Positions 1 through 64,000 of a DNA stretch of 64,000 bases are shown here, piece after piece. The position numbers and the translations under genes are program-made. Source of the DNA: Nitrospinaceae bacterium. Lineage in GTDB: Bacteria; Nitrospinota; Nitrospinia; Nitrospinales; Nitrospinaceae. Each line of letters starts with the position of its first letter. The first letter of the stretch is position 1. The stretch is taken from assembly GCA_024644405.1 (NCBI GenBank), contig JAHELC010000001.1, positions 258,854 to 322,853 on the forward strand, written 5' to 3'. Under the pieces are notes generated by a model. It was not told the origin of the DNA. It made no database searches and saw nothing but the letters and a program-made list of their open reading frames with translations.

Positions 1-238
1 CCTTGCCTGCGGCGGGGGTGGCGATCAACTTCAGGCGGGGCGAAATTTTCTGCCACTCACGCTTGAAATACCAGACCAAAACCCCCTCCGCCTCGGGCAA
101 GCGTGCCAGAAATTCCTTTGAATTTCGGCAAACTACTACTGAAATCCCGGGCAAGTGTCTACTTAATTGCACCTTATGGCGTTCCTGGAAGTTCCAGGCC
201 TCAACATGGGGGTGGGTCAAATAGATCACAATTTTCAT
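1..238 (-). CDS. D-2-hydroxyacid dehydrogenase family protein, N-terminal part (cut by window edge)
   Basis: This reading frame is open from an ATG at 238 down to base 1 on the minus strand, so only about 79 residues are visible. The protein starts MKIVIYLTHPHVEAW and later reads LPEAEGVLVWYFKREW and PRLKLIATPAAGK. This is the usual N-terminal pattern of NAD-dependent D-isomer 2-hydroxyacid dehydrogenases (phosphoglycerate dehydrogenase/glyoxylate reductase superfamily): a short Rossmann-like strand, a 'which residue is excluded' helix and the 'LK.I...gaG' strand. GAGGAG and AAGG lie 12 and 3 bases before the ATG. The NAD-binding and catalytic Arg/Glu/His residues would lie outside the window, so the substrate cannot be stated. 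It is divergent from the HU gene. Confidence 0.6.
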   Translation of the reverse strand, partial: MKIVIYLTHPHVEAWNFQERHKVQLSRHLPGISVVVCRNSKEFLARLPEAEGVLVWYFKREWQKISPRLKLIATPAAGK

Positions 239-379
239 TTACCTTGATAACTCCTCATTTAGGGGTAGTACAGCTTTCCATACACCGATTTACGAAAAAC
301 CATACAATTTTGAAACAACCCACCTAACCTCCAATTTTTAAATCATTCTAAATCAATCACTTAATATTTCAACTCCTTT

Positions 380-395
380 TGGCACGACTCTTGAA
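380..395 (+). promoter_or_regulatory. sigma-54-type (-24/-12) promoter of the HU gene
   Basis: TGGCACG at 380-386, four bases, then TTGAA at 391-395. The sigma-54 consensus is TGGCACG-N4-TTGCA, so spacing and all but one base of the core agree; the -12 element has GA instead of GC. The predicted start near 405 would give a leader of about 33 nt ending in GAGGA before the HU ATG at 438. No upstream activator site was identified. Confidence 0.5.
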
Positions 396-437
396 GTAAC
401 ACAGATGAGATTGATAAACCTTAACCCGAGGAAGCCC

Positions 438-770
438 ATGATACGCTCCGACTTAGCCAATAAACTGGCCGCCAAGATGAACATTTCCAAGCAGGAAGCC
501 GATCGAACCCTGCTGGCCTTCATCAACGGCATCATGACCAATCTGGAAAAAGATGGCCGTGTCGTCATTCAGGGATTTGGATCCTTCCGCCTGAAAGAGT
601 ACGAAGCCCGTGTCGGCAAAAAGCCGGTGACCGGTGAGCCTATCCAGATTCCAGCCCGCAAAAAGCCGGTATTCCACGCCAGCAAGGAACTGAACCAGCT
701 CATCAACCGGGAGCGCACCGAACGTCCGGTTTACGTGGAAACGGTTCAGACACCCGTTTTCGCGGCCTAA
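438..770 (+). CDS. HU/IHF family DNA-binding protein
   Basis: A histone-like dimeric protein that bends and compacts DNA in the nucleoid. The 110-residue product starts MIRSDLANKLAAKMNISK, continues through the helical dimerisation region, and has the conserved GFGSFRLKEYEAR strand and the DNA-binding arm GKKPVTGEPIQIPARKKP at about 58-76. An extra tail of about 20 residues after the usual HU end (ERTERPVYVETVQTPVFAA) is not part of the core fold. I chose ATG 438 rather than the in-frame ATG at 405 because homologues start with this M-x-K/R-SDL pattern and GAGGA sits just upstream. HU, IHF alpha and IHF beta cannot be separated from sequence alone. A sigma-54-like promoter lies upstream, which is unusual for a housekeeping HU. 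Confidence 0.9.
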   Translation: MIRSDLANKLAAKMNISKQEADRTLLAFINGIMTNLEKDGRVVIQGFGSFRLKEYEARVGKKPVTGEPIQIPARKKPVFHASKELNQLINRERTERPVYVETVQTPVFAA

Positions 771-809
771 GGGAAGAAATTATAGTCAAATTCCGACCAG
801 CGGTATTTG

Positions 810-818
810 TGCTATAAT
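810..818 (+). promoter_or_regulatory. Extended -10 promoter upstream of the zinc-ribbon gene
   Basis: TGCTATAAT is a perfect extended -10 (TGN-TATAAT). The -35 region (TTCCGA near 791) is weak, as is common with extended -10 promoters. The expected start is near 825, about 84 nt before the ATG at 909. Confidence 0.45.
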
Positions 819-908
819 TTCCACACCTGACCGATTTTCGAACCGAGGGAGGTTTGGGAAATACCAGGCCTTTCCCTCAGTCCGGAATCCCTAACAAGGA
901 GGCTGGAT

Positions 909-1181
909 ATGAGTGAACCCAATACCTGCAGCAAATGCGGCGCGAATAGCGTCCTCAAGGGGGAGATCGGCCTTCGCACCAGCAGGGACCTGGAATTGAT
1001 CATGGTCGTCCGCAAAGATCATGGCATCGAGAAAAAGGTTCCGCTCCAACCGCGGGTCTGCGGCCAATGCGGATTTGTCGACCTGTTCGTTGAAAACCCC
1101 GAGAATTTGAAAATCACCTCCGGCGACAAACCGGTTGATCCCGGTTTCAAGCAACGCCCCCTTCTCGAATACGATTTCTAA
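909..1181 (+). CDS. Small zinc-ribbon protein of unknown function
   Basis: 90 residues with two CxxC knuckles: CSKCG near residues 7-11 and CGQCG near 55-59. This is the four-cysteine arrangement of a zinc ribbon. The middle part is a mixed basic/hydrophobic strand region and the C-terminus (EYDF) is acidic-aromatic. A very strong ribosome site (AAGGAGG at about 896-902) fixes the start. It lies just upstream of sdhC but has a 140-nt gap and its own extended -10, so it is probably a separate unit. I do not recognise a specific family; such small zinc ribbons are often nucleic-acid or protein adaptors, but nothing here shows which. Confidence 0.75.
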   Translation: MSEPNTCSKCGANSVLKGEIGLRTSRDLELIMVVRKDHGIEKKVPLQPRVCGQCGFVDLFVENPENLKITSGDKPVDPGFKQRPLLEYDF

Positions 1182-1320
1182 TTCCCATTCTCCCTTTCTT
1201 TACTCTGCTGAGGAATTTTCTCCCGAAAACCCTTGTCTTCAATATGCGATTAAGTAAAAATACAGAGAGTGTCACCAAATCCCCAAGTGAAACGCTCACG
1301 CTCGCAAACAGGGGTTCCAG

Positions 1321-2004
1321 ATGGGCAGCATCTCCAAAGGCCAGGTTCATTTTCTCCTTCTAAAAATTCATTCCCTGACCGGCCTGGTTCCTATTGGCCT
1401 GTTCCTGACGTTCCACCTTCTCGTCAATTCCCTGAGGACCGTCGGCGTGCTTCCTTACCAGTGGAGCATCGACGTGATCAACAACCTGCCTTTCCTGATC
1501 TGGATTGAAATATTCTTCATTTACATCCCGCTCCTGTTCCATTCATTCATGGGTATTTATATCACCCAGGTCGCGAAGCTGAATGCCATCCGTTACCGCT
1601 ATCCCCGCAACTGGATGTACGTATTGCAGCGACTGACCGGTGCGGTGGTGTTCGTGTTTCTCATTTACCACATGGGAACGACGGTAGCCCCGAAAATATG
1701 GAACGGTCACCACCTGTTCGAGGCCGCGCCATTTCTGATCGACGTTATGAATCAGGAATTCGCCACCTGGACGGGACGCATTATTTATCTTGTGGGTATC
1801 CTGAGTGCTACTTTTCACTTCGCCAATGGCCTCTGGGCGTTCTGTATTTCCTGGGGCATCATCGTGGGTCCGAGGGCGCAACGCAACGCCAGCATCGTGT
1901 TCATGTTGTTTGGCGGGGCGCTGACCGTTCTCGGGTTTGCTACGGTTCTCGAATTTTCATTGCACCCGGTGGACGTCGTACCCACTTTCAAGGGAGCCTC
2001 CTGA
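1321..2004 (+). CDS. sdhC: Succinate dehydrogenase/fumarate reductase cytochrome b558 subunit
   Basis: Membrane anchor of complex II in the single-subunit, di-haem b558 class (Bacillus/epsilonproteobacterial type). The 227 residues contain about five membrane helices. Histidines lie in helical contexts suitable for the haem ligands of this family: H17 (KIHSLTG), H32 (TFHLL), H74 (LFHSF), H117 (IYHMG) and H166 (TFHFANG). AGGGG lies about 7 bases before the ATG. The stop codon overlaps the sdhA start (TGATG at 2002-2006), showing translational coupling. This anchor type usually works with a quinone near the outer side and occurs with both succinate oxidation and fumarate reduction; direction cannot be decided from sequence. 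Confidence 0.92.
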   Translation: MGSISKGQVHFLLLKIHSLTGLVPIGLFLTFHLLVNSLRTVGVLPYQWSIDVINNLPFLIWIEIFFIYIPLLFHSFMGIYITQVAKLNAIRYRYPRNWMYVLQRLTGAVVFVFLIYHMGTTVAPKIWNGHHLFEAAPFLIDVMNQEFATWTGRIIYLVGILSATFHFANGLWAFCISWGIIVGPRAQRNASIVFMLFGGALTVLGFATVLEFSLHPVDVVPTFKGAS

Positions 2005-3944
2005 TGCGGAAACGGAAGCCGCAATATATTGTGATCGGCGGAGGCCTGGCCGGACTGGCCGCCACCATGAAGCTGTGCGAAGACAAAGCGAAAGTCACAA
2101 TCGTTTCGTACCAGCCTGTGAAGCGGTCCCACTCCGTCTGTGCCCAGGGTGGCATCAACGCCGCCATTGACACCAAGGGCGAAGGCGATTCACCGGAAAC
2201 GCATTTTTATGACACCGTCAAGGGCGGAGATTTTCTGGCGCATCAGCCGCTGGTGCGCGACATGTGCCACCAGGCCCCGGCCATCATTCACCTGATGGAC
2301 CGGTTGGGTGTAGCCTTCAACCGCACTCCGGAGGGGCATCTCGAATTCCGCCGGTTCGGCGGCACCCTCTACTCGCGCACAGCGTTTGCCGGGGCCACCA
2401 CCGGGCAACAACTGCTGTACGCCCTCGACGAACAGGTCCGCAGATACGAACACGACGGGCAGGTCAAAAAACTGGAATGGCATGAATATCTGTCCGCCGT
2501 TCTCGATTCCAAAGGTATCTGCCGCGGCGCGGTGTTGCACGATCTCCGGACCGGGGAGATTTTTACCGCCCGGGGCGATGCCGTGGTGCTGGCCACCGGC
2601 GGTCCGGCGCAGGTTTACGGCAAAACCACCGGCTCTACCGTATGCAACGGCGTCGCCACTACCACTTCTTACCTGCAGGGAGCCAAATACGCCAACGGCG
2701 AGTTCATCCAGGTGCATCCCACCGCCATCCCCGGCCGGGATAAACTGCGGTTGATGAGCGAATCGGCGCGTGGCGAAGGCGGCCGCATCTGGGTTCCCCG
2801 AAAACCGAAAGACGACCGCGCCCCGCTCACCATCCCGGAAGAGGAACGCTACTATTTTCTGGAGGAAAATCATCCGCGCTTCGGCAATCTGGTGCCGCGC
2901 GATGTTGCCAGCCGGGAAATCCACGATGTCGTTTACAACAAGGAACTGGGTATCGGCGGACAGCCCATGGTGTACCTCGATCTGACGCATCAATCCGAGG
3001 GATTTCTGGAGCATCGGCTGGGCGGCATTCTCGACATCTACACCAAGTTCACCGGCGACGACCCCAAAAAAGTGCCGATGAAAATTTTTCCAGCCGTGCA
3101 TTATTCCATGGGTGGCATTTGGACCGATTACGAAGACGATGGTCACGGTTTGATCGACCATCAATCGCCGCGCAACCAGATGACTTCGATTCAGGGATTG
3201 TATGCGGCCGGAGAATGCGACTATCAATTCCACGGCGCCAACCGGCTGGGAGCCAACTCCCTGCTGAGTTGCATCTACACAGGACTCATGATGGGTCCGG
3301 GAATGATCAATTACAGCAAACATCTTGGCTCTCATTTTGAGGATGTGCCGTCAACCGTGTTCGACCAGGCCCGCGACCAGTGGAAGGAGCGGTTCGAGAT
3401 CATAAAAAAAATGAACGGCAAGGAAAATCCTTACTCGCTCCACCAGGACCTGGGAAACATCCTGCTGGCGAGCGTACTGATTGTCCGGGAAAACTCCAAA
3501 CTGGAAAAGGCACTGATTCAGATCAGCGATCTGGAAACCCGATTCCGTGACGTAAAATGCCTGGACACCACGCACTGGTCCAATCCGGCGCCCAGCATGA
3601 TCCAGCAGTTGCACTGCCAGATTCAACTTGCCAAAATTATCACAAAGGGCGCATTGATCCGGAACGAGTTCCGCGGGGCGCATTACAAACCGGAATACGA
3701 CTTGAACCAGCCCGCTGACTTCGATCCGCACGAATATGTCGAATACATTGAGAAGAAACAATACGGCGAAATCCAGGAGGAGGAATTCTCTCCTGGACAC
3801 GCCGCCTATATGAAGCGATACGAGGAGTGCAACGAACAATGGTTGAAAACCACCATTGCTGAACACAAAAACCATCAGCCGGAGATCAGCTTTGAAGAGG
3901 TGAACACATCACTGGTTCAACCCCGGCCTCGAAAATACGATTGA
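2004..3944 (+). CDS. sdhA: Succinate dehydrogenase/fumarate reductase flavoprotein subunit
   Basis: The 646-residue catalytic subunit interconverts succinate and fumarate with covalently bound FAD. Visible landmarks are the dinucleotide-binding glycines (VIGGGLAGLAA, G12/G14/G17), the flavin-linking His43 in SHSVCAQGGINAA, the substrate region QVHPTAIPG and RGEGGRIW, the active-site RDVASREI arginine, and VHYSMGGIWTDY. It is the longer B-type flavoprotein that pairs with a b558 anchor. I use the ATG at 2004, which overlaps the sdhC stop by one base; a longer in-frame extension from 1698 only reads through sdhC in another frame and is rejected. sdhB follows after 9 bases. Confidence 0.95.
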   Translation: MRKRKPQYIVIGGGLAGLAATMKLCEDKAKVTIVSYQPVKRSHSVCAQGGINAAIDTKGEGDSPETHFYDTVKGGDFLAHQPLVRDMCHQAPAIIHLMDRLGVAFNRTPEGHLEFRRFGGTLYSRTAFAGATTGQQLLYALDEQVRRYEHDGQVKKLEWHEYLSAVLDSKGICRGAVLHDLRTGEIFTARGDAVVLATGGPAQVYGKTTGSTVCNGVATTTSYLQGAKYANGEFIQVHPTAIPGRDKLRLMSESARGEGGRIWVPRKPKDDRAPLTIPEEERYYFLEENHPRFGNLVPRDVASREIHDVVYNKELGIGGQPMVYLDLTHQSEGFLEHRLGGILDIYTKFTGDDPKKVPMKIFPAVHYSMGGIWTDYEDDGHGLIDHQSPRNQMTSIQGLYAAGECDYQFHGANRLGANSLLSCIYTGLMMGPGMINYSKHLGSHFEDVPSTVFDQARDQWKERFEIIKKMNGKENPYSLHQDLGNILLASVLIVRENSKLEKALIQISDLETRFRDVKCLDTTHWSNPAPSMIQQLHCQIQLAKIITKGALIRNEFRGAHYKPEYDLNQPADFDPHEYVEYIEKKQYGEIQEEEFSPGHAAYMKRYEECNEQWLKTTIAEHKNHQPEISFEEVNTSLVQPRPRKYD

Positions 3945-3953
3945 AGGTGACTC

Positions 3954-4706
3954 ATGCCCGACCCTAAAAACATCCGTTTGAAAATCAAACGTCAGGACCG
4001 ACCGGACACCAAACCTTACTGGCAGGAATTCAATCTGCCCCACAAACCCCTGGCCAACGTCATTTCCTGCCTCATGGATATTCAGATGAACCCAGTCACT
4101 CGACAGGGGCAAGCAGTGACCCCCGTGGTGTGGGAGTGTAATTGTCTGGAAGAAGTGTGCGGATCCTGCACCATGAATATTAATGGAAAAGTACGCCAGG
4201 CCTGTACGGCGCTGGTGGACGCCCTGCCCCAACCGATTGTGCTGGAACCTATGTCCAAATTCCCCATCGTCCGCGACCTGCAAGTGGACCGGAACCGCAT
4301 GTTTGAGAACCTCAAGAAGGTCAAAGCCTGGATTCATATTGATGGAACCTACGACATCGGCGAAGGCCCTGTTATTCCGGAGAAACAGCGGGCCAAGGCC
4401 TACCTGCTGTCCGAATGCATGACCTGCGGCTGTTGCCTGGAGGCCTGTCCCCAGTTCACCAAGGACAACGATTTCATGGGAGCTTCCACCTTCAGCCAGG
4501 TCCGCCTGTTCAACATGCACCCGACAGGCGCCATGGAGCAGGAGGAACGGCTGGAAGCCGTTATGGGTGAAGGCGGCATTGCCGATTGCGGCAACGCTCA
4601 GGTGTGCGTCGAGGTGTGCCCGAAAAAAATCCCACTCACCGAATCGATCGCAGAAATCGGACGGGAGACCACGTTACAACTGTTGAAAAACCTGTTTTTA
4701 AAGTGA
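3954..4706 (+). CDS. sdhB: Succinate dehydrogenase/fumarate reductase iron-sulfur subunit
   Basis: The 250-residue electron-transfer subunit passes electrons from FAD to the b558 anchor. Cysteines for the plant-type [2Fe-2S] centre are C64, C69, C72 and C84 (CLEEVCGSC...C). CMTCGCCLEACP supplies the [4Fe-4S] cluster, and CGNAQVCVEVCPKKIP supplies the [3Fe-4S] and remaining [4Fe-4S] ligands. GAAGGTGA precedes the ATG. It closes the sdhCAB operon. No clear intrinsic terminator follows; the next gene (ispH) begins 129 bases later. Confidence 0.95.
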   Translation: MPDPKNIRLKIKRQDRPDTKPYWQEFNLPHKPLANVISCLMDIQMNPVTRQGQAVTPVVWECNCLEEVCGSCTMNINGKVRQACTALVDALPQPIVLEPMSKFPIVRDLQVDRNRMFENLKKVKAWIHIDGTYDIGEGPVIPEKQRAKAYLLSECMTCGCCLEACPQFTKDNDFMGASTFSQVRLFNMHPTGAMEQEERLEAVMGEGGIADCGNAQVCVEVCPKKIPLTESIAEIGRETTLQLLKNLFLK

Positions 4707-4835
4707 TTAAACCGTTCCCGGTACCCGATTTTTATTTAATTCCCTCAGTCAGTCTGATATTATTGAGAATCAGGACTTATAGATATTTACCGTTCTACAA
4801 CGGTTGATCCCCATATTCATTTCGAAGGAAAACCC

Positions 4836-5720
4836 ATGAAAGTATCACTCGCCAGCGCTCTTGGAACCTGCTTCGGGGTCAAGGACGCCATCAATCTTGC
4901 TCTGGAACCCCAGTTCAAGGGAGATCTCACAATTGTCGGCCAACTGGTTCATAACCGGCAGGTCAATGAATCGTTGAAAAAAAACGGGGTCTCCGTCGTC
5001 GACGGAGCCGATGATCTCGGCAAGATCAAAACCAAAAAAGTCATGATTACGGCACACGGCGCGGCTGAAAAAATGAAAAAGAAACTGACCGATGCCGGGC
5101 TGGTCGTGTTCGACGCCAGCTGTCCGCTGGTGATGCGTGTCCACAATACGATTAAATCCATGGTGGATAAAAATTATTTCCCCGTAGTGATCGGGCAGGA
5201 AGACCACGTCGAAGTCAAAGGCATTGTCGGAGATCTCGATGACTATGTTGTGGTGGGAAGCGAAGAGGATTTGGAAAAATTGAGAGCCACCGGAAAAAGA
5301 AAATTCGGTATTGTCAGCCAAACCACCCAACAGGTGGAAAAGGTAGAACAGATCGTCGGGAAAATCCGGAAAATGGATTGCGTCGATGATGTCGCCTTCG
5401 TCAACACGATTTGCCAACCGACCCGCGACCGTCAAATTGCAGTGGGGGATCTGGCGGACCAGGTGGACCTGATGATCGTCATCGGGGGTTACAACTCATC
5501 GAATACCAAAAAACTGGTGCAAGTGTGTGACGAAAGAAATGTGGAAGCCCATCACATTGAAGCGTCTTCGCAGTTGGACAAGCAGTGGTTCATCAACAAA
5601 AAACATGTCGGTATCACGGCGGGAACCAGCACGCCGGAATACATTATCAATGACGTGCATTCGGCGATCCTCGAAATCGCCAGGGAAATGGGCGAACTGG
5701 AAATCCAACCGGTTCATTGA
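4836..5720 (+). CDS. ispH: 4-hydroxy-3-methylbut-2-enyl diphosphate reductase
   Basis: Last enzyme of the MEP isoprenoid pathway. It reduces HMBPP to IPP and DMAPP using a [4Fe-4S] cluster. The three cluster cysteines are C12 (GTCFGV), C96 (ASCPLV) and C193 (NTICQPTRDR). Substrate-binding His39, His74 and His124 and the proton-relay Glu126 (EDHVEVKG) are all present, as are the SSNTKKL and ITAGTSTPEYII segments. The length of 294 is close to the family norm. GAAGGAAAA precedes the ATG. The stop codon lies 8 bases before the ATG of the downstream squalene/phytoene synthase, so isoprenoid precursor supply and head-to-head condensation are probably co-expressed. Confidence 0.95.
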   Translation: MKVSLASALGTCFGVKDAINLALEPQFKGDLTIVGQLVHNRQVNESLKKNGVSVVDGADDLGKIKTKKVMITAHGAAEKMKKKLTDAGLVVFDASCPLVMRVHNTIKSMVDKNYFPVVIGQEDHVEVKGIVGDLDDYVVVGSEEDLEKLRATGKRKFGIVSQTTQQVEKVEQIVGKIRKMDCVDDVAFVNTICQPTRDRQIAVGDLADQVDLMIVIGGYNSSNTKKLVQVCDERNVEAHHIEASSQLDKQWFINKKHVGITAGTSTPEYIINDVHSAILEIAREMGELEIQPVH

Positions 5721-5728
5721 AGAGGGTG

Positions 5729-6835
5729 ATGGGGGATTGGGAGTATTGTCAGAAAACGCTGCCAAAAGTCAGCAGGACTTTTGCGCTCAATATCTCCGTC
5801 CTCAAGGGCGATTTGCACCGAAGCATCCTGACCGCCTACCTGTTCTGCCGCATCATCGATACCATTGAAGACGCCGCCCGACTCGATCCCAAAATCAAAA
5901 TCAAACTGTTGCTCGAATTTTCCCGCCTGATTCAGGACGCGGATTACCGCAAGGGATCTCTGACCTCCTGGGTGCGCGAATGTGAAGCCGTCGACGGCAA
6001 TCCCAACGACCTGGAACTGCTGTCCCACACCCAGCGAGCGTTCAATGTGTTTGACACTCTGCCCGCAAATCACCAGGCGCAGATTATTCCTTCGGTCTCG
6101 GAAATGGCCCGCGGCATGGCCTACTTTCAGAAAAAATTCGATGCCAACGCGCTCACCCTTTTGGAAAACGAACAAGAGCTGGAGGAGTATTGTTACTTCG
6201 TGGCCGGTGCGGTCGGTGAAATGCTGTGCAATTTGTTTCTGGAAGAGATCCCTCATGTGAGCCCCCATGCCCGGCAAACCATGCGCGACACCGCGGTTTC
6301 GTTCGGTCTCGGCCTGCAAATGACCAATATCTCCAAGGACATCATTGTCGACCGGGGCCGCGGCTGGTCCTATGTGCCACGTTCCTACATCGAATCCAAC
6401 GGTCTGACGGTGGAAGAGTTCAGTGCCGGAACCTCGGAGGAAAAAAATCTTCAAATCCTGGAACAACTGCTCAACAAAACCATGGGACACCTGCTGGATG
6501 CCTTGAAATTCACCCTGGCGATTCCCCGGAAAAACTCACGCATCCGGCTGTTTTGCATCTGGCCGTTATGGATGGCAGTGGAAACGGTGGCGGTTCTCCA
6601 TAACAACCGGGAGCTTTTGCAATCGGACGACCCCGTCAAAATATCGCGGAAGACGGTCAGGCAGATTCTGCGCCGGACACCTCTACTCTGTTATTCGGAC
6701 ACTCTGTTGAAACTATCTTTCGAACGCATCCAGAAACGCGCGGAATTGATCCACCCGCCGACATTCGATCTCCAAAACCTGAAATCTCGCTTATCCGCGT
6801 TGGCCTTGGACGACCAGGCGGCTCTGCAAACTTGA
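5729..6835 (+). CDS. Squalene/phytoene synthase family protein
   Basis: Trans-isoprenyl diphosphate synthase (head-to-head type) that condenses two C15 or C20 prenyl diphosphates to squalene or phytoene. The first Asp-rich motif is DTIED at 44-48, preceded by AYLFCRII. The second is NISKDIIVDRGRGWSYVP near residue 200. AVGEML lies between, as expected. At about 368 residues it is longer than many bacterial CrtB/HpnC/HpnD proteins and nearer to true squalene synthase in size. I prefer ATG 5729; a TTG at 5717 overlapping the ispH stop is possible. With ispH directly upstream the role is secure at pathway level, but squalene versus phytoene cannot be fixed from sequence. Confidence 0.85.
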   Translation: MGDWEYCQKTLPKVSRTFALNISVLKGDLHRSILTAYLFCRIIDTIEDAARLDPKIKIKLLLEFSRLIQDADYRKGSLTSWVRECEAVDGNPNDLELLSHTQRAFNVFDTLPANHQAQIIPSVSEMARGMAYFQKKFDANALTLLENEQELEEYCYFVAGAVGEMLCNLFLEEIPHVSPHARQTMRDTAVSFGLGLQMTNISKDIIVDRGRGWSYVPRSYIESNGLTVEEFSAGTSEEKNLQILEQLLNKTMGHLLDALKFTLAIPRKNSRIRLFCIWPLWMAVETVAVLHNNRELLQSDDPVKISRKTVRQILRRTPLLCYSDTLLKLSFERIQKRAELIHPPTFDLQNLKSRLSALALDDQAALQT

Positions 6836-6840
6836 TTCTC

Positions 6841-7290
6841 ATGACAGACGATAAACCCCGCTTCACCGATAATAACGATAACACCATCACCGATAATCTG
6901 ACCGGCCTGATGTGGGCCAAAGAGGACTCCTGGCAAATGGAAACCCGATGGCTTTCCTGGGACGAAGCCAGCGAATATTCGAAGAATATGGCTTATCAGC
7001 AATTGGCCGGGTACAACGACTGGCGGCTTCCGGAAAAGGAAGAAATGTTGACCCTGATAGATCCGGACCATACCATCCAGGACAAATACGGCAAAGACAT
7101 GAAAATGAATCCGGTCTTTCCCAACGGCCCGCTGGCCACCGTCTGGACGGCCGATGGCATCGGACAGGACGGATATATCGTGAATTTCACCACCGGCAAG
7201 GCCGATACCCTCTATAAAAGCAAAAGCGGCCGGATGGCGGTCCGGGCGGTCCGGGGCACCAAGATGAGCGAACGTCCTTCCCAACGGTGA
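6841..7290 (+). CDS. DUF1566 (Lcl C-terminal-like) domain protein
   Basis: About 149 residues with the DUF1566 signature: RFTDNNDNTITDNLTGLMW near the start, a WLSWDEASEYSK helix, GYNDWRLPEKEEMLTLID, and a C-terminal VWTADG...VRAVRG strand. The family has a C-type-lectin/FGE-like fold, often in surface or secreted proteins, but no signal peptide is visible here. The start lies only 5 bases after the synthase stop (an overlapping TTG at 6832 is the alternative), so it probably belongs to the ispH transcript. No enzymatic role can be assigned. Confidence 0.7.
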   Translation: MTDDKPRFTDNNDNTITDNLTGLMWAKEDSWQMETRWLSWDEASEYSKNMAYQQLAGYNDWRLPEKEEMLTLIDPDHTIQDKYGKDMKMNPVFPNGPLATVWTADGIGQDGYIVNFTTGKADTLYKSKSGRMAVRAVRGTKMSERPSQR

Positions 7291-7365
7291 CCTTTCTCTG
7301 GTACAATCCTTTTCGAATTCCCGTCATCTTAATTTGAGTCGCTAACCGCTTTTGAGGACATTGCT

Positions 7366-7812
7366 GTGAATAAAAACAGTCTTTATGCCCTGGCCGGTTC
7401 CATTTGGGGACTGGTGGGATTATTTCTGGTGATTCGGGGAGCAGTCATGTACCAGGCCGCCCTGGATACACAAAACGCCACCCAAACCGCCCTGATGATC
7501 TCCATCGCTATTGCCGTTATCATCGGCGTAGCCAAGGGCAAGTTTGTGCTCTCCAAAACCGCGCGCCGCAACAAATCGCGCATTGACAGCATCGAAGGAC
7601 CGTTGAAGGTCCATCACGTGTACGCCAAATCTTTTTATATTCTGATCGCCGGCATGATCGCTCTGGGCGTCTCCCTGCGCCACTTCAACGAATACCTGGG
7701 AGGTTACGTGGTGGTGGCCGCCATCTATTGCGGCATCGGCCTGGCCCTGATGGTCTCCAGCCTAACCTACTGGAAACAGGACGCCCAACCCGCAGTGGAA
7801 GAAAATTCCTGA
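7366..7812 (+). CDS. Membrane protein of unknown function
   Basis: 148 residues with four hydrophobic segments (about 7-27, 41-58, 86-104 and 110-130). A basic loop, KGKFVLSKTARRNKSR, lies between the first and second pairs. The start is a GTG at 7366 with GAGGA 8 bases upstream. It is followed after 19 bases by another small membrane protein, so the two are likely one operon. I do not recognise a named family. The basic inner loop suggests a cytoplasmic loop by the positive-inside rule; nothing more can be said. Confidence 0.7.
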   Translation: MNKNSLYALAGSIWGLVGLFLVIRGAVMYQAALDTQNATQTALMISIAIAVIIGVAKGKFVLSKTARRNKSRIDSIEGPLKVHHVYAKSFYILIAGMIALGVSLRHFNEYLGGYVVVAAIYCGIGLALMVSSLTYWKQDAQPAVEENS

Positions 7813-7831
7813 GACAGGCACTTCGATCCTT

Positions 7832-8239
7832 ATGAAAAATTTCTTCCTGACGCTCCATATGGTTTCGATGTGTCTCGTGGTGGGCACGCTGTTCCTGCAA
7901 TCGCTGACGGTCGTGTTCCGCCTGCGGCTCAAATCGGCGCACGAGCGCGAAGGTCTCAGAAAAACGCAGGTCCGTATCCACAAGTTCATTTATTACCCGA
8001 TCCTGTTTGTGACGGTCGCTTCCGGCCTCTACCTGGCGATCAAAACCGGGGTATTTGACGAGGCCCAATGGATTTATCCCAAGCTGGGCCTGCTGTTGGT
8101 GTTGGTGGCATTGGGATTTCAGAACGGCCGGCAGATTAATCAGGACCAGTTACCCAAAAAATACGCTATGATGGTGCATATCGCCATATTCATCATCGCC
8201 GGCGGCATGATCTATCTCGCCACCGTCAAACCGTATTAA
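7832..8239 (+). CDS. Four-helix membrane protein (CopD/SirB/DUF2269-like)
   Basis: 135 residues with four predicted membrane helices. Two histidines sit in helices (LHMVSMCLVV near 8 and VHIAIFIIAGG near 117), plus RIHKFIYY near 49. Small four-helix proteins with this histidine pattern include SirB and DUF2269/CopD-like families, some of which bind haem or copper. That assignment is a resemblance, not a proven match. It sits between two other small membrane proteins in the same orientation and the spacing (19 and 6 bases) supports an operon. Confidence 0.6.
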   Translation: MKNFFLTLHMVSMCLVVGTLFLQSLTVVFRLRLKSAHEREGLRKTQVRIHKFIYYPILFVTVASGLYLAIKTGVFDEAQWIYPKLGLLLVLVALGFQNGRQINQDQLPKKYAMMVHIAIFIIAGGMIYLATVKPY

Positions 8240-8245
8240 TGAGCC

Positions 8246-8395
8246 ATGGATATCATTCTCACCATCATTGCCAGCGTGCTTCTGCTCGTGGGCTTCCTCG
8301 TCGTCTGCCGCTCCAGCCTCGACGATGAGGACGAGTATGAAGAGGAAGAAGAAAAAACCACCCCTCCCCCCGCCACCCATGACAAAAAATCCTAA
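8246..8395 (+). CDS. Small single-pass membrane protein with acidic tail
   Basis: A 49-residue frame starting MDIILTIIASVLLLVGFLVV, a single hydrophobic helix. It then turns into a strongly acidic stretch (DDEDEYEEEEE) and a short Pro/Lys tail. It starts 6 bases after the stop of the previous membrane gene and ends 8 bases before the uracil-DNA glycosylase start, so position and frame fit a real gene. There is no clear ribosome site beyond translational coupling. Function unknown; such tails can bind cations or basic partners. Confidence 0.5.
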   Translation: MDIILTIIASVLLLVGFLVVCRSSLDDEDEYEEEEEKTTPPPATHDKKS

Positions 8396-8403
8396 ACATT
8401 CGC

Positions 8404-9000
8404 ATGCACCGCTCACATAGTGAATTTGAACGCCTGACCCGGAAGGCCGCCGAGTGCACCACCTGTCCGAACATGGCTAACCAGAGCGCCGTCCTGGGAC
8501 CGGCCAACGGTTCGATCGATTCCGACATTCTGTTCGTTGCGGAAGCCCCGGGACGCTTCGGTGCCGGGCGCACCGGCATCCCTTTCTCCGGCGACAAGTC
8601 GGGTAACAATTTTGAAGAGCTGATCGCCCATATCGGGCTCACGCGACAAGACATCTTTATCACCAACGCGGTGTTGTGTAATCCACTCGCCAACGGCAAC
8701 AACCGGCGCCCAATAGCGCAGGAAATTAATAACTGCTCCTCTTTCCTGGAAAAAACACTGGAACTGGTAAATCCCAAAATCGTGGTCACCCTGGGAGGCG
8801 TCGGATTGGACGCGATCAACCGCATACTGGGCACCCGCTACAAGTTGCCCGAAATCATTGGAAAGCCACAGCGCACTGGGCGTTTTACGCTCCTGGCCCT
8901 GTACCACCCCAGCCCGCGCGTCACCCACTGGAAGCGTCCATTAAGCGCTCAAAAACGCGATTTTAAAAAGATTTTGAAAATCGCCCTGAGTCCGGCCTGA
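8404..9000 (+). CDS. Uracil-DNA glycosylase, family 4-like with [4Fe-4S] cluster
   Basis: Removes uracil from DNA as the first step of base-excision repair. The 198-residue protein has the four cluster cysteines expected of family 4/5 enzymes: C18 and C21 (CTTC), then the pair in VLCNPLANG and INNCSSF. Motif 1 is VAEAPGRFGAGRTGIPFSG, the middle motif is ITNAVLCNP, and the C-terminal DNA-contact motif is LYHPSPR. The AEAPG form with Glu favours family 4 (UDGa) over family 5. It is last in the run of closely spaced genes from 7366. The family occurs in diverse bacteria and archaea. Confidence 0.85.
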   Translation: MHRSHSEFERLTRKAAECTTCPNMANQSAVLGPANGSIDSDILFVAEAPGRFGAGRTGIPFSGDKSGNNFEELIAHIGLTRQDIFITNAVLCNPLANGNNRRPIAQEINNCSSFLEKTLELVNPKIVVTLGGVGLDAINRILGTRYKLPEIIGKPQRTGRFTLLALYHPSPRVTHWKRPLSAQKRDFKKILKIALSPA

Positions 9001-9069
9001 AATACCGATTTCCGTAACTCCGCCTTGACCCAAGGTCCGTAAAATCTTATATAAATAAGGACATAAGGG

Positions 9070-9120
9070 AACAATCCCCCGGCCCCCTTTACAAGGGGGA
9101 AATTAGCCCGGCCCTTGGCC
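9070..9120. repeat. Palindromic intergenic repeat, CCCCCTTT-ACAAGGGGG type
   Basis: CCCCCTTTACAAGGGGG at 9083-9099 is a near-perfect hairpin. It is followed by GCCCGGCCCTTGGCC. The same unit recurs at about 34437-34460, 22138-22160 and, degenerate, 30225-30248. It lies between the glycosylase gene and the next gene and reaches up to the ribosome site at 9121. Confidence 0.7.
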
Positions 9121-9132
9121 GGAGGAGGAATC

Positions 9133-9447
9133 ATGTTTGAACACAATTCCAACAACAAAGACATTTTCGAAGAGGGCTACAAATCCCTGCAAAGGGGTCT
9201 GTGGGTTTTCGGCGGTTCGCTGGTTGTGCTGGCGGTTTTGATTTTCATGTTCCCGGCATTGATCGGTTATATTTTCGCCGCGTTTATCCTGTTCGCGGGT
9301 ACCGCAATCCTGGCCGTCGGCTGGAAGGTGTGGCGGTTTAAAAAGCGCCTCGAAAGCTCCGGCAAAGAACCGGAACCTTTCAAGGCTTCGTTCCGTACGG
9401 AAGGCCCGCATTACTCGCGCCGACGCATCTTCGTGGTAATGAAATAA
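9133..9447 (+). CDS. Small membrane protein of unknown function
   Basis: 104 residues. An N-terminal soluble segment (MFEHNSNNKDIFEEGYKSLQRG) is followed by two close membrane helices (about 28-50 and 51-70) and a basic, cytoplasm-like tail (KVWRFKKRL ... RRRIF). ATG 9133 is chosen over 9115 because GGAGGAGG ends three bases before it. It stands alone between repeats. No family recognised. Confidence 0.65.
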   Translation: MFEHNSNNKDIFEEGYKSLQRGLWVFGGSLVVLAVLIFMFPALIGYIFAAFILFAGTAILAVGWKVWRFKKRLESSGKEPEPFKASFRTEGPHYSRRRIFVVMK

Positions 9448-9455
9448 GTGGCGAA

Positions 9456-9655
9456 CCAGCGTGACGCTGGACCCATTTTTTTTTAAACGCGCCCTATGAC
9501 CTATCGATGGCCCTTAACCGTTAGCCAGTTGCCTCCCTCGTTAGAGGGGCCGCGGATAATTTTAAAACCCAGACCCTTCGGTCGCCTATGGCTCTTCAGG
9601 ATGACAATACATAGCTCTCTGTCATTCTGAGCGTTAGCGAAGAATCTGGGTTTTG
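9456..9655. repeat. Cluster of three palindromic repeats before the aldo/keto reductase
   Basis: Contains CCAGCGTGACGCTGG (9456-9470), a GTTGCCTCCCTCGTTAGAGG unit (about 9528-9548), and a long hairpin. The hairpin has outer arms AAAACCCAGA (9564-9573) and TCTGGGTTTT (9645-9654), with an inner ATGACA/TGTCAT pair (9601-9606/9620-9625). The first two families recur elsewhere in the window. Confidence 0.75.
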
Positions 9656-9675
9656 GTTTCAAATTAGGAGATAAG

Positions 9676-10608
9676 ATGCGGAGCGTTCCCTGCAAAGGCT
9701 TGGACAAACCGTGGAGCGTCATCACCTTCGGGTGCTGGCAGATCGCACCGAGCGGCGGCTGGGGAGACTACTGCACTCCGGAAGATGCCGACCTGTCGGT
9801 AAAGACCGCGCTCGAGGGCGGCATCACCGCTTTCGATACGGCGGAAGGCTACGGCGACGGCGAATCGGAACGCCGCCTCGGCAAGGCCCTCGGCTCTAAA
9901 AAGAATGATGTTTTGATCATCTCCAAGATATGGCCGGACGCGGACCTGACCCTCGCCAGCTATCAGGAAAGGCTGGAAGGCACCCTCCGCGCCCTGGACC
10001 GGGACACCGTCGACGTCTACCTCGTCCATTGGCCCGGCAGTTTCTTTAATACCTCCGAAAAATCCAAGAAACTCGTAGAGATCATGATGTCCCTGCGCGA
10101 CAGCGGCAAGGCCAAAACCATCGGTTTGTCCAATTTTGAAACAGAAGATTTAACCCGCCTCGGTGCCGGTTTGTCCGAGTTCATCGTCAACCAGGTTTCC
10201 TACAACCTGCTGGAACGCGAATATGAAGACCAGGGCCAGCAGATGTGCCAGAACGCCGGGGTCGGCACCATGGTCTATTCCCCCTCGGCACGCGGTCTAT
10301 TGGGCGGAAGGCTGAAAGCCGACTCCCCCACCCGCCGGGAGTACGAGGTGTATCAGGAACCGCTGTTCAGTTACTCGAAAGAAGTCCTGAAAACCGTCGA
10401 GGCGATCGCTGAAGAATTGAATACCGCATCCATCAACGTCGCCGTGGCGTGGGTGCTGTCCCGTCCGAATATAGTGACCGCCGCGGTCGGGTCGCGCAAA
10501 CCCGAACAGATCAAGCAATTCTGCCGGGCGGGAGACCTCGAACTCAGCCCGGAGCATCTCACCCGGTTGACCGCCGCCAGCGACGCCTTTCACGCGCACA
10601 AAACCTGA
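9676..10608 (+). CDS. Aldo/keto reductase
   Basis: The 310-residue TIM-barrel NADPH-dependent oxidoreductase carries the AKR landmarks. These are FDTAEGYGDGESERRLGKAL (catalytic Asp and Tyr), the Lys in IISKIW, and the His in VYLVHWPG. Also present are the IGLSNF segment and the C-terminal nucleotide-binding region AVGSRKPEQI. AGGAGA lies at the proper distance from the ATG. It is a single gene bounded by repeats upstream. The substrate is not predictable; the family reduces a broad range of aldehydes and ketones. Confidence 0.88.
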   Translation: MRSVPCKGLDKPWSVITFGCWQIAPSGGWGDYCTPEDADLSVKTALEGGITAFDTAEGYGDGESERRLGKALGSKKNDVLIISKIWPDADLTLASYQERLEGTLRALDRDTVDVYLVHWPGSFFNTSEKSKKLVEIMMSLRDSGKAKTIGLSNFETEDLTRLGAGLSEFIVNQVSYNLLEREYEDQGQQMCQNAGVGTMVYSPSARGLLGGRLKADSPTRREYEVYQEPLFSYSKEVLKTVEAIAEELNTASINVAVAWVLSRPNIVTAAVGSRKPEQIKQFCRAGDLELSPEHLTRLTAASDAFHAHKT

Positions 10609-10654
10609 CCGCTTCTCCATTTTCTTATCATCTGATTGGGAGTATGATTGGGCC

Positions 10655-11023
10655 ATGAGCGAAGAATGGCAGGACATTCCGGAAGACGACGGCATCACTT
10701 TGGGCCCGGAGGAAGCGCTGGAGCGTGAGATCGCCAAATCCAAATCCCTGAAAGTGGAGCGTTTGCAACTGAAGGACCGGGTGGAGCGGCTCACCGCCGA
10801 AAACCAGGCCCTGCGCAAGGAAAATGAAGTACTGAAACAAAAGCGGCAGGGCGATCCCGGCCATCTCGAACATCCACTCGATGCACCCGATATTCCTTAT
10901 ACAGGCGCTCCACGGCCCTTCAGCCGCTTTCTGCCGGACCGTTGGGCTTTTATTCTGCTGATATTCAATCTGGCCGCCATCGGTGTGCTGTTGCTCATCC
11001 TTCTGCAAAGACCGGCCCCCTAA
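10655..11023 (+). CDS. Coiled-coil protein with C-terminal membrane anchor
   Basis: 122 residues. An acidic start (EEWQDIPEDDG) is followed by a heptad-rich helix at about 19-68 (LKVERLQLKDRVERLTAENQ, then ALRKENEVLKQ). A Pro-rich linker and a single hydrophobic helix (AFILLIFNLAAIGVLLLILL) end the protein. The layout resembles tail-anchored or septum/chaperone-type small coiled coils, but no specific family is recognised. A palindromic repeat starts within five bases of the stop codon. Confidence 0.6.
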   Translation: MSEEWQDIPEDDGITLGPEEALEREIAKSKSLKVERLQLKDRVERLTAENQALRKENEVLKQKRQGDPGHLEHPLDAPDIPYTGAPRPFSRFLPDRWAFILLIFNLAAIGVLLLILLQRPAP

Positions 11024-11027
11024 CCGG

Positions 11028-11132
11028 CCGGGCAAAGTCCGGCTCCTGCCCGGAGGGGGAACTGGCTGACCGGTAACGGCCTAAAAGAATCTTTAGGACG
11101 CAATTTGGAATTTGGGTCCAGCGTCTCGCTGG
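11028..11132. repeat. Palindromic repeats between 10655-11023 gene and the next gene
   Basis: GCCGGGCAAAGTCCGGCTCC is a divergent copy of the GGGCAAGGCCCGG family. CCAGCGTCTCGCTGG (11118-11132) is a variant of the CCAGCGTGACGCTGG family. The rest of 11133-11290 is AT-richer and holds no convincing gene; a TTGACC near 11247 could be a -35 box, but no good -10 follows. Confidence 0.6.
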
Positions 11133-11308
11133 CCTGCTGAGGTGCTCCGCCTGCCCAAATATACTGAATTTATTACAAATTAATTGAATCCCGGTTATCA
11201 TTTCCCCATCTTATCCAGTAATTGAGAGGGGTTTCCCTACTGGTTGTTGACCCGGATTTTCAGGTTTACCATACACCAATATTAATTTGGAACTTTAGGA
11301 GGGCACTT

Positions 11309-11773
11309 ATGTGGGTAGCTGAATTTTTTCATGTACTGGTTGGAATTCTTTGGATCGGGCTGCTGTACTTTTTCAATCTGGTGCAGGTGCAATCCATGCC
11401 CAAGATGACTGAGGCAGGCGCGGCCAAAGCGTACACGCAGATCATTCTGCCGAGGGCTTTATTCCTGTTTCGGCACGCGGCCTTGTGGACGGTGATCACA
11501 GGGATCGTCTATTATGTGGTCGGACGCGGCAAGGTGCAGGGCATTCCCAGTCCTGAGATCATGGTCGGAATGCTGTTGGGCATCATCATGGCATTCAATG
11601 TATGGGTCCTGATCTGGCCCAACCAGAAAAAAATCATCGCCGGAGAACTGGAAGGCGACGCCCTGGCGAAAGCCAAGCGGACCGCTTTTCTCGCCAGTCG
11701 GACCAACGCCTGGCTCTCTATTCCCATGCTGATAGGCATGATTGCGGCTAATCACGGCGGGATCGGATTTTAA
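11309..11773 (+). CDS. Urate_ox_N-like (PuuD membrane domain) protein
   Basis: 154 residues with four membrane helices: MWVAEFFHVLVGILWIGLLY, a long arm with LPRALFLFRHAALWTVITG, LLGIIMAFNVWVLIWPNQKK, and a last helix ending AANHGG. Conserved histidines (FFHVL, FRHAA, NHGG) and the VWVLIWPNQKKI motif match the membrane region annotated as the urate hydroxylase PuuD N-terminal domain. Here it stands alone, without the cytochrome c domain of PuuD, so urate oxidation should not be assumed. ATG 11309 is preferred because TTAGGAGGG lies 5 bases upstream. A strong terminator follows. Confidence 0.7.
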   Translation: MWVAEFFHVLVGILWIGLLYFFNLVQVQSMPKMTEAGAAKAYTQIILPRALFLFRHAALWTVITGIVYYVVGRGKVQGIPSPEIMVGMLLGIIMAFNVWVLIWPNQKKIIAGELEGDALAKAKRTAFLASRTNAWLSIPMLIGMIAANHGGIGF

Positions 11774-11809
11774 TCCCGATAATTTCTTCTAAAAACCAAT
11801 CGCTGTACC

Positions 11810-11857
11810 GGAGACGGCAGGCTGTACCCCAGTCCTGACCGTCTCCTTATTTTTTTT
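11810..11857 (+). terminator. Intrinsic terminator after the Urate_ox_N-like gene
   Basis: GGAGACGG (11810-11817) pairs with CCGTCTCC (11839-11846) across a loop with further pairing, then TTATTTTTTTT. This is a classic Rho-independent terminator. Confidence 0.85.
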
Positions 11858-11966
11858 CATTTCCCATTGAGCCTATAAAAGCAGACCTTTCCACCCCCCG
11901 ATCGCCAACCCTCCCGAAATCCCCCTTCCCTGGAAGCGTTTCATCAGATAATATAAGATATCTCCT

Positions 11967-14225
11967 ATGAACCGCGTTTACAAAGACTCTAAGTACACCC
12001 CCTGGAAAAAATCACCCCCTAAAAAGTGGAAAAAACTTTTTAAGGTGATGGCACTGGGATGCGCCCTGTTCTTCCTGGGTGTTTTGGTGAGCCTGATGTT
12101 TCTGGACATGGACACGCTCCGGGAATCGCTCGCAAAATCCTTATCGGAAAAAACCGACACGCAGGTGGAAATACAGTTTCTCGACTTGGGATATTCTCAT
12201 GGTCTGGGGCTGGAAGCCGGTGGCTTGACCGTTCGCAATAGTGAAGGAAGTCACCAACTGCTTTGGGCAGAAAGCCTGTTCCTCGAGGTCAAGGTACTTC
12301 CCCTATTGACCGGCGAGGTGGTGGTCGAAAATGCGGCTGTTATCAAGCCGAGGATCAAAGTGTATAAGGACTCCAAGGATCCTCTCACAACAGAGTTTAA
12401 AAAAACTTCTTTGTCTTCCCCGTCTTCCTCTAAGAAAAGAACCGTGGGGGACTATTCCATGGCTCAGGTGATAACGCCCGAGACCCCGGCCCAGGCTGAA
12501 CAAAAACCTGCACAGGAAACTTCGTCAGCACTGATCGACCGCCGTGTCATTGATGAATTCCGAAACCGGCTGAAAAAATTTCATGTTACCGCTGAAAATA
12601 TCCATGTGGAGCAGGGAACCCTTCAGGTCATACACAATGCTGCGGATGAACCGAATGGAAGTGAACCTCTCGGGTTTACGTTTGACATGAAAATCCGCCG
12701 ACCCCGTGCCGAAGTGATCGATGTGATCCTGGAAGATCTCCACCTGGATATGGGACCGCTGTTTCTGCTGGGAAGGGTTGAGGCTGATGATGTGCTTTCG
12801 AAAACTTCACGGCTTGAACTCCAGATCCGCACCAAGCCTTTTGCCATCGCAGAATTGATCCAAACGTTTAAGCCCTTCCAGGAGGCTCAAGGCGAAGCCT
12901 TGGAAAAGAATGGAATCCCATTTCAAATTGAACAGCTGACCCTTCTTGCCTCCTGCCCGCTCAATTCCCTCGCGGATACGAAAGCCTTGCGGCGCGACTT
13001 GAAAGCGGAAACCCGCTTCGTGACCCGGGACGCCCAAATTCCCATCGGAGACCGTGAATTGTTGGTTTCCCAGATCAAGGGAACAGCCAAGTGGGAGGGA
13101 AGCTATATCCTGTACGATATCCAGGGGGAAACGCTTAATGGGAAAGCACGTATCGACGGTCAACAGCCCTACCCCTTCAAGACCCTCGAAGATCCCAACC
13201 CTTTACTGGAAACGGAAATTCAATTGACCGCACTCGATTTTTCCCGGCTGATGCCCCTGAAAGGCTGGGAACAATCCAAAGGGCTTGTTTCCGGGGTCCT
13301 GAAAGTAGCCTTCCCCTGGAGTATGAAAGGACCCCCACTCGTTACCGGTACACTGCTCGGTGAAAACCTGGAGTTGGCAGATAAAAATTTTAATTTATCC
13401 TCTCAGAAAACCGAGGTCGAATTCAAATCATTCCCTGACAAGCCCGTATCCATGAATTTGATTTCAAACCGGGTGAAGGTGGATAACGTCCGTTTCAAAA
13501 AAGTCACGGCGCAGGTATCCCTGACCCCCAGCCAGGTGGTTCTTAAACGATCGACGTTTACTCCGGGTCACGGCACTCTCACCGCACATGGGACCTACAA
13601 CAGGCAATCAAAAAAATATAAATTGGAATTTTTAGGGAAAAAGCTTTCGGCAGGCGATTATACAAAAAACCAGGTGCAGGGAATCATGAGAACCCACGGC
13701 TCGGTGATCGGTCACGTGCCTGAGAAACTTCCGGGTATCCGCGGGTTGTTTGGAAACGTTTCATTAAAAATCTCCCCTGTCAATTTCGAAAGAGCGGAAG
13801 AAGTCAAAACCATTCTGGCCGTCATCGATCCAACTATTTTCCGAAAACAAAATACCCGGGGATTGCGCTTTGATTACCTGGGAGGCAATTTTAAAATCAC
13901 CAACGGAAAATTCAACACCCGCAATCTCACCTTGAAGGGCGAACCGATGGATGTTTATTTCGAAGGCCTCTTCGACGGTTACACTCAATCGCTGGACATG
14001 CTGGGGAAGGCTCTGCCCAAATTCAACATGGGTAAGATCTTAAAATCCTCTTCGCAAGTGGCTCAAATTGTATCGAAATCGCAATCCGAAGAAGGGTTGA
14101 TCGCTACCCATTTCAAACTGCAAGGCACACCCTCCCGCCCACAAATGACCTTGACCGGAATCAAGCCGCAAAAAGGCAAAACAGGTCAGTTACTCAAAGG
14201 CTTGAAGGAATTGATAATAAAGTAG
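11967..14225 (+). CDS. AsmA-like envelope protein
   Basis: The 752-residue protein has a basic N-terminus, one membrane helix (about 28-48: VMALGCALFFLGVLVSLMFL) and a long periplasmic beta-rich body. It opens with the AsmA-type phrase SLSEKTDTQVEIQFLDLGYS. The C-terminal part (RGLRFDYLGGNFKITNGKFN ... LKGEPMDVYFEGLFDG) is the AsmA C-terminal domain. The family belongs to the repeating beta-groove group that includes TamB and YhdP. Members are linked to phospholipid transfer between inner and outer membranes, so a role in outer membrane homeostasis is likely. It is transcribed toward the Nfu gene with only 7 bases between the stops. Confidence 0.75.
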   Translation: MNRVYKDSKYTPWKKSPPKKWKKLFKVMALGCALFFLGVLVSLMFLDMDTLRESLAKSLSEKTDTQVEIQFLDLGYSHGLGLEAGGLTVRNSEGSHQLLWAESLFLEVKVLPLLTGEVVVENAAVIKPRIKVYKDSKDPLTTEFKKTSLSSPSSSKKRTVGDYSMAQVITPETPAQAEQKPAQETSSALIDRRVIDEFRNRLKKFHVTAENIHVEQGTLQVIHNAADEPNGSEPLGFTFDMKIRRPRAEVIDVILEDLHLDMGPLFLLGRVEADDVLSKTSRLELQIRTKPFAIAELIQTFKPFQEAQGEALEKNGIPFQIEQLTLLASCPLNSLADTKALRRDLKAETRFVTRDAQIPIGDRELLVSQIKGTAKWEGSYILYDIQGETLNGKARIDGQQPYPFKTLEDPNPLLETEIQLTALDFSRLMPLKGWEQSKGLVSGVLKVAFPWSMKGPPLVTGTLLGENLELADKNFNLSSQKTEVEFKSFPDKPVSMNLISNRVKVDNVRFKKVTAQVSLTPSQVVLKRSTFTPGHGTLTAHGTYNRQSKKYKLEFLGKKLSAGDYTKNQVQGIMRTHGSVIGHVPEKLPGIRGLFGNVSLKISPVNFERAEEVKTILAVIDPTIFRKQNTRGLRFDYLGGNFKITNGKFNTRNLTLKGEPMDVYFEGLFDGYTQSLDMLGKALPKFNMGKILKSSSQVAQIVSKSQSEEGLIATHFKLQGTPSRPQMTLTGIKPQKGKTGQLLKGLKELIIK

Positions 14226-14232
14226 GTAAGAA

Positions 14233-14889
14233 TTAAACGGATTTAACGGAGAGGTCGCCATCGAGCTGTTGTTTGATCAGGCGGTCGATATGCTGAAGGG
14301 TGCCGGTCAGGGACGATGGGCAATCGCCGCAGGCGCCTTGATAATGTATCTGAACTTCATTCCCTTCCAACCCTTTGAGATCGACTCCGCCGCCATCCTG
14401 GGACAATTGAAACCGGATGGAACGGTCCAGCACCATTTCGATGGCTTCCAGCTTTTTTTCATGCGGGAGCGCGTTAAAATCGGAAACATCGATATCGATT
14501 TTCTCGGCAGCCAAATCCGACGGGTACACGTGAACCTTCTCGTCGATGATGTTCCATATCGGGGTCTTCAGGTGGTGCCAATCGGCCTCGTTCCCCACTG
14601 TCACGGTGACGAAATTTTTCATGATGTAAACACTCGTGATTTCTTTATGGTCCAGCAGGGCCGTCGCCAGGGCATCGCCCACCGAGTCTTCCTTGCTGGT
14701 GAAGGACCGGTAACCATTTTCCAGAATCTGCGTGTTCAAAACGAACTGCAGGGCCTTGGGGTTGGGGGTCTCGCGGGTACGGATCACCTTGAGTGCCTTT
14801 TTATCGACCGGCTTGCGCGGACGATCCTCCGGCGGCTTCCCGGCGTTTTTCTGTTCGGCCTTGCGGGCCAGGACTTCACTGATTTTCAC
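14233..14889 (-). CDS. Nfu-type iron-sulfur cluster scaffold/carrier
   Basis: 218 residues in three parts. A lysine-rich leader covers about 1-30. A NFU N-terminal domain (TRETPNPKALQFVLN ... GDALATALLDHKEITSVYI) is followed by a C-terminal NifU-type domain with the cluster-binding C187xxC190 (GACGDCPSS). The same layout occurs in NFU1, which delivers [4Fe-4S] clusters to client enzymes. Several such clients are in this window: SdhB, IspH, the glycosylase, the RlmD-type methyltransferase and AmrS. The suf operon at the right end would supply clusters. Assignment is by domain order and the CxxC motif. Confidence 0.85.
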   Translation of the reverse strand: MKISEVLARKAEQKNAGKPPEDRPRKPVDKKALKVIRTRETPNPKALQFVLNTQILENGYRSFTSKEDSVGDALATALLDHKEITSVYIMKNFVTVTVGNEADWHHLKTPIWNIIDEKVHVYPSDLAAEKIDIDVSDFNALPHEKKLEAIEMVLDRSIRFQLSQDGGGVDLKGLEGNEVQIHYQGACGDCPSSLTGTLQHIDRLIKQQLDGDLSVKSV

Positions 14890-14949
14890 GATTCGTACCC
14901 TCGGTGGACGTTGAACACCCTATCATAATACATTTCAAAAGAAAATCAA

Positions 14950-15132
14950 GGCGGCGAATCGCCGCAAATATTTTTAAAACCTTGAAATTCGAAGCAGTTT
15001 GAAGCTGGCGAAAGAAACTTCCCGACCGCGCCATTTCGCCCCGGCCAAATTAGCTCCGGGCCTTGCCCGGTCAGCCCTCTGCCTCCCTCCCTAGAGGGCC
15101 TTCCCCGGTAGGGGACGGCGGCGAATCGCCGC
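14950..15132. repeat. Repeat-rich intergenic region with paired GGCGGCGAATCGCCGC hairpins
   Basis: GGCGGCGAATCGCCGC occurs at 14950-14965 and exactly again at 15117-15132. Between them are GCTCCGGGCCTTGCCCGGTC (from 15053) and a CTGCCTCCCTCCCTAGAGGG unit. The block between the Nfu start and the cstA end (14890-15186) therefore consists mostly of dispersed repeats and shows no gene. Confidence 0.75.
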
Positions 15133-15186
15133 AGATAATTTGAAAATCATAAATTGCGCATGAGGATCATCGATTGGCGTTAACTG

Positions 15187-16893
15187 TCAACCAGTTGCCT
15201 CCCCCGGTAGGGGGCGCAATTTATGCACTTTCAGGGCTTGCAAGCCCTCGTATCCGACAAACAGCGCCAACCCGATCAACACCACGGACGTGCTCCCCAG
15301 AAACCAGTTCGGCTGGGGTGCGGTCATAAACCGGTAGGCCTGCCACGCCAACGCTCCAATGGTGGTGACCACCATGAACACGGCCGGCACCAGGGTGTAG
15401 GTGGTCGGTTTGCGGACCCCGATCAGGTAGGTGGAAATCACGAACAACGCCACCGCCGCGATGAGTTGATTGGTCGCACCGAAAATCGGCCAGATTTTCT
15501 GCCAACCGTCGGTCGCACCGATCAGATACGCCAGAACCACGACCAAAGCCGTCGTCGCATATTTATTGAGCATGATCGGCACTCCCGCACCCGCACTTTC
15601 CTGCACGATAAACCGCGTAATCCGCACCGCCGTATCCAGCGTCGTCATGACGAAGGTGTTGAGAGCCAGCACTGCCACCATGGAGGCGACGGTGAATCCC
15701 AGAAACGGCAGCATCTGGCTGACCACGTTGCCGTACCCACTGCCGAACGCGTGAATCCAGCCCCCGGCTTTTAATGTTTCGCGGAACCCGAGGGCGTTCA
15801 TATCAATACCGCCCGCCACCGGGGCCACCCAGTACAATCCGCCGCCGACCAACAGCACGGTGCAGACGGCCACCACGCCTTCGGTCAGCATGCCGCCGTA
15901 GCTGATCAGGCGGCCTTCGGTTTCATTGCTTATTTGTTTGGATACGGTGCCGCCCGCCACCAGGGAATGGAACCCGGAAACCGCGCCGCAGGCCACCAGC
16001 ACGAACAGCATTGGCCATACCGGCCCCTGCTCTTCCGAATAGCCGCCGAGATATGCGGGAGTGTTGAGTCCGGGATGTACCCACAACAATGCGACAATCC
16101 CCAGGGACATGCTGCCGAACAACACGTAGGTCGAAAGATAATCGCGCGGCTGCAGGAGCAGTTGCACCGGCATCACCGAGGCCACGCCTGCGTACAGCAT
16201 CAACACCACAAACCAGAACATGAGCGGCGACAATCCGAGAACGCCTTCCGCCGGCAAGGGCATGGGATATTGGAATCCGAGATAGATGCTCGACAAAAGG
16301 GCGGCAATCGCCAGCACCGAAGACAGGCCCAGGGGAAATCCCCTGCGGTAAATGGCCCAGCCCAACAGCATCGATACGGGAATGATCGCCAAGGTGGGAA
16401 TCACCATCTGCGGTTGCGCGATCAGCGTTTTGGCCGCCACCACGCCGAACACGGCGATCACCAAGAGCATCGCCAGCACCAGGAACACGGCAAACACCGA
16501 TTTGGCGCGCGGGCTTATGGTGGTTTCGGCGATGTCGGCGATCGAGCTGCCGCGACTGCGGACGGAAATCATGAGTGTCAGATAATCGTGCACCGCGCCG
16601 ATAAACACGTTTCCGAGGAGAATCCAGACGATCGTCAACGCCCAGCCGAAATGGTGCATGGCGATAATCGGGCCGATGACCGGTCCCGCCCCGGCGATGG
16701 ACGCGAAATTGTGGCCGAACAGCACCACCGGTTTGCTGGGAACGTAATCGACGCCGTCGTTCTGCTGAATGGCAGGGGTCTCAAAACCGGCGTCGGGTTG
16801 CACCACGTCGCGGTCGATCCGCGCGGCGTAAAACCGGTAGCCCACGAAATAAAAAAACAGGCAGGAAAAAATGAGTATGACCAGCGTCCACAT
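15187..16893 (-). CDS. cstA: CstA family transporter (carbon starvation protein)
   Basis: 568 residues with about 16 membrane helices. The N-terminal CstA domain has PVVLFGHNFASIAGAGPVIG and AVHDYLTLMISVRSRG; the C-terminal DUF4161-type part follows. In enterobacteria CstA family proteins import pyruvate or peptides during carbon limitation. The substrate here is inferred only at family level. Length is shorter than the E. coli protein (about 700) and near that of compact CstA forms. The last nine residues (RPLPGEATG) are encoded by a palindromic repeat at 15191-15215, so the natural end may have been replaced or extended by the repeat. Confidence 0.88.
   Translation of the reverse strand: MWTLVILIFSCLFFYFVGYRFYAARIDRDVVQPDAGFETPAIQQNDGVDYVPSKPVVLFGHNFASIAGAGPVIGPIIAMHHFGWALTIVWILLGNVFIGAVHDYLTLMISVRSRGSSIADIAETTISPRAKSVFAVFLVLAMLLVIAVFGVVAAKTLIAQPQMVIPTLAIIPVSMLLGWAIYRRGFPLGLSSVLAIAALLSSIYLGFQYPMPLPAEGVLGLSPLMFWFVVLMLYAGVASVMPVQLLLQPRDYLSTYVLFGSMSLGIVALLWVHPGLNTPAYLGGYSEEQGPVWPMLFVLVACGAVSGFHSLVAGGTVSKQISNETEGRLISYGGMLTEGVVAVCTVLLVGGGLYWVAPVAGGIDMNALGFRETLKAGGWIHAFGSGYGNVVSQMLPFLGFTVASMVAVLALNTFVMTTLDTAVRITRFIVQESAGAGVPIMLNKYATTALVVVLAYLIGATDGWQKIWPIFGATNQLIAAVALFVISTYLIGVRKPTTYTLVPAVFMVVTTIGALAWQAYRFMTAPQPNWFLGSTSVVLIGLALFVGYEGLQALKVHKLRPLPGEATG
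15191..15215. repeat. Palindromic repeat forming the 3' end of cstA
   Basis: GTTGCCTCCCCCGGTAGGGG lies inside the last codons of cstA, with its stop (15187-15189) directly beyond. Related copies lie at about 9528, 15078 and 28741. Confidence 0.7.
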
Positions 16894-16949
16894 GGTGAAT
16901 CAATCCGGGGGAATAGTCTTAAATCACTAAAATTAAAGGCTGATTGCTA

Positions 16950-17075
16950 TTATAGTACAAGGTTGACGCCGGACGCTTCAACTTTTTTGAAGGGGCCGAA
17001 GCCGGTGAGGAACAACTTGAGGGTGCCGCCGGTGCGGAGCTGTTTGGACAGATAACTCAACAGGTTGTCGGTCAT
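16950..17075 (-). CDS. Possible 41-residue ORF, pyroglutamyl-peptidase-like fragment
   Basis: A short frame starts MTDNLLSYLSKQL and contains LKLFLTGFGPFKKVEASGVN. The LTGFGPF...N pattern resembles the first strand and loop of pyrrolidone-carboxyl peptidase (Pcp). The rest of that enzyme is absent, so if the resemblance is real this is a remnant. The ATG lies 8 bases after the purA stop, which would permit coupling. It may equally be a spurious short ORF; I keep it at low confidence. Confidence 0.2.
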   Translation of the reverse strand: MTDNLLSYLSKQLRTGGTLKLFLTGFGPFKKVEASGVNLVL

Positions 17076-17082
17076 CTCGATT

Positions 17083-18378
<1,296 letters not shown>

Positions 18379-18489
18379 TCAGTTGGTTTCGATTCAAAAA
18401 AATATTTCGAGTTCAGTAACAGGCTGGGTGGCGGAATTTCGGCGACCAACCGGGTATTATGAAGATTTACGACGCAAAGTCAAGCGGAG

Positions 18490-18537
18490 CCAGCGTGACG
18501 CTGGACCCAAATTGCTCCGGGCCTTGCCCGGTCAGCC
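18490..18537. repeat. Two adjacent palindromic repeats overlapping the end of the YkgJ-like gene
   Basis: CCAGCGTGACGCTGG (18490-18504) is followed by GCTCCGGGCCTTGCCCGGTC (from 18514). The second unit contains the TGA stop codon of the gene ending at 18532. Confidence 0.8.
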
Positions 18538-18939
18538 GCGGAAATCTTTCAGGCGTTGTTTGATTTCTTCCGGTGGGATAACCGGCCCCTGGCCGATGCC
18601 GGGGCAGAATCCGGCGGTCAGTTCCCAATGGTTGCGGGTCCGCAGGTTTTCCTTCCAGAACGGATAGGTCTGGCACTGCCTGGGTTTGGCGGGATGAATG
18701 TTACAGCCCTGCATGGTGAGGAACTGGCACACCTGCCCCTCCTCCAACTCCATCTCGTAGACACCGAAATCTTTTTTCAAAAATTTTTTCTTGAAGTCGG
18801 AGGTCTTGATCTCGAGGAACTTCGCGGCGTTATAAATATCCCCCCGGTCGAAGTTCACCACACCGGGCTTCATACAGCACTTGAAGCAATCGGGCTGGCA
18901 CTCAAACCGGATCGGCTCTGTTTCCCACCACTTGGGCAT
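18532..18939 (-). CDS. YkgJ family cysteine-cluster protein
   Basis: 135 residues with the family's Cys pattern. FECQPDCFKCCMKPG lies near residues 13-26, QVCQFLTMQGCNIHPAKPRQCQTYPFW follows, and CPGIGQG lies near the C-terminus. Proteins of this family (formerly UPF0153) are thought to bind zinc or iron, possibly a cluster; their reaction is unknown. It starts two bases after the proB stop (TAA-CC-ATG), so it is translated from the same message. Its stop codon lies within a palindromic repeat. Confidence 0.8.
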   Translation of the reverse strand: MPKWWETEPIRFECQPDCFKCCMKPGVVNFDRGDIYNAAKFLEIKTSDFKKKFLKKDFGVYEMELEEGQVCQFLTMQGCNIHPAKPRQCQTYPFWKENLRTRNHWELTAGFCPGIGQGPVIPPEEIKQRLKDFRG

Positions 18940-18941
18940 GG

Positions 18942-20108
18942 TTATATCAACACGAGGTCATCGCGGTGGATGACTTCTTCGTAAAAGTTGGCGCCGACGA
19001 GACTGCGCACGGCGGCGGTTTTCATGCCCTTGATCTGGTCGAGGTCGCGCGAGTTGTAATTGACCAGGCCGCGGGCGATTTCTTTCCCCTTCTCATCCAG
19101 TATACGCACCGCGCTCCCGAATTCAAACTTTCCGTCGACTTTAATGACCCCCGCCGCCAGCAGACTCTTGCCGTGCTCCACCAGCGCCCTGCCCGCGCCC
19201 GCGTCGATTTTGATCGACCCCGCCGGCTTCAGCGTGTGGGCGATCCAGTGCTTGCGGTCCTTGATCTTCGCCGCGCCCGACCAGAACAGCGTGCCGATGT
19301 TGCTTCCGGCGAATACCTTTTTCAGGTTTTCGCCCTTGAGGCCGTTGATGATGAGCGTCGGGATGCCGAAACTCATGGTCTTCTTCGCCGCCAGCACCTT
19401 GGTGTACATGCCGCCGACCGCCAGCGGATTTTTACTTTTGCCGGCAATGCGTTCGATCTCCGGCGTGACGCGATCGACGTGCGAAATCAGTTCCGCCGGG
19501 GGGGCCTTATGATTGGTTCGCGCCGGGTCGGAGGTGTACAAACCGTCAACGTCCGACAGCAGGATCAGCAGATGCGCCTCCGCCATGCAGGCCACGTTGG
19601 CCGACAGCGTGTCGTTGTCGCCGATCTTGATCTCGTCGACCGTCACCGAATCGTTTTCGTTGACGATCGGGATGACGCCGTGCTCCAGCAGGGCTTCCAG
19701 CGTGTGCCGGATGTTCAGGTAGCGCTTGCGGTTTTCGAGGTCGTCGTGGCCCAGCAGAATCTGCGCCACCTTGAGGCCCTGCTTCTCGAACGACCGCTCG
19801 TAGGAACGGATCAGCGAACTCTGGCCGATGGCGGCGCAGGCCTGTTTCTCCGGGATGTCGAGGTTGGGCCGCTGGAGGTTGAGCCGTTCGCGCCCCGCCA
19901 TAATCGCCCCGGAGGAAACCAGGATCACCTCGTACCCGGCGTCGACAATCGCCTTGATGCGTTTCGCGTAACTGCGGATGCGTTTCAGGCTGAGGCCGCG
20001 CTCCAGCGGCGCCTTGCCCGACTCGTGGTCGGAGATCACCCCACTGCCGACCTTGATGACGACCCGCTTCGCACTCTTCAGAATATTTTTTCGTAGTTCC
20101 CGGCTCAT
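18942..20108 (-). CDS. proB: Glutamate 5-kinase with C-terminal PUA domain
   Basis: First step of proline synthesis: phosphorylates glutamate with ATP. The 388-residue product has the amino-acid kinase fold (VVIKVGSGVIS, ILVSSGAIMAG, IPIVNENDSVTVDEI, IGDNDTLSANVACM, LLSDVDGLYTSDP, VGGMYTKVLAAK). The PUA domain lies at about 290-380 (GSIKIDAGAGRALVEHGKSL ... IARGLVNYNSRDLDQIKG). proA is not adjacent, which is less common. It sits downstream of the AT-rich gene in the same direction, with a 137-nt gap. Confidence 0.95.
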   Translation of the reverse strand: MSRELRKNILKSAKRVVIKVGSGVISDHESGKAPLERGLSLKRIRSYAKRIKAIVDAGYEVILVSSGAIMAGRERLNLQRPNLDIPEKQACAAIGQSSLIRSYERSFEKQGLKVAQILLGHDDLENRKRYLNIRHTLEALLEHGVIPIVNENDSVTVDEIKIGDNDTLSANVACMAEAHLLILLSDVDGLYTSDPARTNHKAPPAELISHVDRVTPEIERIAGKSKNPLAVGGMYTKVLAAKKTMSFGIPTLIINGLKGENLKKVFAGSNIGTLFWSGAAKIKDRKHWIAHTLKPAGSIKIDAGAGRALVEHGKSLLAAGVIKVDGKFEFGSAVRILDEKGKEIARGLVNYNSRDLDQIKGMKTAAVRSLVGANFYEEVIHRDDLVLI

Positions 20109-20245
20109 GAAAAGTCCTTTGTTTATAAGCCCCTAAAGGCAACGCAGTTTAAACTATTCAGGTTAAATGAACAAGAAGGAGTTTGTGAGCGGGGATACAC
20201 TTTCGACATGGATATAAGGTCTATATTAAAAATATACGGCCAAAT

Positions 20246-21955
20246 TTACAGCGGCCAATCGTAGCGGTTTCCTCTATACCGCAAATCTAAAACTATTTTC
20301 TCACCAAACCAAGTATTTTCTATCAATTGACCTTTTCTCTGATCATATTCAACATTTTTGGGAAGCATATCTAATGCTTTTTTTTTGTTTTTACGTGCAG
20401 AAGCTTCAAAATTATTCCTGAGATGATCAAAAAATTCCCCTCTAAACCGCACTGCTCCACGATTATCCTGCGGAGCTTCTTGCTCATAAAGACCCAAAAT
20501 ATCAATTAAAAGGGCCGTGATGGGCGGATAATATTGATCATTTAAGTTTTGCTTAACCTTATCAAATAATAGAAGTTGAAGCCTTTTTTGAATCTCTTTA
20601 ATAAAGGGTGTCTCTAAGCCTTCGCTTACTGTGAAAATATCCAGCCAAATTCCAATAGCCAAAGTTCTAACATCATGGCCTTTCGAAATCATTGAGCTTA
20701 ATCTCTCAAAAAAATCATAAATCCCTTTTGCCAAAAACCCATAAAAAGAACTGTCTTTTAAAGAATCATACTCCTGGGAATTGAAAGGATAGATGGGCAA
20801 CTTATCACTATATTTTTCTCCTAATTCAATTTGTTTTTTAAAAATACCTTCCATTCTACTAAGAACTTCATATTCTTTTGTTTGATAAACTTCATCCTCA
20901 AGCTTTGTTTTTAATGAAAATGTTTGTTGCAAAGAGATCCCATCGAGTGTCCTAAACAAATTATTCAAAGCAAATGAATGTTGCCAAAAATCTCTTCCAC
21001 TTTGAAAATATGCTTCTACAACGATTGTTGCTATGTTCTCAAAGGCTTCAATTTGCCAAATATGAATCTCATCTTTCCAATAACCCCAAGGTTGCAATAA
21101 CGTATTAAAATTGTTATTAAATTGGTCATTTCCAAACATTATTTGAGTAAATCCTTTCCAATGACCTAATCCAGAATATTTATTTTCTCGATAGAGGATG
21201 GAATCAGGATTTATTAAGGCCTGATTAATAATTTCCTGTACTAAAGCATTAGCTCCAGAAAATCCACCATGCCCTTTTTGTAATTCTCTAAATATATCCA
21301 CAACAGTAAAGGGGTTATGAATCACCATAAGACGACAGAACTTTTCATCTGACAATAAGTTAAGCAAATCTAAAGAAATCACTACATGATCTGGAACATA
21401 ATATGGTTTATCTTCATCTTTCGCTTCCTTGGCCTCCCAATAATGGTATTGCTTGCTGAAATTAACAATTTTTTTTACATTTGGACGGATCTCACCAGAT
21501 AATTCAATTAACTCCGAATCATTCCCCTTGGATATTATCCTAAAACACTCATTAAAATACTTAGCACAGTTTTCCCATTCATAGCGGCTTTGTCTATTAA
21601 TTCCCCAAATTAATCCCATTATGCTAGAAGTAACAAAAATCCCGGCAAGCAATTCCCAAAAAACCGGGTACCCAATAACTGGCTTAGGCGTTAAAGGCAA
21701 AATGGGAACCACATGAGAAACAAAAATGAAAATTATTGACAATAAAAGAAAAACGTAGGCAACGTTTGCATTAAACCAAAAATTGGAGAGCCTGAACTTT
21801 TTAATGGGACTAAGTAATTGGGTTAAGGCTATTAGTAGTGCTGTTGCTGCAATTACTTCGCCAAAAGAAAAATAAATATGAGGGGGAAGTTTGGGGTCAT
21901 AAAAACAAGTTTCGAGGGAACTTAGGCCTAAAAGACATGGAAAATTTTGAGACAT
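20246..21955 (-). CDS. AT-rich gene for an unrecognised 569-residue membrane-anchored protein
   Basis: The N-terminal part has a hydrophobic segment at about 27-48 (FSFGEVIAATALLIALTQLL) and two more at about 63-83 (VAYVFLLLSIIFIFVSHVVP) and 96-115. The remaining 440 residues are a soluble, helix-rich, Asn/Lys/Glu-rich domain with no motif I recognise. Base use differs strongly from neighbours: bases 21241-21300 have 21 G+C of 60, whereas 19321-19380 within proB have 33 of 60. Codons are A/T-ending and lysines mostly AAA. This points to recent acquisition. No integrase, tRNA or direct repeat flanks it. It may be a solitary accessory gene (for example stress or phage defence), but nothing in the sequence shows this. 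Confidence 0.6.
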   Translation of the reverse strand: MSQNFPCLLGLSSLETCFYDPKLPPHIYFSFGEVIAATALLIALTQLLSPIKKFRLSNFWFNANVAYVFLLLSIIFIFVSHVVPILPLTPKPVIGYPVFWELLAGIFVTSSIMGLIWGINRQSRYEWENCAKYFNECFRIISKGNDSELIELSGEIRPNVKKIVNFSKQYHYWEAKEAKDEDKPYYVPDHVVISLDLLNLLSDEKFCRLMVIHNPFTVVDIFRELQKGHGGFSGANALVQEIINQALINPDSILYRENKYSGLGHWKGFTQIMFGNDQFNNNFNTLLQPWGYWKDEIHIWQIEAFENIATIVVEAYFQSGRDFWQHSFALNNLFRTLDGISLQQTFSLKTKLEDEVYQTKEYEVLSRMEGIFKKQIELGEKYSDKLPIYPFNSQEYDSLKDSSFYGFLAKGIYDFFERLSSMISKGHDVRTLAIGIWLDIFTVSEGLETPFIKEIQKRLQLLLFDKVKQNLNDQYYPPITALLIDILGLYEQEAPQDNRGAVRFRGEFFDHLRNNFEASARKNKKKALDMLPKNVEYDQRKGQLIENTWFGEKIVLDLRYRGNRYDWPL

Positions 21956-22085
21956 AATTCTTACTAAATCCTTTTAGACTAAAAGTAATAATAGATATTT
22001 TTTAAAAATATTCCGAAATTAGTTAAATCTTTCCTTGACCACATATATTCCGCATCAATATTAGCATAATCCTCCCTCAGTCTCA

Positions 22086-22160
22086 CTTCGACAAGCTCAG
22101 GGTGACAACATTGAGTCCAGCGTCACGCTGGCCCACGGCCCCCTTCACAAAGGGGGAGGC
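22086..22160. repeat. Three dispersed repeats in tandem at the end of the ankyrin lipoprotein gene
   Basis: CTTCGACAAGCTCAGGGTGA (from 22086), CCAGCGTCACGCTGG (22117-22131) and CCCCCTTCACAAAGGGGG (about 22139-22156) follow one another. The last touches the stop codon of the gene ending at 22160. Each unit recurs elsewhere in the window. Confidence 0.8.
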
Positions 22161-22804
22161 TATTTGGCTTTGGTTTGCAGGAATTCCCGTAGGGCGGGGG
22201 AGTTGGCGAGGTGGATGGGGGTGATGCCGGGCTGGCGGGTGAACGGGTCGAGGCCTTCGGCCTTTACATCGGCGCCCTTGGCGATGAGTAATTTAGCGAT
22301 GCCCTTCTGTCCGCTGAGTGCGGCGTAGTGGAGCGGAGTTAATTTGAGATTGTCGCGGGCGTGGATGTCCGCGCCTTTTTCGAGGAGCAGTCCCGCCATC
22401 GATTCCGGTCCGAACTGGGAAACGAAATGCAGGGGCGTCTTGCCCCAGGATTTTTCCTTCGCGTTGAGGTCGGCACCGTGCTGGATAAGCAGTTCGGCAA
22501 CGTCGCTCTGCACCAGTTGCGTGGCGAGATGCAGCGGGGTGAACGCGTCGCGGTCTTTCGCGTTCACATTGGCGCCTTTTTCGATGAGGAGGCTTGCCAC
22601 CTGCCCGTAGCCGCGGTTGACCGCCCAGTGCAGGGCGGTGCGCTGGAAGCCGTCCCTGGCGTTGATGTCGGCGCCCGACTCGAGCAGGCCTTTGACCTGC
22701 GTCAGGTTCCCCATCTTGGCGGACTCGTGCAGGTAGGTCGTCTCCTCCATCGAACAGGAGGCGAGAAAGAGGACCAGACCAAACCCCAGGATCCCGTATT
22801 TCAT
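22160..22804 (-). CDS. Ankyrin-repeat lipoprotein
   Basis: 214 residues from the ATG at 22804, which overlaps the upstream hydrolase stop by four bases (ATGA). A signal peptide with lipobox (LFLASC, Cys near 18) predicts export and lipidation. About five ankyrin repeats follow, recognisable by the recurring TPLH/ALHWA and ADINARD/ANVNAKD phrases and 'LLL..GADI' helices. Ankyrin arrays bind protein partners. Together with the two upstream genes it forms a tightly overlapped envelope operon. The stop codon abuts a palindromic repeat. Confidence 0.85.
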   Translation of the reverse strand: MKYGILGFGLVLFLASCSMEETTYLHESAKMGNLTQVKGLLESGADINARDGFQRTALHWAVNRGYGQVASLLIEKGANVNAKDRDAFTPLHLATQLVQSDVAELLIQHGADLNAKEKSWGKTPLHFVSQFGPESMAGLLLEKGADIHARDNLKLTPLHYAALSGQKGIAKLLIAKGADVKAEGLDPFTRQPGITPIHLANSPALREFLQTKAK

Positions 22805-23682
22805 TTTTCCTTTTCTCCCTTTTTCCATGCGCCCTGTTCCGCCGATTTCTCATTGGTCAAAGTACGTGTGATGAAGGCTTTGATCGCATCAAAGTAATCC
22901 CTGCCGCCGATGCGCCAGGTATTGTTGTGCCCTGCGCCCACGATCGAATAAAACTCTTTCGGTTCGGCGGCGGCTTTATACAGTTCGCGTCCCAGCGTAA
23001 AGGGAACCAGGGTATCCCGCGTGCCGTGAATAAACAGTTTCGGCATCTTCAATTGGGAAACGTATCCCTGCGTGTTCAATTCCGCACTGATGTACCATCC
23101 TGGAATAATGGGAGCGATCTTATCGGCGATGTCCACCGCGTTGGTGAAGGTCGATTCCAGAATCAGCCCCGCCGCGGGGTTGCGGGAAGCGGTGTACGCC
23201 GCAAAAGCGCCGCCCAGCGACCGCCCGAAGATAAACAGGGAGTCGATCGATACTCCCGGCTGGTTCATTACGGTATCATACGCCGCCTGGGAGTCCAGGC
23301 GAATCCCGTCTTCATCGGGGTCGCCCCCGCTGCGGCCAAAGCCCCGGTAATCGAAAATAAAGACGTTCAGATTCAGGTGGTGCAGGAAGAACAAATTCTC
23401 GAGGCGGTGGGTGATGTTGCCGGCGTTGCCGTGGAAAAACAGGAGGGACGCGATCGCTTCCTCACGACTGGGAATATACCAGCCGTGCAGTTTGACGCCG
23501 TCACTGGCCTCGAACCAGACATCCTGGACCGGGAGCGGCATCCTGGACGTGTCCCACAGGCCCTCCGGATATTTAACGGGATGATAAATAATATCATTTT
23601 CACAGCCGGTCAGCAGTACGGCAAACAACGCCAGCACCCCGACCAGGCCCGCCAGCGTTGCGGGCAGAGTTTTTCGGGTCAT
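22801..23682 (-). CDS. Alpha/beta hydrolase lipoprotein (ABHD13/BEM46-like)
   Basis: 293 residues with a lipoprotein signal peptide (LLTGC, Cys near 27) and a serine hydrolase fold. The oxyanion region is LLFFHGNAGN, the nucleophile elbow is FGRSLGGA, the acid is in LFIHGTRDTLVPF, and the histidine is in VGAGHNNTW. The overall pattern matches the ABHD13/BEM46 group, whose substrates are poorly known. It overlaps the NfeD-type gene by ATGA and the ankyrin gene by ATGA, so all three are translationally coupled. Confidence 0.85.
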   Translation of the reverse strand: MTRKTLPATLAGLVGVLALFAVLLTGCENDIIYHPVKYPEGLWDTSRMPLPVQDVWFEASDGVKLHGWYIPSREEAIASLLFFHGNAGNITHRLENLFFLHHLNLNVFIFDYRGFGRSGGDPDEDGIRLDSQAAYDTVMNQPGVSIDSLFIFGRSLGGAFAAYTASRNPAAGLILESTFTNAVDIADKIAPIIPGWYISAELNTQGYVSQLKMPKLFIHGTRDTLVPFTLGRELYKAAAEPKEFYSIVGAGHNNTWRIGGRDYFDAIKAFITRTLTNEKSAEQGAWKKGEKEK

Positions 23683-25019
23683 AAGGCGGCGTTGGCTTTT
23701 TTGACCTTTACCTTGAGGCCGTCGACCTTTTCCACCACCACGGTTTCCCCGGCGGCGATGGTGCCGTCACACACCGCGCTCCATATTTCTCCGTGCACGT
23801 AGACATTGCCTTCCGGGTCCAGCGTTTTTTTCACCACGCCGGTCGCACCAACCAGCCCTTCCGCTCCGCTGACGACTTTCAGCTGGGAGGATTTGGTGGC
23901 CAGGTACAGGGTACCCAGCGCGACCAGGACGCTGGTGAACAGAGTCGGGTACAGCACCGAACGCGAAATCTGCATGGCGGGGTCGTCGGTGTCGATCAAC
24001 ATGAGCGACCCAAGGAGGAAGCACACGACCCCTCCCGCGGACAGGAGCCCGAACGTCGGGGTGTTCAGTTCAACGATGAACAGGATACCGCCCAGCAGGA
24101 TGAGCAGCAGGCCGGCGTAATTGATCGGCAGGGTCTGCATGGCGTACAGGGCGAGGATCATGCTGATCCCGCCCAGGATACCGGGCAGGATGAGGCCGGG
24201 ATTGGACAGCTCGAAGTACAACCCCACCAGTCCGATCATCATCAGGATGTAGGCGATGTTGGGATTGGAGATGGTATCCAGAATATTTTCCCGCGGCGAC
24301 ATTTTGTGATAAACGACTTCTTTGCCTTTGGTCGCGAGCGTCACTGTGGCGTCATCCCCCATTTTTACCACGCGGCCGTCGACCGCCAGCACCAGGGCGT
24401 CGACGTTGTTGGCGATCAGGTCGATGACGGCGAGTTTTTTGGCTTCCACGGCGGAAATGGAGACGCTTTTCCGGACCGCCTGCTCCGCCCAGTAGGCGTT
24501 GCGCCCGCGCGCTTCGGCGAGGGAGCGGATATAGGCCGACGCGTCATTGAGAATTTTCTCTTCCATGGGGGAAGGCTCGCTATCTTCACCCTTCTCCCCT
24601 CCGCCGCCCATCATGTTGACCGGGTGCGCGGCGCCGATATTGGTGCCCGGTGCCATTGCCGCGATGTGTGAGGCAATGGTGATAAACGTTCCCGCCGATG
24701 CCGCACGGGAACCGCTCGGCGCGACAAACGCCGCCACCGGAATTTTCGACATTTGAATGGACTTGATGATCTGGCGCATGGAGGTGTCCAGCCCGCCCGG
24801 CGTGTCCATGCGGATGATGATCAGCGCCGTTTTTCCGGCATTGGCGTCTTTGATTTCGGTACTGACAAATTCGGCGACTACCGGGTTGATGGCGCCGGAG
24901 ATTTCGACCACGACCACCCGTTCCTTCACCTCAACCTCCGCCTGATCCTCCGCCCACGCCGTGGCGGACAGCAACACAGATCCGATGACACATCCCATAA
25001 ACCATTTTTTCCAGATCAT
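23679..25019 (-). CDS. NfeD-family membrane serine protease (ClpP-class N-terminus)
   Basis: 446 residues. A signal peptide ends near AWA-ED (about 23). The ClpP/SppA-like domain has IRMDTPGGLDTSM, the nucleophile region PSGSRAASAGTFI and a Lys-bearing later helix. Four or more membrane helices follow (about 255-385), then a C-terminal OB-fold NfeD domain (GLVGATGVVKKTLDPEGNVY ... VVVEKVDGLKVKV). Full-length NfeD proteases are usually paired with a stomatin/flotillin-like protein (membrane quality control); no such partner is adjacent here, the downstream genes being a hydrolase and ankyrin lipoprotein instead. Confidence 0.88.
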   Translation of the reverse strand: MIWKKWFMGCVIGSVLLSATAWAEDQAEVEVKERVVVVEISGAINPVVAEFVSTEIKDANAGKTALIIIRMDTPGGLDTSMRQIIKSIQMSKIPVAAFVAPSGSRAASAGTFITIASHIAAMAPGTNIGAAHPVNMMGGGGEKGEDSEPSPMEEKILNDASAYIRSLAEARGRNAYWAEQAVRKSVSISAVEAKKLAVIDLIANNVDALVLAVDGRVVKMGDDATVTLATKGKEVVYHKMSPRENILDTISNPNIAYILMMIGLVGLYFELSNPGLILPGILGGISMILALYAMQTLPINYAGLLLILLGGILFIVELNTPTFGLLSAGGVVCFLLGSLMLIDTDDPAMQISRSVLYPTLFTSVLVALGTLYLATKSSQLKVVSGAEGLVGATGVVKKTLDPEGNVYVHGEIWSAVCDGTIAAGETVVVEKVDGLKVKVKKANAAL

Positions 25020-25190
25020 AATCCCTCTATAATAAAGAGTTGAATACCATCATTTTTTCAGACCGGACCCGTAAAGTCAAACGGATTCGCTGGTCCATAA
25101 TGGCAATTGAGAACGCCTTTTATTTTAATTCATCCGGAAAGGGTTTGATGATAGACTAGACTGATTGATTATCGCGGGCCAAGAGGAACC

Positions 25191-25601
25191 ATGGATTACA
25201 AAACCGTTTTTATTGTCGATCCCATCAAGGGCGAGCGCCTGCAGTTGGCCAAGCTCCTGAAGCAGGAGAAAATCACCATCGCCGGGTTCGTCAAGCTGAC
25301 CGACTGCTTCAAGAAGAACAATCCCTTGAGATGCGATGTGGTGATTTATGTCCTGCGATCGGGCCGGGCCGAGTTGAAGGAACTCCACAAGGTGAATCAC
25401 CGTGAGAAAAATATTCCCTTTGTCATTGTAACGACCCCCGACGCCGCGGGGATCGAGCTGGACGAATGGAAGCAAAAGGGGTTCAAGTCCATCGACCTGG
25501 CCGTCGGCAGGGAAAAAGCCAAGGAAATCACCTATAATTTAATATCACCGGACGGACCGGTGCCGGAACGCAAACCCCAGCAAGCGGTTCCTCTGCCCTG
25601 A
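25191..25601 (+). CDS. Degenerate response-regulator receiver-like protein
   Basis: 136 residues with the strand-helix rhythm of a receiver domain (KTVFIVDPIKGERLQLAKLL, RCDVVIYVLRSG, IPFVIVTTPD, FKSIDLAVGREK). The position where receivers carry the phospho-accepting Asp reads CDVVIY, with Tyr instead. The usual conserved Lys-Pro near the end is also missing. It is therefore probably a phosphorylation-independent pseudo-receiver. It lies 35 bases before kdsA in the same direction and may be co-transcribed. No output domain is present. Confidence 0.6.
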   Translation: MDYKTVFIVDPIKGERLQLAKLLKQEKITIAGFVKLTDCFKKNNPLRCDVVIYVLRSGRAELKELHKVNHREKNIPFVIVTTPDAAGIELDEWKQKGFKSIDLAVGREKAKEITYNLISPDGPVPERKPQQAVPLP

Positions 25602-25636
25602 CGGCGTGACCCCGTCTCTTCCAACGCATTAACACT

Positions 25637-26476
25637 ATGACTTCACCCGTATCTCAAACACGAGAAATAAAGATCGGTCCACTGACCGCCGGCGGCGGCA
25701 ACCCCCTCGTGGTCATCGCCGGACCCTGCGTGATCGAATCGGAAAAACACGCGCTGAAGACCGCCGAACAACTGAAACGGACTTTTGCCGACGCGGGAAT
25801 TCCCTTCATCTATAAATCGTCTTACGACAAGGCCAACCGGTCGTCCATCCAATCGTTCCGCGGACCCGGCTTGAAAGAGGGCCTCCGGATTCTGCACAAG
25901 GTGAAAGAGGAACTGGAACTGCCGATCCTGTCGGACATTCACAAGGAAGAAGAGGTGGATCCGGCGGCGCAGGTGCTGGACATATTGCAAATTCCCGCGT
26001 TCCTGTGCCGGCAGACCGACCTCGTCGTCAAGGCCGCCAAAACCGGCAAACCGGTCAACGTGAAGAAGGGACAATTCCTCGCGCCGTGGGACATGAAAAA
26101 CGTCATCGATAAAATCAAGGAGTGCGGCAACGAAAACATCATGCTCACCGAACGCGGTTTCATGTTCGGGTACAACAACATGGTGGTGGATATGCGGTCG
26201 CTGGTGCTGATGCGCGAGTATGGATATCCCATCGTGTTCGACTGCACCCACAGCCTGCAACTGCCGGGCGGACAGGGCACGACCTCCGGCGGGCAACGTG
26301 ACCTGGTGCCGCACTTGACGCGCGGCGCGGTGGCGGTGGGATGCGACATGCTGTTCATGGAAGCGCACCCCGATCCCGACAATGCGCCGTCCGACGGACC
26401 CAACATGCTCAAGTTCGAGTCGCTCCCCGCTCTCCTGAAACAGATCAAGGACCTGGACCAGCTTCGCCTGAAATAG
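25637..26476 (+). CDS. kdsA: 3-deoxy-D-manno-octulosonate 8-phosphate synthase
   Basis: Condenses phosphoenolpyruvate with arabinose 5-phosphate to KDO-8-P for lipopolysaccharide. The 279 residues show [73 protein letters not shown] and [16 protein letters not shown]. The Cys in AGPC marks the metal-dependent class (E. coli has Asn there). Its stop codon is followed immediately by a degenerate copy of the CTTCGACAAGCTCAGG repeat. Presence of this gene indicates an LPS-bearing outer membrane. Confidence 0.96.
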
Positions 26477-26516
26477 TGTCACCCTGAGCCGATTAGCCTG
26501 TCCTGAGCTTGTCGAA
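26477..26516. repeat. Inverted-repeat element directly after the kdsA stop
   Basis: TGTCACCCTGAGCC and CCTGAGCTTGTCGAAAG are parts of the CTTCGACAAGCTCAGGGTGA family in reverse. They are separated by a short insertion and begin at the base after the kdsA TAG. Confidence 0.6.
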
Positions 26517-26547
26517 AGAAAGGGCGATACAAAGGAGTCGTCACACC

Positions 26548-27507
26548 ATGCCCCTTTCCATCAATAAATTCGTTTTCCTTATACTAGCTTTCGTATTGAT
26601 ACCAGTTGCAACGGTTGCGCAAGAGTCAGGCACGTGGAAAATTCTGCCGGCGACACCTACGGCGCGCACCGAAGTCGCGGTGGTCAACCATCAGGACAAA
26701 ATCTATCTCATCGGCGGCTTCACACCCAATGGGATCTCAGAACAGGTGGAGGTGTACGACCCGGCCACTCAAGTCTGGTCAAAGGCCGCGCCCCTGCCCG
26801 CTCCCCGGCATCACACCACGGCGGTATCGACCAACGGCAAAATTTATGTGGTCGGTGGATTTTCCTCGGGCATGTGGACTCCGGTGAATACCGTTTACGC
26901 CTACGACGCCGCTGAAGATAAATGGACGCAACAGGCGCCGATGCCGACTAAACGCGGCGCGCTGGCAGTAGGAGTGATCGACGGCAAAATCTACGCAGTG
27001 GGCGGTGCGCTTAAAAAATTCTTCCGCCTGAGAAACACCGACGCCAACGAAGTGTACGATCCGAAAACCGACACCTGGAAAAAATTAACACCTATTCCCA
27101 CACCGCGTGACCATCTTACCCTATCAGTCGCCTACGGATTACTGTACGCCATCGGTGGGCGCGTCAACGTCAATTACAATCAAAATCTCACTGCCAACGA
27201 AGTCTACGATCCCAGGTCCAATCAATGGAAAACCCGCGCACCCCTGCCGACAGCGCGTTCCGGCATCACTTCACAATTGTTAAATGGAAAAATTTATGTG
27301 TTCGGCGGCGAGTCAGGCGAAGGCACTTTCGACGAAAATGAAGCGTACGACCCGAAGACCAATCAATGGACCACCATGCCGCCCATGCCCAAATCCTGTC
27401 ATGGACTTGGCTCAGCGGTGGTCAACGGCGCGATCCATCTCCTGAACGGCGGCCCCCACCCCGGTGGAGGCGGCAGTAAATTCCATCAAGTGTTTAAACC
27501 TGAATAA
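26548..27507 (+). CDS. Secreted kelch-repeat beta-propeller protein
   Basis: 319 residues from ATG 26548, which has AAAGGAG at the right distance. A signal peptide (MPLSINKFVFLILAFVLIPV, cut near VAQ-ES) precedes about six kelch motifs. Each has the GKIYVVGG/GLLYAIGG strand, then an EVYDP and an 'W..(L/M)PP(M/L)PTPR' turn, as in a six-bladed propeller. Such propellers act as periplasmic or surface binding proteins; some are sialate mutarotases (NanM), but the catalytic residues of that enzyme cannot be confirmed here. Transcribed toward the small exported protein gene with two bases between the stops. Confidence 0.82.
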   Translation: MPLSINKFVFLILAFVLIPVATVAQESGTWKILPATPTARTEVAVVNHQDKIYLIGGFTPNGISEQVEVYDPATQVWSKAAPLPAPRHHTTAVSTNGKIYVVGGFSSGMWTPVNTVYAYDAAEDKWTQQAPMPTKRGALAVGVIDGKIYAVGGALKKFFRLRNTDANEVYDPKTDTWKKLTPIPTPRDHLTLSVAYGLLYAIGGRVNVNYNQNLTANEVYDPRSNQWKTRAPLPTARSGITSQLLNGKIYVFGGESGEGTFDENEAYDPKTNQWTTMPPMPKSCHGLGSAVVNGAIHLLNGGPHPGGGGSKFHQVFKPE

Positions 27508-27509
27508 CC

Positions 27510-27908
27510 TTACCGGCAGTTGGATTCGATGATTTCGTCGGGGTTGGCGACGGTTTTACACAGGTAAGGAGGTTCGTAATCCCAGAGCTCTTCGGGCAGG
27601 GTCACGTCCTGCGGCAGGGAATAGACAATCACTTCGTTATGAAGGACGTGGGCGGCTTTTTTCGCCGCGGTGGTATTGATGCGGGTAAAATTTCGCGGCC
27701 GGCTCTTCCAGCTGATAAACACCTGATGCTCATGAAACTGCACCCAGGCCACTTCCGGAATGGCACGCAGATAGGTCAACGTTTTATCCAGCTTCTTCCA
27801 CGTCGGTGTGTTGTCCAGCGCCTCGGACTTGAGGGGCATCCCAAATACCAGCGCCAGCAGGAGGATGAATCCCACCCCATATCTCATGAGCCTTTGAATT
27901 CTTATCAT
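27510..27908 (-). CDS. Small exported protein of unknown function
   Basis: 132 residues from ATG 27908, overlapping the upstream nucleosidase stop by ATGA. A signal peptide is clear (MIRIQRLMRYGVGFILLLAL ... SEALDN). The mature part has two cysteines (YLCKTV and ESNCR at the very C-terminus), which could form a disulfide. No known family recognised. The coupling to a nucleosidase gene may simply reflect operon packing. Confidence 0.65.
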   Translation of the reverse strand: MIRIQRLMRYGVGFILLLALVFGMPLKSEALDNTPTWKKLDKTLTYLRAIPEVAWVQFHEHQVFISWKSRPRNFTRINTTAAKKAAHVLHNEVIVYSLPQDVTLPEELWDYEPPYLCKTVANPDEIIESNCR

Positions 27909-28645
27909 GACTGTTTGCTGATAAAGTACGGTTTCAGAAATTCGGTCAGATTCGCTGTGGCCATTCTGGCGTGCTGTCTCAACTCGATCATGCTCTTGAG
28001 GTCGCCGAGATGGGTCAGAACGTGCCACCCGGCTTTAAGCTTCGACACGTCGCCATCTTCCTCTACCAGGTGCGTGCAATCGATCAATTCCTGATCCGCG
28101 GTGTCCGTGATGGCCCGCACCGAAACAAAAGAAAGGTTGCGCGCCTCAGCCTCCCCGGCCAAAGCCGAAGTTTCCATATCCACCGCCACGGCGGAATACT
28201 GTTCCCTCAGCCGCTTTTTTTCCTGGGGCGTGGCCGCTATGCTATCAACCGTCAACAGGATTCTCCCGCGTACAGCCGCGGTGGTATTGAATATTTCCTT
28301 ATTTAAAGAATAGCTTTTCACATCCTGATCCGTCTGGGAAGTATTCTTTTCAATAATTTTATCGGCGACCACCAGGTCACCGACCTCCAGGGAGGGATCC
28401 AGCGCCCCGGCATAACCGATGGAAATCACTTCCTTCAGATCCCATTTATCGGCAACCTCCACCAGCGCCCGCCGTGCCCGTTCGCGTCCCATGCCGGAAC
28501 GCACGAGAACAACCGGCACCCCCTGCCACTCGCCGACAAAAGCGTTGCCGGTTTGCCAGCGCAGGGTATGAGTTATCTGCATTTCCTGTTTGATGCCGGC
28601 GATCTCATCTTTAATGGCGCCGAGTATGGCGATTCGTGGTTCCAT
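27905..28645 (-). CDS. MTA/SAH nucleosidase-like phosphorylase family protein
   Basis: 246 residues from the ATG at 28645. The purine nucleoside phosphorylase family 1 fold shows RIAILGAIKDEI, VLVRSGMGRERA, VISIGYAGALDP and GDLVVADKI. AVDMETSALAG (ribose-binding Met-Glu) and VRAITDTADQE, with the catalytic Asp used by 5'-methylthioadenosine/S-adenosylhomocysteine nucleosidases, follow. The family also includes the hopanoid enzyme HpnG and futalosine hydrolase, which cannot be excluded. An mtnA gene 4.6 kb away makes methionine salvage a sensible, but unproven, context. A longer in-frame start at 28696 is possible. Confidence 0.75.
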   Translation of the reverse strand: MEPRIAILGAIKDEIAGIKQEMQITHTLRWQTGNAFVGEWQGVPVVLVRSGMGRERARRALVEVADKWDLKEVISIGYAGALDPSLEVGDLVVADKIIEKNTSQTDQDVKSYSLNKEIFNTTAAVRGRILLTVDSIAATPQEKKRLREQYSAVAVDMETSALAGEAEARNLSFVSVRAITDTADQELIDCTHLVEEDGDVSKLKAGWHVLTHLGDLKSMIELRQHARMATANLTEFLKPYFISKQS

Positions 28646-28730
28646 CTTTAAAATTGTACCCGTTGTCGTCCTCTGAAAAAATTTTATTTTAGGCAAAGCC
28701 GGGGGCCTGTGCTATCTTTCTCCATCCTTC

Positions 28731-28770
28731 ACCGGGCAAGGCCCGCCCCCTACCGGGGGAGGGAACTTGC
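28731..28770. repeat. Composite palindromic repeat upstream of the RlmD-type gene
   Basis: ACCGGGCAAGGCCCG joined to CCCCCTACCGGGGGAGGG: two repeat families fused at one site between divergent genes. Confidence 0.7.
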
Positions 28771-28807
28771 TAACGACTAGTAGTACGCGATAACCACTGA
28801 AAGCTCT

Positions 28808-30190
28808 ATGTCCAAGGAAAAACATATCTTGCCCGTCAAACTCGGCGACCGTTTGGACCTGAAAGTGGAAACCCTGGCCTCCAGTGGCGACGGGTTGTGC
28901 CGTCATGAGGGCTACACGCTGTTCATCCCAACCGGACTGCCGGGCGATGTCGCCCAGTGCGAAATCGTGAAGACCACGCCGCGGTTCGGCGTGGCGCGTG
29001 CGATTGAATTTTCCGAGCGATCCAAGAACCGCGTGGAGGCGCCCTGCCCTGTGTTTCCGGAATGCGGCGGGTGCAAACTCCAGCATCTGAATTACGACTC
29101 ACAGATGGCGTTCAAAGCGCAGTCTGTGACCGACGCACTGGAGCGAATCGGGAAAATAAAGATTCCCGTGCCCATCGAAACCGTGCCCGCCGAGCGCACC
29201 CTGCACTACCGCAACAAGGGAAGCTTCGCGCTGGGCCATCGCCGGGGCAAACCGCGCATCGGTTTCTACAAGGAAGCCACGCACGAAGTGGTGGACTCCA
29301 CCACCTGCGACACCGTGCTGGAGCCGATCAACACCATCAAGGAGTGGCTGCGCGGCCTGATGCAACAGCACCGCCTTTCGATTTATCACGAGAAAAATCA
29401 TAAAGGGCTGGTGCGCGGGCTGGTGGTACGGAACTCCCCGGAAACCGGAGAGAGTTTACTCGGCTTCGTGACCACCACCGGGGAGTTTCCGCCGAAGTTT
29501 GTTGAACAACTGTTGAACCGGAAAAGTCTGATCGACCTCGGGATCGTCGGCGTGGTGCGCAACATCAATAACATTAAAACCAACGTGATCTTCGGCAACA
29601 AAACCGAAACGCTGTGGGGTCAGGATTTCCTGACCGACCGCCTCGGCGATCTCAAATTTCAACTCTCACTCACTTCCTTTTTCCAGGTGAACCCATTTCA
29701 AACGGTGAAACTGTACGAGTGCATCAAAGAATGGGTACTCCAGAAACCGGGCCCGGTGCTGGACACGTATTGTGGCAACGGCGGCATCAGCCTGTGGCTG
29801 GCGCAGGCGGGCATTGGCGTGACCGGTGTGGACAATTCCGCCGCGTCGGTGGCCGACGCCAAGGAAAGCGCAAAGCGCAACAACCTGCCCAACTGCCGCT
29901 TCGTACAGGGCTCGATCGAACAATTTCTGGAGGATCCGAACGCCCTGGGCTCCGCGCAAACGCTCATCGTTGATCCGCCGCGCAAGGGTTGTTCCGAACA
30001 GGTGATCGACGCCATCTCAAAAATGAAGGTCGAACGGCTGATCTACGTCTCGTGCAACCCCGCCACACTGGCGCGCGATCTGGCCCGACTGACCGATTAC
30101 AGCATCAAGGCGATTAAAGTAATCGACATGTTCCCGCAAACCGCCCACGTCGAAACGGCAGTGTTACTGGAGCGAAACCTGTCTTCCTGA
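28808..30190 (+). CDS. rlmD: 23S rRNA (uracil-5-)-methyltransferase, RlmD/RumA type
   Basis: 460 residues. An N-terminal TRAM domain (LGDRLDLKVETLASSGDGLC) is followed by a [4Fe-4S] site (CPVFPECGGCKLQHL plus Cys in STTCDT). The SAM-binding methyltransferase domain has LDTYCGNGGISLWLA and VDNSAASV. The catalytic Cys lies in YVSCNPATLARDL and the general-base region is MFPQTAHVETAVLL. These features define RumA-like m5U methyltransferases; RlmD (U1939) and RlmCD specificities differ subtly, so the exact base is inferred. The stop codon lies inside a degenerate CTGAGCCTGTCGAAGGG repeat. Confidence 0.85.
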   Translation: MSKEKHILPVKLGDRLDLKVETLASSGDGLCRHEGYTLFIPTGLPGDVAQCEIVKTTPRFGVARAIEFSERSKNRVEAPCPVFPECGGCKLQHLNYDSQMAFKAQSVTDALERIGKIKIPVPIETVPAERTLHYRNKGSFALGHRRGKPRIGFYKEATHEVVDSTTCDTVLEPINTIKEWLRGLMQQHRLSIYHEKNHKGLVRGLVVRNSPETGESLLGFVTTTGEFPPKFVEQLLNRKSLIDLGIVGVVRNINNIKTNVIFGNKTETLWGQDFLTDRLGDLKFQLSLTSFFQVNPFQTVKLYECIKEWVLQKPGPVLDTYCGNGGISLWLAQAGIGVTGVDNSAASVADAKESAKRNNLPNCRFVQGSIEQFLEDPNALGSAQTLIVDPPRKGCSEQVIDAISKMKVERLIYVSCNPATLARDLARLTDYSIKAIKVIDMFPQTAHVETAVLLERNLSS

Positions 30191-30269
30191 GCCTGTCGAA
30201 GGGTGACAAAAGGAAGAATCTCCCAACTTCCTTTACAAGGTGGAGAAATTTGGTCCGGCGCTTCGCCGG
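30183..30269. repeat. Repeats filling the rlmD-asnS convergent gap
   Basis: CCTGAGCCTGTCGAAGGGTG (from about 30187), a degenerate ACTTCCTTTACAAGGTGGAG, and the hairpin CCGGCGCTTCGCCGG (30255-30269). The hairpin directly abuts the asnS stop codon at 30270-30272. It could act as a terminator-like or mRNA-protecting structure for both converging messages. Confidence 0.7.
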
Positions 30270-31667
30270 TTAAAACCCGGCGTGTTTGGGGGTGCGGGGG
30301 AAGGGAATGACGTCGCGGATATTTTCGACGCCGGTGGTGAACTGCACCAGCCGTTCGAATCCGAGTCCGAATCCGGAATGCGGGGCGGAACCGAACTTAC
30401 GCAGATCGAGATACCACCCGTACTCCTCGGGGTCCAGTTCCTTTTGCTTGATGCGCTTCATCAACGTTTCATAGTCATCCTCGCGCTGACTGCCTCCGAT
30501 GATCTCGCCCAGCCGCGGCAGCAGCACATCCATGGCACGCACGGTTTCACCGCCCTCGTTGAGCTTCATGTAGAACGGCTTGATGGTCTCCGGATAGTTG
30601 TAGATGATCACCGGCTTCTTGAACACTTTCTCGGCTAGATGGCGTTCATGTTCCGCCTGAAGGTTACACCCCCATTCTACTGAATATTCGAACTTCTCGC
30701 TGGTCTTTTCAAGCAGGTGAATCGCCTCGGAATACGGCAGACGTTCGAAATCGTGACTCACCACCTGGTTCAGCGTCTCCAGCAGATGCTTGTCGACCCG
30801 CTGGTTGAAAAATTCGAGGTCGCCGGTGCAGTGTTCCAGCACGTCGTTGAACAGAAACTGGATGAACTCCTGCGCCAGCTCCATGTTGTCATCGAGATCG
30901 TAAAACGCCATCTCCGGTTCGATCATCCAGAATTCGGAGAGGTGGCGGCTGGTGTTGGAGTTTTCGGCGCGGAATGTCGGGCCAAAGGTGTAGACCAGCG
31001 ACAACGCCATGGCGTAGATTTCAGCCTCCAATTGACCACTCACCGTAAGGCTGGTCTTCTTGCCGAAAAAATCTTCGTTGTAATCAATGGACCCATCGTT
31101 CTTCGGAGGGTTGGTCATATCCAGCGTCGTCACCTGGAACATTTCCCCCGCGCCTTCGCAATCGCTCGTCGTAATAATCGGTGTGTGCAGGTACAGGAAC
31201 CCGCGGTCGTTGAAGAACCGGTGGATGGAATACGCCAGCCGGTTGCGCACGCGCATCACCGCGCCGATGGTGTTGGTGCGGGGCCGCAGGTGGGAAATCT
31301 CCCGCAGATACTCCAGCGAATGAAATTTTTTCTGCAGGGGGTAGTGCTCCGGATCGGCGGTCCCATACACCTCGATGGACGCCGCCTGCACTTCCACCGA
31401 CTGGCCTTTGCCCTGCGACGCCACCAGGTTGCCGTGCACGGAAACGCAACTGCCGGTGGTCAGCGGCTGGTTCCAATCCTTGAACGAGTCGAGCTTGTGA
31501 TCAGCGATGATCTGGATATTTTTCAGGCACGAGCCGTCGTTGACCTCGATAAACGAAAACCCGCCCTTGGAGTCGCGCCTTGTCCGCACCCATCCCTGGA
31601 CCAGAATGTCGTCGCGCGGTTGATCCGCCAGCAGGTCTTTAACTCGATTGCGTTTCTTTTTCGCCAT
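30270..31667 (-). CDS. asnS: Asparaginyl-tRNA synthetase
   Basis: Charges tRNA-Asn with asparagine. 465 residues, close to the E. coli length. An N-terminal OB-fold anticodon-binding domain ([20 protein letters not shown]) precedes the class II core. Motif 2 is [20 protein letters not shown]. Motif 3 is [29 protein letters not shown]. The AEMFQVTT-type segment ([13 protein letters not shown]) is the AsnRS-specific phrase, separating it from AspRS. Its stop codon abuts the hairpin at 30255-30269. A MITE-like element lies about 115 bases upstream of its start. Confidence 0.96.
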
Positions 31668-31782
31668 TGGGTAATTGCTCCCTCAATTGATAGCCGGCGC
31701 CGTGTGACGCCGATGCCTACTATAAGCTTTTTTTCAATTCCTTGGGAAGGCCAAAATTCATCGGCCCTCTCCCATTGACAAG

Positions 31783-31977
31783 GAGACCTTTGCACAATGC
31801 AGATAATTCAATATTCCTCCCCTTACAGAGGGGAGGATACAGGTGGGGTGGGGTTTTGGGAGGTAATGAAAACCTTTAAAAGCAAGGAATGAGGCACCAT
31901 AACCTCCCCTGTATCCCCTCCTTCGTAAGGAGGGGAAATAAAAACACGACTATACTTATTACGTATGCAAAGGTCTC
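31783..31977. mobile_element. MITE-like element with 12-bp terminal inverted repeats and 9-bp target duplication
   Basis: GAGACCTTTGCA (31783-31794) and its exact complement TGCAAAGGTCTC (31966-31977) bound a 195-bp segment. ATTGACAAG stands immediately outside on both sides (31774-31782 and 31978-31986). This is the signature of a transposed non-autonomous element. Inside lies a second inverted repeat: ATTCCTCCCCTTAC (from 31813) facing GTAAGGAGGGGAAAT (to 31939), with ACAGGTGGGG/CCCCTGTATCC arms. No transposase is encoded. It occupies the middle of the 31668-32089 stretch, which otherwise holds no gene and must contain the promoters of asnS (minus) and yggT (plus). Confidence 0.85.
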
Positions 31978-32089
31978 ATTGACAAGACCGGCCTTTTTCG
32001 ATATTTTAGGCTTGCGCCACTGTTCCATTTAGAAAAACTCTTTTAGTTATAAATATTTATGGCCTTCACAGGCCGACAGGAAGCCCGCC

Positions 32090-32392
32090 GTGTCCGGTTA
32101 TTTATCGTTATTTTTACATGCCCTTGCCCAGGTGCTGAGTATCGCCTTAACCCTGTATATGTGGATTATCATCATCCGGGCGCTGCTGTCCTGGGTGAAC
32201 CCCGATCCTTACAACCCGATCGTGCAGTTTTTACACAGCATCACCGAGCCGGTATTGTACCGCGTCCGCAAAGCGATACCGATGCCGGGGATGGGGCTCG
32301 ATCTGTCCCCCATCCTCATCATACTTGTTATCATTTTTTTGCAAACGTTTCTGGTAGGCTCCCTGGAGCACGCCTCCCAATCTCTACGTTGA
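32090..32392 (+). CDS. yggT: YggT family membrane protein
   Basis: 100 residues: two hydrophobic regions (about 6-30 and 71-92) joined by the family phrase IIIRALLSWVNPDPYNPIVQ and SITEPVLYRVRKAIP. The start is a GTG at 32090 with AGGAAG upstream. YggT/YlmG proteins are linked to cell division and to membrane or FtsZ-related functions, and in Gram-positives and many other bacteria they neighbour divIVA, as here (3-base gap). Precise biochemical role unknown. Confidence 0.85.
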   Translation: MSGYLSLFLHALAQVLSIALTLYMWIIIIRALLSWVNPDPYNPIVQFLHSITEPVLYRVRKAIPMPGMGLDLSPILIILVIIFLQTFLVGSLEHASQSLR

Positions 32393-32395
32393 CTT

Positions 32396-32824
32396 ATGAG
32401 ACTTGATTACGACAGCATTCTGGCGCAAACCTTTAAGAATTCCCTCCGCGGCTACAGTAAAGAGGAAGTTCAGGACTTTCTCAAAATAGTGGCGAAGGAT
32501 TTCAAGGAAATGAAGCGGGATCTCGCACGTCTGCGGGAAGAATTGAACCTGAAAGACCGACAGGTTCGGGAGCTGGATGAAGCATTGACCTCCGGGAAGA
32601 ACCAGCCGATGTCCAATTTTGAAAGCTTTCGCTCGTCGCTGCAGGAAAAGGCGAGGAAGTTCGTGAATCAGGCACGCGATGAGGCGGACCGGCACAGAAA
32701 AAAAGTTGAGGCCGAAGTCAACCATCTCCAGGGCGATATCCGCCGCCTGAAAACAGAGAGACAGCATTTGATCGACAACCTCAAGGCCGCCACCAAATCT
32801 TTCTCCAACTCGCGAAACAAATAG
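32396..32824 (+). CDS. divIVA: DivIVA-domain protein
   Basis: 142 residues. The DivIVA N-terminal membrane-curvature domain is present (MRLDYDSILAQTFKNSLRGY, then SKEEVQDFLKIVAKDFKEM), followed by a long coiled coil to the C-terminus rich in Arg/Lys/Glu. The family marks poles and division sites and recruits other proteins. It is shorter than typical Gram-positive DivIVA, and its start 3 bases after yggT supports one operon. A GCCGGGCAAGGCCCGGAGC repeat starts three bases after the stop. Confidence 0.85.
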   Translation: MRLDYDSILAQTFKNSLRGYSKEEVQDFLKIVAKDFKEMKRDLARLREELNLKDRQVRELDEALTSGKNQPMSNFESFRSSLQEKARKFVNQARDEADRHRKKVEAEVNHLQGDIRRLKTERQHLIDNLKAATKSFSNSRNK

Positions 32825-32826
32825 AA

Positions 32827-32935
32827 GCCGGGCAAGGCCCGGAGCAAATTTCGCTGAGGCGTTAGGGCGCAACCTGTGAGGAGTCTTCGCATTTAAGGGT
32901 TTTAAAATTCGCCCCGCGCGGAGCGGGCCCGGCGG
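32827..32935. repeat. Palindromic repeats between divIVA and the DUF167 gene
   Basis: GCCGGGCAAGGCCCGGAGC (32827-32845) is the GCTCCGGGCCTTGCCCGGTC family in reverse. GCCCCGCGCGGAGCGGG near 32910 is another GC-rich imperfect palindrome. The 115-bp gap holds no gene. Confidence 0.7.
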
Positions 32936-32939
32936 GTTC

Positions 32940-33248
32940 ATGACCATTCAAATCAAATCATGCAAGGAAGGCATCCAGTTTATGGCGGCCATTCAACCGC
33001 GGGCGTCGCGCAACCAGATTCTCGGAATCCACAACCATCGCCTGAAAATCAAACTGACCTCGCCGCCGGTGGACGGCGCGGCCAACCAGGCCTGCATCAA
33101 ATTTCTGGCGAAAGCGTTCGGCATCAGCCCCTCGCGCATTGCCATCGTCAAGGGCGAATCCAGCCGGAACAAAACCATCCAGTTCGAGGGAATGGACCCA
33201 CAAACTTTTTTGAGCACACTCACACCCCTGATTTCAGAGACGGATTGA
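32940..33248 (+). CDS. DUF167 (YggU) family protein
   Basis: 102 residues with the family signature QPRASRNQILGIHNHRLKIK, then TSPPVDGAANQACIKFLAKA and SRIAIVKGESSRNKTI. The fold is a small alpha/beta domain found from bacteria to eukaryotes; function unknown. It often accompanies yggT, as here. mtnA follows after 11 bases, so the two may be co-transcribed. Confidence 0.85.
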   Translation: MTIQIKSCKEGIQFMAAIQPRASRNQILGIHNHRLKIKLTSPPVDGAANQACIKFLAKAFGISPSRIAIVKGESSRNKTIQFEGMDPQTFLSTLTPLISETD

Positions 33249-33259
33249 GAAAGTAGAAA

Positions 33260-34300
33260 ATGGTTAAAACGATTGAGTACATCGACGGCGTGGTGCGGAT
33301 GATCGACCAGACCCGCCTGCCCAATGAAAAAGTATTCGTCGACTGTAAAACGGTCGAGGACGTCGGCCATGCCATCAAGACCATGATCATTCGCGGCGCG
33401 CCGGCCATCGGCGTGGCGGCGGCGATGGGCATCAGCCTGGCGGCAGACGCCATCGATGCACCGGACTTCGACACGTTTTACGCGGAACTGGAAACCAAAT
33501 GCGCCGCGCTGGGACAATCGCGGCCCACCGCCGTCAACCTGGCCTGGGCCATCGAGCGTATGCAACGCATTGCCCGGGACAACAGCGCGATGAGCGTATC
33601 CGACATCAAGATGCGCCTGAAGCAGGAAGCCCTGTCGATCTGCGAGGAAGACATCTCCGCCAACCAGGCGATGGGCAACCACGGCCAGACCCTGATCGCC
33701 AGCGGCCAGACGGTGCTCACCCACTGCAATGCGGGAGCCCTGGCCACTGCCGGGTTCGGCACGGCACTGGGGGTGATCCGGGCGGCGATCAGCGCCGGCA
33801 AAGATATCAAAGTGCTGGCCAACGAAACGCGACCGTTCCTGCAGGGTGCGCGGTTGACCGCCTGGGAACTAAAAGAGGAGAACATCCCGGTCAAACTCAT
33901 CACCGACAACATGTGCGGATTCTTCATGAAGAAGGGGGAAGTCGACGCCGTGGTGGTGGGAGCCGACCGTATAGCGGGCAACGGCGACGTCGCCAACAAG
34001 ATCGGTACCTACATGGTGGCGGTGCTGGCGCAGAAACACAACATCCCGTTTTACGTGGCGGCGCCGGTGTCGACTCTCGACCTGTCGCTCGCATCGGGTG
34101 ACGACATCCCGATTGAAGAGCGGAGCACGGAGGAAGTGGTGACGCTCAACAACAAACGCATTGCCCCGGAGGATATTGAAGTGGCGCACCCGGCGTTCGA
34201 CATCACCCCCAACGAACTGGTCACGGCTATCATCACCGAACGCGGCATCGCGAAACCGCCCTTCACCCAAAGCCTGAAACAACTCGCGGAAAAATCATAA
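33260..34300 (+). CDS. mtnA: Methylthioribose-1-phosphate isomerase
   Basis: Converts 5-methylthioribose-1-phosphate to 5-methylthioribulose-1-phosphate in methionine salvage. 346 residues with IRGAPAIGVAAAMG, RPTAVNLAWAIERM, the catalytic Cys in LTHCNAGALATAG, and ANETRPFLQGARLTAWEL. DNMCGFFMKKG, the catalytic Asp in VGADRIAGNGDVANKIGT, and APVSTLDL follow. These distinguish it from eIF2B-type regulators. Other mtn genes are not in the window except the possible MTA nucleosidase at 27905-28645. Confidence 0.92.
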   Translation: MVKTIEYIDGVVRMIDQTRLPNEKVFVDCKTVEDVGHAIKTMIIRGAPAIGVAAAMGISLAADAIDAPDFDTFYAELETKCAALGQSRPTAVNLAWAIERMQRIARDNSAMSVSDIKMRLKQEALSICEEDISANQAMGNHGQTLIASGQTVLTHCNAGALATAGFGTALGVIRAAISAGKDIKVLANETRPFLQGARLTAWELKEENIPVKLITDNMCGFFMKKGEVDAVVVGADRIAGNGDVANKIGTYMVAVLAQKHNIPFYVAAPVSTLDLSLASGDDIPIEERSTEEVVTLNNKRIAPEDIEVAHPAFDITPNELVTAIITERGIAKPPFTQSLKQLAEKS

Positions 34301-34340
34301 GGGCCACCTATGTATAACCAGGGACATCTGAGCTTGCCCC

Positions 34341-34502
34341 TATTCCTCCCCTTACCAAGGGGAAGACTGAGGTGGGGTTGATTTTTTAAATCTCTCAATG
34401 AAATCAAATATTATAAAAGCAAAAGGGAGAATCCCCCCGGCCCCCTTTACAAGAGGGAGACGACAACCTCCCCTGTATCCCCTCCTTGGTAAGGAGGGGA
34501 AA
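34341..34502. repeat. Large inverted-repeat element (second copy of the type inside the MITE)
   Basis: The left arm ATTCCTCCCCTTACC (from 34342) with GAGGTGGGGTTG faces the right arm CCTCCCCTGTATCCCC and TCCTTGGTAAGGAGGGGAA (to about 34502). In the centre is CCGGCCCCCTTTACAAGAGG, a member of the CCCCCTTTACAAGGGGG family. The same two arms occur at 31813-31939. It fills the mtnA to nucleotidyltransferase gap. Confidence 0.75.
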
Positions 34503-34516
34503 GAAAAGGCAAACTC

Positions 34517-35515
34517 ATGAAAGCCATGATCCTGGCGGCGGGCTTCGGCACGCGCCTCCGGCCCCTCACGAACAAAGTGCCAAAGCCGATGGTGCCAATC
34601 CTGAACCGGCCCATCCTGGAACACACGATTCACCTGCTTCGCAGTCATGGCATCCGCGACATCACCGTCAACCTGCACCACCTGCCGGAGATGATCAAAG
34701 GATATTTTGGCGACGGCAAGGATTTCGGCGTCAATCTGCACTGGTCGCACGAACCGGAAATCCTCGGTACGGCGGGCGGCATCAAAAAGGCGCAACAATT
34801 TCTGGAAGGTGAAGCGTTTCTGGTGATCAACAGCGACGTGGTGGTGGACATCGACCTCAACAAGGTGATCTCCTTCCACAAGGCGCAGGGCTCGGCGTTG
34901 ACCCTGGTGGTGCGCGAAGGCGATTCGCCCGAGCAGTGCGATCCGATTGAGATGGACGACAACGATCGCATCGTGCACATGGTCGGCGCGTCTTCCATGA
35001 ACCTGCCGGACGACACCACGCGCGTGCTGTTCACCGGCATTCAGGTGATGGAACCGGAGATTTTCGACCGTATCCCGGATAATAAGTTTTACGGCACTAC
35101 GACGGACGTGTTCCCCGGCATGCTTGAGGACGAACTTCCGATGTTCGTGTACTGGCACACTGGTTACTGGAAAGACATCGGTACGATACAGAGCTACCTG
35201 GATGTGCACAAGGATTTGCTGGACGGGAGGATGGCAGGCGGGCTACCTATCGAAAACAACAACCCGGCAGGCGGACACCTCACACAACCGGTATTGATCG
35301 GAAAGAACTGCAAGATTGCCGACACCGCCAACATCGGCCCCTACGCCGTGCTGGGCGACAATTGCACTGTCGGCGACCACGCCGTGATCGAACACTCCAT
35401 CTGCTGGGATAACGTGACGTTGGGAAAGAACAGCCACGTCAAGCGATCTGTACTTGGAAACGGTGTGGCGACGAAAGAAAAAGAAACCCTCGACAAAATA
35501 ACCCTGGCTCAATAA
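34517..35515 (+). CDS. Mannose-1-phosphate guanylyltransferase-like nucleotidyltransferase
   Basis: 332 residues. The nucleotidyltransferase domain (1-235) begins ILAAGFGTRLRPLTNKVPKP (nucleotide-binding signature) and has PEILGTAGGIKKA, VINSDVVVDIDL and the GYWKDIGTIQSYL motif. The C-terminal left-handed beta-helix (about 250-315) shows hexapeptide repeats (IGKNCKIADTANIGPYAVLG). This pattern fits GDP-mannose or related NDP-sugar synthesis for surface polysaccharides; the exact sugar is not determinable. It ends at a strong bidirectional terminator. Confidence 0.82.
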   Translation: MKAMILAAGFGTRLRPLTNKVPKPMVPILNRPILEHTIHLLRSHGIRDITVNLHHLPEMIKGYFGDGKDFGVNLHWSHEPEILGTAGGIKKAQQFLEGEAFLVINSDVVVDIDLNKVISFHKAQGSALTLVVREGDSPEQCDPIEMDDNDRIVHMVGASSMNLPDDTTRVLFTGIQVMEPEIFDRIPDNKFYGTTTDVFPGMLEDELPMFVYWHTGYWKDIGTIQSYLDVHKDLLDGRMAGGLPIENNNPAGGHLTQPVLIGKNCKIADTANIGPYAVLGDNCTVGDHAVIEHSICWDNVTLGKNSHVKRSVLGNGVATKEKETLDKITLAQ

Positions 35516-35520
35516 AAAAC

Positions 35521-35552
35521 CCCGCTCTGTTGCCAGAGCGGGATTTTGTTTG
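35521..35552. terminator. Bidirectional intrinsic terminator
   Basis: CCCGCTCTG (35521-35529), loop TTGC, CAGAGCGGG (35534-35542). It is followed by ATTTTGTTT on the plus strand and preceded by ATAAAAAAC, which reads as GTTTTTTAT on the minus strand. It serves the nucleotidyltransferase gene and the DUF3386 gene, which converge here. Confidence 0.9.
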
Positions 35553-35565
35553 CACGAGATGGTGT

Positions 35566-36243
35566 TTAAAGCATTTTGTGATTGCTGAGGGTCATGGCAT
35601 TGACCACGACGTTACCTTCCTGGCAGTCGATGATGCGGCGCTGTTCGGGCAGATCGTACGCGTCAACGCGAGTGTAGTGGTCGGTGTAGCTCTCGACGTT
35701 TTTCAGCGCGTTGGTTTCCGGATTAAAATAAAATACCGAATACTTCTTGGTCAGAAACTTGTCCTCGGCGTTCTTCACGCTTTCCTCGATATTGATGGAA
35801 AACGAAAACCGGGGCGTCTTGCGGTTGATCTGCTGGATGCGACCGTCCTTCACGCGGTAGAACGAACCCATGCCGTCGCCGCCCATGACGATACTGCGTC
35901 CCAGCGGATGCGTGCCCTCGTCGCCGAACGCCAGCTTGTATTTGCCGTCGGACTCATCGAACGAGCGCGGTCCGCGGTGCATGGCGATCGATGCCAAATT
36001 CTCTGACGCGAATTCCTTCGCCGCTTCGCCCTGAATCGTCGTTTCGATTTCCTTGGGACCTTTGACGGTCACCGTCCCGGTTTCTTCCTTGCCGTTGATG
36101 TTCACGTTGATGTCGGCGGTGAATCCCTTGAAGTCGGCGTTCCACCGCGCGGTATTGCCGAACACCTCGCGCAGGGTTTCGCGTGCTTTCGGATCGTCCT
36201 CCTGCGTGGTGGCGACGTCCTGTTCCTTGGTATAGGTGGCCAT
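35566..36243 (-). CDS. DUF3386 family protein
   Basis: 225 residues. The opening ARETLREVFGNTARWNADFKG, then FTADINV, and the later phrases ASIAMHRGPRSFDE, GDGMGSFYRVKDGRIQQINR, FSFSINIEES and KYSVFYFNPETN match the DUF3386 proteins I know from cyanobacteria. No signal peptide or membrane segment is visible. AAGGAGCTC precedes the ATG. Function unknown. Confidence 0.72.
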   Translation of the reverse strand: MATYTKEQDVATTQEDDPKARETLREVFGNTARWNADFKGFTADINVNINGKEETGTVTVKGPKEIETTIQGEAAKEFASENLASIAMHRGPRSFDESDGKYKLAFGDEGTHPLGRSIVMGGDGMGSFYRVKDGRIQQINRKTPRFSFSINIEESVKNAEDKFLTKKYSVFYFNPETNALKNVESYTDHYTRVDAYDLPEQRRIIDCQEGNVVVNAMTLSNHKML

Positions 36244-36362
36244 GTATCGAGCTCCTTGATATATGAAAAGGTTATTTGTTGGTCTTCAAATGACCGGCAC
36301 GGTCCATGCCGGCCGGCTGTTTCTGGAAGCGGTCATTGTATCACAGCGGAGGGCGGGTGCCC

Positions 36363-37409
36363 CTACTGCCCCCGGTAATACACGATAATATCGGCTTTTT
36401 TCCGTAGGCTCTCGATATAGCGCCCGACCAGCTTCTGGGCTTCGGTCATAAACAGATGTTTTTGAATGGATTCCTCCACCTCGGCGAAGGGGGCATAATC
36501 CGACGGCTTGGTTTCCATGAGCTGGATGATGTGGTAGCCGAACTCGGTTTCAACGATGTCACTGATCTCGCCGACTTTCAGACCGGCCACGGCCTTGTCG
36601 AACATGGGATCGAACACCCCCTTGTACATGAAGTCGAGGTCGCCGCCCTTACCCGCGCTTCCCTCGTCCTCCGAATATTGCTTGGCCAGATCTTCAAAGT
36701 TTCCTCCGGATTTGACTTTGCCATACACTTCGTCGATTTTCTTTCTGGAAGCCGCACGGTATTCACCAGCCTTTTCCTTCATTTCCTCCGGCGGCGTGTT
36801 CTGCACCACGTCAAATGGAACGTAGGCGACAAAAATATGGCGCGCCCGGAAAGATTCGGGCCGCTTGAAACTTTCCTTCTTGTCGTCATAAAAATTTCTA
36901 ACCTGGGTGTTGGTGATGTGGACCTTGCCCTTGACCCGCTCGTCGAGCAGATTTTTGGCAATGAGGTCGACTTCGATGCCTTTTTTCAATTCATCTTCGG
37001 AAATCCCCCGATCTTTTAAAGCCTGTCGAAAATCTGTCTCTGACCCATAAGATTTTTTGAACTCCTGCAATTCCTTCTCAACCGTTTCCGGAGACACCCC
37101 GCTCCCCCGGGCCTGGCCTTCCTGGTACATGAGCTCCCGCACGATTTCCTTCTCGATGATGGCCTCCGCCAGCTTGCCTTTCTGCTGGGCGGTCAGGTTC
37201 TGGCCGATGCGGCGTATATCGAGGTTCAACCGGAAGCGTATGTAATCAGAGCGCAGTTCGGTGCTGTTGACCTTGGCCACCACCCCGGGGATATTCATGT
37301 CCCCGGTGAGGTCTTCGCCTCCCAGAGGTTCGGCCGCCCCAACAAGTGCGCTTAAGATCAAATTGACAAGTAAGACGAATCCAAAAATCCTGCCTGATGG
37401 TTTAAACAT
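36363..37409 (-). CDS. Periplasmic peptidyl-prolyl isomerase/chaperone (SurA/PrsA-like)
   Basis: 348 residues. A signal peptide at 1-25 (SGRIFGFVLLVNLILSALVG) is followed by a SurA-type N-terminal chaperone domain (VVAKVNSTELRSDYIRFRLN ... LMYQEGQARGSGVS). One parvulin domain at about 190-305 has FRARHIFVAY, EDLAKQYSEDEGSAGKGGDL, FDKAVAGLKVGEISDIVET and FGYHIIQL. One parvulin domain rather than two is nearer to PrsA/PpiD-like foldases than to E. coli SurA. It should assist folding of outer membrane proteins such as the TpsB in this window. Preceded by a cytochrome c gene in the same direction (57-base gap). Confidence 0.87.
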   Translation of the reverse strand: MFKPSGRIFGFVLLVNLILSALVGAAEPLGGEDLTGDMNIPGVVAKVNSTELRSDYIRFRLNLDIRRIGQNLTAQQKGKLAEAIIEKEIVRELMYQEGQARGSGVSPETVEKELQEFKKSYGSETDFRQALKDRGISEDELKKGIEVDLIAKNLLDERVKGKVHITNTQVRNFYDDKKESFKRPESFRARHIFVAYVPFDVVQNTPPEEMKEKAGEYRAASRKKIDEVYGKVKSGGNFEDLAKQYSEDEGSAGKGGDLDFMYKGVFDPMFDKAVAGLKVGEISDIVETEFGYHIIQLMETKPSDYAPFAEVEESIQKHLFMTEAQKLVGRYIESLRKKADIIVYYRGQ

Positions 37410-37466
37410 GCGTGTGGCTCCAAAAATATTAAAAGTTGGAACGGCGCGGTTCCCGCCGATGATTCC

Positions 37467-37877
37467 TTACAACTTCCACAAATAATCGATCAACGCCTCG
37501 ATCTCTTCGTCCGTGAGCACGACTTTCTTGCCGATAACCGTGGCCATGAAGCTTTTCCGTGGTTTGGGTCGGCTTCCCCGGTAGCGGAAGTAACGTGCGT
37601 TGATGTCCTGCACGTTGGCGTCGTTCGTAGCCCAGACGGCGGCGGGATCCTTCAGCCATTGGCGGACCCAGTCCTTGCTGTGCCGGTGCCGCACGCCCTT
37701 CAATCCGGGACAGGCGGGAGCAAATACCGTTCCGGGATTATGAATGTTGTGGCATAACGCGCAGTGCTTTTCCTTGAAAAGCTTTTGCCCCGTTTCGGGA
37801 TCCGCCAGGACAGGCGAAAAGGCTCCGGACCCTGAAAATAAAAGCAGGAAACATATCACTCTTTGCGTCAATTTCAT
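37467..37877 (-). CDS. Small c-type cytochrome
   Basis: 136 residues from ATG 37877. A signal peptide (KLTQRVICFLLLFSGSGAFS, cut near LADP) precedes one haem c motif C39-A-L-C42-H43. A later Met (RKSFMATV) may be the sixth ligand. The C-terminal helix TDEEIEALIDYLWKL is typical of class I cytochromes c. It would transfer electrons in the periplasm; the partner is unknown, as neither neighbour is a redox protein. Confidence 0.87.
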   Translation of the reverse strand: MKLTQRVICFLLLFSGSGAFSPVLADPETGQKLFKEKHCALCHNIHNPGTVFAPACPGLKGVRHRHSKDWVRQWLKDPAAVWATNDANVQDINARYFRYRGSRPKPRKSFMATVIGKKVVLTDEEIEALIDYLWKL

Positions 37878-38101
37878 AGCGGAATTTAAGTGAAGCGGAG
37901 TACCTCCGCAGGTAACGTAAAACTCGTTCAAACGAATATGAATTTTCGGGTCGCACCGTTCCGCCCCAATGAAATACGCACAACTCCTGGCCGATGAATA
38001 TGCTAAAGGCTACCACCGTTTAAGCCGGGTTGCAACGGGCCAAGTTGACTCCCCTTCCGGCCTGTGTGACAATCCCGGAAACCTTTTGCCGATTCTTCCC
38101 G

Positions 38102-40720
38102 ATGCCTTTCGTTCGCCCATTTTCATCTAAATTCATTCCGTACTTCTGCCTGTTCCTTTCCGGCTTGACCAGCCTGACCTACGAGCTGATCTGGATCAAG
38201 CAGTTGCGGCTGGTGTTCGGCGGAACCCTGTATGCCATCAGTGCGGTGTTGTGCGCGTTTATGGCGGGACTGGCCCTGGGCGCGTGGGGTATTTCAAAAT
38301 TCCTGCAGAGGCCCGGACGGGAGAAGACCCGCCTCGTACGGCTATACGGCTTACTGGAAGCGGGGATCGGTCTTTATGCCCTGCTGTTCCCCTGGCTGCT
38401 GGAGGGCTTGTCAACTGTCTATCCCCATCTGATCGACCCGGCCACGGGATCGGGAGTGCCCCGGCACCTCATCGAATTTAGTCTCAGCGCATTGCTGATG
38501 CTTCCCGCCACATTCCTGATGGGGGCGACCCTGCCGGTGATCGGAAGCTGGTCCATAGGCGCCCAAAGTTCGAAAATCTTTTCCAACCTGTCGCTTCTGT
38601 ATGCTCTCAACACCTTCGGTGCGGTGGCGGGAGTTTTGTACACCCAGTTTATCGGAACCGCTGTCCTGGGAATCCAGGGGACCAACCGGAGTGCAGTGGT
38701 ACTGAACGGCCTGGTGTTCGTACTCTGTTGGTTCTGGAAACCGGGCGGCGTCCAAGAGCCCGTCTCCCCACGGCAATCGGAGCCCGCGAAGGACGAAGAA
38801 GATGTCCCCTCACGCGGACTGGGCCTGCTTCTGCTGATCGTGTTCGGTTTTTCCGGACTGGTGGCGCTGGCGAGTGAAATCCTGTGGACGCGCGTGCTGG
38901 TGTTTCCTTTGGGAAGTTCTCTGTATTCCTTCGCCATCATTCTTGCCACCTTCTTGTTCGGCATTGCACTGGGAAGTCTGTTGGCGGAAAAACTTCTGGG
39001 TCGGTCCCGTTGGGTGGTCAAATTCCTCGCGGTCGAATTGAGCATCGGTCTGCTCTGCCTGTTGATGTTTCCGGCGTTTGACAATCTTACAGAATGGACC
39101 CATAAAGCCGATCAATTGTTCTATTCCGTGGACAACACCCCCGGACGCACCCTGATGATAAGATCGCTGGCGGCATTCGGGCTGATGATTCTGCCGACAC
39201 TGGGATTCGGCCTGGTGTATCCTCTGGCCAATCATATTCATTTTAATTTTTTCGGAAACGTGACTAGAACCCTCGGCAACAGTTACGCCGTCAACACCAT
39301 CGGCGGTATTCTGGGAACCTTGCTCACACCTTTCCTGCTCTTGCCTTTGTGGGGAATTCAAAAATCACTCTTCATTTTATATGCCGTGCTGATTGCGTTA
39401 AGCCTGGCGGGGCTGGCCTGGCATCTCGGCAACCGGTTCAGGCAATGGGCGGTTGCGCTGGCTGTGGGAGGAGGGGTTATTTTCGGGACGTATGCCGTAT
39501 TCACGCCATCGATGGCGGGACACCGGCTGGGCGAAAGCAACCTGGCCCGCGTGGAAATCAACACGGCACCTGAAAACCTGAAACTGCTCGATTACAAAGA
39601 AGGTAATTTTTCAACCCTGAGCGTGCTGGAGGACCGGCAATCGGGCGCACGCACTTTGTACGTCGACGGGTTCAGCACGGCGACCGTGTCCCACTCGGTC
39701 GGCGGCAGCGCCTATATGCAGGCCATGGGATTTGTGCCGATGGTATTGCATCCCGATCCGAAGCGCGTGCTGGTCATGTGTTTCGGCACCGGCAATACGC
39801 TGGGCACGGTGGCGCGTTTTCCGGGGGTGACGGTTGACGGAGTGGAGATCGACCGCAACGTCGTTTCAATGGCGCACTGGTTTTCCAGGTGGAATCACGA
39901 CGCGATCAACCGGGACAATGTGCGCCTGTCTTATCAGGACGCGCGCGGGTTCATCCGCTGGACGGACGAAACGTATGATGTGATCACACTGGAACCGATG
40001 TCGCCGGTGCAGGCGGGAGTCAACAATCTGTATTCCAAAGAATTTTACGAGCAGTCCCGACGGAGGTTGAATGCGGGAGGGCTGATGATGCAGTGGCTGC
40101 CTCTGCATCTGGTGGGACCGGAAGACGCGCGAGCCATTGTGAAAACGTTTCAATCGGTGTTCCCCCACACCAGTGTATGGAACAGTTATCTGACGCGCAT
40201 CGTTCTGCTGGTGGGATCGGACGAACCGCAGGCGCTCGACAAATCCCGTTTCGAAACACTCCTGGAAAATGAGGGAGTGCAGGAGATGGGAGAACAGATC
40301 GGAATTTTCAATTTTCTGGATATGATGGATTTTTACCTGGCCGACGGGGCATCATTGGCTGCGCTGGTGGATCGCGCTTCGATCATCACAGACGACCGCC
40401 CTTTACTGGAGCATTCCCCGGCAACACTCGTCCCGCCGCTGAAGCGGGAGACCGATGAATCGTTTTTAAACCTTTTGCAATTCAGAATGGGACGATTTCC
40501 TCCCACAAGGGGATTAAAGCAGGAGGAGGTATATTTCTTCCAGAGGAATTATGAAATGCGGACGGCGCAGAGGTTATCCATTTTTTCGCAGAGGTACCGG
40601 GGACCCGGAGCGGAAGCGTTTGCCCGGAAAAATTACCGGGCGGGACTCGAACAGGTACAAATCTTTCTGGAGACCCGCGAAGGGCCTTTTATTCACCTGA
40701 CCGGTTCAGGCTGGAAGTAG
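38102..40720 (+). CDS. Membrane-fused spermidine synthase-like protein
   Basis: 872 residues from ATG 38102 (a TTG extension from 38030 is possible). The N-terminal half has about ten or more membrane helices in two blocks (about 13-220 and 250-480), each opening with a FLSGLTSLTYELIWIKQLRL or FSGLVALASEILWTRVLVFP phrase. The C-terminal half is a spermidine-synthase-like SAM domain (VLVMCFGTGNTLGTVARFPG, VDGVEIDRNVVSMA, YDVITLEPMSP, NNLYSKEFYEQSRRRLNAGG). This fusion family is widespread but largely uncharacterised; polyamine synthesis should not be assumed. No transport substrate can be inferred. Confidence 0.8.
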   Translation: MPFVRPFSSKFIPYFCLFLSGLTSLTYELIWIKQLRLVFGGTLYAISAVLCAFMAGLALGAWGISKFLQRPGREKTRLVRLYGLLEAGIGLYALLFPWLLEGLSTVYPHLIDPATGSGVPRHLIEFSLSALLMLPATFLMGATLPVIGSWSIGAQSSKIFSNLSLLYALNTFGAVAGVLYTQFIGTAVLGIQGTNRSAVVLNGLVFVLCWFWKPGGVQEPVSPRQSEPAKDEEDVPSRGLGLLLLIVFGFSGLVALASEILWTRVLVFPLGSSLYSFAIILATFLFGIALGSLLAEKLLGRSRWVVKFLAVELSIGLLCLLMFPAFDNLTEWTHKADQLFYSVDNTPGRTLMIRSLAAFGLMILPTLGFGLVYPLANHIHFNFFGNVTRTLGNSYAVNTIGGILGTLLTPFLLLPLWGIQKSLFILYAVLIALSLAGLAWHLGNRFRQWAVALAVGGGVIFGTYAVFTPSMAGHRLGESNLARVEINTAPENLKLLDYKEGNFSTLSVLEDRQSGARTLYVDGFSTATVSHSVGGSAYMQAMGFVPMVLHPDPKRVLVMCFGTGNTLGTVARFPGVTVDGVEIDRNVVSMAHWFSRWNHDAINRDNVRLSYQDARGFIRWTDETYDVITLEPMSPVQAGVNNLYSKEFYEQSRRRLNAGGLMMQWLPLHLVGPEDARAIVKTFQSVFPHTSVWNSYLTRIVLLVGSDEPQALDKSRFETLLENEGVQEMGEQIGIFNFLDMMDFYLADGASLAALVDRASIITDDRPLLEHSPATLVPPLKRETDESFLNLLQFRMGRFPPTRGLKQEEVYFFQRNYEMRTAQRLSIFSQRYRGPGAEAFARKNYRAGLEQVQIFLETREGPFIHLTGSGWK

Positions 40721-40739
40721 ACACACTCTGCCCGGACTC

Positions 40740-40769
40740 AACCCACAGTGAAGCGGGTTTTATTTTTTT
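40740..40769 (+). terminator. Weak intrinsic terminator after the spermidine-synthase-like gene
   Basis: AACCC (40740-40744) and GGGTT (40755-40759) can pair, followed by TTATTTTTTT. The T-run encodes the last lysines of the converging minus-strand gene, so two functions share the bases. Confidence 0.45.
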
Positions 40770-41158
40770 CGGAAAGAGGGCTTTTCGTATCTTTCATCCA
40801 CTTTGCCTTTGATCGCTTCATTGAAAATATTGAAAATCATTTTACCGAAGAACACAACACCCACGAAGAGCAACAGGTAAAAAATCCCGTTCACCACCAT
40901 CGCGACTCCACTGCCATTTTCCATGCCCCACATTTCATTGACCGCGTCGGTGACACCCGTGACCCAGCCCGTAATGCTGCTGAAAAAACCACCCTCACTG
41001 TCAGACGCGCCGGACGATGGATCCTCCCCCTCGGCTACTTCAGAAGTGTCAGCCCAGGCCGTGGCCGGCTCAAAAACTACATTTGCGGTAACTGTAAATG
41101 TAAAAACCAACATTAGACTCATTGCGAGTACTGCGCCTTTACTCCATTGGGTAAACAA
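40760..41158 (-). CDS. Exported single-pass membrane protein of unknown function
   Basis: 132 residues. A signal-like N-terminus (WSKGAVLAMSLMLVFTFTVT, possibly cut near AWADT) is followed by an acidic Ser/Gly-rich stretch (EVAEGEDPSSGASDSEGG). One amphipathic segment and one membrane helix at about 88-108 (VNGIFYLLLFVGVVFFGKMI) precede a basic cytoplasmic tail ending in RKK. No family recognised. It lies near, and in the same direction as, the leucine-rich-repeat gene upstream (35-base gap). Confidence 0.6.
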   Translation of the reverse strand: MFTQWSKGAVLAMSLMLVFTFTVTANVVFEPATAWADTSEVAEGEDPSSGASDSEGGFFSSITGWVTGVTDAVNEMWGMENGSGVAMVVNGIFYLLLFVGVVFFGKMIFNIFNEAIKGKVDERYEKPSFRKK

Positions 41159-41193
41159 GATATTTTCCTCCTACTAAATTAATATTGTGAAGA

Positions 41194-41772
41194 TCAGGCC
41201 AGGATCATGTCCTGAACTTTGCCCAACCCTTCAGCGTTCTTCAACAATTCCTGACCTTCCGAACTGATTCCATTACCGAACACATCCAGATATTTCAGAT
41301 CGGAAAGGGTCAACGATTCCGACAGGGCCCGAGCCCCTTCATCACCAATATGATTCTGCGCCATATCCAATCTCACCAGAGAGGACAGGGACAATGATTG
41401 AGCGAGAGCCTTGGCCCCTTCCGGCCCCACCTTGTTCTTCCACAAGTTCAAATATTTCAAATTGGAGAAATTGGAAGATTCCGCAATGAAACGCGTCCCT
41501 TCATCTCCAAGATCGTTGCGTTCCAGGTGAAGCTCGACCAGTCCGGTAATGACCTGGGATTCCGCCAAAGCCCGAAGGCCTTCCGGACCGATATCGTTGC
41601 GCTCCAGATTCAGCACCTCCAAACCCCGGAGGGTTTCGGTCCCAGCCACAATTTTCATACCGTCATCCCCGATATATTTCAGCCTGAGGTCCAGGGATTT
41701 ACCATCCTCGGACAACAATTTGGGGATCAGCTGTTCCACCGGTTGATCATTAAAAGGCTTGCTCATAGGCAA
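41194..41772 (-). CDS. Leucine-rich-repeat protein of ribonuclease-inhibitor type
   Basis: 192 residues, most of it five or so repeats of about 28 residues with the pattern LEVLNLERNDIGPEGLRALA, LVELHLERNDLGDEGTRFIA, LKYLNLWKNKVGPEGAKALA, LVRLDMAQNHIGDEGARALS. This is the RI/RAN-GAP-type LRR, a horseshoe for protein binding. No signal peptide, so probably cytoplasmic. AAGGGA lies about 7 bases before a TTG at 41772 and 13 before an ATG at 41766; either start is possible. The partner is unknown. Confidence 0.78.
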   Translation of the reverse strand: MPMSKPFNDQPVEQLIPKLLSEDGKSLDLRLKYIGDDGMKIVAGTETLRGLEVLNLERNDIGPEGLRALAESQVITGLVELHLERNDLGDEGTRFIAESSNFSNLKYLNLWKNKVGPEGAKALAQSLSLSSLVRLDMAQNHIGDEGARALSESLTLSDLKYLDVFGNGISSEGQELLKNAEGLGKVQDMILA

Positions 41773-42004
41773 TTCGATTTCCCTTACTAATTCTTTACAA
41801 ACACCCCTTATTGAGTGGTTTTTCAGTGTAACATGAAAGCTGAAAACATGGATACACCTGATTCACTTTTCCCTTAAAATCAAATAGTTATGGAAGGCTC
41901 AGACCCAGTCAGGCAAAGGGGTAGAGAACGGTATCCGGGTCCGAACTCACCGGGGTGACCCCGCCCCTTCCAGCGTGTGATTTCCGGCTCACTCCTGGCT
42001 TGAT

Positions 42005-42044
42005 GTCCGGCCCGGAAAGCAACATAATGTTCTCAGGGCCGGAC
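42005..42044. promoter_or_regulatory. Long-looped inverted repeat upstream of the DUF58 gene
   Basis: GTCCGGCCC (42005-42013) is the exact complement of GGGCCGGAC (42036-42044), with a 22-base loop. It ends 20 bases before the DUF58 ATG. There is no T-run, so it is not a terminator; it may be an operator or a leader hairpin. The 41773-42064 gap otherwise shows no gene. Confidence 0.4.
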
Positions 42045-42064
42045 GCTAATCGGCCGGAGACCTC

Positions 42065-42982
42065 ATGGCGGAAAACACACAATTCAGTTACGGGCCGGAG
42101 ACCCTTGCCGAGGTTTCCTCCCTCAGCATCCGGGCCATCCAACTGGTCGAGGGACTGTTGTCAGGACATCACCGAAGCCCTCACAAAGGCTCCAGCGTTG
42201 AATTTGCGGAATACAAGGACTACTCGCCCGGCGATGATATCCGCCATATCGACTGGAAAGTGGTGGGAAAGACGGACAAATACCATGTCAAACAGTTCGA
42301 GCAATCGACCAATCTGAAATGCACGCTTCTGCTCGACGCCAGCGGCTCCATGGCCTACCGCTCACCTGATTCGAAATCCCCCGGCATGGACAAACGGGAT
42401 TATGCCCGCACGCTGGTGGCGGCCATGGGATACCTGCTCTTGAAACAATTTGACGCCGTGGGCCTGACCCTGTTCAACGACGAAGTGGTGTCGCACCTCC
42501 CTCCCCGGTCCAAACCTTCGCATTTCCAGAATATTCTGCATGGGTTGCAGGATATGGAATTCAAGGGCGTCACCCGGGTGGAAGAAGTGGTGGGGGATTT
42601 GATCGAACGCCTGCCGGGGCGCGGCATGCTGATCCTGGTCTCCGACCTGTTGACGCGCGAAGACGATATCTTCAAAACACTCAAAATGCTCAAGTCCCGT
42701 GGGCTGGAGGTGATCTTGTTTCACGTCCTGCACCCCGACGAAGTGAACCTGCCCTTCGAAGGCGACCTGGTGTTTGAATCGCTGGAAGACGATCCACCGC
42801 TGGGACTGGACCCGTTCGACGTGCGCCAACACTATCAGAAAGCCATTCAGGAACAGATCGAGTTCTACACAAAGAACTGTCCGACTCTGGGTATCGATTA
42901 TCTTTTTCTGGAAACCACCACGCCTCTGGAACAGGCGTTACGGTATTATCTTCTCCGCCGAAAAAGTCTGCGAAAGATATGA
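42065..42982 (+). CDS. DUF58 domain protein (von Willebrand A-like)
   Basis: 305 residues. The DUF58 core is clear: GSSVEFAEYKDYSPGDDIRH, then IDWKVVGKTDKYHVKQFE. A VWA-type metal site follows (LLLDASGSMAYRS, the DxSxS motif) and a second part (ILVSDLLTREDD). Such proteins normally form an operon with a MoxR AAA+ ATPase and BatA/BatB proteins, acting in metal insertion or envelope stress. Here the BatA-like gene follows with a four-base overlap (42979-42982), but no MoxR gene is adjacent; the upstream neighbour is divergent. Confidence 0.87.
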   Translation: MAENTQFSYGPETLAEVSSLSIRAIQLVEGLLSGHHRSPHKGSSVEFAEYKDYSPGDDIRHIDWKVVGKTDKYHVKQFEQSTNLKCTLLLDASGSMAYRSPDSKSPGMDKRDYARTLVAAMGYLLLKQFDAVGLTLFNDEVVSHLPPRSKPSHFQNILHGLQDMEFKGVTRVEEVVGDLIERLPGRGMLILVSDLLTREDDIFKTLKMLKSRGLEVILFHVLHPDEVNLPFEGDLVFESLEDDPPLGLDPFDVRQHYQKAIQEQIEFYTKNCPTLGIDYLFLETTTPLEQALRYYLLRRKSLRKI

Positions 42983-45135
42983 ATTTCAGTTTCACATCCC
43001 CGTGGTACCTGCTGGGACTGATAGGTCTGGCGCTGCCGATCCTGATCCATTTGCTGACCCGCCGCCAGCAGACCCGGCTCAAGTTTTCAGCGGTCTACCT
43101 GTTGCAACAGGCGCAGAAACGGTCGGTTCGCAAATCCCGGCCCAACAAGCTTCTCCTCCTGCTCTTGCGTTGTCTGGCGATCGGATTTTTGTGTCTGGCG
43201 CTGGCCAATCCCCTGCTTTCGTCCGGCGGCCTGGAGAATGTTCTGACGTCACGTCCTTCTGCCCATGTGTTTATACTGGATGATTCCTACAGCATGTCTG
43301 CGGCGAGCGACCCGGGAACTTTGTTCGACCGGGCGACGGAGACGCTGGCGGAACTGATCGAGAAGCTTCCCGGCAATCACTCCTTCAGTATTTTACTTGC
43401 GTCCGATCCCGCCCGCATGATTCAGGACTGGACCGATGACCCGGGTAAAGCGCTGAAATGGTTAAAGGCGGCGCAACCGTCCCATCGCACCACCAGCATC
43501 GGCAAAGCCGTGACCGGGGCGGTCGAGCTCCTGAATGCTGCGCCGCAGGAAAACAAACGGATGTTTATCCTGACCGATAGGGATCAGAACGGATGGGACC
43601 GGGATGAATTCCCCACAGCGTTCGTGAAAGATGCGCGAACCCAGATCAAAATCATCGATTTTTCAGGATATCAAAAAGGACTCAACCGGGCGCTGGTGCA
43701 GAGGGTCAAACTGAAGCAGGAGTTCCTCACCAACCGCCGGATCATCCGGGTGCAGGCCACGATCGCCAACCTGTTACCGGATCGGGCCATCATGCAGCTT
43801 CCCGTCACCCTGTTCGTCAACGGCAAACGGCAGAGCGAAAGCACCATCGACTTGCCCGCCAGGGGAGAGTCGACACACGAGTTTGCTTTTCCTTTATTGA
43901 ATAACGACCCGGTTTCGGGCCACGTTGAAATTCAGGAAGACGCGCTGATGGCAGACAATCGGCGTCTGTTTGTCTATCAACCCGACCGCAAGATCAAGGT
44001 CCTGGTGGTGGACGGTGACCCGCGCGGTGTGGCGCACCAGCACGACTCTTTTTATGTCGAAAAGGCCCTCAATCCATTTTCTTCCCCCATGGCCGATATC
44101 GAACCCTCGGTGTCCACGCTATCGGAATTTTCACAGCGGGATTTGAAACAGTATTCCGTAATTATACTGTGCAACGTACGCGACCTGGCGATCGGCCTCG
44201 AACAGGAGCTGGAAAAATTCGTCCTGCGGGGCGGTGCTCTGTTCATCGGCCTGGGAGATCAGGTGGATCCCAAATACTATAATGAAAAGCTGGGTATGCT
44301 CCTGCCGGTTACCCTGAAATCCATCAATCAGGTGAGAACCGAGGACAAGCCGTTTCACCTGCTGACGCAACCCAGTGAGCATCCGGTCTTGAAGGTGTTT
44401 ACCGGAAACATGTTGAAGGAAATGGCGCGCATTCCTTTTCGGACTCTTTACACCATCGAGTCCCGGCGCGGCCGGCCGTTTGAGCAGCCGATGCGGTTCA
44501 CCAACCGGTTTCCCGCACTGATCGAATCGAAATTCGGGGAGGGTAAGGTGATCCTGTTCGTTTCTTCCCTCGACCGGGACTGGAACAATTTCCCCATTCA
44601 CCCCACGTTCCTACCCTGGATCCAACGATGGGTAAAATACTCCGCGCAGAGCCTCGAAAATATTTCCCGCCATGACGTGACCGTGGGCGCTCCACTGGTG
44701 CTGGAGGAGATGGAACAACCGCCGTTGGTGAGGTCGCCGGGCGGCAAAATTTCCGTCGCCCGGAAAAACCCTCAATCGCCTCCGGTGTTTGAAGACACTC
44801 ACCGCCCCGGAGTTTATGAATTGTATCAATGGACAGGGACACCGGCTGCCGGCGCGGCAGCGGACTCTCCATCTCCGGAACCCAAACAATTGCCCGCCGA
44901 CGCCAGACGGATGGGAAGTTTTACCGTCAATTTTGATCCGGCCGAATCCGTTCCCGGTAAAGTTCCTGTAAAGGAGTTGTCGCCCTATTTTCCCGGAGCA
45001 CAGGTAGATTATTCCCCAGCCGATCAGGCGCTGAACGCGGCCTCGGTCGGCGCCGGCGTGCCTCTGACCACCCTGTTGTTCCTGATGCTGGCGGTCATGA
45101 TATTCTGGGAAGGCTGGATCGTCCGCAAGGAATGA
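42979..45135 (+). CDS. BatA-like membrane protein with VWA domain
   Basis: 718 residues. The N-terminal BatA domain has a helix (WYLLGLIGLALPILIHLLTR), the family phrase RLKFSAVYLLQQAQKRSVRK and a second helix. A VWA region opens VFILDDSYSMSA (DxSxS). Beta-rich periplasmic-type domains follow, with a class-1 glutamine-amidotransferase-like strand (KIKVLVVDGDPRG) and a C-terminal helix (TTLLFLMLAVMIFWEGWIV). The layout matches BatA-like proteins with a C-terminal helix, which act with DUF58 proteins. A 4-base overlap with the DUF58 gene shows coupling. Confidence 0.82.
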   Translation: MNFSFTSPWYLLGLIGLALPILIHLLTRRQQTRLKFSAVYLLQQAQKRSVRKSRPNKLLLLLLRCLAIGFLCLALANPLLSSGGLENVLTSRPSAHVFILDDSYSMSAASDPGTLFDRATETLAELIEKLPGNHSFSILLASDPARMIQDWTDDPGKALKWLKAAQPSHRTTSIGKAVTGAVELLNAAPQENKRMFILTDRDQNGWDRDEFPTAFVKDARTQIKIIDFSGYQKGLNRALVQRVKLKQEFLTNRRIIRVQATIANLLPDRAIMQLPVTLFVNGKRQSESTIDLPARGESTHEFAFPLLNNDPVSGHVEIQEDALMADNRRLFVYQPDRKIKVLVVDGDPRGVAHQHDSFYVEKALNPFSSPMADIEPSVSTLSEFSQRDLKQYSVIILCNVRDLAIGLEQELEKFVLRGGALFIGLGDQVDPKYYNEKLGMLLPVTLKSINQVRTEDKPFHLLTQPSEHPVLKVFTGNMLKEMARIPFRTLYTIESRRGRPFEQPMRFTNRFPALIESKFGEGKVILFVSSLDRDWNNFPIHPTFLPWIQRWVKYSAQSLENISRHDVTVGAPLVLEEMEQPPLVRSPGGKISVARKNPQSPPVFEDTHRPGVYELYQWTGTPAAGAAADSPSPEPKQLPADARRMGSFTVNFDPAESVPGKVPVKELSPYFPGAQVDYSPADQALNAASVGAGVPLTTLLFLMLAVMIFWEGWIVRKE

Positions 45136-45170
45136 CCCGAATTCCTCCCGTATGTTTGCGAAACTCATTC

Positions 45171-45179
45171 TGATATAAT
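45171..45179 (+). promoter_or_regulatory. Extended -10 promoter of the transglutaminase-TPR-FGE gene
   Basis: TGATATAAT is a perfect extended -10 (TGN-TATAAT) 46 bases before the ATG at 45225. A -35 is not obvious. It implies the fusion gene can be transcribed apart from the DUF58/BatA pair. Confidence 0.4.
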
Positions 45180-45224
45180 AAATATACCCATGCAGTCTTA
45201 ATCCGTATAACTATCGAGTTTTCA

Positions 45225-47744
45225 ATGAATTTCAGAGCACTCTGCATTGCCAAATTTATCGGAGCCCTGGTTCTGTTTCTGGCTATCGCCGGAGCGGTGC
45301 CCTCGCAAGCCGCTGTCACCCAGATCTCGGTCACAGAAGAACTGGTGGCTACTCTGGCCTTGCCGGAAGATAAAATCGATCTGACTGAAACACTCCTCTT
45401 GATCTCGCGCCATTGGGATCCCCGGCTGGACACGGCCCCACTCAAGAAAACGCTGGACCGTTTGACCGAGTCGGCTCGCAGTCAACTCAAGGGTAACCCT
45501 TCCCCGAAACAAACCGTCGAAATTCTGCGCAAGGTCATCCATGAGGAGGGACGGTACCGTTACACCGAGGCGTTGGACCCGGCGGGCATGCCGGTCAACC
45601 CTGCCGAATTGTTTCTGCATGGGCTGTTGCAGACTCATCGGGGGTATTGCATGAACCTGTCCCTGTTGTATCTCATTCTCGGGGAGCGGTTGAACCTGCC
45701 GCTGGTCGGGGTGCCCCTGCCCAATCATTTTTTCGTGCGCTACGACTCGCCGGAGTACCGGGTGAACATCGAAGCGACCGAGGGAGGAGCGGCATTCCCC
45801 GATTCGTTTTACGAACAACGGTTTGGTGTGGCGAAAAGTTCAAAATATTTCCTGACCAACCTCGGCAAGAAACAAACGCTGGGAGCCTATTTTTCCAATG
45901 TCGGGCTGGTGATGTACCGCGCCGCCAAACCCCAGATCGCCATCTTTTATCTGGAACAATCCGCCAGCATCAACCCGCAATCCATCGACGCGCTCAACAA
46001 CCTGGGCAACATTTATTCAGAACTCAAACAACACGATCAATCGATCCGCGCTTACGAGCGGGCCTTGAACGCCGATCCGGGAAATTTTTCCACATTGTTC
46101 AACCTGGGGCTGGCCTATATGGAAACGGATACGCTTGAAAAAGCCGAGGAGGTGTTTCTGCAGGCGGCCCAGATCAATCCCCGGTATCTCCAGGCACATG
46201 AAATGCTGACGCGCATTTACCTGAGACAGAAAAAGTTCGCGAGCGCACTGCTTCATTTGAAACTCATGAAACGCCTGCAACCGGGACAGCTGCAGACTGA
46301 ATTGAATATCGGCACGGTACTCCTGGAAATGGGTCAGGCGGAACTGTCCCTGAAATACTTTGAAGGTTTGCAAAGCCGCTACCCGCAGGCGATAGAGGTC
46401 AACCAACGCATGGCGGAGGTGTACTACCGGCAGAAGGAATACAACAAAGCCATCGTTCAATATGAGTTCGTCATCAAGCGAGCGCCCCGGTTCATTGAAA
46501 ACTACATCCAGCTGGGATGGATTCATTTCCAGACGGGAAGCGTTGCGAAAGCGATTGAAGTCACCCAACAGGGACTGCGGGCCAGCCCACGGACCAACCG
46601 GTTCACCACTCTGGCCTACATGAATCTGGGGTTTTATCACGTGCTCGAAAAAAAATTCGATGCCGCCGAGAAGTGGTACCAGAAAGCGCTCGACGCCGAT
46701 GACCCGAAAGCGGTCGATGCAATGGTCGAGGATTTGAGCGGCGCCTTCAAAAATTACCCCGGCATTCCTGAAATGAATTACTTCGGCGGATGGATTTTGT
46801 TCCAGGGCAACCAGAAGGACAAGGCCCGGCAATGGCTCAACCGTTTCCTGGCGCACAGCCCCAAAGGCCCGTTCGCCGAAAAAGCACGGAGCTTGCTGTC
46901 CAAGGTTGCGCTTTCGGTGCCGGAAGACATGATCCTGATTCCCAAGGGATTTTTCATCATGGGGGCCAATGGGCACGGGGATGACGAAGCTCCGGAGCAC
47001 AAGGTCTACCTGGACGCCTACTTCATCGACAAATATGAAGTGACGGCGGCTCAGTTCGCCGCGTTTTTAAACGATGTCAAAACCTTCAAGGAATTTTACA
47101 AGGACAGCAAATTCGGCATGCTGGTTCTGGAAAAGGATTTCAGGCCGCGCAAAGGATTCGAGTCCTATCCCATCAACAACGTGACCTGGTTCGGGGCGGC
47201 GGCCTTTTGCAAATGGAAGCACAAGCGCCTGCCCACCGAAGCGGAATGGGAAAAAGCCGCGCGTGGAACCGGAGGTAGTTTCTTCCCCTGGGGAAACGAT
47301 CCGATCAGCCCTCAAAAAGCCCGGTATCGGCAGGACTGGACCGAGGAGATCGCCCACCGCGTCATGGTTCCCGTCGATTCGATGCCGGATGGCAAGAGCT
47401 CATTCGGACTGTTTCACATGCTGGGAAATGTCAAAGAATGGGTGGACGACTGGTATGATCGGGAGTATTATAATGAAGAAAATCACAACTTAAATCCTAA
47501 GGGACAGATCGGGGGGGAATTCAAGGTCCTCAAAGGCGGTTCGTGGAGAGACCTCAGGTCCTTTGTCTACGCCTCTTTCCGGAACAACAGTTACCCGAAT
47601 ACGGCGCTGGACGATTACGGGTTCCGGTGTGCTCAGGACGGTCCGGAAGGTTCCGCCCCCAAGCGGCTGACCTCTCTGGAACATTTATTCATTCCGGTGC
47701 GGCTGGAACAGAAGTCTCAGGAAGGCTCAGGGCACAACCCATGA
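45225..47744 (+). CDS. Exported fusion: transglutaminase-like + TPR + FGE/sulfatase-modifying-factor domain
   Basis: 839 residues in order: signal peptide (1-29, cut near SQAA); a SirB1-type transglutaminase-like domain at about 95-200 (LLQTHRGYCMNLSLLYLILG, PLVGVPLPNHFFVRYDS) with candidate Cys and His; about eight TPR units at 220-560 (ALNNLGNIYSELKQHDQSIR, YIQLGWIHFQTGSVAKAIEV); and a C-terminal FGE-like domain from about 565 (MILIPKGFFIMGANG, DKYEVTAAQFAAFL, NVTWFGAAAFCKWKHKRLPT, EAEWEKAARG, GNVKEWVDDWYD, VLKGGSWRD). The usual Cys near the GGSW strand is replaced (VYASFR), so formylglycine-generating activity is doubtful. I know no standard name for this combination. Confidence 0.82.
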   Translation: MNFRALCIAKFIGALVLFLAIAGAVPSQAAVTQISVTEELVATLALPEDKIDLTETLLLISRHWDPRLDTAPLKKTLDRLTESARSQLKGNPSPKQTVEILRKVIHEEGRYRYTEALDPAGMPVNPAELFLHGLLQTHRGYCMNLSLLYLILGERLNLPLVGVPLPNHFFVRYDSPEYRVNIEATEGGAAFPDSFYEQRFGVAKSSKYFLTNLGKKQTLGAYFSNVGLVMYRAAKPQIAIFYLEQSASINPQSIDALNNLGNIYSELKQHDQSIRAYERALNADPGNFSTLFNLGLAYMETDTLEKAEEVFLQAAQINPRYLQAHEMLTRIYLRQKKFASALLHLKLMKRLQPGQLQTELNIGTVLLEMGQAELSLKYFEGLQSRYPQAIEVNQRMAEVYYRQKEYNKAIVQYEFVIKRAPRFIENYIQLGWIHFQTGSVAKAIEVTQQGLRASPRTNRFTTLAYMNLGFYHVLEKKFDAAEKWYQKALDADDPKAVDAMVEDLSGAFKNYPGIPEMNYFGGWILFQGNQKDKARQWLNRFLAHSPKGPFAEKARSLLSKVALSVPEDMILIPKGFFIMGANGHGDDEAPEHKVYLDAYFIDKYEVTAAQFAAFLNDVKTFKEFYKDSKFGMLVLEKDFRPRKGFESYPINNVTWFGAAAFCKWKHKRLPTEAEWEKAARGTGGSFFPWGNDPISPQKARYRQDWTEEIAHRVMVPVDSMPDGKSSFGLFHMLGNVKEWVDDWYDREYYNEENHNLNPKGQIGGEFKVLKGGSWRDLRSFVYASFRNNSYPNTALDDYGFRCAQDGPEGSAPKRLTSLEHLFIPVRLEQKSQEGSGHNP

Positions 47745-48004
47745 TCGGCGCCATCGAAATTCTGATCATTGCAATCATCTTCGGCATCATCTACGGCCGG
47801 GACGCTATCGACAAAACGTTCAAGAAACACGTGGATGAAGGCGTGGTGGAAAGTTTTGCAGTGGACGTCAAGGATTTCTACAAGAAGGATCCGAAACGGC
47901 TGATCTTTCTGGTGGCCGGGGGCCTGGCCGGTTTCATCTTTGTCGGACTGGGAATCTACTGGGTGCTGACCCGGACCGACTTTATTAAAATGCTCGGACT
48001 GTAA
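47741..48004 (+). CDS. Small membrane protein coupled to the fusion gene
   Basis: 87 residues from an ATG that overlaps the previous stop by four bases. Helix 1 (IGAIEILIIAIIFGIIYG) is followed by a charged amphipathic stretch (RDAIDKTFKKHVDEG) and a second helix (LIFLVAGGLAGFIFVGLGIY). The first 30 residues look a little like TatA (short helix, hinge, amphipathic helix), but the second membrane helix argues against that. Unknown function, probably works with the upstream protein. Confidence 0.6.
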   Translation: MIGAIEILIIAIIFGIIYGRDAIDKTFKKHVDEGVVESFAVDVKDFYKKDPKRLIFLVAGGLAGFIFVGLGIYWVLTRTDFIKMLGL

Positions 48005-48018
48005 CCCCCTACCCGTCT

Positions 48019-48495
48019 TCAGTAATTGAATCCATTGTCGCGGACGTGAAAATAAGGGTCTCCCCCCTTCAACATTTTGCCGCTGACGATTTCTCCGACA
48101 TACACCACATGATCTCCAAACGCAGTCTGTTCCCGCACTTCGCATTCCATAGAGGCCACGGCATCACTCAGCACCTTGATACCGTGAAACCCCTTGCTCA
48201 CTTTTAATCCGTCAAACACCGATACACCGGGCTTTGGAGCTTTGAAGAAATGCTTCATCAAATCGTTGGAATCCTTGCCCAATACGTTCACGATGAACGC
48301 TTGAGACGCTTCGACCAGGAGCCGCGCCTGGCGCGCCACTCCCAGCGCCACCGTCAGAGCGGGCGGATCGAACGAACACTGGTTGACCCAGCTGGCCAAC
48401 ACAGCGTCCTCTTGATCTTTATGTTTTGCCGTCACCACAAACAAACCACTTGGGACGCGTCCCAGAGCTTTACCCACCTCTTTTTTATGTTTCAA
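48019..48495 (-). CDS. Flavin reductase-like domain protein
   Basis: 158 residues from a TTG at 48495, which has AGGAGA six bases upstream. Family phrases are LGRVPSGLFVVTAKHKDQED, ASWVNQCSFDPPALTVAL, SQAFIVNVLGKDSNDLMKHF and FGDHVVYVGEIVSG. The split-barrel fold binds FMN and supplies reduced flavin or acts as a diaphorase; the electron acceptor is unknown. A longer reading frame to 48528 would begin inside a palindromic repeat, so I reject that start. A repeat (CCAGCGTGACGCTGG) sits just upstream of the ribosome site. Confidence 0.82.
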   Translation of the reverse strand: MKHKKEVGKALGRVPSGLFVVTAKHKDQEDAVLASWVNQCSFDPPALTVALGVARQARLLVEASQAFIVNVLGKDSNDLMKHFFKAPKPGVSVFDGLKVSKGFHGIKVLSDAVASMECEVREQTAFGDHVVYVGEIVSGKMLKGGDPYFHVRDNGFNY

Positions 48496-48507
48496 TGTCT
48501 TCTCCTG

Positions 48508-48522
48508 CCAGCGTGACGCTGG
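48508..48522. repeat. CCAGCGTGACGCTGG repeat directly upstream of the flavin reductase start
   Basis: A perfect member of the CCAGCGTGACGCTGG family (copies at 9456, 18490, 22117, 62778) lies 12 bases before the TTG start and would form a hairpin in the mRNA leader. The 48496-48714 stretch has no gene; near 48656-48684 it also holds a degenerate TTCGGCAGGTTCAGGATGA copy. Confidence 0.75.
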
Positions 48523-48714
48523 ACCCAATTGAGCTGGAGCGTAAGGAACGAATCAATGAATCACCTTCGCCAGCTGAAGTTATAAAATTACCCTTAGCGA
48601 TTCGCCACCTGTGCGAGGCCGGGAACTGAATTTATCAACCTATGGAGTCACACTGATTCCTTCGGCAGGTTCAGGATGACGCTGGAGCAATATCATCTCA
48701 AATTTTCACTAGTT

Positions 48715-49083
48715 TTATTTGTTTTTGTTTTGTGCCCGGAATTTCTTCAGGGCCTTGATCAATTCCATCTGGGACACCCAACCCTGTGACACCAGAATCT
48801 CCCCCAGCAGGCGGTTGGTGTGCGTTTGCCGCTCCAGCAACGTCTCCACCTGCTCCTGGCTCAGGTATTCCAGCTCCACGGCCAGCTTTCCGAAACTTTT
48901 GTCTCTTTCCTCCGGCTTCCTCTGGCGGGATAGAATCCGGAACAACTGTTTGTTGTCGATCAATCCTTTTTGCAACGCCAACTGTCCCAGCGGCACCCGG
49001 TCGGTTTTTTGGATTTCCAGCGCACGGGTCAGGTCTTTTTCCCGGATGATATTCTGCTCTACGAGATACTCACCAAAAATCAC
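48715..49083 (-). CDS. Tandem MshEN/GSPII_E_N-like domain protein
   Basis: 122 residues (GTG start at 49083; GGAGG 10 bases upstream) made almost entirely of four 23-24-residue motifs: FGEYLVEQNIIREKDLTRAL (3-25), PLGQLALQKGLIDNKQLFRI (31-54), FGKLAVELEYLSQEQVETLL (64-86) and LLGEILVSQGWVSQMELIKA (91-114). Motifs 1-2 and 3-4 are each separated by five residues (KTDRV, THTNR), the spacing of MshEN c-di-GMP-binding domains. The Arg normally before LG is not conserved in place, so ligand binding is uncertain. It starts 15 bases after the cyclase stop and is probably co-translated with it. Confidence 0.68.
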   Translation of the reverse strand: MIFGEYLVEQNIIREKDLTRALEIQKTDRVPLGQLALQKGLIDNKQLFRILSRQRKPEERDKSFGKLAVELEYLSQEQVETLLERQTHTNRLLGEILVSQGWVSQMELIKALKKFRAQNKNK

Positions 49084-49098
49084 AGACCGAATTCCTCC

Positions 49099-51330
49099 CT
49101 ACTTGGTACGCATGGCAAAAACACCGTCCCAATCCGGGGGCGGCGAATGATACTGAAACGTGATACACCGCTCGAAATAAGTCAGCGACGGGCCGTCATC
49201 TTCGTACAGATTCAACGCATTTTCAAAACAGGTGATGCCCTCCTCCCACCGCTGATTTTTATAATGGCCCAGACCCTCCTGGAAATGGGGAAGAATCAGG
49301 CGGATGTGATCCTCCATCTCGCCTTTGCGCCCGAGCAGTTCGTAAATTTTGATCGGCTCCTGTTTGCCGACCACACGGATGGAATCCAACTCGCGCACCT
49401 CAATATCGTTCTTCGCCAACTCGTAGGTAAATTCGCTGAGTATGGTGTGCGTCTGGTATTGTTTGTTGGCACCTTCGAGCCGCGCCGCCACGTTTACCGG
49501 GTCGCCGATCATGGTGTAATCGAACCGGTTCTCGGAACCCATGTTGCCCACCGTCACCTCTCCGGTATTGATGCCGATGCGCATAAACAATTCATGCCGG
49601 CCTTTCCTTTTCCAGCTGTTCCGCAACTGGGCCAGCCGTTTCTGCATATCCAGCGCGGCGTAACAGGTTCGGGTGGCGTGATCTTTAAAATCGATGGGCG
49701 CACCAAAAAATGCGATGATGGCGTCGCCTTCAAATTTGTCGACCGTGCCCTCATATTGCATGACAATGTCTGTCATCTCGGTCAGATATTCGTTCAACAA
49801 AATTACCAGTTCCCCGGCGGTCAGCTGTTCAGAGATCGAGGAGAAATTCGCCAGGTCTGAGAAAAAAGCCGTTAATACCTTATCCTCCCCTCCCAGGTTC
49901 AATAGCTTGGGGTTTTCCACCAACTGGTCCACCACCGCCGGCGCCAGGTACTGGCTGAATGCGTTCTTGATAAACCGCTTTTCCCGTTCTTCAAATGTGA
50001 AGCGGTACAACGTAATTCCAAAATACACCAAAAATTGGGACAACACGGGGGACACCGTATGCACCCACAATCCCAGCCGGGTGAACAGCAGGTAATCGCA
50101 GATCAGGTACCCCCCCACGCCCACCACCAGCAGGACGGCGGTGCCGACGGCTTTGAAGTATAGGGCCACCAAACCCAACAAAATACCGGTCACCAGAATC
50201 ATCGTCATATCCAGAACCGGGACCCAGGACGGGCGCTCGAGATAATCCTGTTGAAGGATGTTTTCAATCACATTGGCGTGCACCTCCACCCCGGGATAAA
50301 GGGGACCATAGGGGGTGGTGTGCAAATCATGCAGGGCGGCGGCGCTGGCACCGACCAGGACGATTTTATCTTTCAACTGGACCGGCCCGACCGTTCCATC
50401 GATGACATCGGAGGCGGATAAATAAGTAAACGTCTGTTTCGGTCCGTAATAATTGACCAGAAAATCCCCTTCCTCCGTCACCGGAATCGGGGAATCCCCC
50501 AACCGTATTTCCCCCACGCGGTCAGGGAAGATGCGAACCACGGCACTCAGCTGGGTGGCCTCCCGCAACAATTGCAGACTGAACGGCGGAAACACTGCCT
50601 CTTTATGAACGCGCACCATGGGCATGAAGCGGATGACCCCGTCCCTCTCCGGCGGAAACGAAACGTAACCCGCGCTGTTGGCGGCATCCATCAACGAAGG
50701 CAGACTGAGTCCTACCGCATAAATGGGTTGTAAAAAATCCGGGATGATTGAGTGATCGCTGGACTGCACCATCGAGTACTGGGAAAAGTCCAACAGTTCA
50801 AATTCCTTAGGCCCCATCATCGCCGCTGAATCTTTAGCCGCCTGTTCCGCGGTGGCGTACACAAAATATCCCAGCACCGTCCGCTCCGACCGGCGAATCG
50901 ACTTGGCGAATTGGGCATCCGAATCTCCTACTGCATCCAGCCAATTCGTCAGTTTTTCCCTGTTCAAACCGGAAAGATCTCGCTTGGCAATTTCATGTTT
51001 AACCTGATCGAGGGAAACGGAGGTTTCCCTTTCGGGAAACAAAAAGTCCAATCCGATCACCGCCGCACCGGATTCCGTCAACTTGTCCACCAGCTTCGCC
51101 AAGCGGGCGCGCGGCCAGGGCCAGCGGCCTTCCCGTTTCAGGCTGGGTTCATCGATGGCGACGATCACCACCTGATCCGAAACCGGCCGTGGATCGCGCA
51201 GGGACATTTTAAAATCGTAGGCCTTGGACTCCAGAAGTTCTAAAAATGGAAGCTTGAGGGAATAAACATAAAGGGAAAGCAGGGTGATCAACACCGAGAC
51301 TGTAAAGGCGTTCAGCCAGCGAATTTTCAT
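49099..51330 (-). CDS. CHASE2-domain class III adenylate cyclase
   Basis: 743 residues: membrane helix at about 7-26; extracytoplasmic CHASE2 domain at about 30-345 (VVIVAIDEPSLKREGRWPWP ... VLVGASAAALHDLHTTPYGP); three membrane helices (about 365-445); then a class III cyclase domain (AFFSDLANFSSISEQL, TVDKFEGDAIIAFFGAP, INTGEVTVGNMGSENRFDYT, MIGDPVNVAARLEG). Both metal Asp residues, the Lys of VDKF and Asp of RFDYT for adenine, and the NVAARLE Arg are present, so adenylate cyclase activity is predicted. The C-terminal helical tail with Cys and WDGV is common in this class. It should turn a periplasmic signal into cAMP. Confidence 0.9.
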   Translation of the reverse strand: MKIRWLNAFTVSVLITLLSLYVYSLKLPFLELLESKAYDFKMSLRDPRPVSDQVVIVAIDEPSLKREGRWPWPRARLAKLVDKLTESGAAVIGLDFLFPERETSVSLDQVKHEIAKRDLSGLNREKLTNWLDAVGDSDAQFAKSIRRSERTVLGYFVYATAEQAAKDSAAMMGPKEFELLDFSQYSMVQSSDHSIIPDFLQPIYAVGLSLPSLMDAANSAGYVSFPPERDGVIRFMPMVRVHKEAVFPPFSLQLLREATQLSAVVRIFPDRVGEIRLGDSPIPVTEEGDFLVNYYGPKQTFTYLSASDVIDGTVGPVQLKDKIVLVGASAAALHDLHTTPYGPLYPGVEVHANVIENILQQDYLERPSWVPVLDMTMILVTGILLGLVALYFKAVGTAVLLVVGVGGYLICDYLLFTRLGLWVHTVSPVLSQFLVYFGITLYRFTFEEREKRFIKNAFSQYLAPAVVDQLVENPKLLNLGGEDKVLTAFFSDLANFSSISEQLTAGELVILLNEYLTEMTDIVMQYEGTVDKFEGDAIIAFFGAPIDFKDHATRTCYAALDMQKRLAQLRNSWKRKGRHELFMRIGINTGEVTVGNMGSENRFDYTMIGDPVNVAARLEGANKQYQTHTILSEFTYELAKNDIEVRELDSIRVVGKQEPIKIYELLGRKGEMEDHIRLILPHFQEGLGHYKNQRWEEGITCFENALNLYEDDGPSLTYFERCITFQYHSPPPDWDGVFAMRTK

Positions 51331-51411
51331 GGGAGGATTTTAACACAAGGGGAATCGACGGGGAAAAGTCAGATAAAAGAATATCGGTCAATCGGATTCG
51401 ATGATTTTTAA

Positions 51412-53004
51412 TCAACAGCCGCCGGCACCACCGTTTTCGAAAAATTCAGTGAGAAAGGCACTCAAGGATCCCTGCTGGACGGAATTGGAGTCGAAGGAAG
51501 GCTGTGGACTGCTGCCCCCTGTCACATTGCCATTCAGGATCAAATTGCGGGTCTCACTGAACGACGACTCCTCGGCGTTGATATTGGGTGCGCTGATATC
51601 AATATCCCGTGCCGACTTGACGACCGCGCCGGAAGCCAGGTTGAAATCGCCTTTGCCGTTTCCCTCGTTATCGGCCTTAGCGATAAAATCACCCTTTGTT
51701 GTGGTGACATCGGCGTTCACGTTGATATCGTTGACAGCCATCAAATTCAAGGCCGGGAAGGCGGAAGCCGTTTGTTCAAAAGTTATGTCCCCCCCTGACA
51801 TCAGGATCACGGTGTCTGTAATTCCATCAGTTTCTTCCTCGGTTATACCTGTAACGTTGATGTTGCCACCCGTCTTGATTTTCAGGTTTTCAGCAGTGAT
51901 ATGCTTGATGTCGTTGGCGCCCACCCCTCTACCGGGATTGTTGCCGGACTTGATTTCCAGATCGCCACCGTTCGCGAGAGTAAAAGCGACGTCGCCTGTG
52001 CCACTGTCCAGATCACCCCTCAGGTCAAGATCCTTAGCCAGGAAATTGATATTACCATTGTTGGTCGACAAAAAATCGTTTGCGGCCACTGCGACTACTT
52101 CTCCGGTGACAAATATATCGGGAGCGTCCAGCGTTCCGGAAAGCTTAACAGTGCCCGGGTTTTTAGCAGAGAGGATGATTTTTCCGCCTTTCTGCTGAAC
52201 TGTTTGGGCTTCGATGAGTCCGGAATGATTGACCACATTGCCGATCACATCGCCGACGGATTTAGACGTCAGTAGAACCTGCCCTTCATTGGCACGAATG
52301 AGCTTGGAATTATTGATCCGGCCATTGAGGACTTTCACATCTGCGTCGGCAACCGCAAAACTGATCAGGCCGTCGCCATTGAAATCCAATGTGGCCATAG
52401 TTCCAGAAGCCAACGCGATGGACCCCAGGTCCGCCACGATAATGGTTCCATTGGTTTCGACTTCCGGAGCCAACAGACCGGCATAGCGGACGGCCTTGAT
52501 GGTCCCTTCATTCATGATTTTAGTGAGGGCTTGATACGGGTCCTGGGAAAACTGATAATTGCCGTTCAGAAAATCCTTGTCTGATATGTTGAGGGTGGTC
52601 GCCAGGAGTCCATGAACATCCACCACAGAGCCCTTGCCGAACAACACTCCGGAGGGGTTGGTCAGAAACACCTGGCCGTTGGCGGAAAGTTTTCCGAGAA
52701 TGATGCTGGGGTCCACGCCGATCACCCGGTTGAGCGCTATGGCACTGGAGTCCGGTTGCTTGAAGGTAACCGATTCCGTCGCACCGATGCTGAAGGACTG
52801 CCAGTTGGTGATCAACTGCTGGCTGTCCTGCTGGACCACCAGATCCTGCTTTGAGGGTTGTTGGATGCTGCCGCTGCCAGCGACAATCTTCCCGTCGCTG
52901 GGCAGGGCGTTCACCCATCCCGGTGCCAGCGCCCATAGGCCCACCAAAAGACTCGCAGCCAGACGGTTCACCCGGTGACTTTGTTTCGGATGGTATTTAC
53001 GCAT
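51412..53004 (-). CDS. TpsA-like exoprotein (filamentous haemagglutinin N-terminal domain)
   Basis: 530 residues. The signal sequence (about 1-33, VNRLAASLLVGLWALAPGWV) precedes a TPS secretion domain with SFSIGATESVTFKQPDSSAI, LGKLSANGQVFLTNPSGVLF, GLLATTLNISDKDF and GSIALASGTMATLDF. A short right-handed beta-helix (runs such as NGGDLEIKSGNN, AVNDINVNADVTT) fills the rest. Compared with FHA-type proteins (over 1000 residues) it is very short. It ends FFENGGAGGC with a terminal Cys. It is 26 bases downstream of the FecR-domain gene and near a TpsB gene, its likely exporter. Confidence 0.86.
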   Translation of the reverse strand: MRKYHPKQSHRVNRLAASLLVGLWALAPGWVNALPSDGKIVAGSGSIQQPSKQDLVVQQDSQQLITNWQSFSIGATESVTFKQPDSSAIALNRVIGVDPSIILGKLSANGQVFLTNPSGVLFGKGSVVDVHGLLATTLNISDKDFLNGNYQFSQDPYQALTKIMNEGTIKAVRYAGLLAPEVETNGTIIVADLGSIALASGTMATLDFNGDGLISFAVADADVKVLNGRINNSKLIRANEGQVLLTSKSVGDVIGNVVNHSGLIEAQTVQQKGGKIILSAKNPGTVKLSGTLDAPDIFVTGEVVAVAANDFLSTNNGNINFLAKDLDLRGDLDSGTGDVAFTLANGGDLEIKSGNNPGRGVGANDIKHITAENLKIKTGGNINVTGITEEETDGITDTVILMSGGDITFEQTASAFPALNLMAVNDINVNADVTTTKGDFIAKADNEGNGKGDFNLASGAVVKSARDIDISAPNINAEESSFSETRNLILNGNVTGGSSPQPSFDSNSVQQGSLSAFLTEFFENGGAGGC

Positions 53005-53030
53005 GATGCACTGTCCCCCTTGACCCTGCC

Positions 53031-53837
53031 TCAGCCTGAGGTGCAGGGATCGGATGAATCTTCCTCGAATAAATCATATTCTTCTTTTAAGGCGTCCGTC
53101 ACAATGGAACCCTGCCGGGGTTTTTCACGATAACGCGAACCCACCCAACCCATGATCACCTGCTGGATCATGTTGCGCTCGGGACCTGCCAAAGCCTCCG
53201 GTTCCGTCGGCGGCTTGCCTTCTTCAATGACCGTTTTCATCATCGGCCCGACCATCACGTCCCCGATCACGGCGGGATCGGCATTGAGCGCCCGGATAAA
53301 ACCGGCCTGATTGGCGACCAGGGTTTTGAGTTGCGAAACGCTCAAATAACCCTGGGTGCCGCGCGCCGCCACATTTGCGGTGGGGGAAAGAATCTTGAAA
53401 TGGGATTTGGGGTGCTTCTGCTCCTTATTGACGATATACATGGAAATGCCGTGGCCGATGCTGATCACACCCTGGCGGAGCTTCTCCTTGGCGTCAAACA
53501 GATAGGACGAAATCGTCATCCGGGAGTTGGGACCCAGGGCCATCAGGCTGGAATCCTCAAATAGAATGCGCAGGCGGCTCTTACGGCCGGTCCGAAACTC
53601 ATCGCTGGCATACACCATTTGCTTGGGTTGCACCTTCTGCCAGGGGTTCAATGCCACCGGAACCACCTGGCCGGGTTGGGCATCGGCGACCGGCACCTCA
53701 CCCCCAGGCAGGTATTCCGCACTTCCAATAATGGCGATAATCCTCCCCACCGGTTTATTATCTGCCCAGGCATTCCCCGGAAGAATCAAAACCGCCACGG
53801 CCACCAAGGCCAGTCCCTTTCCAAAAAGTCTGGTCAT
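53031..53837 (-). CDS. Periplasmic FecR-domain protein
   Basis: 268 residues. Signal peptide to about 25 (GKGLALVAVAVLILPGNAWA), then a FecR domain (VYASDEFRTGRKSRLRILFE, DSSLMALGPNSRMTISSYLF, LRQGVISIGHGISM, KILSPTANVAARGTQGYLSV). Unlike anti-sigma FecR proteins it has no N-terminal cytosolic segment and no membrane helix; it is probably soluble in the periplasm. FecR-only proteins often neighbour CHASE2 cyclases and two-partner-secretion genes, as here. AGGAG precedes the ATG. The C-terminal part (PERNMIQQVIMGWVGSRYRE) is helical. Confidence 0.85.
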   Translation of the reverse strand: MTRLFGKGLALVAVAVLILPGNAWADNKPVGRIIAIIGSAEYLPGGEVPVADAQPGQVVPVALNPWQKVQPKQMVYASDEFRTGRKSRLRILFEDSSLMALGPNSRMTISSYLFDAKEKLRQGVISIGHGISMYIVNKEQKHPKSHFKILSPTANVAARGTQGYLSVSQLKTLVANQAGFIRALNADPAVIGDVMVGPMMKTVIEEGKPPTEPEALAGPERNMIQQVIMGWVGSRYREKPRQGSIVTDALKEEYDLFEEDSSDPCTSG

Positions 53838-53881
53838 TCCTTTACTCCTGCAATTTTCAATATTCCTGCATAGAAGGAAAT

Positions 53882-53887
53882 ATTATA
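53882..53887 (-). promoter_or_regulatory. Candidate -10 box for the fecR-tpsA-cyclase unit
   Basis: Read on the minus strand the sequence is TATAAT, about 45 bases before the FecR ATG. The -35 region is not conserved. The 53838-54055 gap is AT-rich and also holds two short CCC...GGG palindromes near 53940 and 53960. Confidence 0.35.
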
Positions 53888-54055
53888 TGCGTAAATGTAA
53901 ATAAAACCACGAGAAATTGGGAAAATCCAATAAAATACCCCAATAGGGTTGTTTTTATCCCTGTAGGGCTTCAAAAAATGCAATGTTTTTTAGGTATTTC
54001 GGGCAAATCCAGGCAAGACTTGAACCTGAATTAAAAAAAAGATGCGATAGCAGAG

Positions 54056-55807
54056 CTAAAAGGAAATCATGCCATTGAGGTAGAGTGTGCTGGAAGACCC
54101 GTCCGAGGGCTCTGGTCCTCCGAATGCGGGGAATCCGTAGGCAAGAGAAAAGCTGACCGCCGGGTAGTTCGTCCCCAGAGGAGGTATATTCAACCGAAAA
54201 CCAAGCCCCAGACCGTTTAACTCCCGGTCATTCTCACCGGCCTGCCGGTTTTTGACAAATACTTTTCCATGGTCCAGAAAAGCAAAAAGGGACAGCACCT
54301 GGTCAAGCCGTATCGTCCGGGGATTCTTGAGTACGGTCATTTTGAAGGGAAAGGGAATGACCAGTTCCGCGGATATGAAAAATCCATTGTCCCCTGCCGC
54401 TTCCGCCAACGGGTATCCCCGTACCGATCCGAACCCACCGATCGCGAACTGATCCGGCGAAAGCACCCTTTTGGAAGCGACCTGGCCTCTAGACTTCAAC
54501 ATCAAGTAGGTTTTTCCAATGAAAGCGGACTGGAACCGGGTGACATCGAAACTGGAAATCAATGTATCACCCCGGCCTTGAAACCGCGAATTAAGCGGGT
54601 CGGAAACGTCGCTTTCGCTGAAACCCTGTTGCAAGCGTAAATTGTAATACGTGCGGGCACGCAACGGGTCCTTGAAGAAACCCCCAGCCGCGAGATAGGC
54701 ATCCCGCAGCTTGTCATCACTGGAGGGGGACCCGGCAAGGTCGTTTTTAAAATTTCGGATCTCCCCGCCCAGACTCACTTGAAATTCGGAACTGCGCGTC
54801 CGGATCACGGAATGGCTCACGTCCAGGGTTAATATGTTGGCGTCACCGCCGGCGTTGAGTGCCGATAGATTGCCGCCCAGATTGAAGTCGGAGAAAGTGT
54901 AGGACAGAGTGAAGGTGGTGCCATAGTGGCCGATGGGGATCGAATAGGAAGGGTTGATGAACACCTGATCCTCGTTGGACGTGACCCCGCGCACATACAA
55001 GCGGTCCCCCAAGCGCAACAGGCTGCCGGCTTCTCCCGTCAAACCGTACCGTTGCTCCCCGGTAAACCGGGAACCGAAATTATCCGCGTCGAAAGCAACG
55101 CTGTAGGTACGGGATTCCTCAGCCTGCAAGGTCAAGTCGGATGTGCCGAATACCTCCCCCGGTTTCAGGACGGCTTTCACTTTCAATCCCTGGATGGCGT
55201 TCAATCCCAGAAGATATTTTTCCAGGGTGCTTTCCGTGAGAGTCGGGTCCTCCTGGAGCGGCTGTAACCGCGCCAGGATTTCGTCCCGCTTGAATTTCTC
55301 GTTCCCAGCCACTTCAATTTTACCCAACCTGCCTTCCACCACCTGGATGGTTACAAACCCGTTCTCAATTTCCTGCTCCGGAACATAGGCGCGAGTCAGG
55401 ATGTATCCCTCCAGGGCATACAGGGAGGTGATTTCCTGGGCAATGAGGTGGAGGATGCCAAGGGTCACTTCCAACCCGTCCCCCACTTCCAGAATGGGCG
55501 CCAGGGTGGCGTCATCGATCAGCGTGTTGCCGGTCACTTCGATTTTTTTGACGATGAATTTGGGACCCGCCCCCGGGTCGATGATAGTACGGCTGTCCTT
55601 GATGGAAAGCGGCGGGAGTGTTTCTTCAGGAGGTTTGAAATCCGGGCGGGATTGCTCCAGCGCTTTTTGGCCCACGCCGGATTCTCCCGCGGGAGGAACC
55701 GAAACCTGCGCCTGCAGGAGCGAAGGGAACATCAACGCGCTCCCCAGGGAACCAAGAGCAATGATTAGCAAATAGAGTTTGAACGTGGTCCGGTTCGATT
55801 GGATCAT
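54056..55807 (-). CDS. TpsB-family outer membrane transporter (FhaC/ShlB-like)
   Basis: 583 residues. Signal peptide to about 33; a short linker; two POTRA domains at about 85-235 (FIVKKIEVTGNTLIDDATLA, ILTRAYVPEQEIENGFVTIQ, IEVAGNEKFKRDEILARLQP); then a 16-strand barrel with the Omp85-family L6 motif FGSVRGY and a terminal phenylalanine (YLNGMISF). It would export the TpsA-like protein across the outer membrane. It lies 218 bases upstream of the FecR gene on the same strand. In E. coli-type TPS operons TpsB and TpsA are adjacent; here the FecR gene comes between. Confidence 0.9.
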   Translation of the reverse strand: MIQSNRTTFKLYLLIIALGSLGSALMFPSLLQAQVSVPPAGESGVGQKALEQSRPDFKPPEETLPPLSIKDSRTIIDPGAGPKFIVKKIEVTGNTLIDDATLAPILEVGDGLEVTLGILHLIAQEITSLYALEGYILTRAYVPEQEIENGFVTIQVVEGRLGKIEVAGNEKFKRDEILARLQPLQEDPTLTESTLEKYLLGLNAIQGLKVKAVLKPGEVFGTSDLTLQAEESRTYSVAFDADNFGSRFTGEQRYGLTGEAGSLLRLGDRLYVRGVTSNEDQVFINPSYSIPIGHYGTTFTLSYTFSDFNLGGNLSALNAGGDANILTLDVSHSVIRTRSSEFQVSLGGEIRNFKNDLAGSPSSDDKLRDAYLAAGGFFKDPLRARTYYNLRLQQGFSESDVSDPLNSRFQGRGDTLISSFDVTRFQSAFIGKTYLMLKSRGQVASKRVLSPDQFAIGGFGSVRGYPLAEAAGDNGFFISAELVIPFPFKMTVLKNPRTIRLDQVLSLFAFLDHGKVFVKNRQAGENDRELNGLGLGFRLNIPPLGTNYPAVSFSLAYGFPAFGGPEPSDGSSSTLYLNGMISF

Positions 55808-55913
55808 TCAGCGTTCGGTTTTGAGACGGCGCTAGTATCGCCGGTGGGACCAACCGCCGAACCCTCCCCAAACCGTCCTCCTCAGTTCGGCATTTCCCTT
55901 TAGTGGATAACTC

Positions 55914-55919
55914 ATTATA
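55914..55919 (-). promoter_or_regulatory. Candidate -10 box upstream of tpsB
   Basis: TATAAT on the minus strand, about 107 bases before the tpsB ATG, with an AT-rich discriminator side. No clear -35. The 55808-56167 stretch has no gene; it holds this box, the terminator at 56033-56057 and an unassigned segment of about 110 bases after that. Confidence 0.3.
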
Positions 55920-56032
55920 TATCATTTAGATAGAGGAAGCCACCGGAGACTTGGGTTTTCCGGGAAATGGGTACCTTTATAAAAGCCCGCATTTATGAAT
56001 ATCGCTAAAGGGTGGGGAGAGTCTAAGCCTGA

Positions 56033-56057
56033 GAAAAAAGCGGTCCCGAAGGACCGC
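56033..56057 (-). terminator. Intrinsic terminator with UUCG tetraloop after the collagen-like gene
   Basis: On the minus strand: GCGGTCC-TTCG-GGACCGC followed by TTTTTTC. The stem is perfect and the loop is the very stable UUCG closed by C-G. It separates the collagen-like gene from tpsB. Confidence 0.92.
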
Positions 56058-56167
56058 CGCTGTGTTTCATGTATCGCCCGGCTTTACGAGCAAGATGCGG
56101 ATGAACAATGCATCGGGCAGTACGTTCGCCGGTTTGAAGGATGGGTGACCTCAGCCTGGCCTCATCT

Positions 56168-56686
56168 TTAGGGACCTGGAACTTTAATACAGCTTACCTG
56201 CGCTCCGGCGGACGATGAGTCGCTTGAGGGTTTGTTCCAGATGCATATCTGGCGCGCAAAATTGATCGAGTCAGCATTGGATCCTATGCCTGCACGGCTT
56301 AGGCTCCAATTCAGGTTGCCGAAGCATTGCCCTGCGATTGCGATGTCGTTTGCGTCCACACAAAATGCAATAGCGATAACTTGTATGGAGGTGGATTGCA
56401 CTGGCTCCGATGTTGTAGTGTAAATTTCTCCGTCGGCCGTTAATTGTTCTTCGTGACTGTCCCCCTTGCCTGTCAAGACCCCATTGAGCCCATCATTCCC
56501 ATCCGCGCCGGGAGGTCCGGGTGTCAATTGGATATCAGCCAAATCGTTTTCCAAGGCATCCACTCTGTGCTTTAATCCCATTTGTGCATTATCCTGATCA
56601 TCATCTCGATCAGCATAGGCGGAGGGTGCTGCAAGTAAAAAAATGGCAAGAAATAAAGCTAGTGACATGAACTTTGACTTCATCAT
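56168..56686 (-). CDS. Exported protein with short collagen-like segment
   Basis: 172 residues from ATG 56686 (AGGAGA six bases upstream). A signal peptide (FMSLALFLAIFLLAAPSAYA) is followed by a short coiled-coil-like helix (MGLKHRVDALENDLADIQL). A short G-x-y segment (PGPPGADGNDGLNG) and a mixed Ser/Cys domain with four cysteines, predicted to form disulfides, complete it. Coiled coil followed by collagen-like triplets is a known trimerising design in bacterial surface fibres. It has its own strong terminator and is probably transcribed separately from the TPS genes. No family recognised for the C-terminal domain. Confidence 0.7.
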   Translation of the reverse strand: MMKSKFMSLALFLAIFLLAAPSAYADRDDDQDNAQMGLKHRVDALENDLADIQLTPGPPGADGNDGLNGVLTGKGDSHEEQLTADGEIYTTTSEPVQSTSIQVIAIAFCVDANDIAIAGQCFGNLNWSLSRAGIGSNADSINFARQICIWNKPSSDSSSAGAQVSCIKVPGP

Positions 56687-56906
56687 AAAGAATCTCCTCG
56701 TTTCGTTGAACTGTTTCCGATAGGAATAAATCAAAAACACTACTATTTAGGTAAGTGTGGAAACTATAGTCCTAATAGGCGGCGGGGGCAAACAAATACT
56801 TAAAGAAATGGGTCCTTTAGGAGGCGCTCGGGGAGCGTTGTGAGGAAGGGGTTGATTCTAATAAGTTTATGCCAGGATCAGCTAAAACTATCATGTAAAG
56901 GTACTC

Positions 56907-57554
56907 TTAGTTTTCTTTAGCCTTATCCAACTCCAAAAGGAGTTTACGGGCCTTGATGCGGATGGTGCGGGCCTTCCCGGCATCGTTCATATCTTCCGGA
57001 GAATGGATGTCGTACTGTTTTAAATATTCTTTGATCGCGGAATCTTCAAACAGTTCCTCGGCAAGGGGTGTGTCCAGTTTGCCTCTCGCCAACTTGAGGA
57101 GTTGCTTCCGTTTCAGCTCTGCAGAGGATCGCCTGTCCGCTTCTGTGATTTCGGTGTTCGTTGGCGGACGGCTGGAACGGACCCTCGCGGTGTCCACTCG
57201 TGATAAAACGTGGATTTCGGTCAACTCCAGCTGGGGATTCCACAACTCCGCCCGGCTATACGGTTCCAGAAGCAATTTCATCGCAGCTTGCCAATCGGGA
57301 GCATTCAGGTTGACCGCAATTCGATCATTCAGAACTGAAGGTGAAATGTGGAAATGAATGCCGGTTTTGCTTTCGATGGATTCCAACACTGCGCCCAGGG
57401 GCATATCATTCACCCGAAGGGTTATGCCCTTGTCATTCTCATCAATATGGATGTTCTTTGAAGTGCCTGCTATGGATGAGTCAGGAAACCATAGAATCGG
57501 TACAACGAGAATGGATAAAAGGAGTCGTGACATAATTGGGAAACTATACTCCAT
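56907..57554 (-). CDS. Exported STN-domain protein
   Basis: 215 residues. Signal peptide (MSRLLLSILVVPILWF ..., ATG at 57533 is an alternative start) followed by a secretin/TonB short N-terminal domain: ITLRVNDMPLGAVLESIESK, GIHFHISPSVLNDRIAVNLN, APDWQAAMKLLLEPYSRAEL. The C-terminal half is a charged helical region (EADRRSSAELKRKQLLKLAR). STN domains in secretins and TonB-dependent receptors sense partner proteins; here the domain is free-standing, so an adaptor role is likely. It follows amrS by 21 bases, so it may share the suf-amrS message. Confidence 0.7.
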   Translation of the reverse strand: MEYSFPIMSRLLLSILVVPILWFPDSSIAGTSKNIHIDENDKGITLRVNDMPLGAVLESIESKTGIHFHISPSVLNDRIAVNLNAPDWQAAMKLLLEPYSRAELWNPQLELTEIHVLSRVDTARVRSSRPPTNTEITEADRRSSAELKRKQLLKLARGKLDTPLAEELFEDSAIKEYLKQYDIHSPEDMNDAGKARTIRIKARKLLLELDKAKEN

Positions 57555-57575
57555 CTTGCGAGAGAGGGGAAGTCT

Positions 57576-58631
57576 CTAGGCGGACCATTTCCCGGGGATG
57601 GGTTCCCGGCAGTCGGGGCAGGCATCATTTTCGATTATGTTGGCGTGAACCTGAAATCCGCTGCGTTCAATGAGGGTTTTGCCGCATTGCGGACACATCG
57701 TGTTTTCGGTATCGCCCACCTGGCCGGGCCGGTTGCCGGAATAAACGAACTGGAGACCCGCCTTCAATCCAATCTCCCGGGCGCGCAGAAGGGTTGTCAC
57801 CGGGGTGCTGTCCCGGTCGTTCATTTTGTATTGCGGATAAAAACCGGTCACGTGCCACGGGATGTTCCGGGATACGGAGGCAACAAACTCGGCCATCTGG
57901 GTCAACTCCTCATCCGAGTCATTGTAACCGGGAACCACCAGCGTCACGATCTCCGTCCAGAATCCCATGGCGTACACCTGCCGGATGGTTTCCAGTACCT
58001 CTTCAAAGTTTCCGCCCAGTTTCAAATATTTTTTGCGGTCGAAACATTTGAGATCGATCTTGAACAGGTCCAGCCACGGCCGCACGTACTCCAGCACTTC
58101 CGGCGTACCGTGGCCGTTGGAGACATAACCGGTGACCAATCCCCGGCTCCTGGCTTCCTTGAACACCTCGACCGCCCATTCGGAGGTGATCAACGGTTCG
58201 TTGTAGGTGGATACCACGGTGCGGGAACCCTGCTGTTCGGCGAGGTCGCACAGACCTTGCGCGGTTATGGTGTCAAACTGGAGTGTGGAGGCATCGTCGC
58301 GCAGGGTTTGGGAGGTAAACCAGTTCTGGCAGTAGGCGCAACGGAAATCACACCCCAGCATACCGAAACTCAACGCCTGGGTTCCGGGCAGGGCATGGAA
58401 AAACGGTTTCTTTTCGATGGGATCGTTATGGATGCCGGCGGCGTAGTTGAAAGGAACCCGCAACACGCCATCAGGATCATTGAAACGGACTTTGCAGACT
58501 CCCTGCTGGCCGGGGCGCAGTTGGCAACGGTGACCGCAGGCGGTACAAATCAGCGAACCTTTTTCAAGGGGGATGAACAGATCACCGGGCCGGGTGTTCT
58601 CATTCAATACGGTTTGAGCTGTGGGTGTCAT
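57576..58631 (-). CDS. amrS: AmmeMemoRadiSam system radical SAM enzyme
   Basis: 351 residues from ATG 58631 (AAGGAGGTG upstream). The radical SAM motif is C94-DFR-C98-AY-C101. An N-terminal four-Cys site (C29TAC32, C36, C46) and C-terminal zinc-ribbon cysteines (CPQCG, CPDC) flank the TIM-barrel core (VSTYNEPLITSEW, VSNGHGTPE, LFKIDLKCFDRKKYLKL, FWTEIVTLVVPGYND, WHVTGFYPQYKM). This matches AmrS; the usual partners AmrB (Memo) and AmrA (AMMECR1) are not in the window. Its function is unknown. It follows sufU in the same direction. Confidence 0.87.
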   Translation of the reverse strand: MTPTAQTVLNENTRPGDLFIPLEKGSLICTACGHRCQLRPGQQGVCKVRFNDPDGVLRVPFNYAAGIHNDPIEKKPFFHALPGTQALSFGMLGCDFRCAYCQNWFTSQTLRDDASTLQFDTITAQGLCDLAEQQGSRTVVSTYNEPLITSEWAVEVFKEARSRGLVTGYVSNGHGTPEVLEYVRPWLDLFKIDLKCFDRKKYLKLGGNFEEVLETIRQVYAMGFWTEIVTLVVPGYNDSDEELTQMAEFVASVSRNIPWHVTGFYPQYKMNDRDSTPVTTLLRAREIGLKAGLQFVYSGNRPGQVGDTENTMCPQCGKTLIERSGFQVHANIIENDACPDCREPIPGKWSA

Positions 58632-58696
58632 AACCCACCTCCTTGCCCTCACCTGACGTGCAGGTCACGAAACCGAGGGCAGTATGCCGACCGAAT

Positions 58697-59149
58697 TTAT
58701 TCGGTCGTCACATTTTCGTCCTTTTCCAGCGCGCCGATCATGGAATGCCAGGACAGGCTGGCGCATTTGATCCGCGAGGGAAACTCCCGGATCCCTTTAA
58801 ACAGAGCCAGTTTGCCGAGATGATGCTCCTGCTGGTCCGGGTCCATTTCTCCCAGAACCATTTTGTGAAATTCTTCGAAGATCATTTTGGACTCGTCAAC
58901 TTTCTTACCCTTCAAAAATCCGGTCATCAGCGATGAACTGGCCTTGGAAATGGCACAGCCCGAGCCCATGAAGCTGACTTCCTCAATCACGCCTTCGTCA
59001 TTGATCTTAAGATAAACCGTATAATCGTCGCCGCACAACGGGTTGAAACCGTGACACGAATGCGTCGCTTCCGGCATTTCACGGAAGTTCCGCGGTTTCT
59101 TGTTGTGATCGAGAATCACCTGTTGATACAGCTCGTTATCGTATGACAT
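58697..59149 (-). CDS. sufU: SufU-type iron-sulfur scaffold / zinc-dependent sulfurtransferase
   Basis: 150 residues of the IscU-like fold with C39 and D41 (NPLCGDD), C65 (GSGCAISKASSS) and C129 (RIKCASLSW), the three Cys and Asp that bind zinc in SufU. The 18-20 residue insertion typical of SufU relative to IscU is present (85-107). It accepts persulfide from SufS. It has its own promoter at 59233-59261 in addition to any read-through. Confidence 0.92.
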   Translation of the reverse strand: MSYDNELYQQVILDHNKKPRNFREMPEATHSCHGFNPLCGDDYTVYLKINDEGVIEEVSFMGSGCAISKASSSLMTGFLKGKKVDESKMIFEEFHKMVLGEMDPDQQEHHLGKLALFKGIREFPSRIKCASLSWHSMIGALEKDENVTTE

Positions 59150-59232
59150 TCAATAATTCCTTTTCGTCCAGGCCCACAAACCGGGAGCATCGATGCCTCG
59201 ATCCCTATATATAAATATAGTCCCTCCCCGTC

Positions 59233-59261
59233 AGTATAAAAGACCAGGGAAGGATATCCAA
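59233..59261 (-). promoter_or_regulatory. Sigma-70-type promoter of sufU
   Basis: On the minus strand TTGGAT (59256-59261), a 17-base spacer, and TATACT (59233-59238). The -10 matches five of six consensus bases. The predicted start lies near 59226, about 77 bases before the sufU ATG, in the sufS-sufU gap. Confidence 0.55.
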
Positions 59262-59279
59262 CTGAATCGATACGGGGTG

Positions 59280-60533
59280 TCAGGAAAACAGCTTGATGGC
59301 CCGGCGCACGCTGGCGGCCAGGGCGTCCAGCTCCTCATATTTATTGTAAAACGATGCCGAAGCGCGGGAGGTTGCGGGCACCCCAAACCGTTGCATGGTC
59401 GGTTGCGCGCAATGATGCCCGCCCCGAACCGCGATACCGTCCTGGTCCAGCAAGGTCACCACATCATGCGGATGGATGACGTCGATATAAAAAGACAGGA
59501 TACTGGCTTTGTGTTCAGCGGTGCCGATGATGTTCAATCCGTCGATTTCGGACAGTACCCGGGTACCGTATTCCAAAAGCGCATGCTCGTATTCGGCGAT
59601 CTTGTCGAGGCCGATTTCCTGGAGGTAATCGACGGCTTCGCCGAGACCCATCACCTGCGAAATCGCCGGCGTTCCCGCTTCAAACCGGGCGGGCGGATCC
59701 GCATACAGGGTTTTTTCAATCGTGACCTGTCGAATCATGTCACCGCCGGTGACATAGGGCGGCATCTCTTTCAATAAGTCGTATTTTCCGTAGAGTCCGC
59801 CAACTCCGCTGGGGGCATACATCTTGTGACCGGAAAAAGTGTAGAAATCGCAGCCGATATCCTGCACATCGATTTTCATGTGCGGGGTGCTCTGCGCCCC
59901 GTCAATCAACACCCTGGCCCCCGCTTGGTGCGCCAGCCGGGTGATTTCTTTTATCGGGTTGATCGTCCCGAGGGCGTTGGACACGTGATTGACCGACACG
60001 ATTCGCGTTTTGGGCGACAGGAGTTTTTTATATTCCTCCATGAGGAGTTCGCCCCGGTCGTTGACCGGAATGACTTTGAGGTGGGCTCCCTTGTCCTCGC
60101 ACAATACTTGCCAGGGCACCGTGTTGGCATGATGCTCAATGTTGGAGATGATGATCTCATCGCCCTCTTTCACGAACGCTTTGCCGAAACTGTACGCCAC
60201 CAGGTTGATGGCCTGGGTGGTGCCGCTGGTAAAAATGATTTCTTTTGTGTCCGCCGCGTTGAACAGAGCGGCGACTTTTTTCCGGACGTCCTCGAACATC
60301 TGCGTGGCGTGCTCGCTCAACTTGTAAGCACCCCGGCGGACGGTGCCGTATTCCTCCGAGTCGAACTGGCGGACCTTTTCGATGACGCGCCGCGGCTTCT
60401 GCGTCGTGGCGGCGTTGTCGAGATACACCAGCGGTTTGCCGTGCACCTTCTGGGACAATACGGGGAAATCCGCGCGGATTTTATCGACATCGAAAGGAGG
60501 TTTGGCGGTGGTCAGGGTATCGGACTCAGGCAT
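59280..60533 (-). CDS. sufS: Cysteine desulfurase
   Basis: PLP enzyme that removes sulfur from cysteine for cluster assembly. 417 residues with YLDNAATTQKPRRVIEKV, IIFTSGTTQAINLVA, SNIEHHANTVPW, the PLP lysine in FYTFSGHKMYAPSGVG, and the catalytic Cys in IAVRGGHHCAQP. The SufS-type long loop is absent near the Cys and the N-terminus resembles SufS. Its start overlaps the sufD stop by eight bases. Confidence 0.95.
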   Translation of the reverse strand: MPESDTLTTAKPPFDVDKIRADFPVLSQKVHGKPLVYLDNAATTQKPRRVIEKVRQFDSEEYGTVRRGAYKLSEHATQMFEDVRKKVAALFNAADTKEIIFTSGTTQAINLVAYSFGKAFVKEGDEIIISNIEHHANTVPWQVLCEDKGAHLKVIPVNDRGELLMEEYKKLLSPKTRIVSVNHVSNALGTINPIKEITRLAHQAGARVLIDGAQSTPHMKIDVQDIGCDFYTFSGHKMYAPSGVGGLYGKYDLLKEMPPYVTGGDMIRQVTIEKTLYADPPARFEAGTPAISQVMGLGEAVDYLQEIGLDKIAEYEHALLEYGTRVLSEIDGLNIIGTAEHKASILSFYIDVIHPHDVVTLLDQDGIAVRGGHHCAQPTMQRFGVPATSRASASFYNKYEELDALAASVRRAIKLFS

Positions 60534-61851
60534 GTTTCGCCTCCAATTTTTTTAAAAGAATTTCATCCAGGTCAGCCACCACATCCGGGAACGGAATCGT
60601 CTGAATCAGGCTGTCCACAAAACTGGTGGTGAGCAGGGACTTGGCCAATTCCTGGGACAAGCCGCGGGTCTTCAGATAAAACAACTGGTCTTCATCGATT
60701 TGCCCGACGGTCGTCCCGTGGGTGCATTTGACATCGTCCGCGAAAATCATCAGGTTCGGCTTGTTATCGGCATGGGCCTCGTCCGACAGCATGAGGTTGT
60801 TGATCAATTGATCCGAATTGGTCAATTGTGCCCCCTTATCGACAATCACGGTGCCGTCGAAACTGGACCGGCCTTTGTCGTTGATGACGTTTTTGAACAA
60901 CTGGTTGCTGCTGCAATGGGGTGCTTCATGATGGATTCGGATGAAATTGTGGACCTGCTCCTGATTCACCAGCACCGAAGCTCCACTCAGATGCAATTCC
61001 GCGCCGTCCTCTTTCAGGCGCACTTCGTAATGATGTCGGGTCAGCCGGTTTCCCGAAGAAGCATTTCTGCCGAAGAACCGCGCGTCGCGATGCAACTGCA
61101 CCCGCGTTTTCGAACAATGCCAGGATTCGGCGTCGTCTTTCTGCACCTGGGTGAAGGTGACACCCGCGCCGTCCTTGACAATGAAGTCGTTGACCGCGTT
61201 GATGAAATAATTTTCCCGCGTACCGGCGTAGGCGACAATCATCTTGAGCTCCGCCATCTCTCCCAACCGCATGATCAGACGGGGATGAGAGGTGACCGGA
61301 GCCGATGCGGAACCGGTAGAGACATAAAGCAACTGCAGAGGACTCCCAAACGTGGCCTTGGCGGGAATATCGATCCACACGCCATGATGCACAAACGCGC
61401 TGTTGATGGCGGCGAACACGTCGTTTTCATCTTCCAGCGAATCCAGCAGGGTCTGTTTTATTTCATCTTCGGCTACGGCTTCGGCCAGGCATCGTATTTT
61501 AAATGAATCACCGAGACCAGACAGGTCCGACAGGTTTTCCTGAAACGCACCGTTGACGAACACCAACACGCTGTTTTTACAGGCGGGATAAATTTTACTC
61601 TGCACCCAGGCGGTATCCACGGGACTGTCCGCGGCCAGTTCGAACGCCGTGCCGGCCAGTTGATGGGTATTGACGAACGTATACATCTCGTGTTTCTTAT
61701 GAGGGAACTTCAGCAACTCGAAGCGTTCAATCCCGGCTTGATTGACGGGACGCAGGGACGCCTTGGCCTGGTCTCCTCCCAGAAATTTCTCATGGAGGGC
61801 AAGTACGGCGGTTTCCGGGGATTCGGTTTTTTTGACTGCTGATTCGGACAT
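60526..61851 (-). CDS. sufD: SufD, Fe-S assembly complex subunit
   Basis: 441 residues, right-handed beta-helix type, partner of SufB. Characteristic phrases: NSAFVHHGVWIDIPAKATFG, PLQLLYVSTGSASAPVTSHP, HRDARFFGRNASSGNRLTRH, IRIHHEAPHCSSNQLFKNVI, DDVKCTHGTTVGQIDEDQLF and KTRGLSQELAKSLL. The conserved His/Cys (DVKCTHG) needed for cluster assembly is present. Starts 9 bases after sufC and overlaps sufS by eight bases. Confidence 0.94.
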   Translation of the reverse strand: MSESAVKKTESPETAVLALHEKFLGGDQAKASLRPVNQAGIERFELLKFPHKKHEMYTFVNTHQLAGTAFELAADSPVDTAWVQSKIYPACKNSVLVFVNGAFQENLSDLSGLGDSFKIRCLAEAVAEDEIKQTLLDSLEDENDVFAAINSAFVHHGVWIDIPAKATFGSPLQLLYVSTGSASAPVTSHPRLIMRLGEMAELKMIVAYAGTRENYFINAVNDFIVKDGAGVTFTQVQKDDAESWHCSKTRVQLHRDARFFGRNASSGNRLTRHHYEVRLKEDGAELHLSGASVLVNQEQVHNFIRIHHEAPHCSSNQLFKNVINDKGRSSFDGTVIVDKGAQLTNSDQLINNLMLSDEAHADNKPNLMIFADDVKCTHGTTVGQIDEDQLFYLKTRGLSQELAKSLLTTSFVDSLIQTIPFPDVVADLDEILLKKLEAKHA

Positions 61852-61860
61852 GTGATTCCT

Positions 61861-62616
61861 TTACTTCGCCGGAGCGGTGACCCAGTCGTAACCCTGCGCC
61901 TCCAACTCGTGCGCCAACTCCTTACCGCCGGACTTGATAATCGTTCCGCCGCTGAACACGTGCACGAAATCGGGTTCAATATAATTGAGCAGGCGCTGGT
62001 AATGGGTGATCAGGATTAACGCGTTGTCCTTGTTGTTCAGTTTGTTGACGCCCTGCGCCACCACTTTCAAAGCGTCGATGTCCAGGCCGGAGTCGGTTTC
62101 ATCCAGAACCGATAATTTGGGACCGAGCACCGCCATCTGAAGAATTTCATTTTTCTTTTTCTCGCCGCCGGAGAAGCCCTCGTTTAAAAACCGGTCCTTG
62201 TATTTCCTGTCCATCCCGACCAGCTTCATTTTCTCATCGAGGATTCCATCAAAATCCAGAGGATCAACTTCCTCTTCCCCCTGCTTCACCAGTTTGGCGT
62301 TGTAAGCCATACGGAGAAATTCGGCGTTGTTGACGCCGGGGATCTCCACCGGATATTGAAATCCCAGGAAGACACCGGCGAGGGCGCGTTCTTCCGCGTC
62401 CATCTCCAGCAGATCGTTGCCGTTGTAGGTGATGCTGCCTTTGGACACGACGTAAGACGGGTGGCCCGCCAGCACTTTCGCCAGGGTACTTTTGCCGGAC
62501 CCGTTGGGTCCCATGATGGCGTGAACTTCGCCGGCGTTGACCGTTAACGAAACGCCCTTGACGATATCGGTGCCTTCGAACCCCGCGTGCAAATCTTTGA
62601 TTTCGAGTAATGACAT
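61861..62616 (-). CDS. sufC: SufC, Fe-S assembly ATPase
   Basis: 251 residues from ATG 62616 (an upstream start at 62679 would add 21 residues that do not match the family). Walker A is IMGPNGSGKSTLAK, the ABC signature is FSGGEKKKNEILQM, and Walker B is LSVLDETDSGLDIDALKVVA. Works with SufB and SufD. The gene is separated from sufB by about 190 bases filled with repeats, unusual for a suf operon. Confidence 0.95.
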   Translation of the reverse strand: MSLLEIKDLHAGFEGTDIVKGVSLTVNAGEVHAIMGPNGSGKSTLAKVLAGHPSYVVSKGSITYNGNDLLEMDAEERALAGVFLGFQYPVEIPGVNNAEFLRMAYNAKLVKQGEEEVDPLDFDGILDEKMKLVGMDRKYKDRFLNEGFSGGEKKKNEILQMAVLGPKLSVLDETDSGLDIDALKVVAQGVNKLNNKDNALILITHYQRLLNYIEPDFVHVFSGGTIIKSGGKELAHELEAQGYDWVTAPAK

Positions 62617-62668
62617 GGTTTTATTCAGCCTTGATATGAATTGAAAATAATATCTATTAAAAAAGCCA

Positions 62669-62806
62669 CCCTTCGACAAGCTCAGGGTGACACCGGCGAG
62701 CCGCCGGGGGCAAATTAAACCCCGGCCGGCAAAAGTAACCTAACAAATCGATCCATTCTGCCAAAGCCAAGCTGGGTCCAGCGTCACGCTGGCGGCGATT
62801 CGCCGG
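62669..62806. repeat. Three dispersed palindromic repeats between sufC and sufB
   Basis: CTTCGACAAGCTCAGGGTGA (from 62671), a CCGGGG...CCCCGG hairpin (62703-62725), CCAGCGTCACGCTGG (62778-62792), and GGCGGCGATTCGCCGG (62791-62806), which directly touches the sufB stop codon. They separate sufB from sufC and could cause partial termination or stabilise the sufB mRNA. Confidence 0.8.
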
Positions 62807-64000
62807 TTAGCCGACGCTGTTTTCGAGCTTGAGGGTCAACAGTTTCTGCGCTTCCACCGCGAACTCCATGGGAAGCTGTTTGAACACTTCCTTACAGAAT
62901 CCGTTGATGACGGCAGTAATCGCGTTCTCCCTTGAGATGCCCCTCTGCTCAAAATAGAACAGTTGTTCCTCGCTGATCTTGGAAGTCGACGCCTCATGTT
63001 CCAGCTGGACTGAATTGTTGGCGGTCTCGATATAGGGGAACGTGTGCGCACTGCACTGATCGCCCACCAGCATGCTGTCGCACTGCGTATAGTTGCGGGC
63101 ATTCGTAGCGCCCTTGTTCACCTTGACCAGCCCGCGGTAGCTGTTGCTGGAATGATCGGCGGAAATCCCCTTGGAGATGATGCTGGACTTGGTGTTTTTA
63201 CCGATGTGGATCATCTTGGTGCCGGTATCGGCCTGCATGTGACCATTGGTCAGCGCCACCGAGTAAAACTCACCCTGGGTGTTGTCGCCCTGCAGGATAC
63301 AGCTGGGATATTTCCAGGTGATGGCGGATCCGGTTTCCACCTGCGTCCACGAAATCTTGGAGTTGTCCCCAGCACACTTGCCGCGCTTGGTGACAAAATT
63401 GTAGATGCCGCCCTTGCCCGTTTCCGGATCGCCGGCGTACCAGTTCTGTACGGTGCTGTACTTGATCTCCGCATTGTCGAGCGTCACCAGCTCCACGACC
63501 GCCGCGTGCAGTTGGTTGGTATCGAACTGCGGCGCGGTACAACCTTCCAGATACGAAACGTAACTGTTCTCGGCGCATATGATCAGGGTGCGCTCGAACT
63601 GTCCGGTTTCTTCGGTATTGATGCGGAAGTAGGTGGACAGCTCCATCGGCGAAATCGTGTCCGGCGGAATATAAACGAACGACCCGTCGGTGAACACGGC
63701 GCTGTTGAGCGCGGCGTAATAATTGTCGCCGATCGGAACAACAGTGCCCAGATACTCCTCAACCAGTTCGGGATATTCCTGTAACGCTTCGGAAATGGGA
63801 CAGAAGATAATGCCCACTTCCATCAGTTTTTTCTTGTGGGTGGTGGCGACGCTGACGCTGTCGAACACCGCGTCAACCGCAACATTGGACAGGCGCTTCT
63901 GTTCGTCCAGCGGAATGCCCAGTTTCTCAAAGGTGCGGAGCAGCTCCGGATCGACTTCGTCGAGGCTTTCCAGCTTCTTCTTCGGCTTCGGCGCGGAGTA
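62807..64000 (-). CDS. sufB: SufB, Fe-S assembly complex subunit (N-terminus beyond the window)
   Basis: The frame is open from the sufB stop (62807) to the window edge, giving about 397 C-terminal residues of a protein of about 470. It shows [40 protein letters not shown], the assembly Cys in [60 protein letters not shown], and the cluster-linked Cys region [19 protein letters not shown]. The apparent start at 63868 is an internal GTG, so the gene extends past base 64000. First gene of sufBCDSU. Confidence 0.95.

Follow-up and report, generated by a model that had tools for sequence, protein, structure and literature searches.

Why should the exporter and the exoprotein of a two-partner secretion (TPS) system be encoded in one row with a FecR-domain protein and an adenylate cyclase? 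The question is raised by a locus spanning positions 48715-55807 on the minus strand of the window, by which we mean the whole stretch of 64,000 nucleotides analysed here, from a Nitrospinaceae MAG of 2.98 Mb (genome G000). The five genes of the locus encode TpsB, a FecR-domain protein, TpsA, a CHASE2 adenylate cyclase and a MshEN-like protein (Table 1), separated by gaps of 218, 26, 81 and 15 bases. This layout and the domain identities had been given in a preliminary description of the DNA, and both were reproduced when the gaps were recomputed and the products matched against Pfam and NCBIfam.

Table 1. Coordinates of the TPS locus features in the window and of a second FecR-cyclase gene pair in the same genome.
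Feature	Position	Strand	Domain match or remark
TpsB outer-membrane transporter, 583 aa, signal peptide, no cysteine	54056..55807	-	PF03865 ShlB, PF08479 POTRA_2
Periplasmic FecR-domain protein, 268 aa, single cysteine C265	53031..53837	-	PF04773
FecR Cys265 codon	53043..53045	-	three residues follow
TpsA exoprotein, 530 aa: signal peptide, TPS domain 47-283, beta-helix, tail helix 514-524, terminal Cys530	51412..53004	-	PF05860, TIGR01901
TpsA Cys530 codon	51415..51417	-	last residue and sole cysteine of TpsA
CHASE2 adenylate cyclase, 743 aa: N-terminal TM, periplasmic CHASE2, TM helices, class IIIb-type cyclase, TPR-like tail	49099..51330	-	PF05226, PF00211
MshEN-like double-repeat protein, 122 aa, optional member	48715..49083	-	NF053729
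Terminator-like hairpin and T-tract between the upstream gene and tpsB	56039..56058	-	8-pair stem, 6 GC, TTTTT; consensus match only
NsrA homologue (FecR, TPR, TonB-receptor-like barrel) and second CHASE2 cyclase	G000 C1:113415-119690 (L013:3416-9691); NsrA homologue L013:3416-6847

The hairpin upstream of tpsB probably bounds the unit on that side, and a promoter scan gave no more matches than shuffled sequence. Convergent to the TPS locus, at window positions 45225-47744, lies a gene for a transglutaminase-like, TPR and FGE-sulfatase fusion protein, which in many Nitrospinota is kept alongside the cyclase, MshEN-like and flavin-reductase genes.

The window TpsA and TpsB have the make-up of a type Vb system. 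TpsA contains a signal peptide and a TPS domain (PF05860, 3.7e-36, residues 47-283; TIGR01901, 8.5e-23), TpsB contains POTRA_2 (8.2e-20) and ShlB barrel (4.3e-28) matches, and the two were the sole TPS pair detected in G000 by family search. The AlphaFold2 model of TpsA was confident just for the beta-helix, at about residues 270-495, and displayed at low confidence a short helix (514-524) ahead of the terminal cysteine. A fold search of this model against the PDB gave no significant match (best E 0.43, the HxuA secretion domain), because the N-terminal half was modelled poorly. The FecR protein (PF04773, 6.1e-10) has a signal peptide without any further hydrophobic segment and is therefore predicted to be soluble in the periplasm, where it had been placed before, and not to be an anti-sigma FecR; its structure prediction was unusable (pLDDT 30). 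Cell-surface signalling through an anti-sigma FecR was rejected, since the protein has no transmembrane part and no sigma factor was found among the scanned neighbours.

The conserved-synteny check suggested in the preliminary description was run and came out positive. Homologues of the cyclase were collected, and all TPS, ShlB, FecR and CHASE2 matches in 77 Nitrospinota genomes were joined by their coordinates. The same-strand order TpsB-FecR-TpsA-CHASE2 recurred in 12 complete loci of 10 genomes, representing four genera and three families of the phylum. Eight additional loci, several of which are truncated at a contig end, displayed TpsB-FecR-TpsA, and plain TpsB-TpsA without FecR was found at 39 loci. 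Judged by this distribution, TpsB-FecR-TpsA-cyclase is an old and selected arrangement. Within the genus to which the window belongs, 190-221 bases separate the TpsB and FecR genes; in genus g2 the distance is -1 to 15 bases, which fits co-transcription there.

At six loci with a complete TpsA (four in G013 and one each in G050 and G029), cysteine-tailed FecR and TpsA were followed by other genes and had no adjoining cyclase, and in G029, which is 91% complete, a CHASE2 protein was not found. The FecR-TpsA pair is therefore the core of the set, which the cyclase often joins without being obligatory. Between FecR and TpsA of G029 lies an additional gene of 334 aa (L126:5159-6163). G013 (L115-L118) contains about ten TPS-domain matches over the cut-off, some in very long open frames (5243 and 8152 aa); at two of its loci a single FecR gene precedes a tandem of two cysteine-tailed TpsA genes. 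The FecR subfamily was also searched outside the phylum, in 387 relatives (77 Nitrospinota, the rest from other phyla) as well as in 395 genomes from a large phylum and 18 from a second one. Among the best matches, those whose neighbourhood was inspected had neither a tail cysteine nor TPS genes nearby, in a sample where TPS-rich phyla are thinly represented. Among plasmids the window FecR had no match, and the FecR of locus L064 had weak FecR matches, mainly in Rhizobiaceae.

The cyclase matched CHASE2 (PF05226, 9.8e-67) and the class III cyclase family (PF00211, 1.7e-22), and alignment to CyaB and other cyclase structures located all six class III adenylyl cyclase residues: the metal aspartates D492 and D536, a Lys/Thr pair (K532 and T606) of the kind typical for class IIIb enzymes, and the Asn/Arg pair N613 and R617. 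The earlier prediction that the enzyme makes cAMP agrees with this intact set. All TPS-linked cyclases in a tree of 36 fell into one fully supported clade, whose other members are four cyclases without TPS linkage and two from contig edges; TPS linkage was strongly clustered on the tree (0 of 500 shuffles as low). That FecR proteins neighbour CHASE2 cyclases, as stated in the preliminary description, proved to be common: a FecR gene was located within 8 kb of 53 of the 98 CHASE2 proteins in Nitrospinota, and FecR-CHASE2 pairs recur in other phyla. Nine matches to cNMP-binding domains were seen in G000, although some lie in short frames, and a cAMP effector may therefore be available. The preliminary description had interpreted the locus as a surface exoprotein tied to cyclic nucleotides; its cAMP arrangement is well supported and the function plausible, but the tie to a cyclase is not obligatory, as the six loci without an adjoining cyclase, that of G029 among them, demonstrate.

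The MshEN-like gene had been counted as a partner in the same set, which raises c-di-GMP as a possible second signal. Its 122-aa product matched the NCBIfam c-di-GMP_motif NF053729 above the cut-off in two stretches (4.6e-27), and it shares with MshEN c-di-GMP-binding proteins a pair of 53-residue repeats that keep much of the LxxxLxxQ and glycine pattern. It differs from MshEN domain proteins in having no ATPase or glycosyltransferase partner domain. The sequence was also read against the 24-residue MshEN motif RLGxx(L/V/I)2xxG(L/V/I)2xxxxLxxxLxxQ, present twice in such domains, and all four half-motifs lacked the Arg of RLG; a report on MshE names Arg9 and Gln32 as residues that matter for binding (PMC5013675). 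The gene was missing from the TPS-cyclase loci L058, L059 and L062-L064 and was found beside the cyclase in L056, where TPS genes were not found, and therefore belongs to the cyclase neighbourhood and not to the core. With the gene optional and the Arg missing, the link to c-di-GMP is weak and c-di-GMP as a core signal was dropped.

What joins the exoprotein to the FecR protein may be read from their last residues, which the preliminary description had missed. All 18 complete FecR-linked TpsA proteins, ranging from 530 to 3785 aa, carry an unpaired cysteine at the end, as the last residue in 17 and the next-to-last in one. The number of cysteines beyond residue 60 is odd in every one of them, the remaining mature cysteines being arranged in pairs 4-7 residues apart. 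Six C-terminal TpsA pieces beside cyclases also end in cysteine, one being the second piece of TpsA from G027, where the gene is frameshifted. At the loci without FecR, a tail cysteine was present in none of the 16 complete TpsA, and cysteine counts were even in 15 of these. In each of the 25 complete FecR proteins from TPS loci a cysteine lies 1-6 residues before the end, and in most it is the only one after the signal peptide. This cysteine was absent from the other Nitrospinota FecR (0 of 19). About 40 loci that are not TPS-linked, almost all in other phyla, also yielded complete FecR proteins, and these had no cysteine in their last 18 residues. Across 20 aligned TPS-linked FecR, C265 is invariant and is the sole invariant residue behind a linker which is acidic or of low complexity, varies widely in length and is unalignable.

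The lone terminal cysteines segregate with FecR-TPS linkage. The Fisher p values of 4e-9 for the TpsA tail and 7e-13 for the FecR tail make this look more certain than it is, since they treat related proteins as independent and the pattern had been noticed before the counting. It holds for the complete TpsA of six genera and the complete FecR of nine, with the frameshifted G027 gene as the only exception. That gene (L054:11508-14905) consists of two overlapping frames, by a frameshift or an assembly error, and only the second piece is terminated by cysteine. TpsB has no cysteine beyond the N-terminal 60 residues, nor has the periplasmic CHASE2 region of the cyclase any, and no cysteine is conserved in either. 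This leaves TpsA and FecR as the sole exported products of the locus that carry an unpaired cysteine. A literature search with little coverage of subscription journals yielded no account of loci that combine FecR, TPS and CHASE2 genes, nor of a cysteine-tailed TpsA paired with a FecR protein.

Cysteines are scarce in TPS proteins and mostly lie only a few residues apart (PMC8151025, PMC5422565), and HMW1 and HxuA of Haemophilus influenzae are surface-anchored by a C-terminal disulfide in the part retained in the periplasm (PMC5422565, PMC8151025). The window TpsA resembles these proteins in its export by TpsB, its C-terminal cysteine and the predicted periplasmic retention of its tail. However, the disulfide of HMW1 and HxuA lies within TpsA (PMC5422565), whereas the window TpsA offers a single cysteine, for which FecR would supply the counterpart. 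An intramolecular two-cysteine anchor was found neither there nor in any other complete FecR-linked TpsA, the terminal cysteine being unpaired in all. TpsA proteins with two cysteines near the end do occur in other phyla, at 11 and 3 residues from the end in L205 and at 17 and 5 in L213 and L214, as would be expected of a classical one-chain anchor. Since TpsA has no second cysteine and its neighbouring periplasmic partner has exactly one, a mixed disulfide is the simplest reading, and we infer an HMW1-type periplasmic anchor split over two proteins, TpsA and FecR.

The gene set, its conserved order, the intact cyclase residues and the lone terminal cysteines are seen directly in the genomes, and a mechanism for them may be depicted as follows: TpsB would export the beta-helix of TpsA, while the last residues of TpsA (the short helix, a flexible linker and the terminal cysteine) would remain in the periplasm. 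There, the terminal cysteine and the lone near-terminal cysteine on the flexible FecR tail would form a disulfide. This bond would hold TpsA in its pore and let FecR report whether TpsA is present, loaded or engaged. FecR would in turn contact the periplasmic CHASE2 domain of the co-encoded cyclase and set its cAMP output. The terminal cysteines thus suggest a physical form for the link between surface protein and cyclase. A three-partner secretion system coupled in this manner, through a TpsA-FecR disulfide and a FecR report, to an envelope-sensing cyclase is a reading that we hold to have about an even chance of being correct. The fuller version, a covalent trans-envelope tether in which the last-residue disulfide to a cyclase-gating FecR would turn the mechanical or binding state of a TPS protein into cAMP, is offered tentatively and is on balance doubtful.

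The NsrA-CyaK system of Sinorhizobium meliloti is alike in that a FecR domain, an outer-membrane barrel and a CHASE2 class III cyclase are encoded together, the two cyclases being 30% identical over most of their length. NsrA is encoded directly upstream of CyaK and has FecR and TPR matches in Pfam; its outer-membrane barrel is described in the literature, and NsrA is required for perceiving the signal that leads to cAMP (PMC7529298, PMC13001267). Whereas NsrA holds FecR, TPRs and barrel in one protein, the window has TpsB, FecR and TpsA as three, with a barrel that exports a protein. No single FecR-TPR-barrel receptor was found at the window locus. An NsrA homologue (1143 aa; 1e-28) was detected elsewhere in G000, on C1, with a second cyclase oriented divergently from it and 72% identical to the window cyclase, likely an NsrA-CyaK type system in a Nitrospinota bacterium. 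With one such cyclase beside an NsrA homologue and the other linked to TPS genes, one cyclase type occurs with a one-piece or a three-piece set, and by this analogy we read TpsB-FecR-TpsA as a split, secreted-protein version of an NsrA-like receptor.

Two other systems share parts of the arrangement. The BiofilmReg operon of Burkholderia has a periplasmic LysM-FecR protein directly beside a CHASE2 sensor (PMC5192318), but the output is a histidine kinase and TPS genes are absent. In PUMA3 of Pseudomonas aeruginosa, a sigma-factor regulator with a FecR-like function is located near the TPS genes PA0690/PA0692 that the system controls (PMC2729926), but the mechanism is of the sigma/anti-sigma kind, without a cyclase and with transcriptional control only. 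On an Ensifer plasmid (L254, 2366-10336), FecR-domain and TPR genes are flanked by a cyclase gene on one side and an NHLP-type bacteriocin export system on the other, possibly another coupling of export with a FecR-cyclase pair.

The strongest rival to a signalling disulfide retains the bond and drops the signal: FecR would be a third partner whose covalent bond keeps TpsA in the envelope, while the cyclase next door would sense something else. The six loci with cysteine-tailed FecR-TpsA and no adjoining cyclase, among them that of G029, in which no CHASE2 protein was found, agree with such a role, and HMW1-type anchoring works without signalling (PMC5422565). We nevertheless consider it unlikely, given how often FecR genes accompany CHASE2 genes in Nitrospinota and beyond, and that NsrA, which has a FecR domain, acts upstream of the CHASE2 cyclase CyaK (PMC7529298). 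The cysteines might instead form homodimers, TpsA-TpsA at the surface and FecR-FecR in the periplasm, with TpsA and FecR touching just weakly. One free cysteine per protein makes symmetric bonds chemically possible, but the tail cysteine of TpsA is found only beside a gene for a cysteine-tailed FecR, and vice versa, which independent dimerisation does not predict, and this reading is quite unlikely.

The direction of control could also be reversed. Operons often contain a regulator of their own expression, and the cyclase might sense an envelope signal and, by cAMP and a Crp-type protein, set the expression of the TPS genes, the proteins having no interaction; the cNMP-binding domain matches of G000 would supply candidates. 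The FecR gene in the middle and the cysteine pair are left unexplained by such a circuit, which we hold to be very unlikely. That the genes are unrelated neighbours, kept by chance or by general genome conservation, is extremely improbable: a wider region (flavin reductase, TPR-FGE protein and a radical SAM gene) is indeed also conserved in genus g1, but in g2 and the other families the flanks differ while TpsB-FecR-TpsA-cyclase persists, and a second copy of the set is present in G002 and G010.

By their co-segregation, the terminal cysteines turn a suggestive list of genes into the specific mechanism of a TpsA-FecR disulfide that would report to the cyclase. If so, the loci would represent a TPS class in which the third partner is genetically encoded and two proteins make up the anchor. 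They would also offer a concrete answer to how a CHASE2 cyclase, the inputs of which are mostly unknown, learns of the cell surface. The phylum Nitrospinota includes the main marine nitrite oxidisers, and surface signalling is almost unstudied in it. Should the covalent tether prove true, the locus would be, to our knowledge, the first two-partner secretion system acting as a receptor for its own producer.
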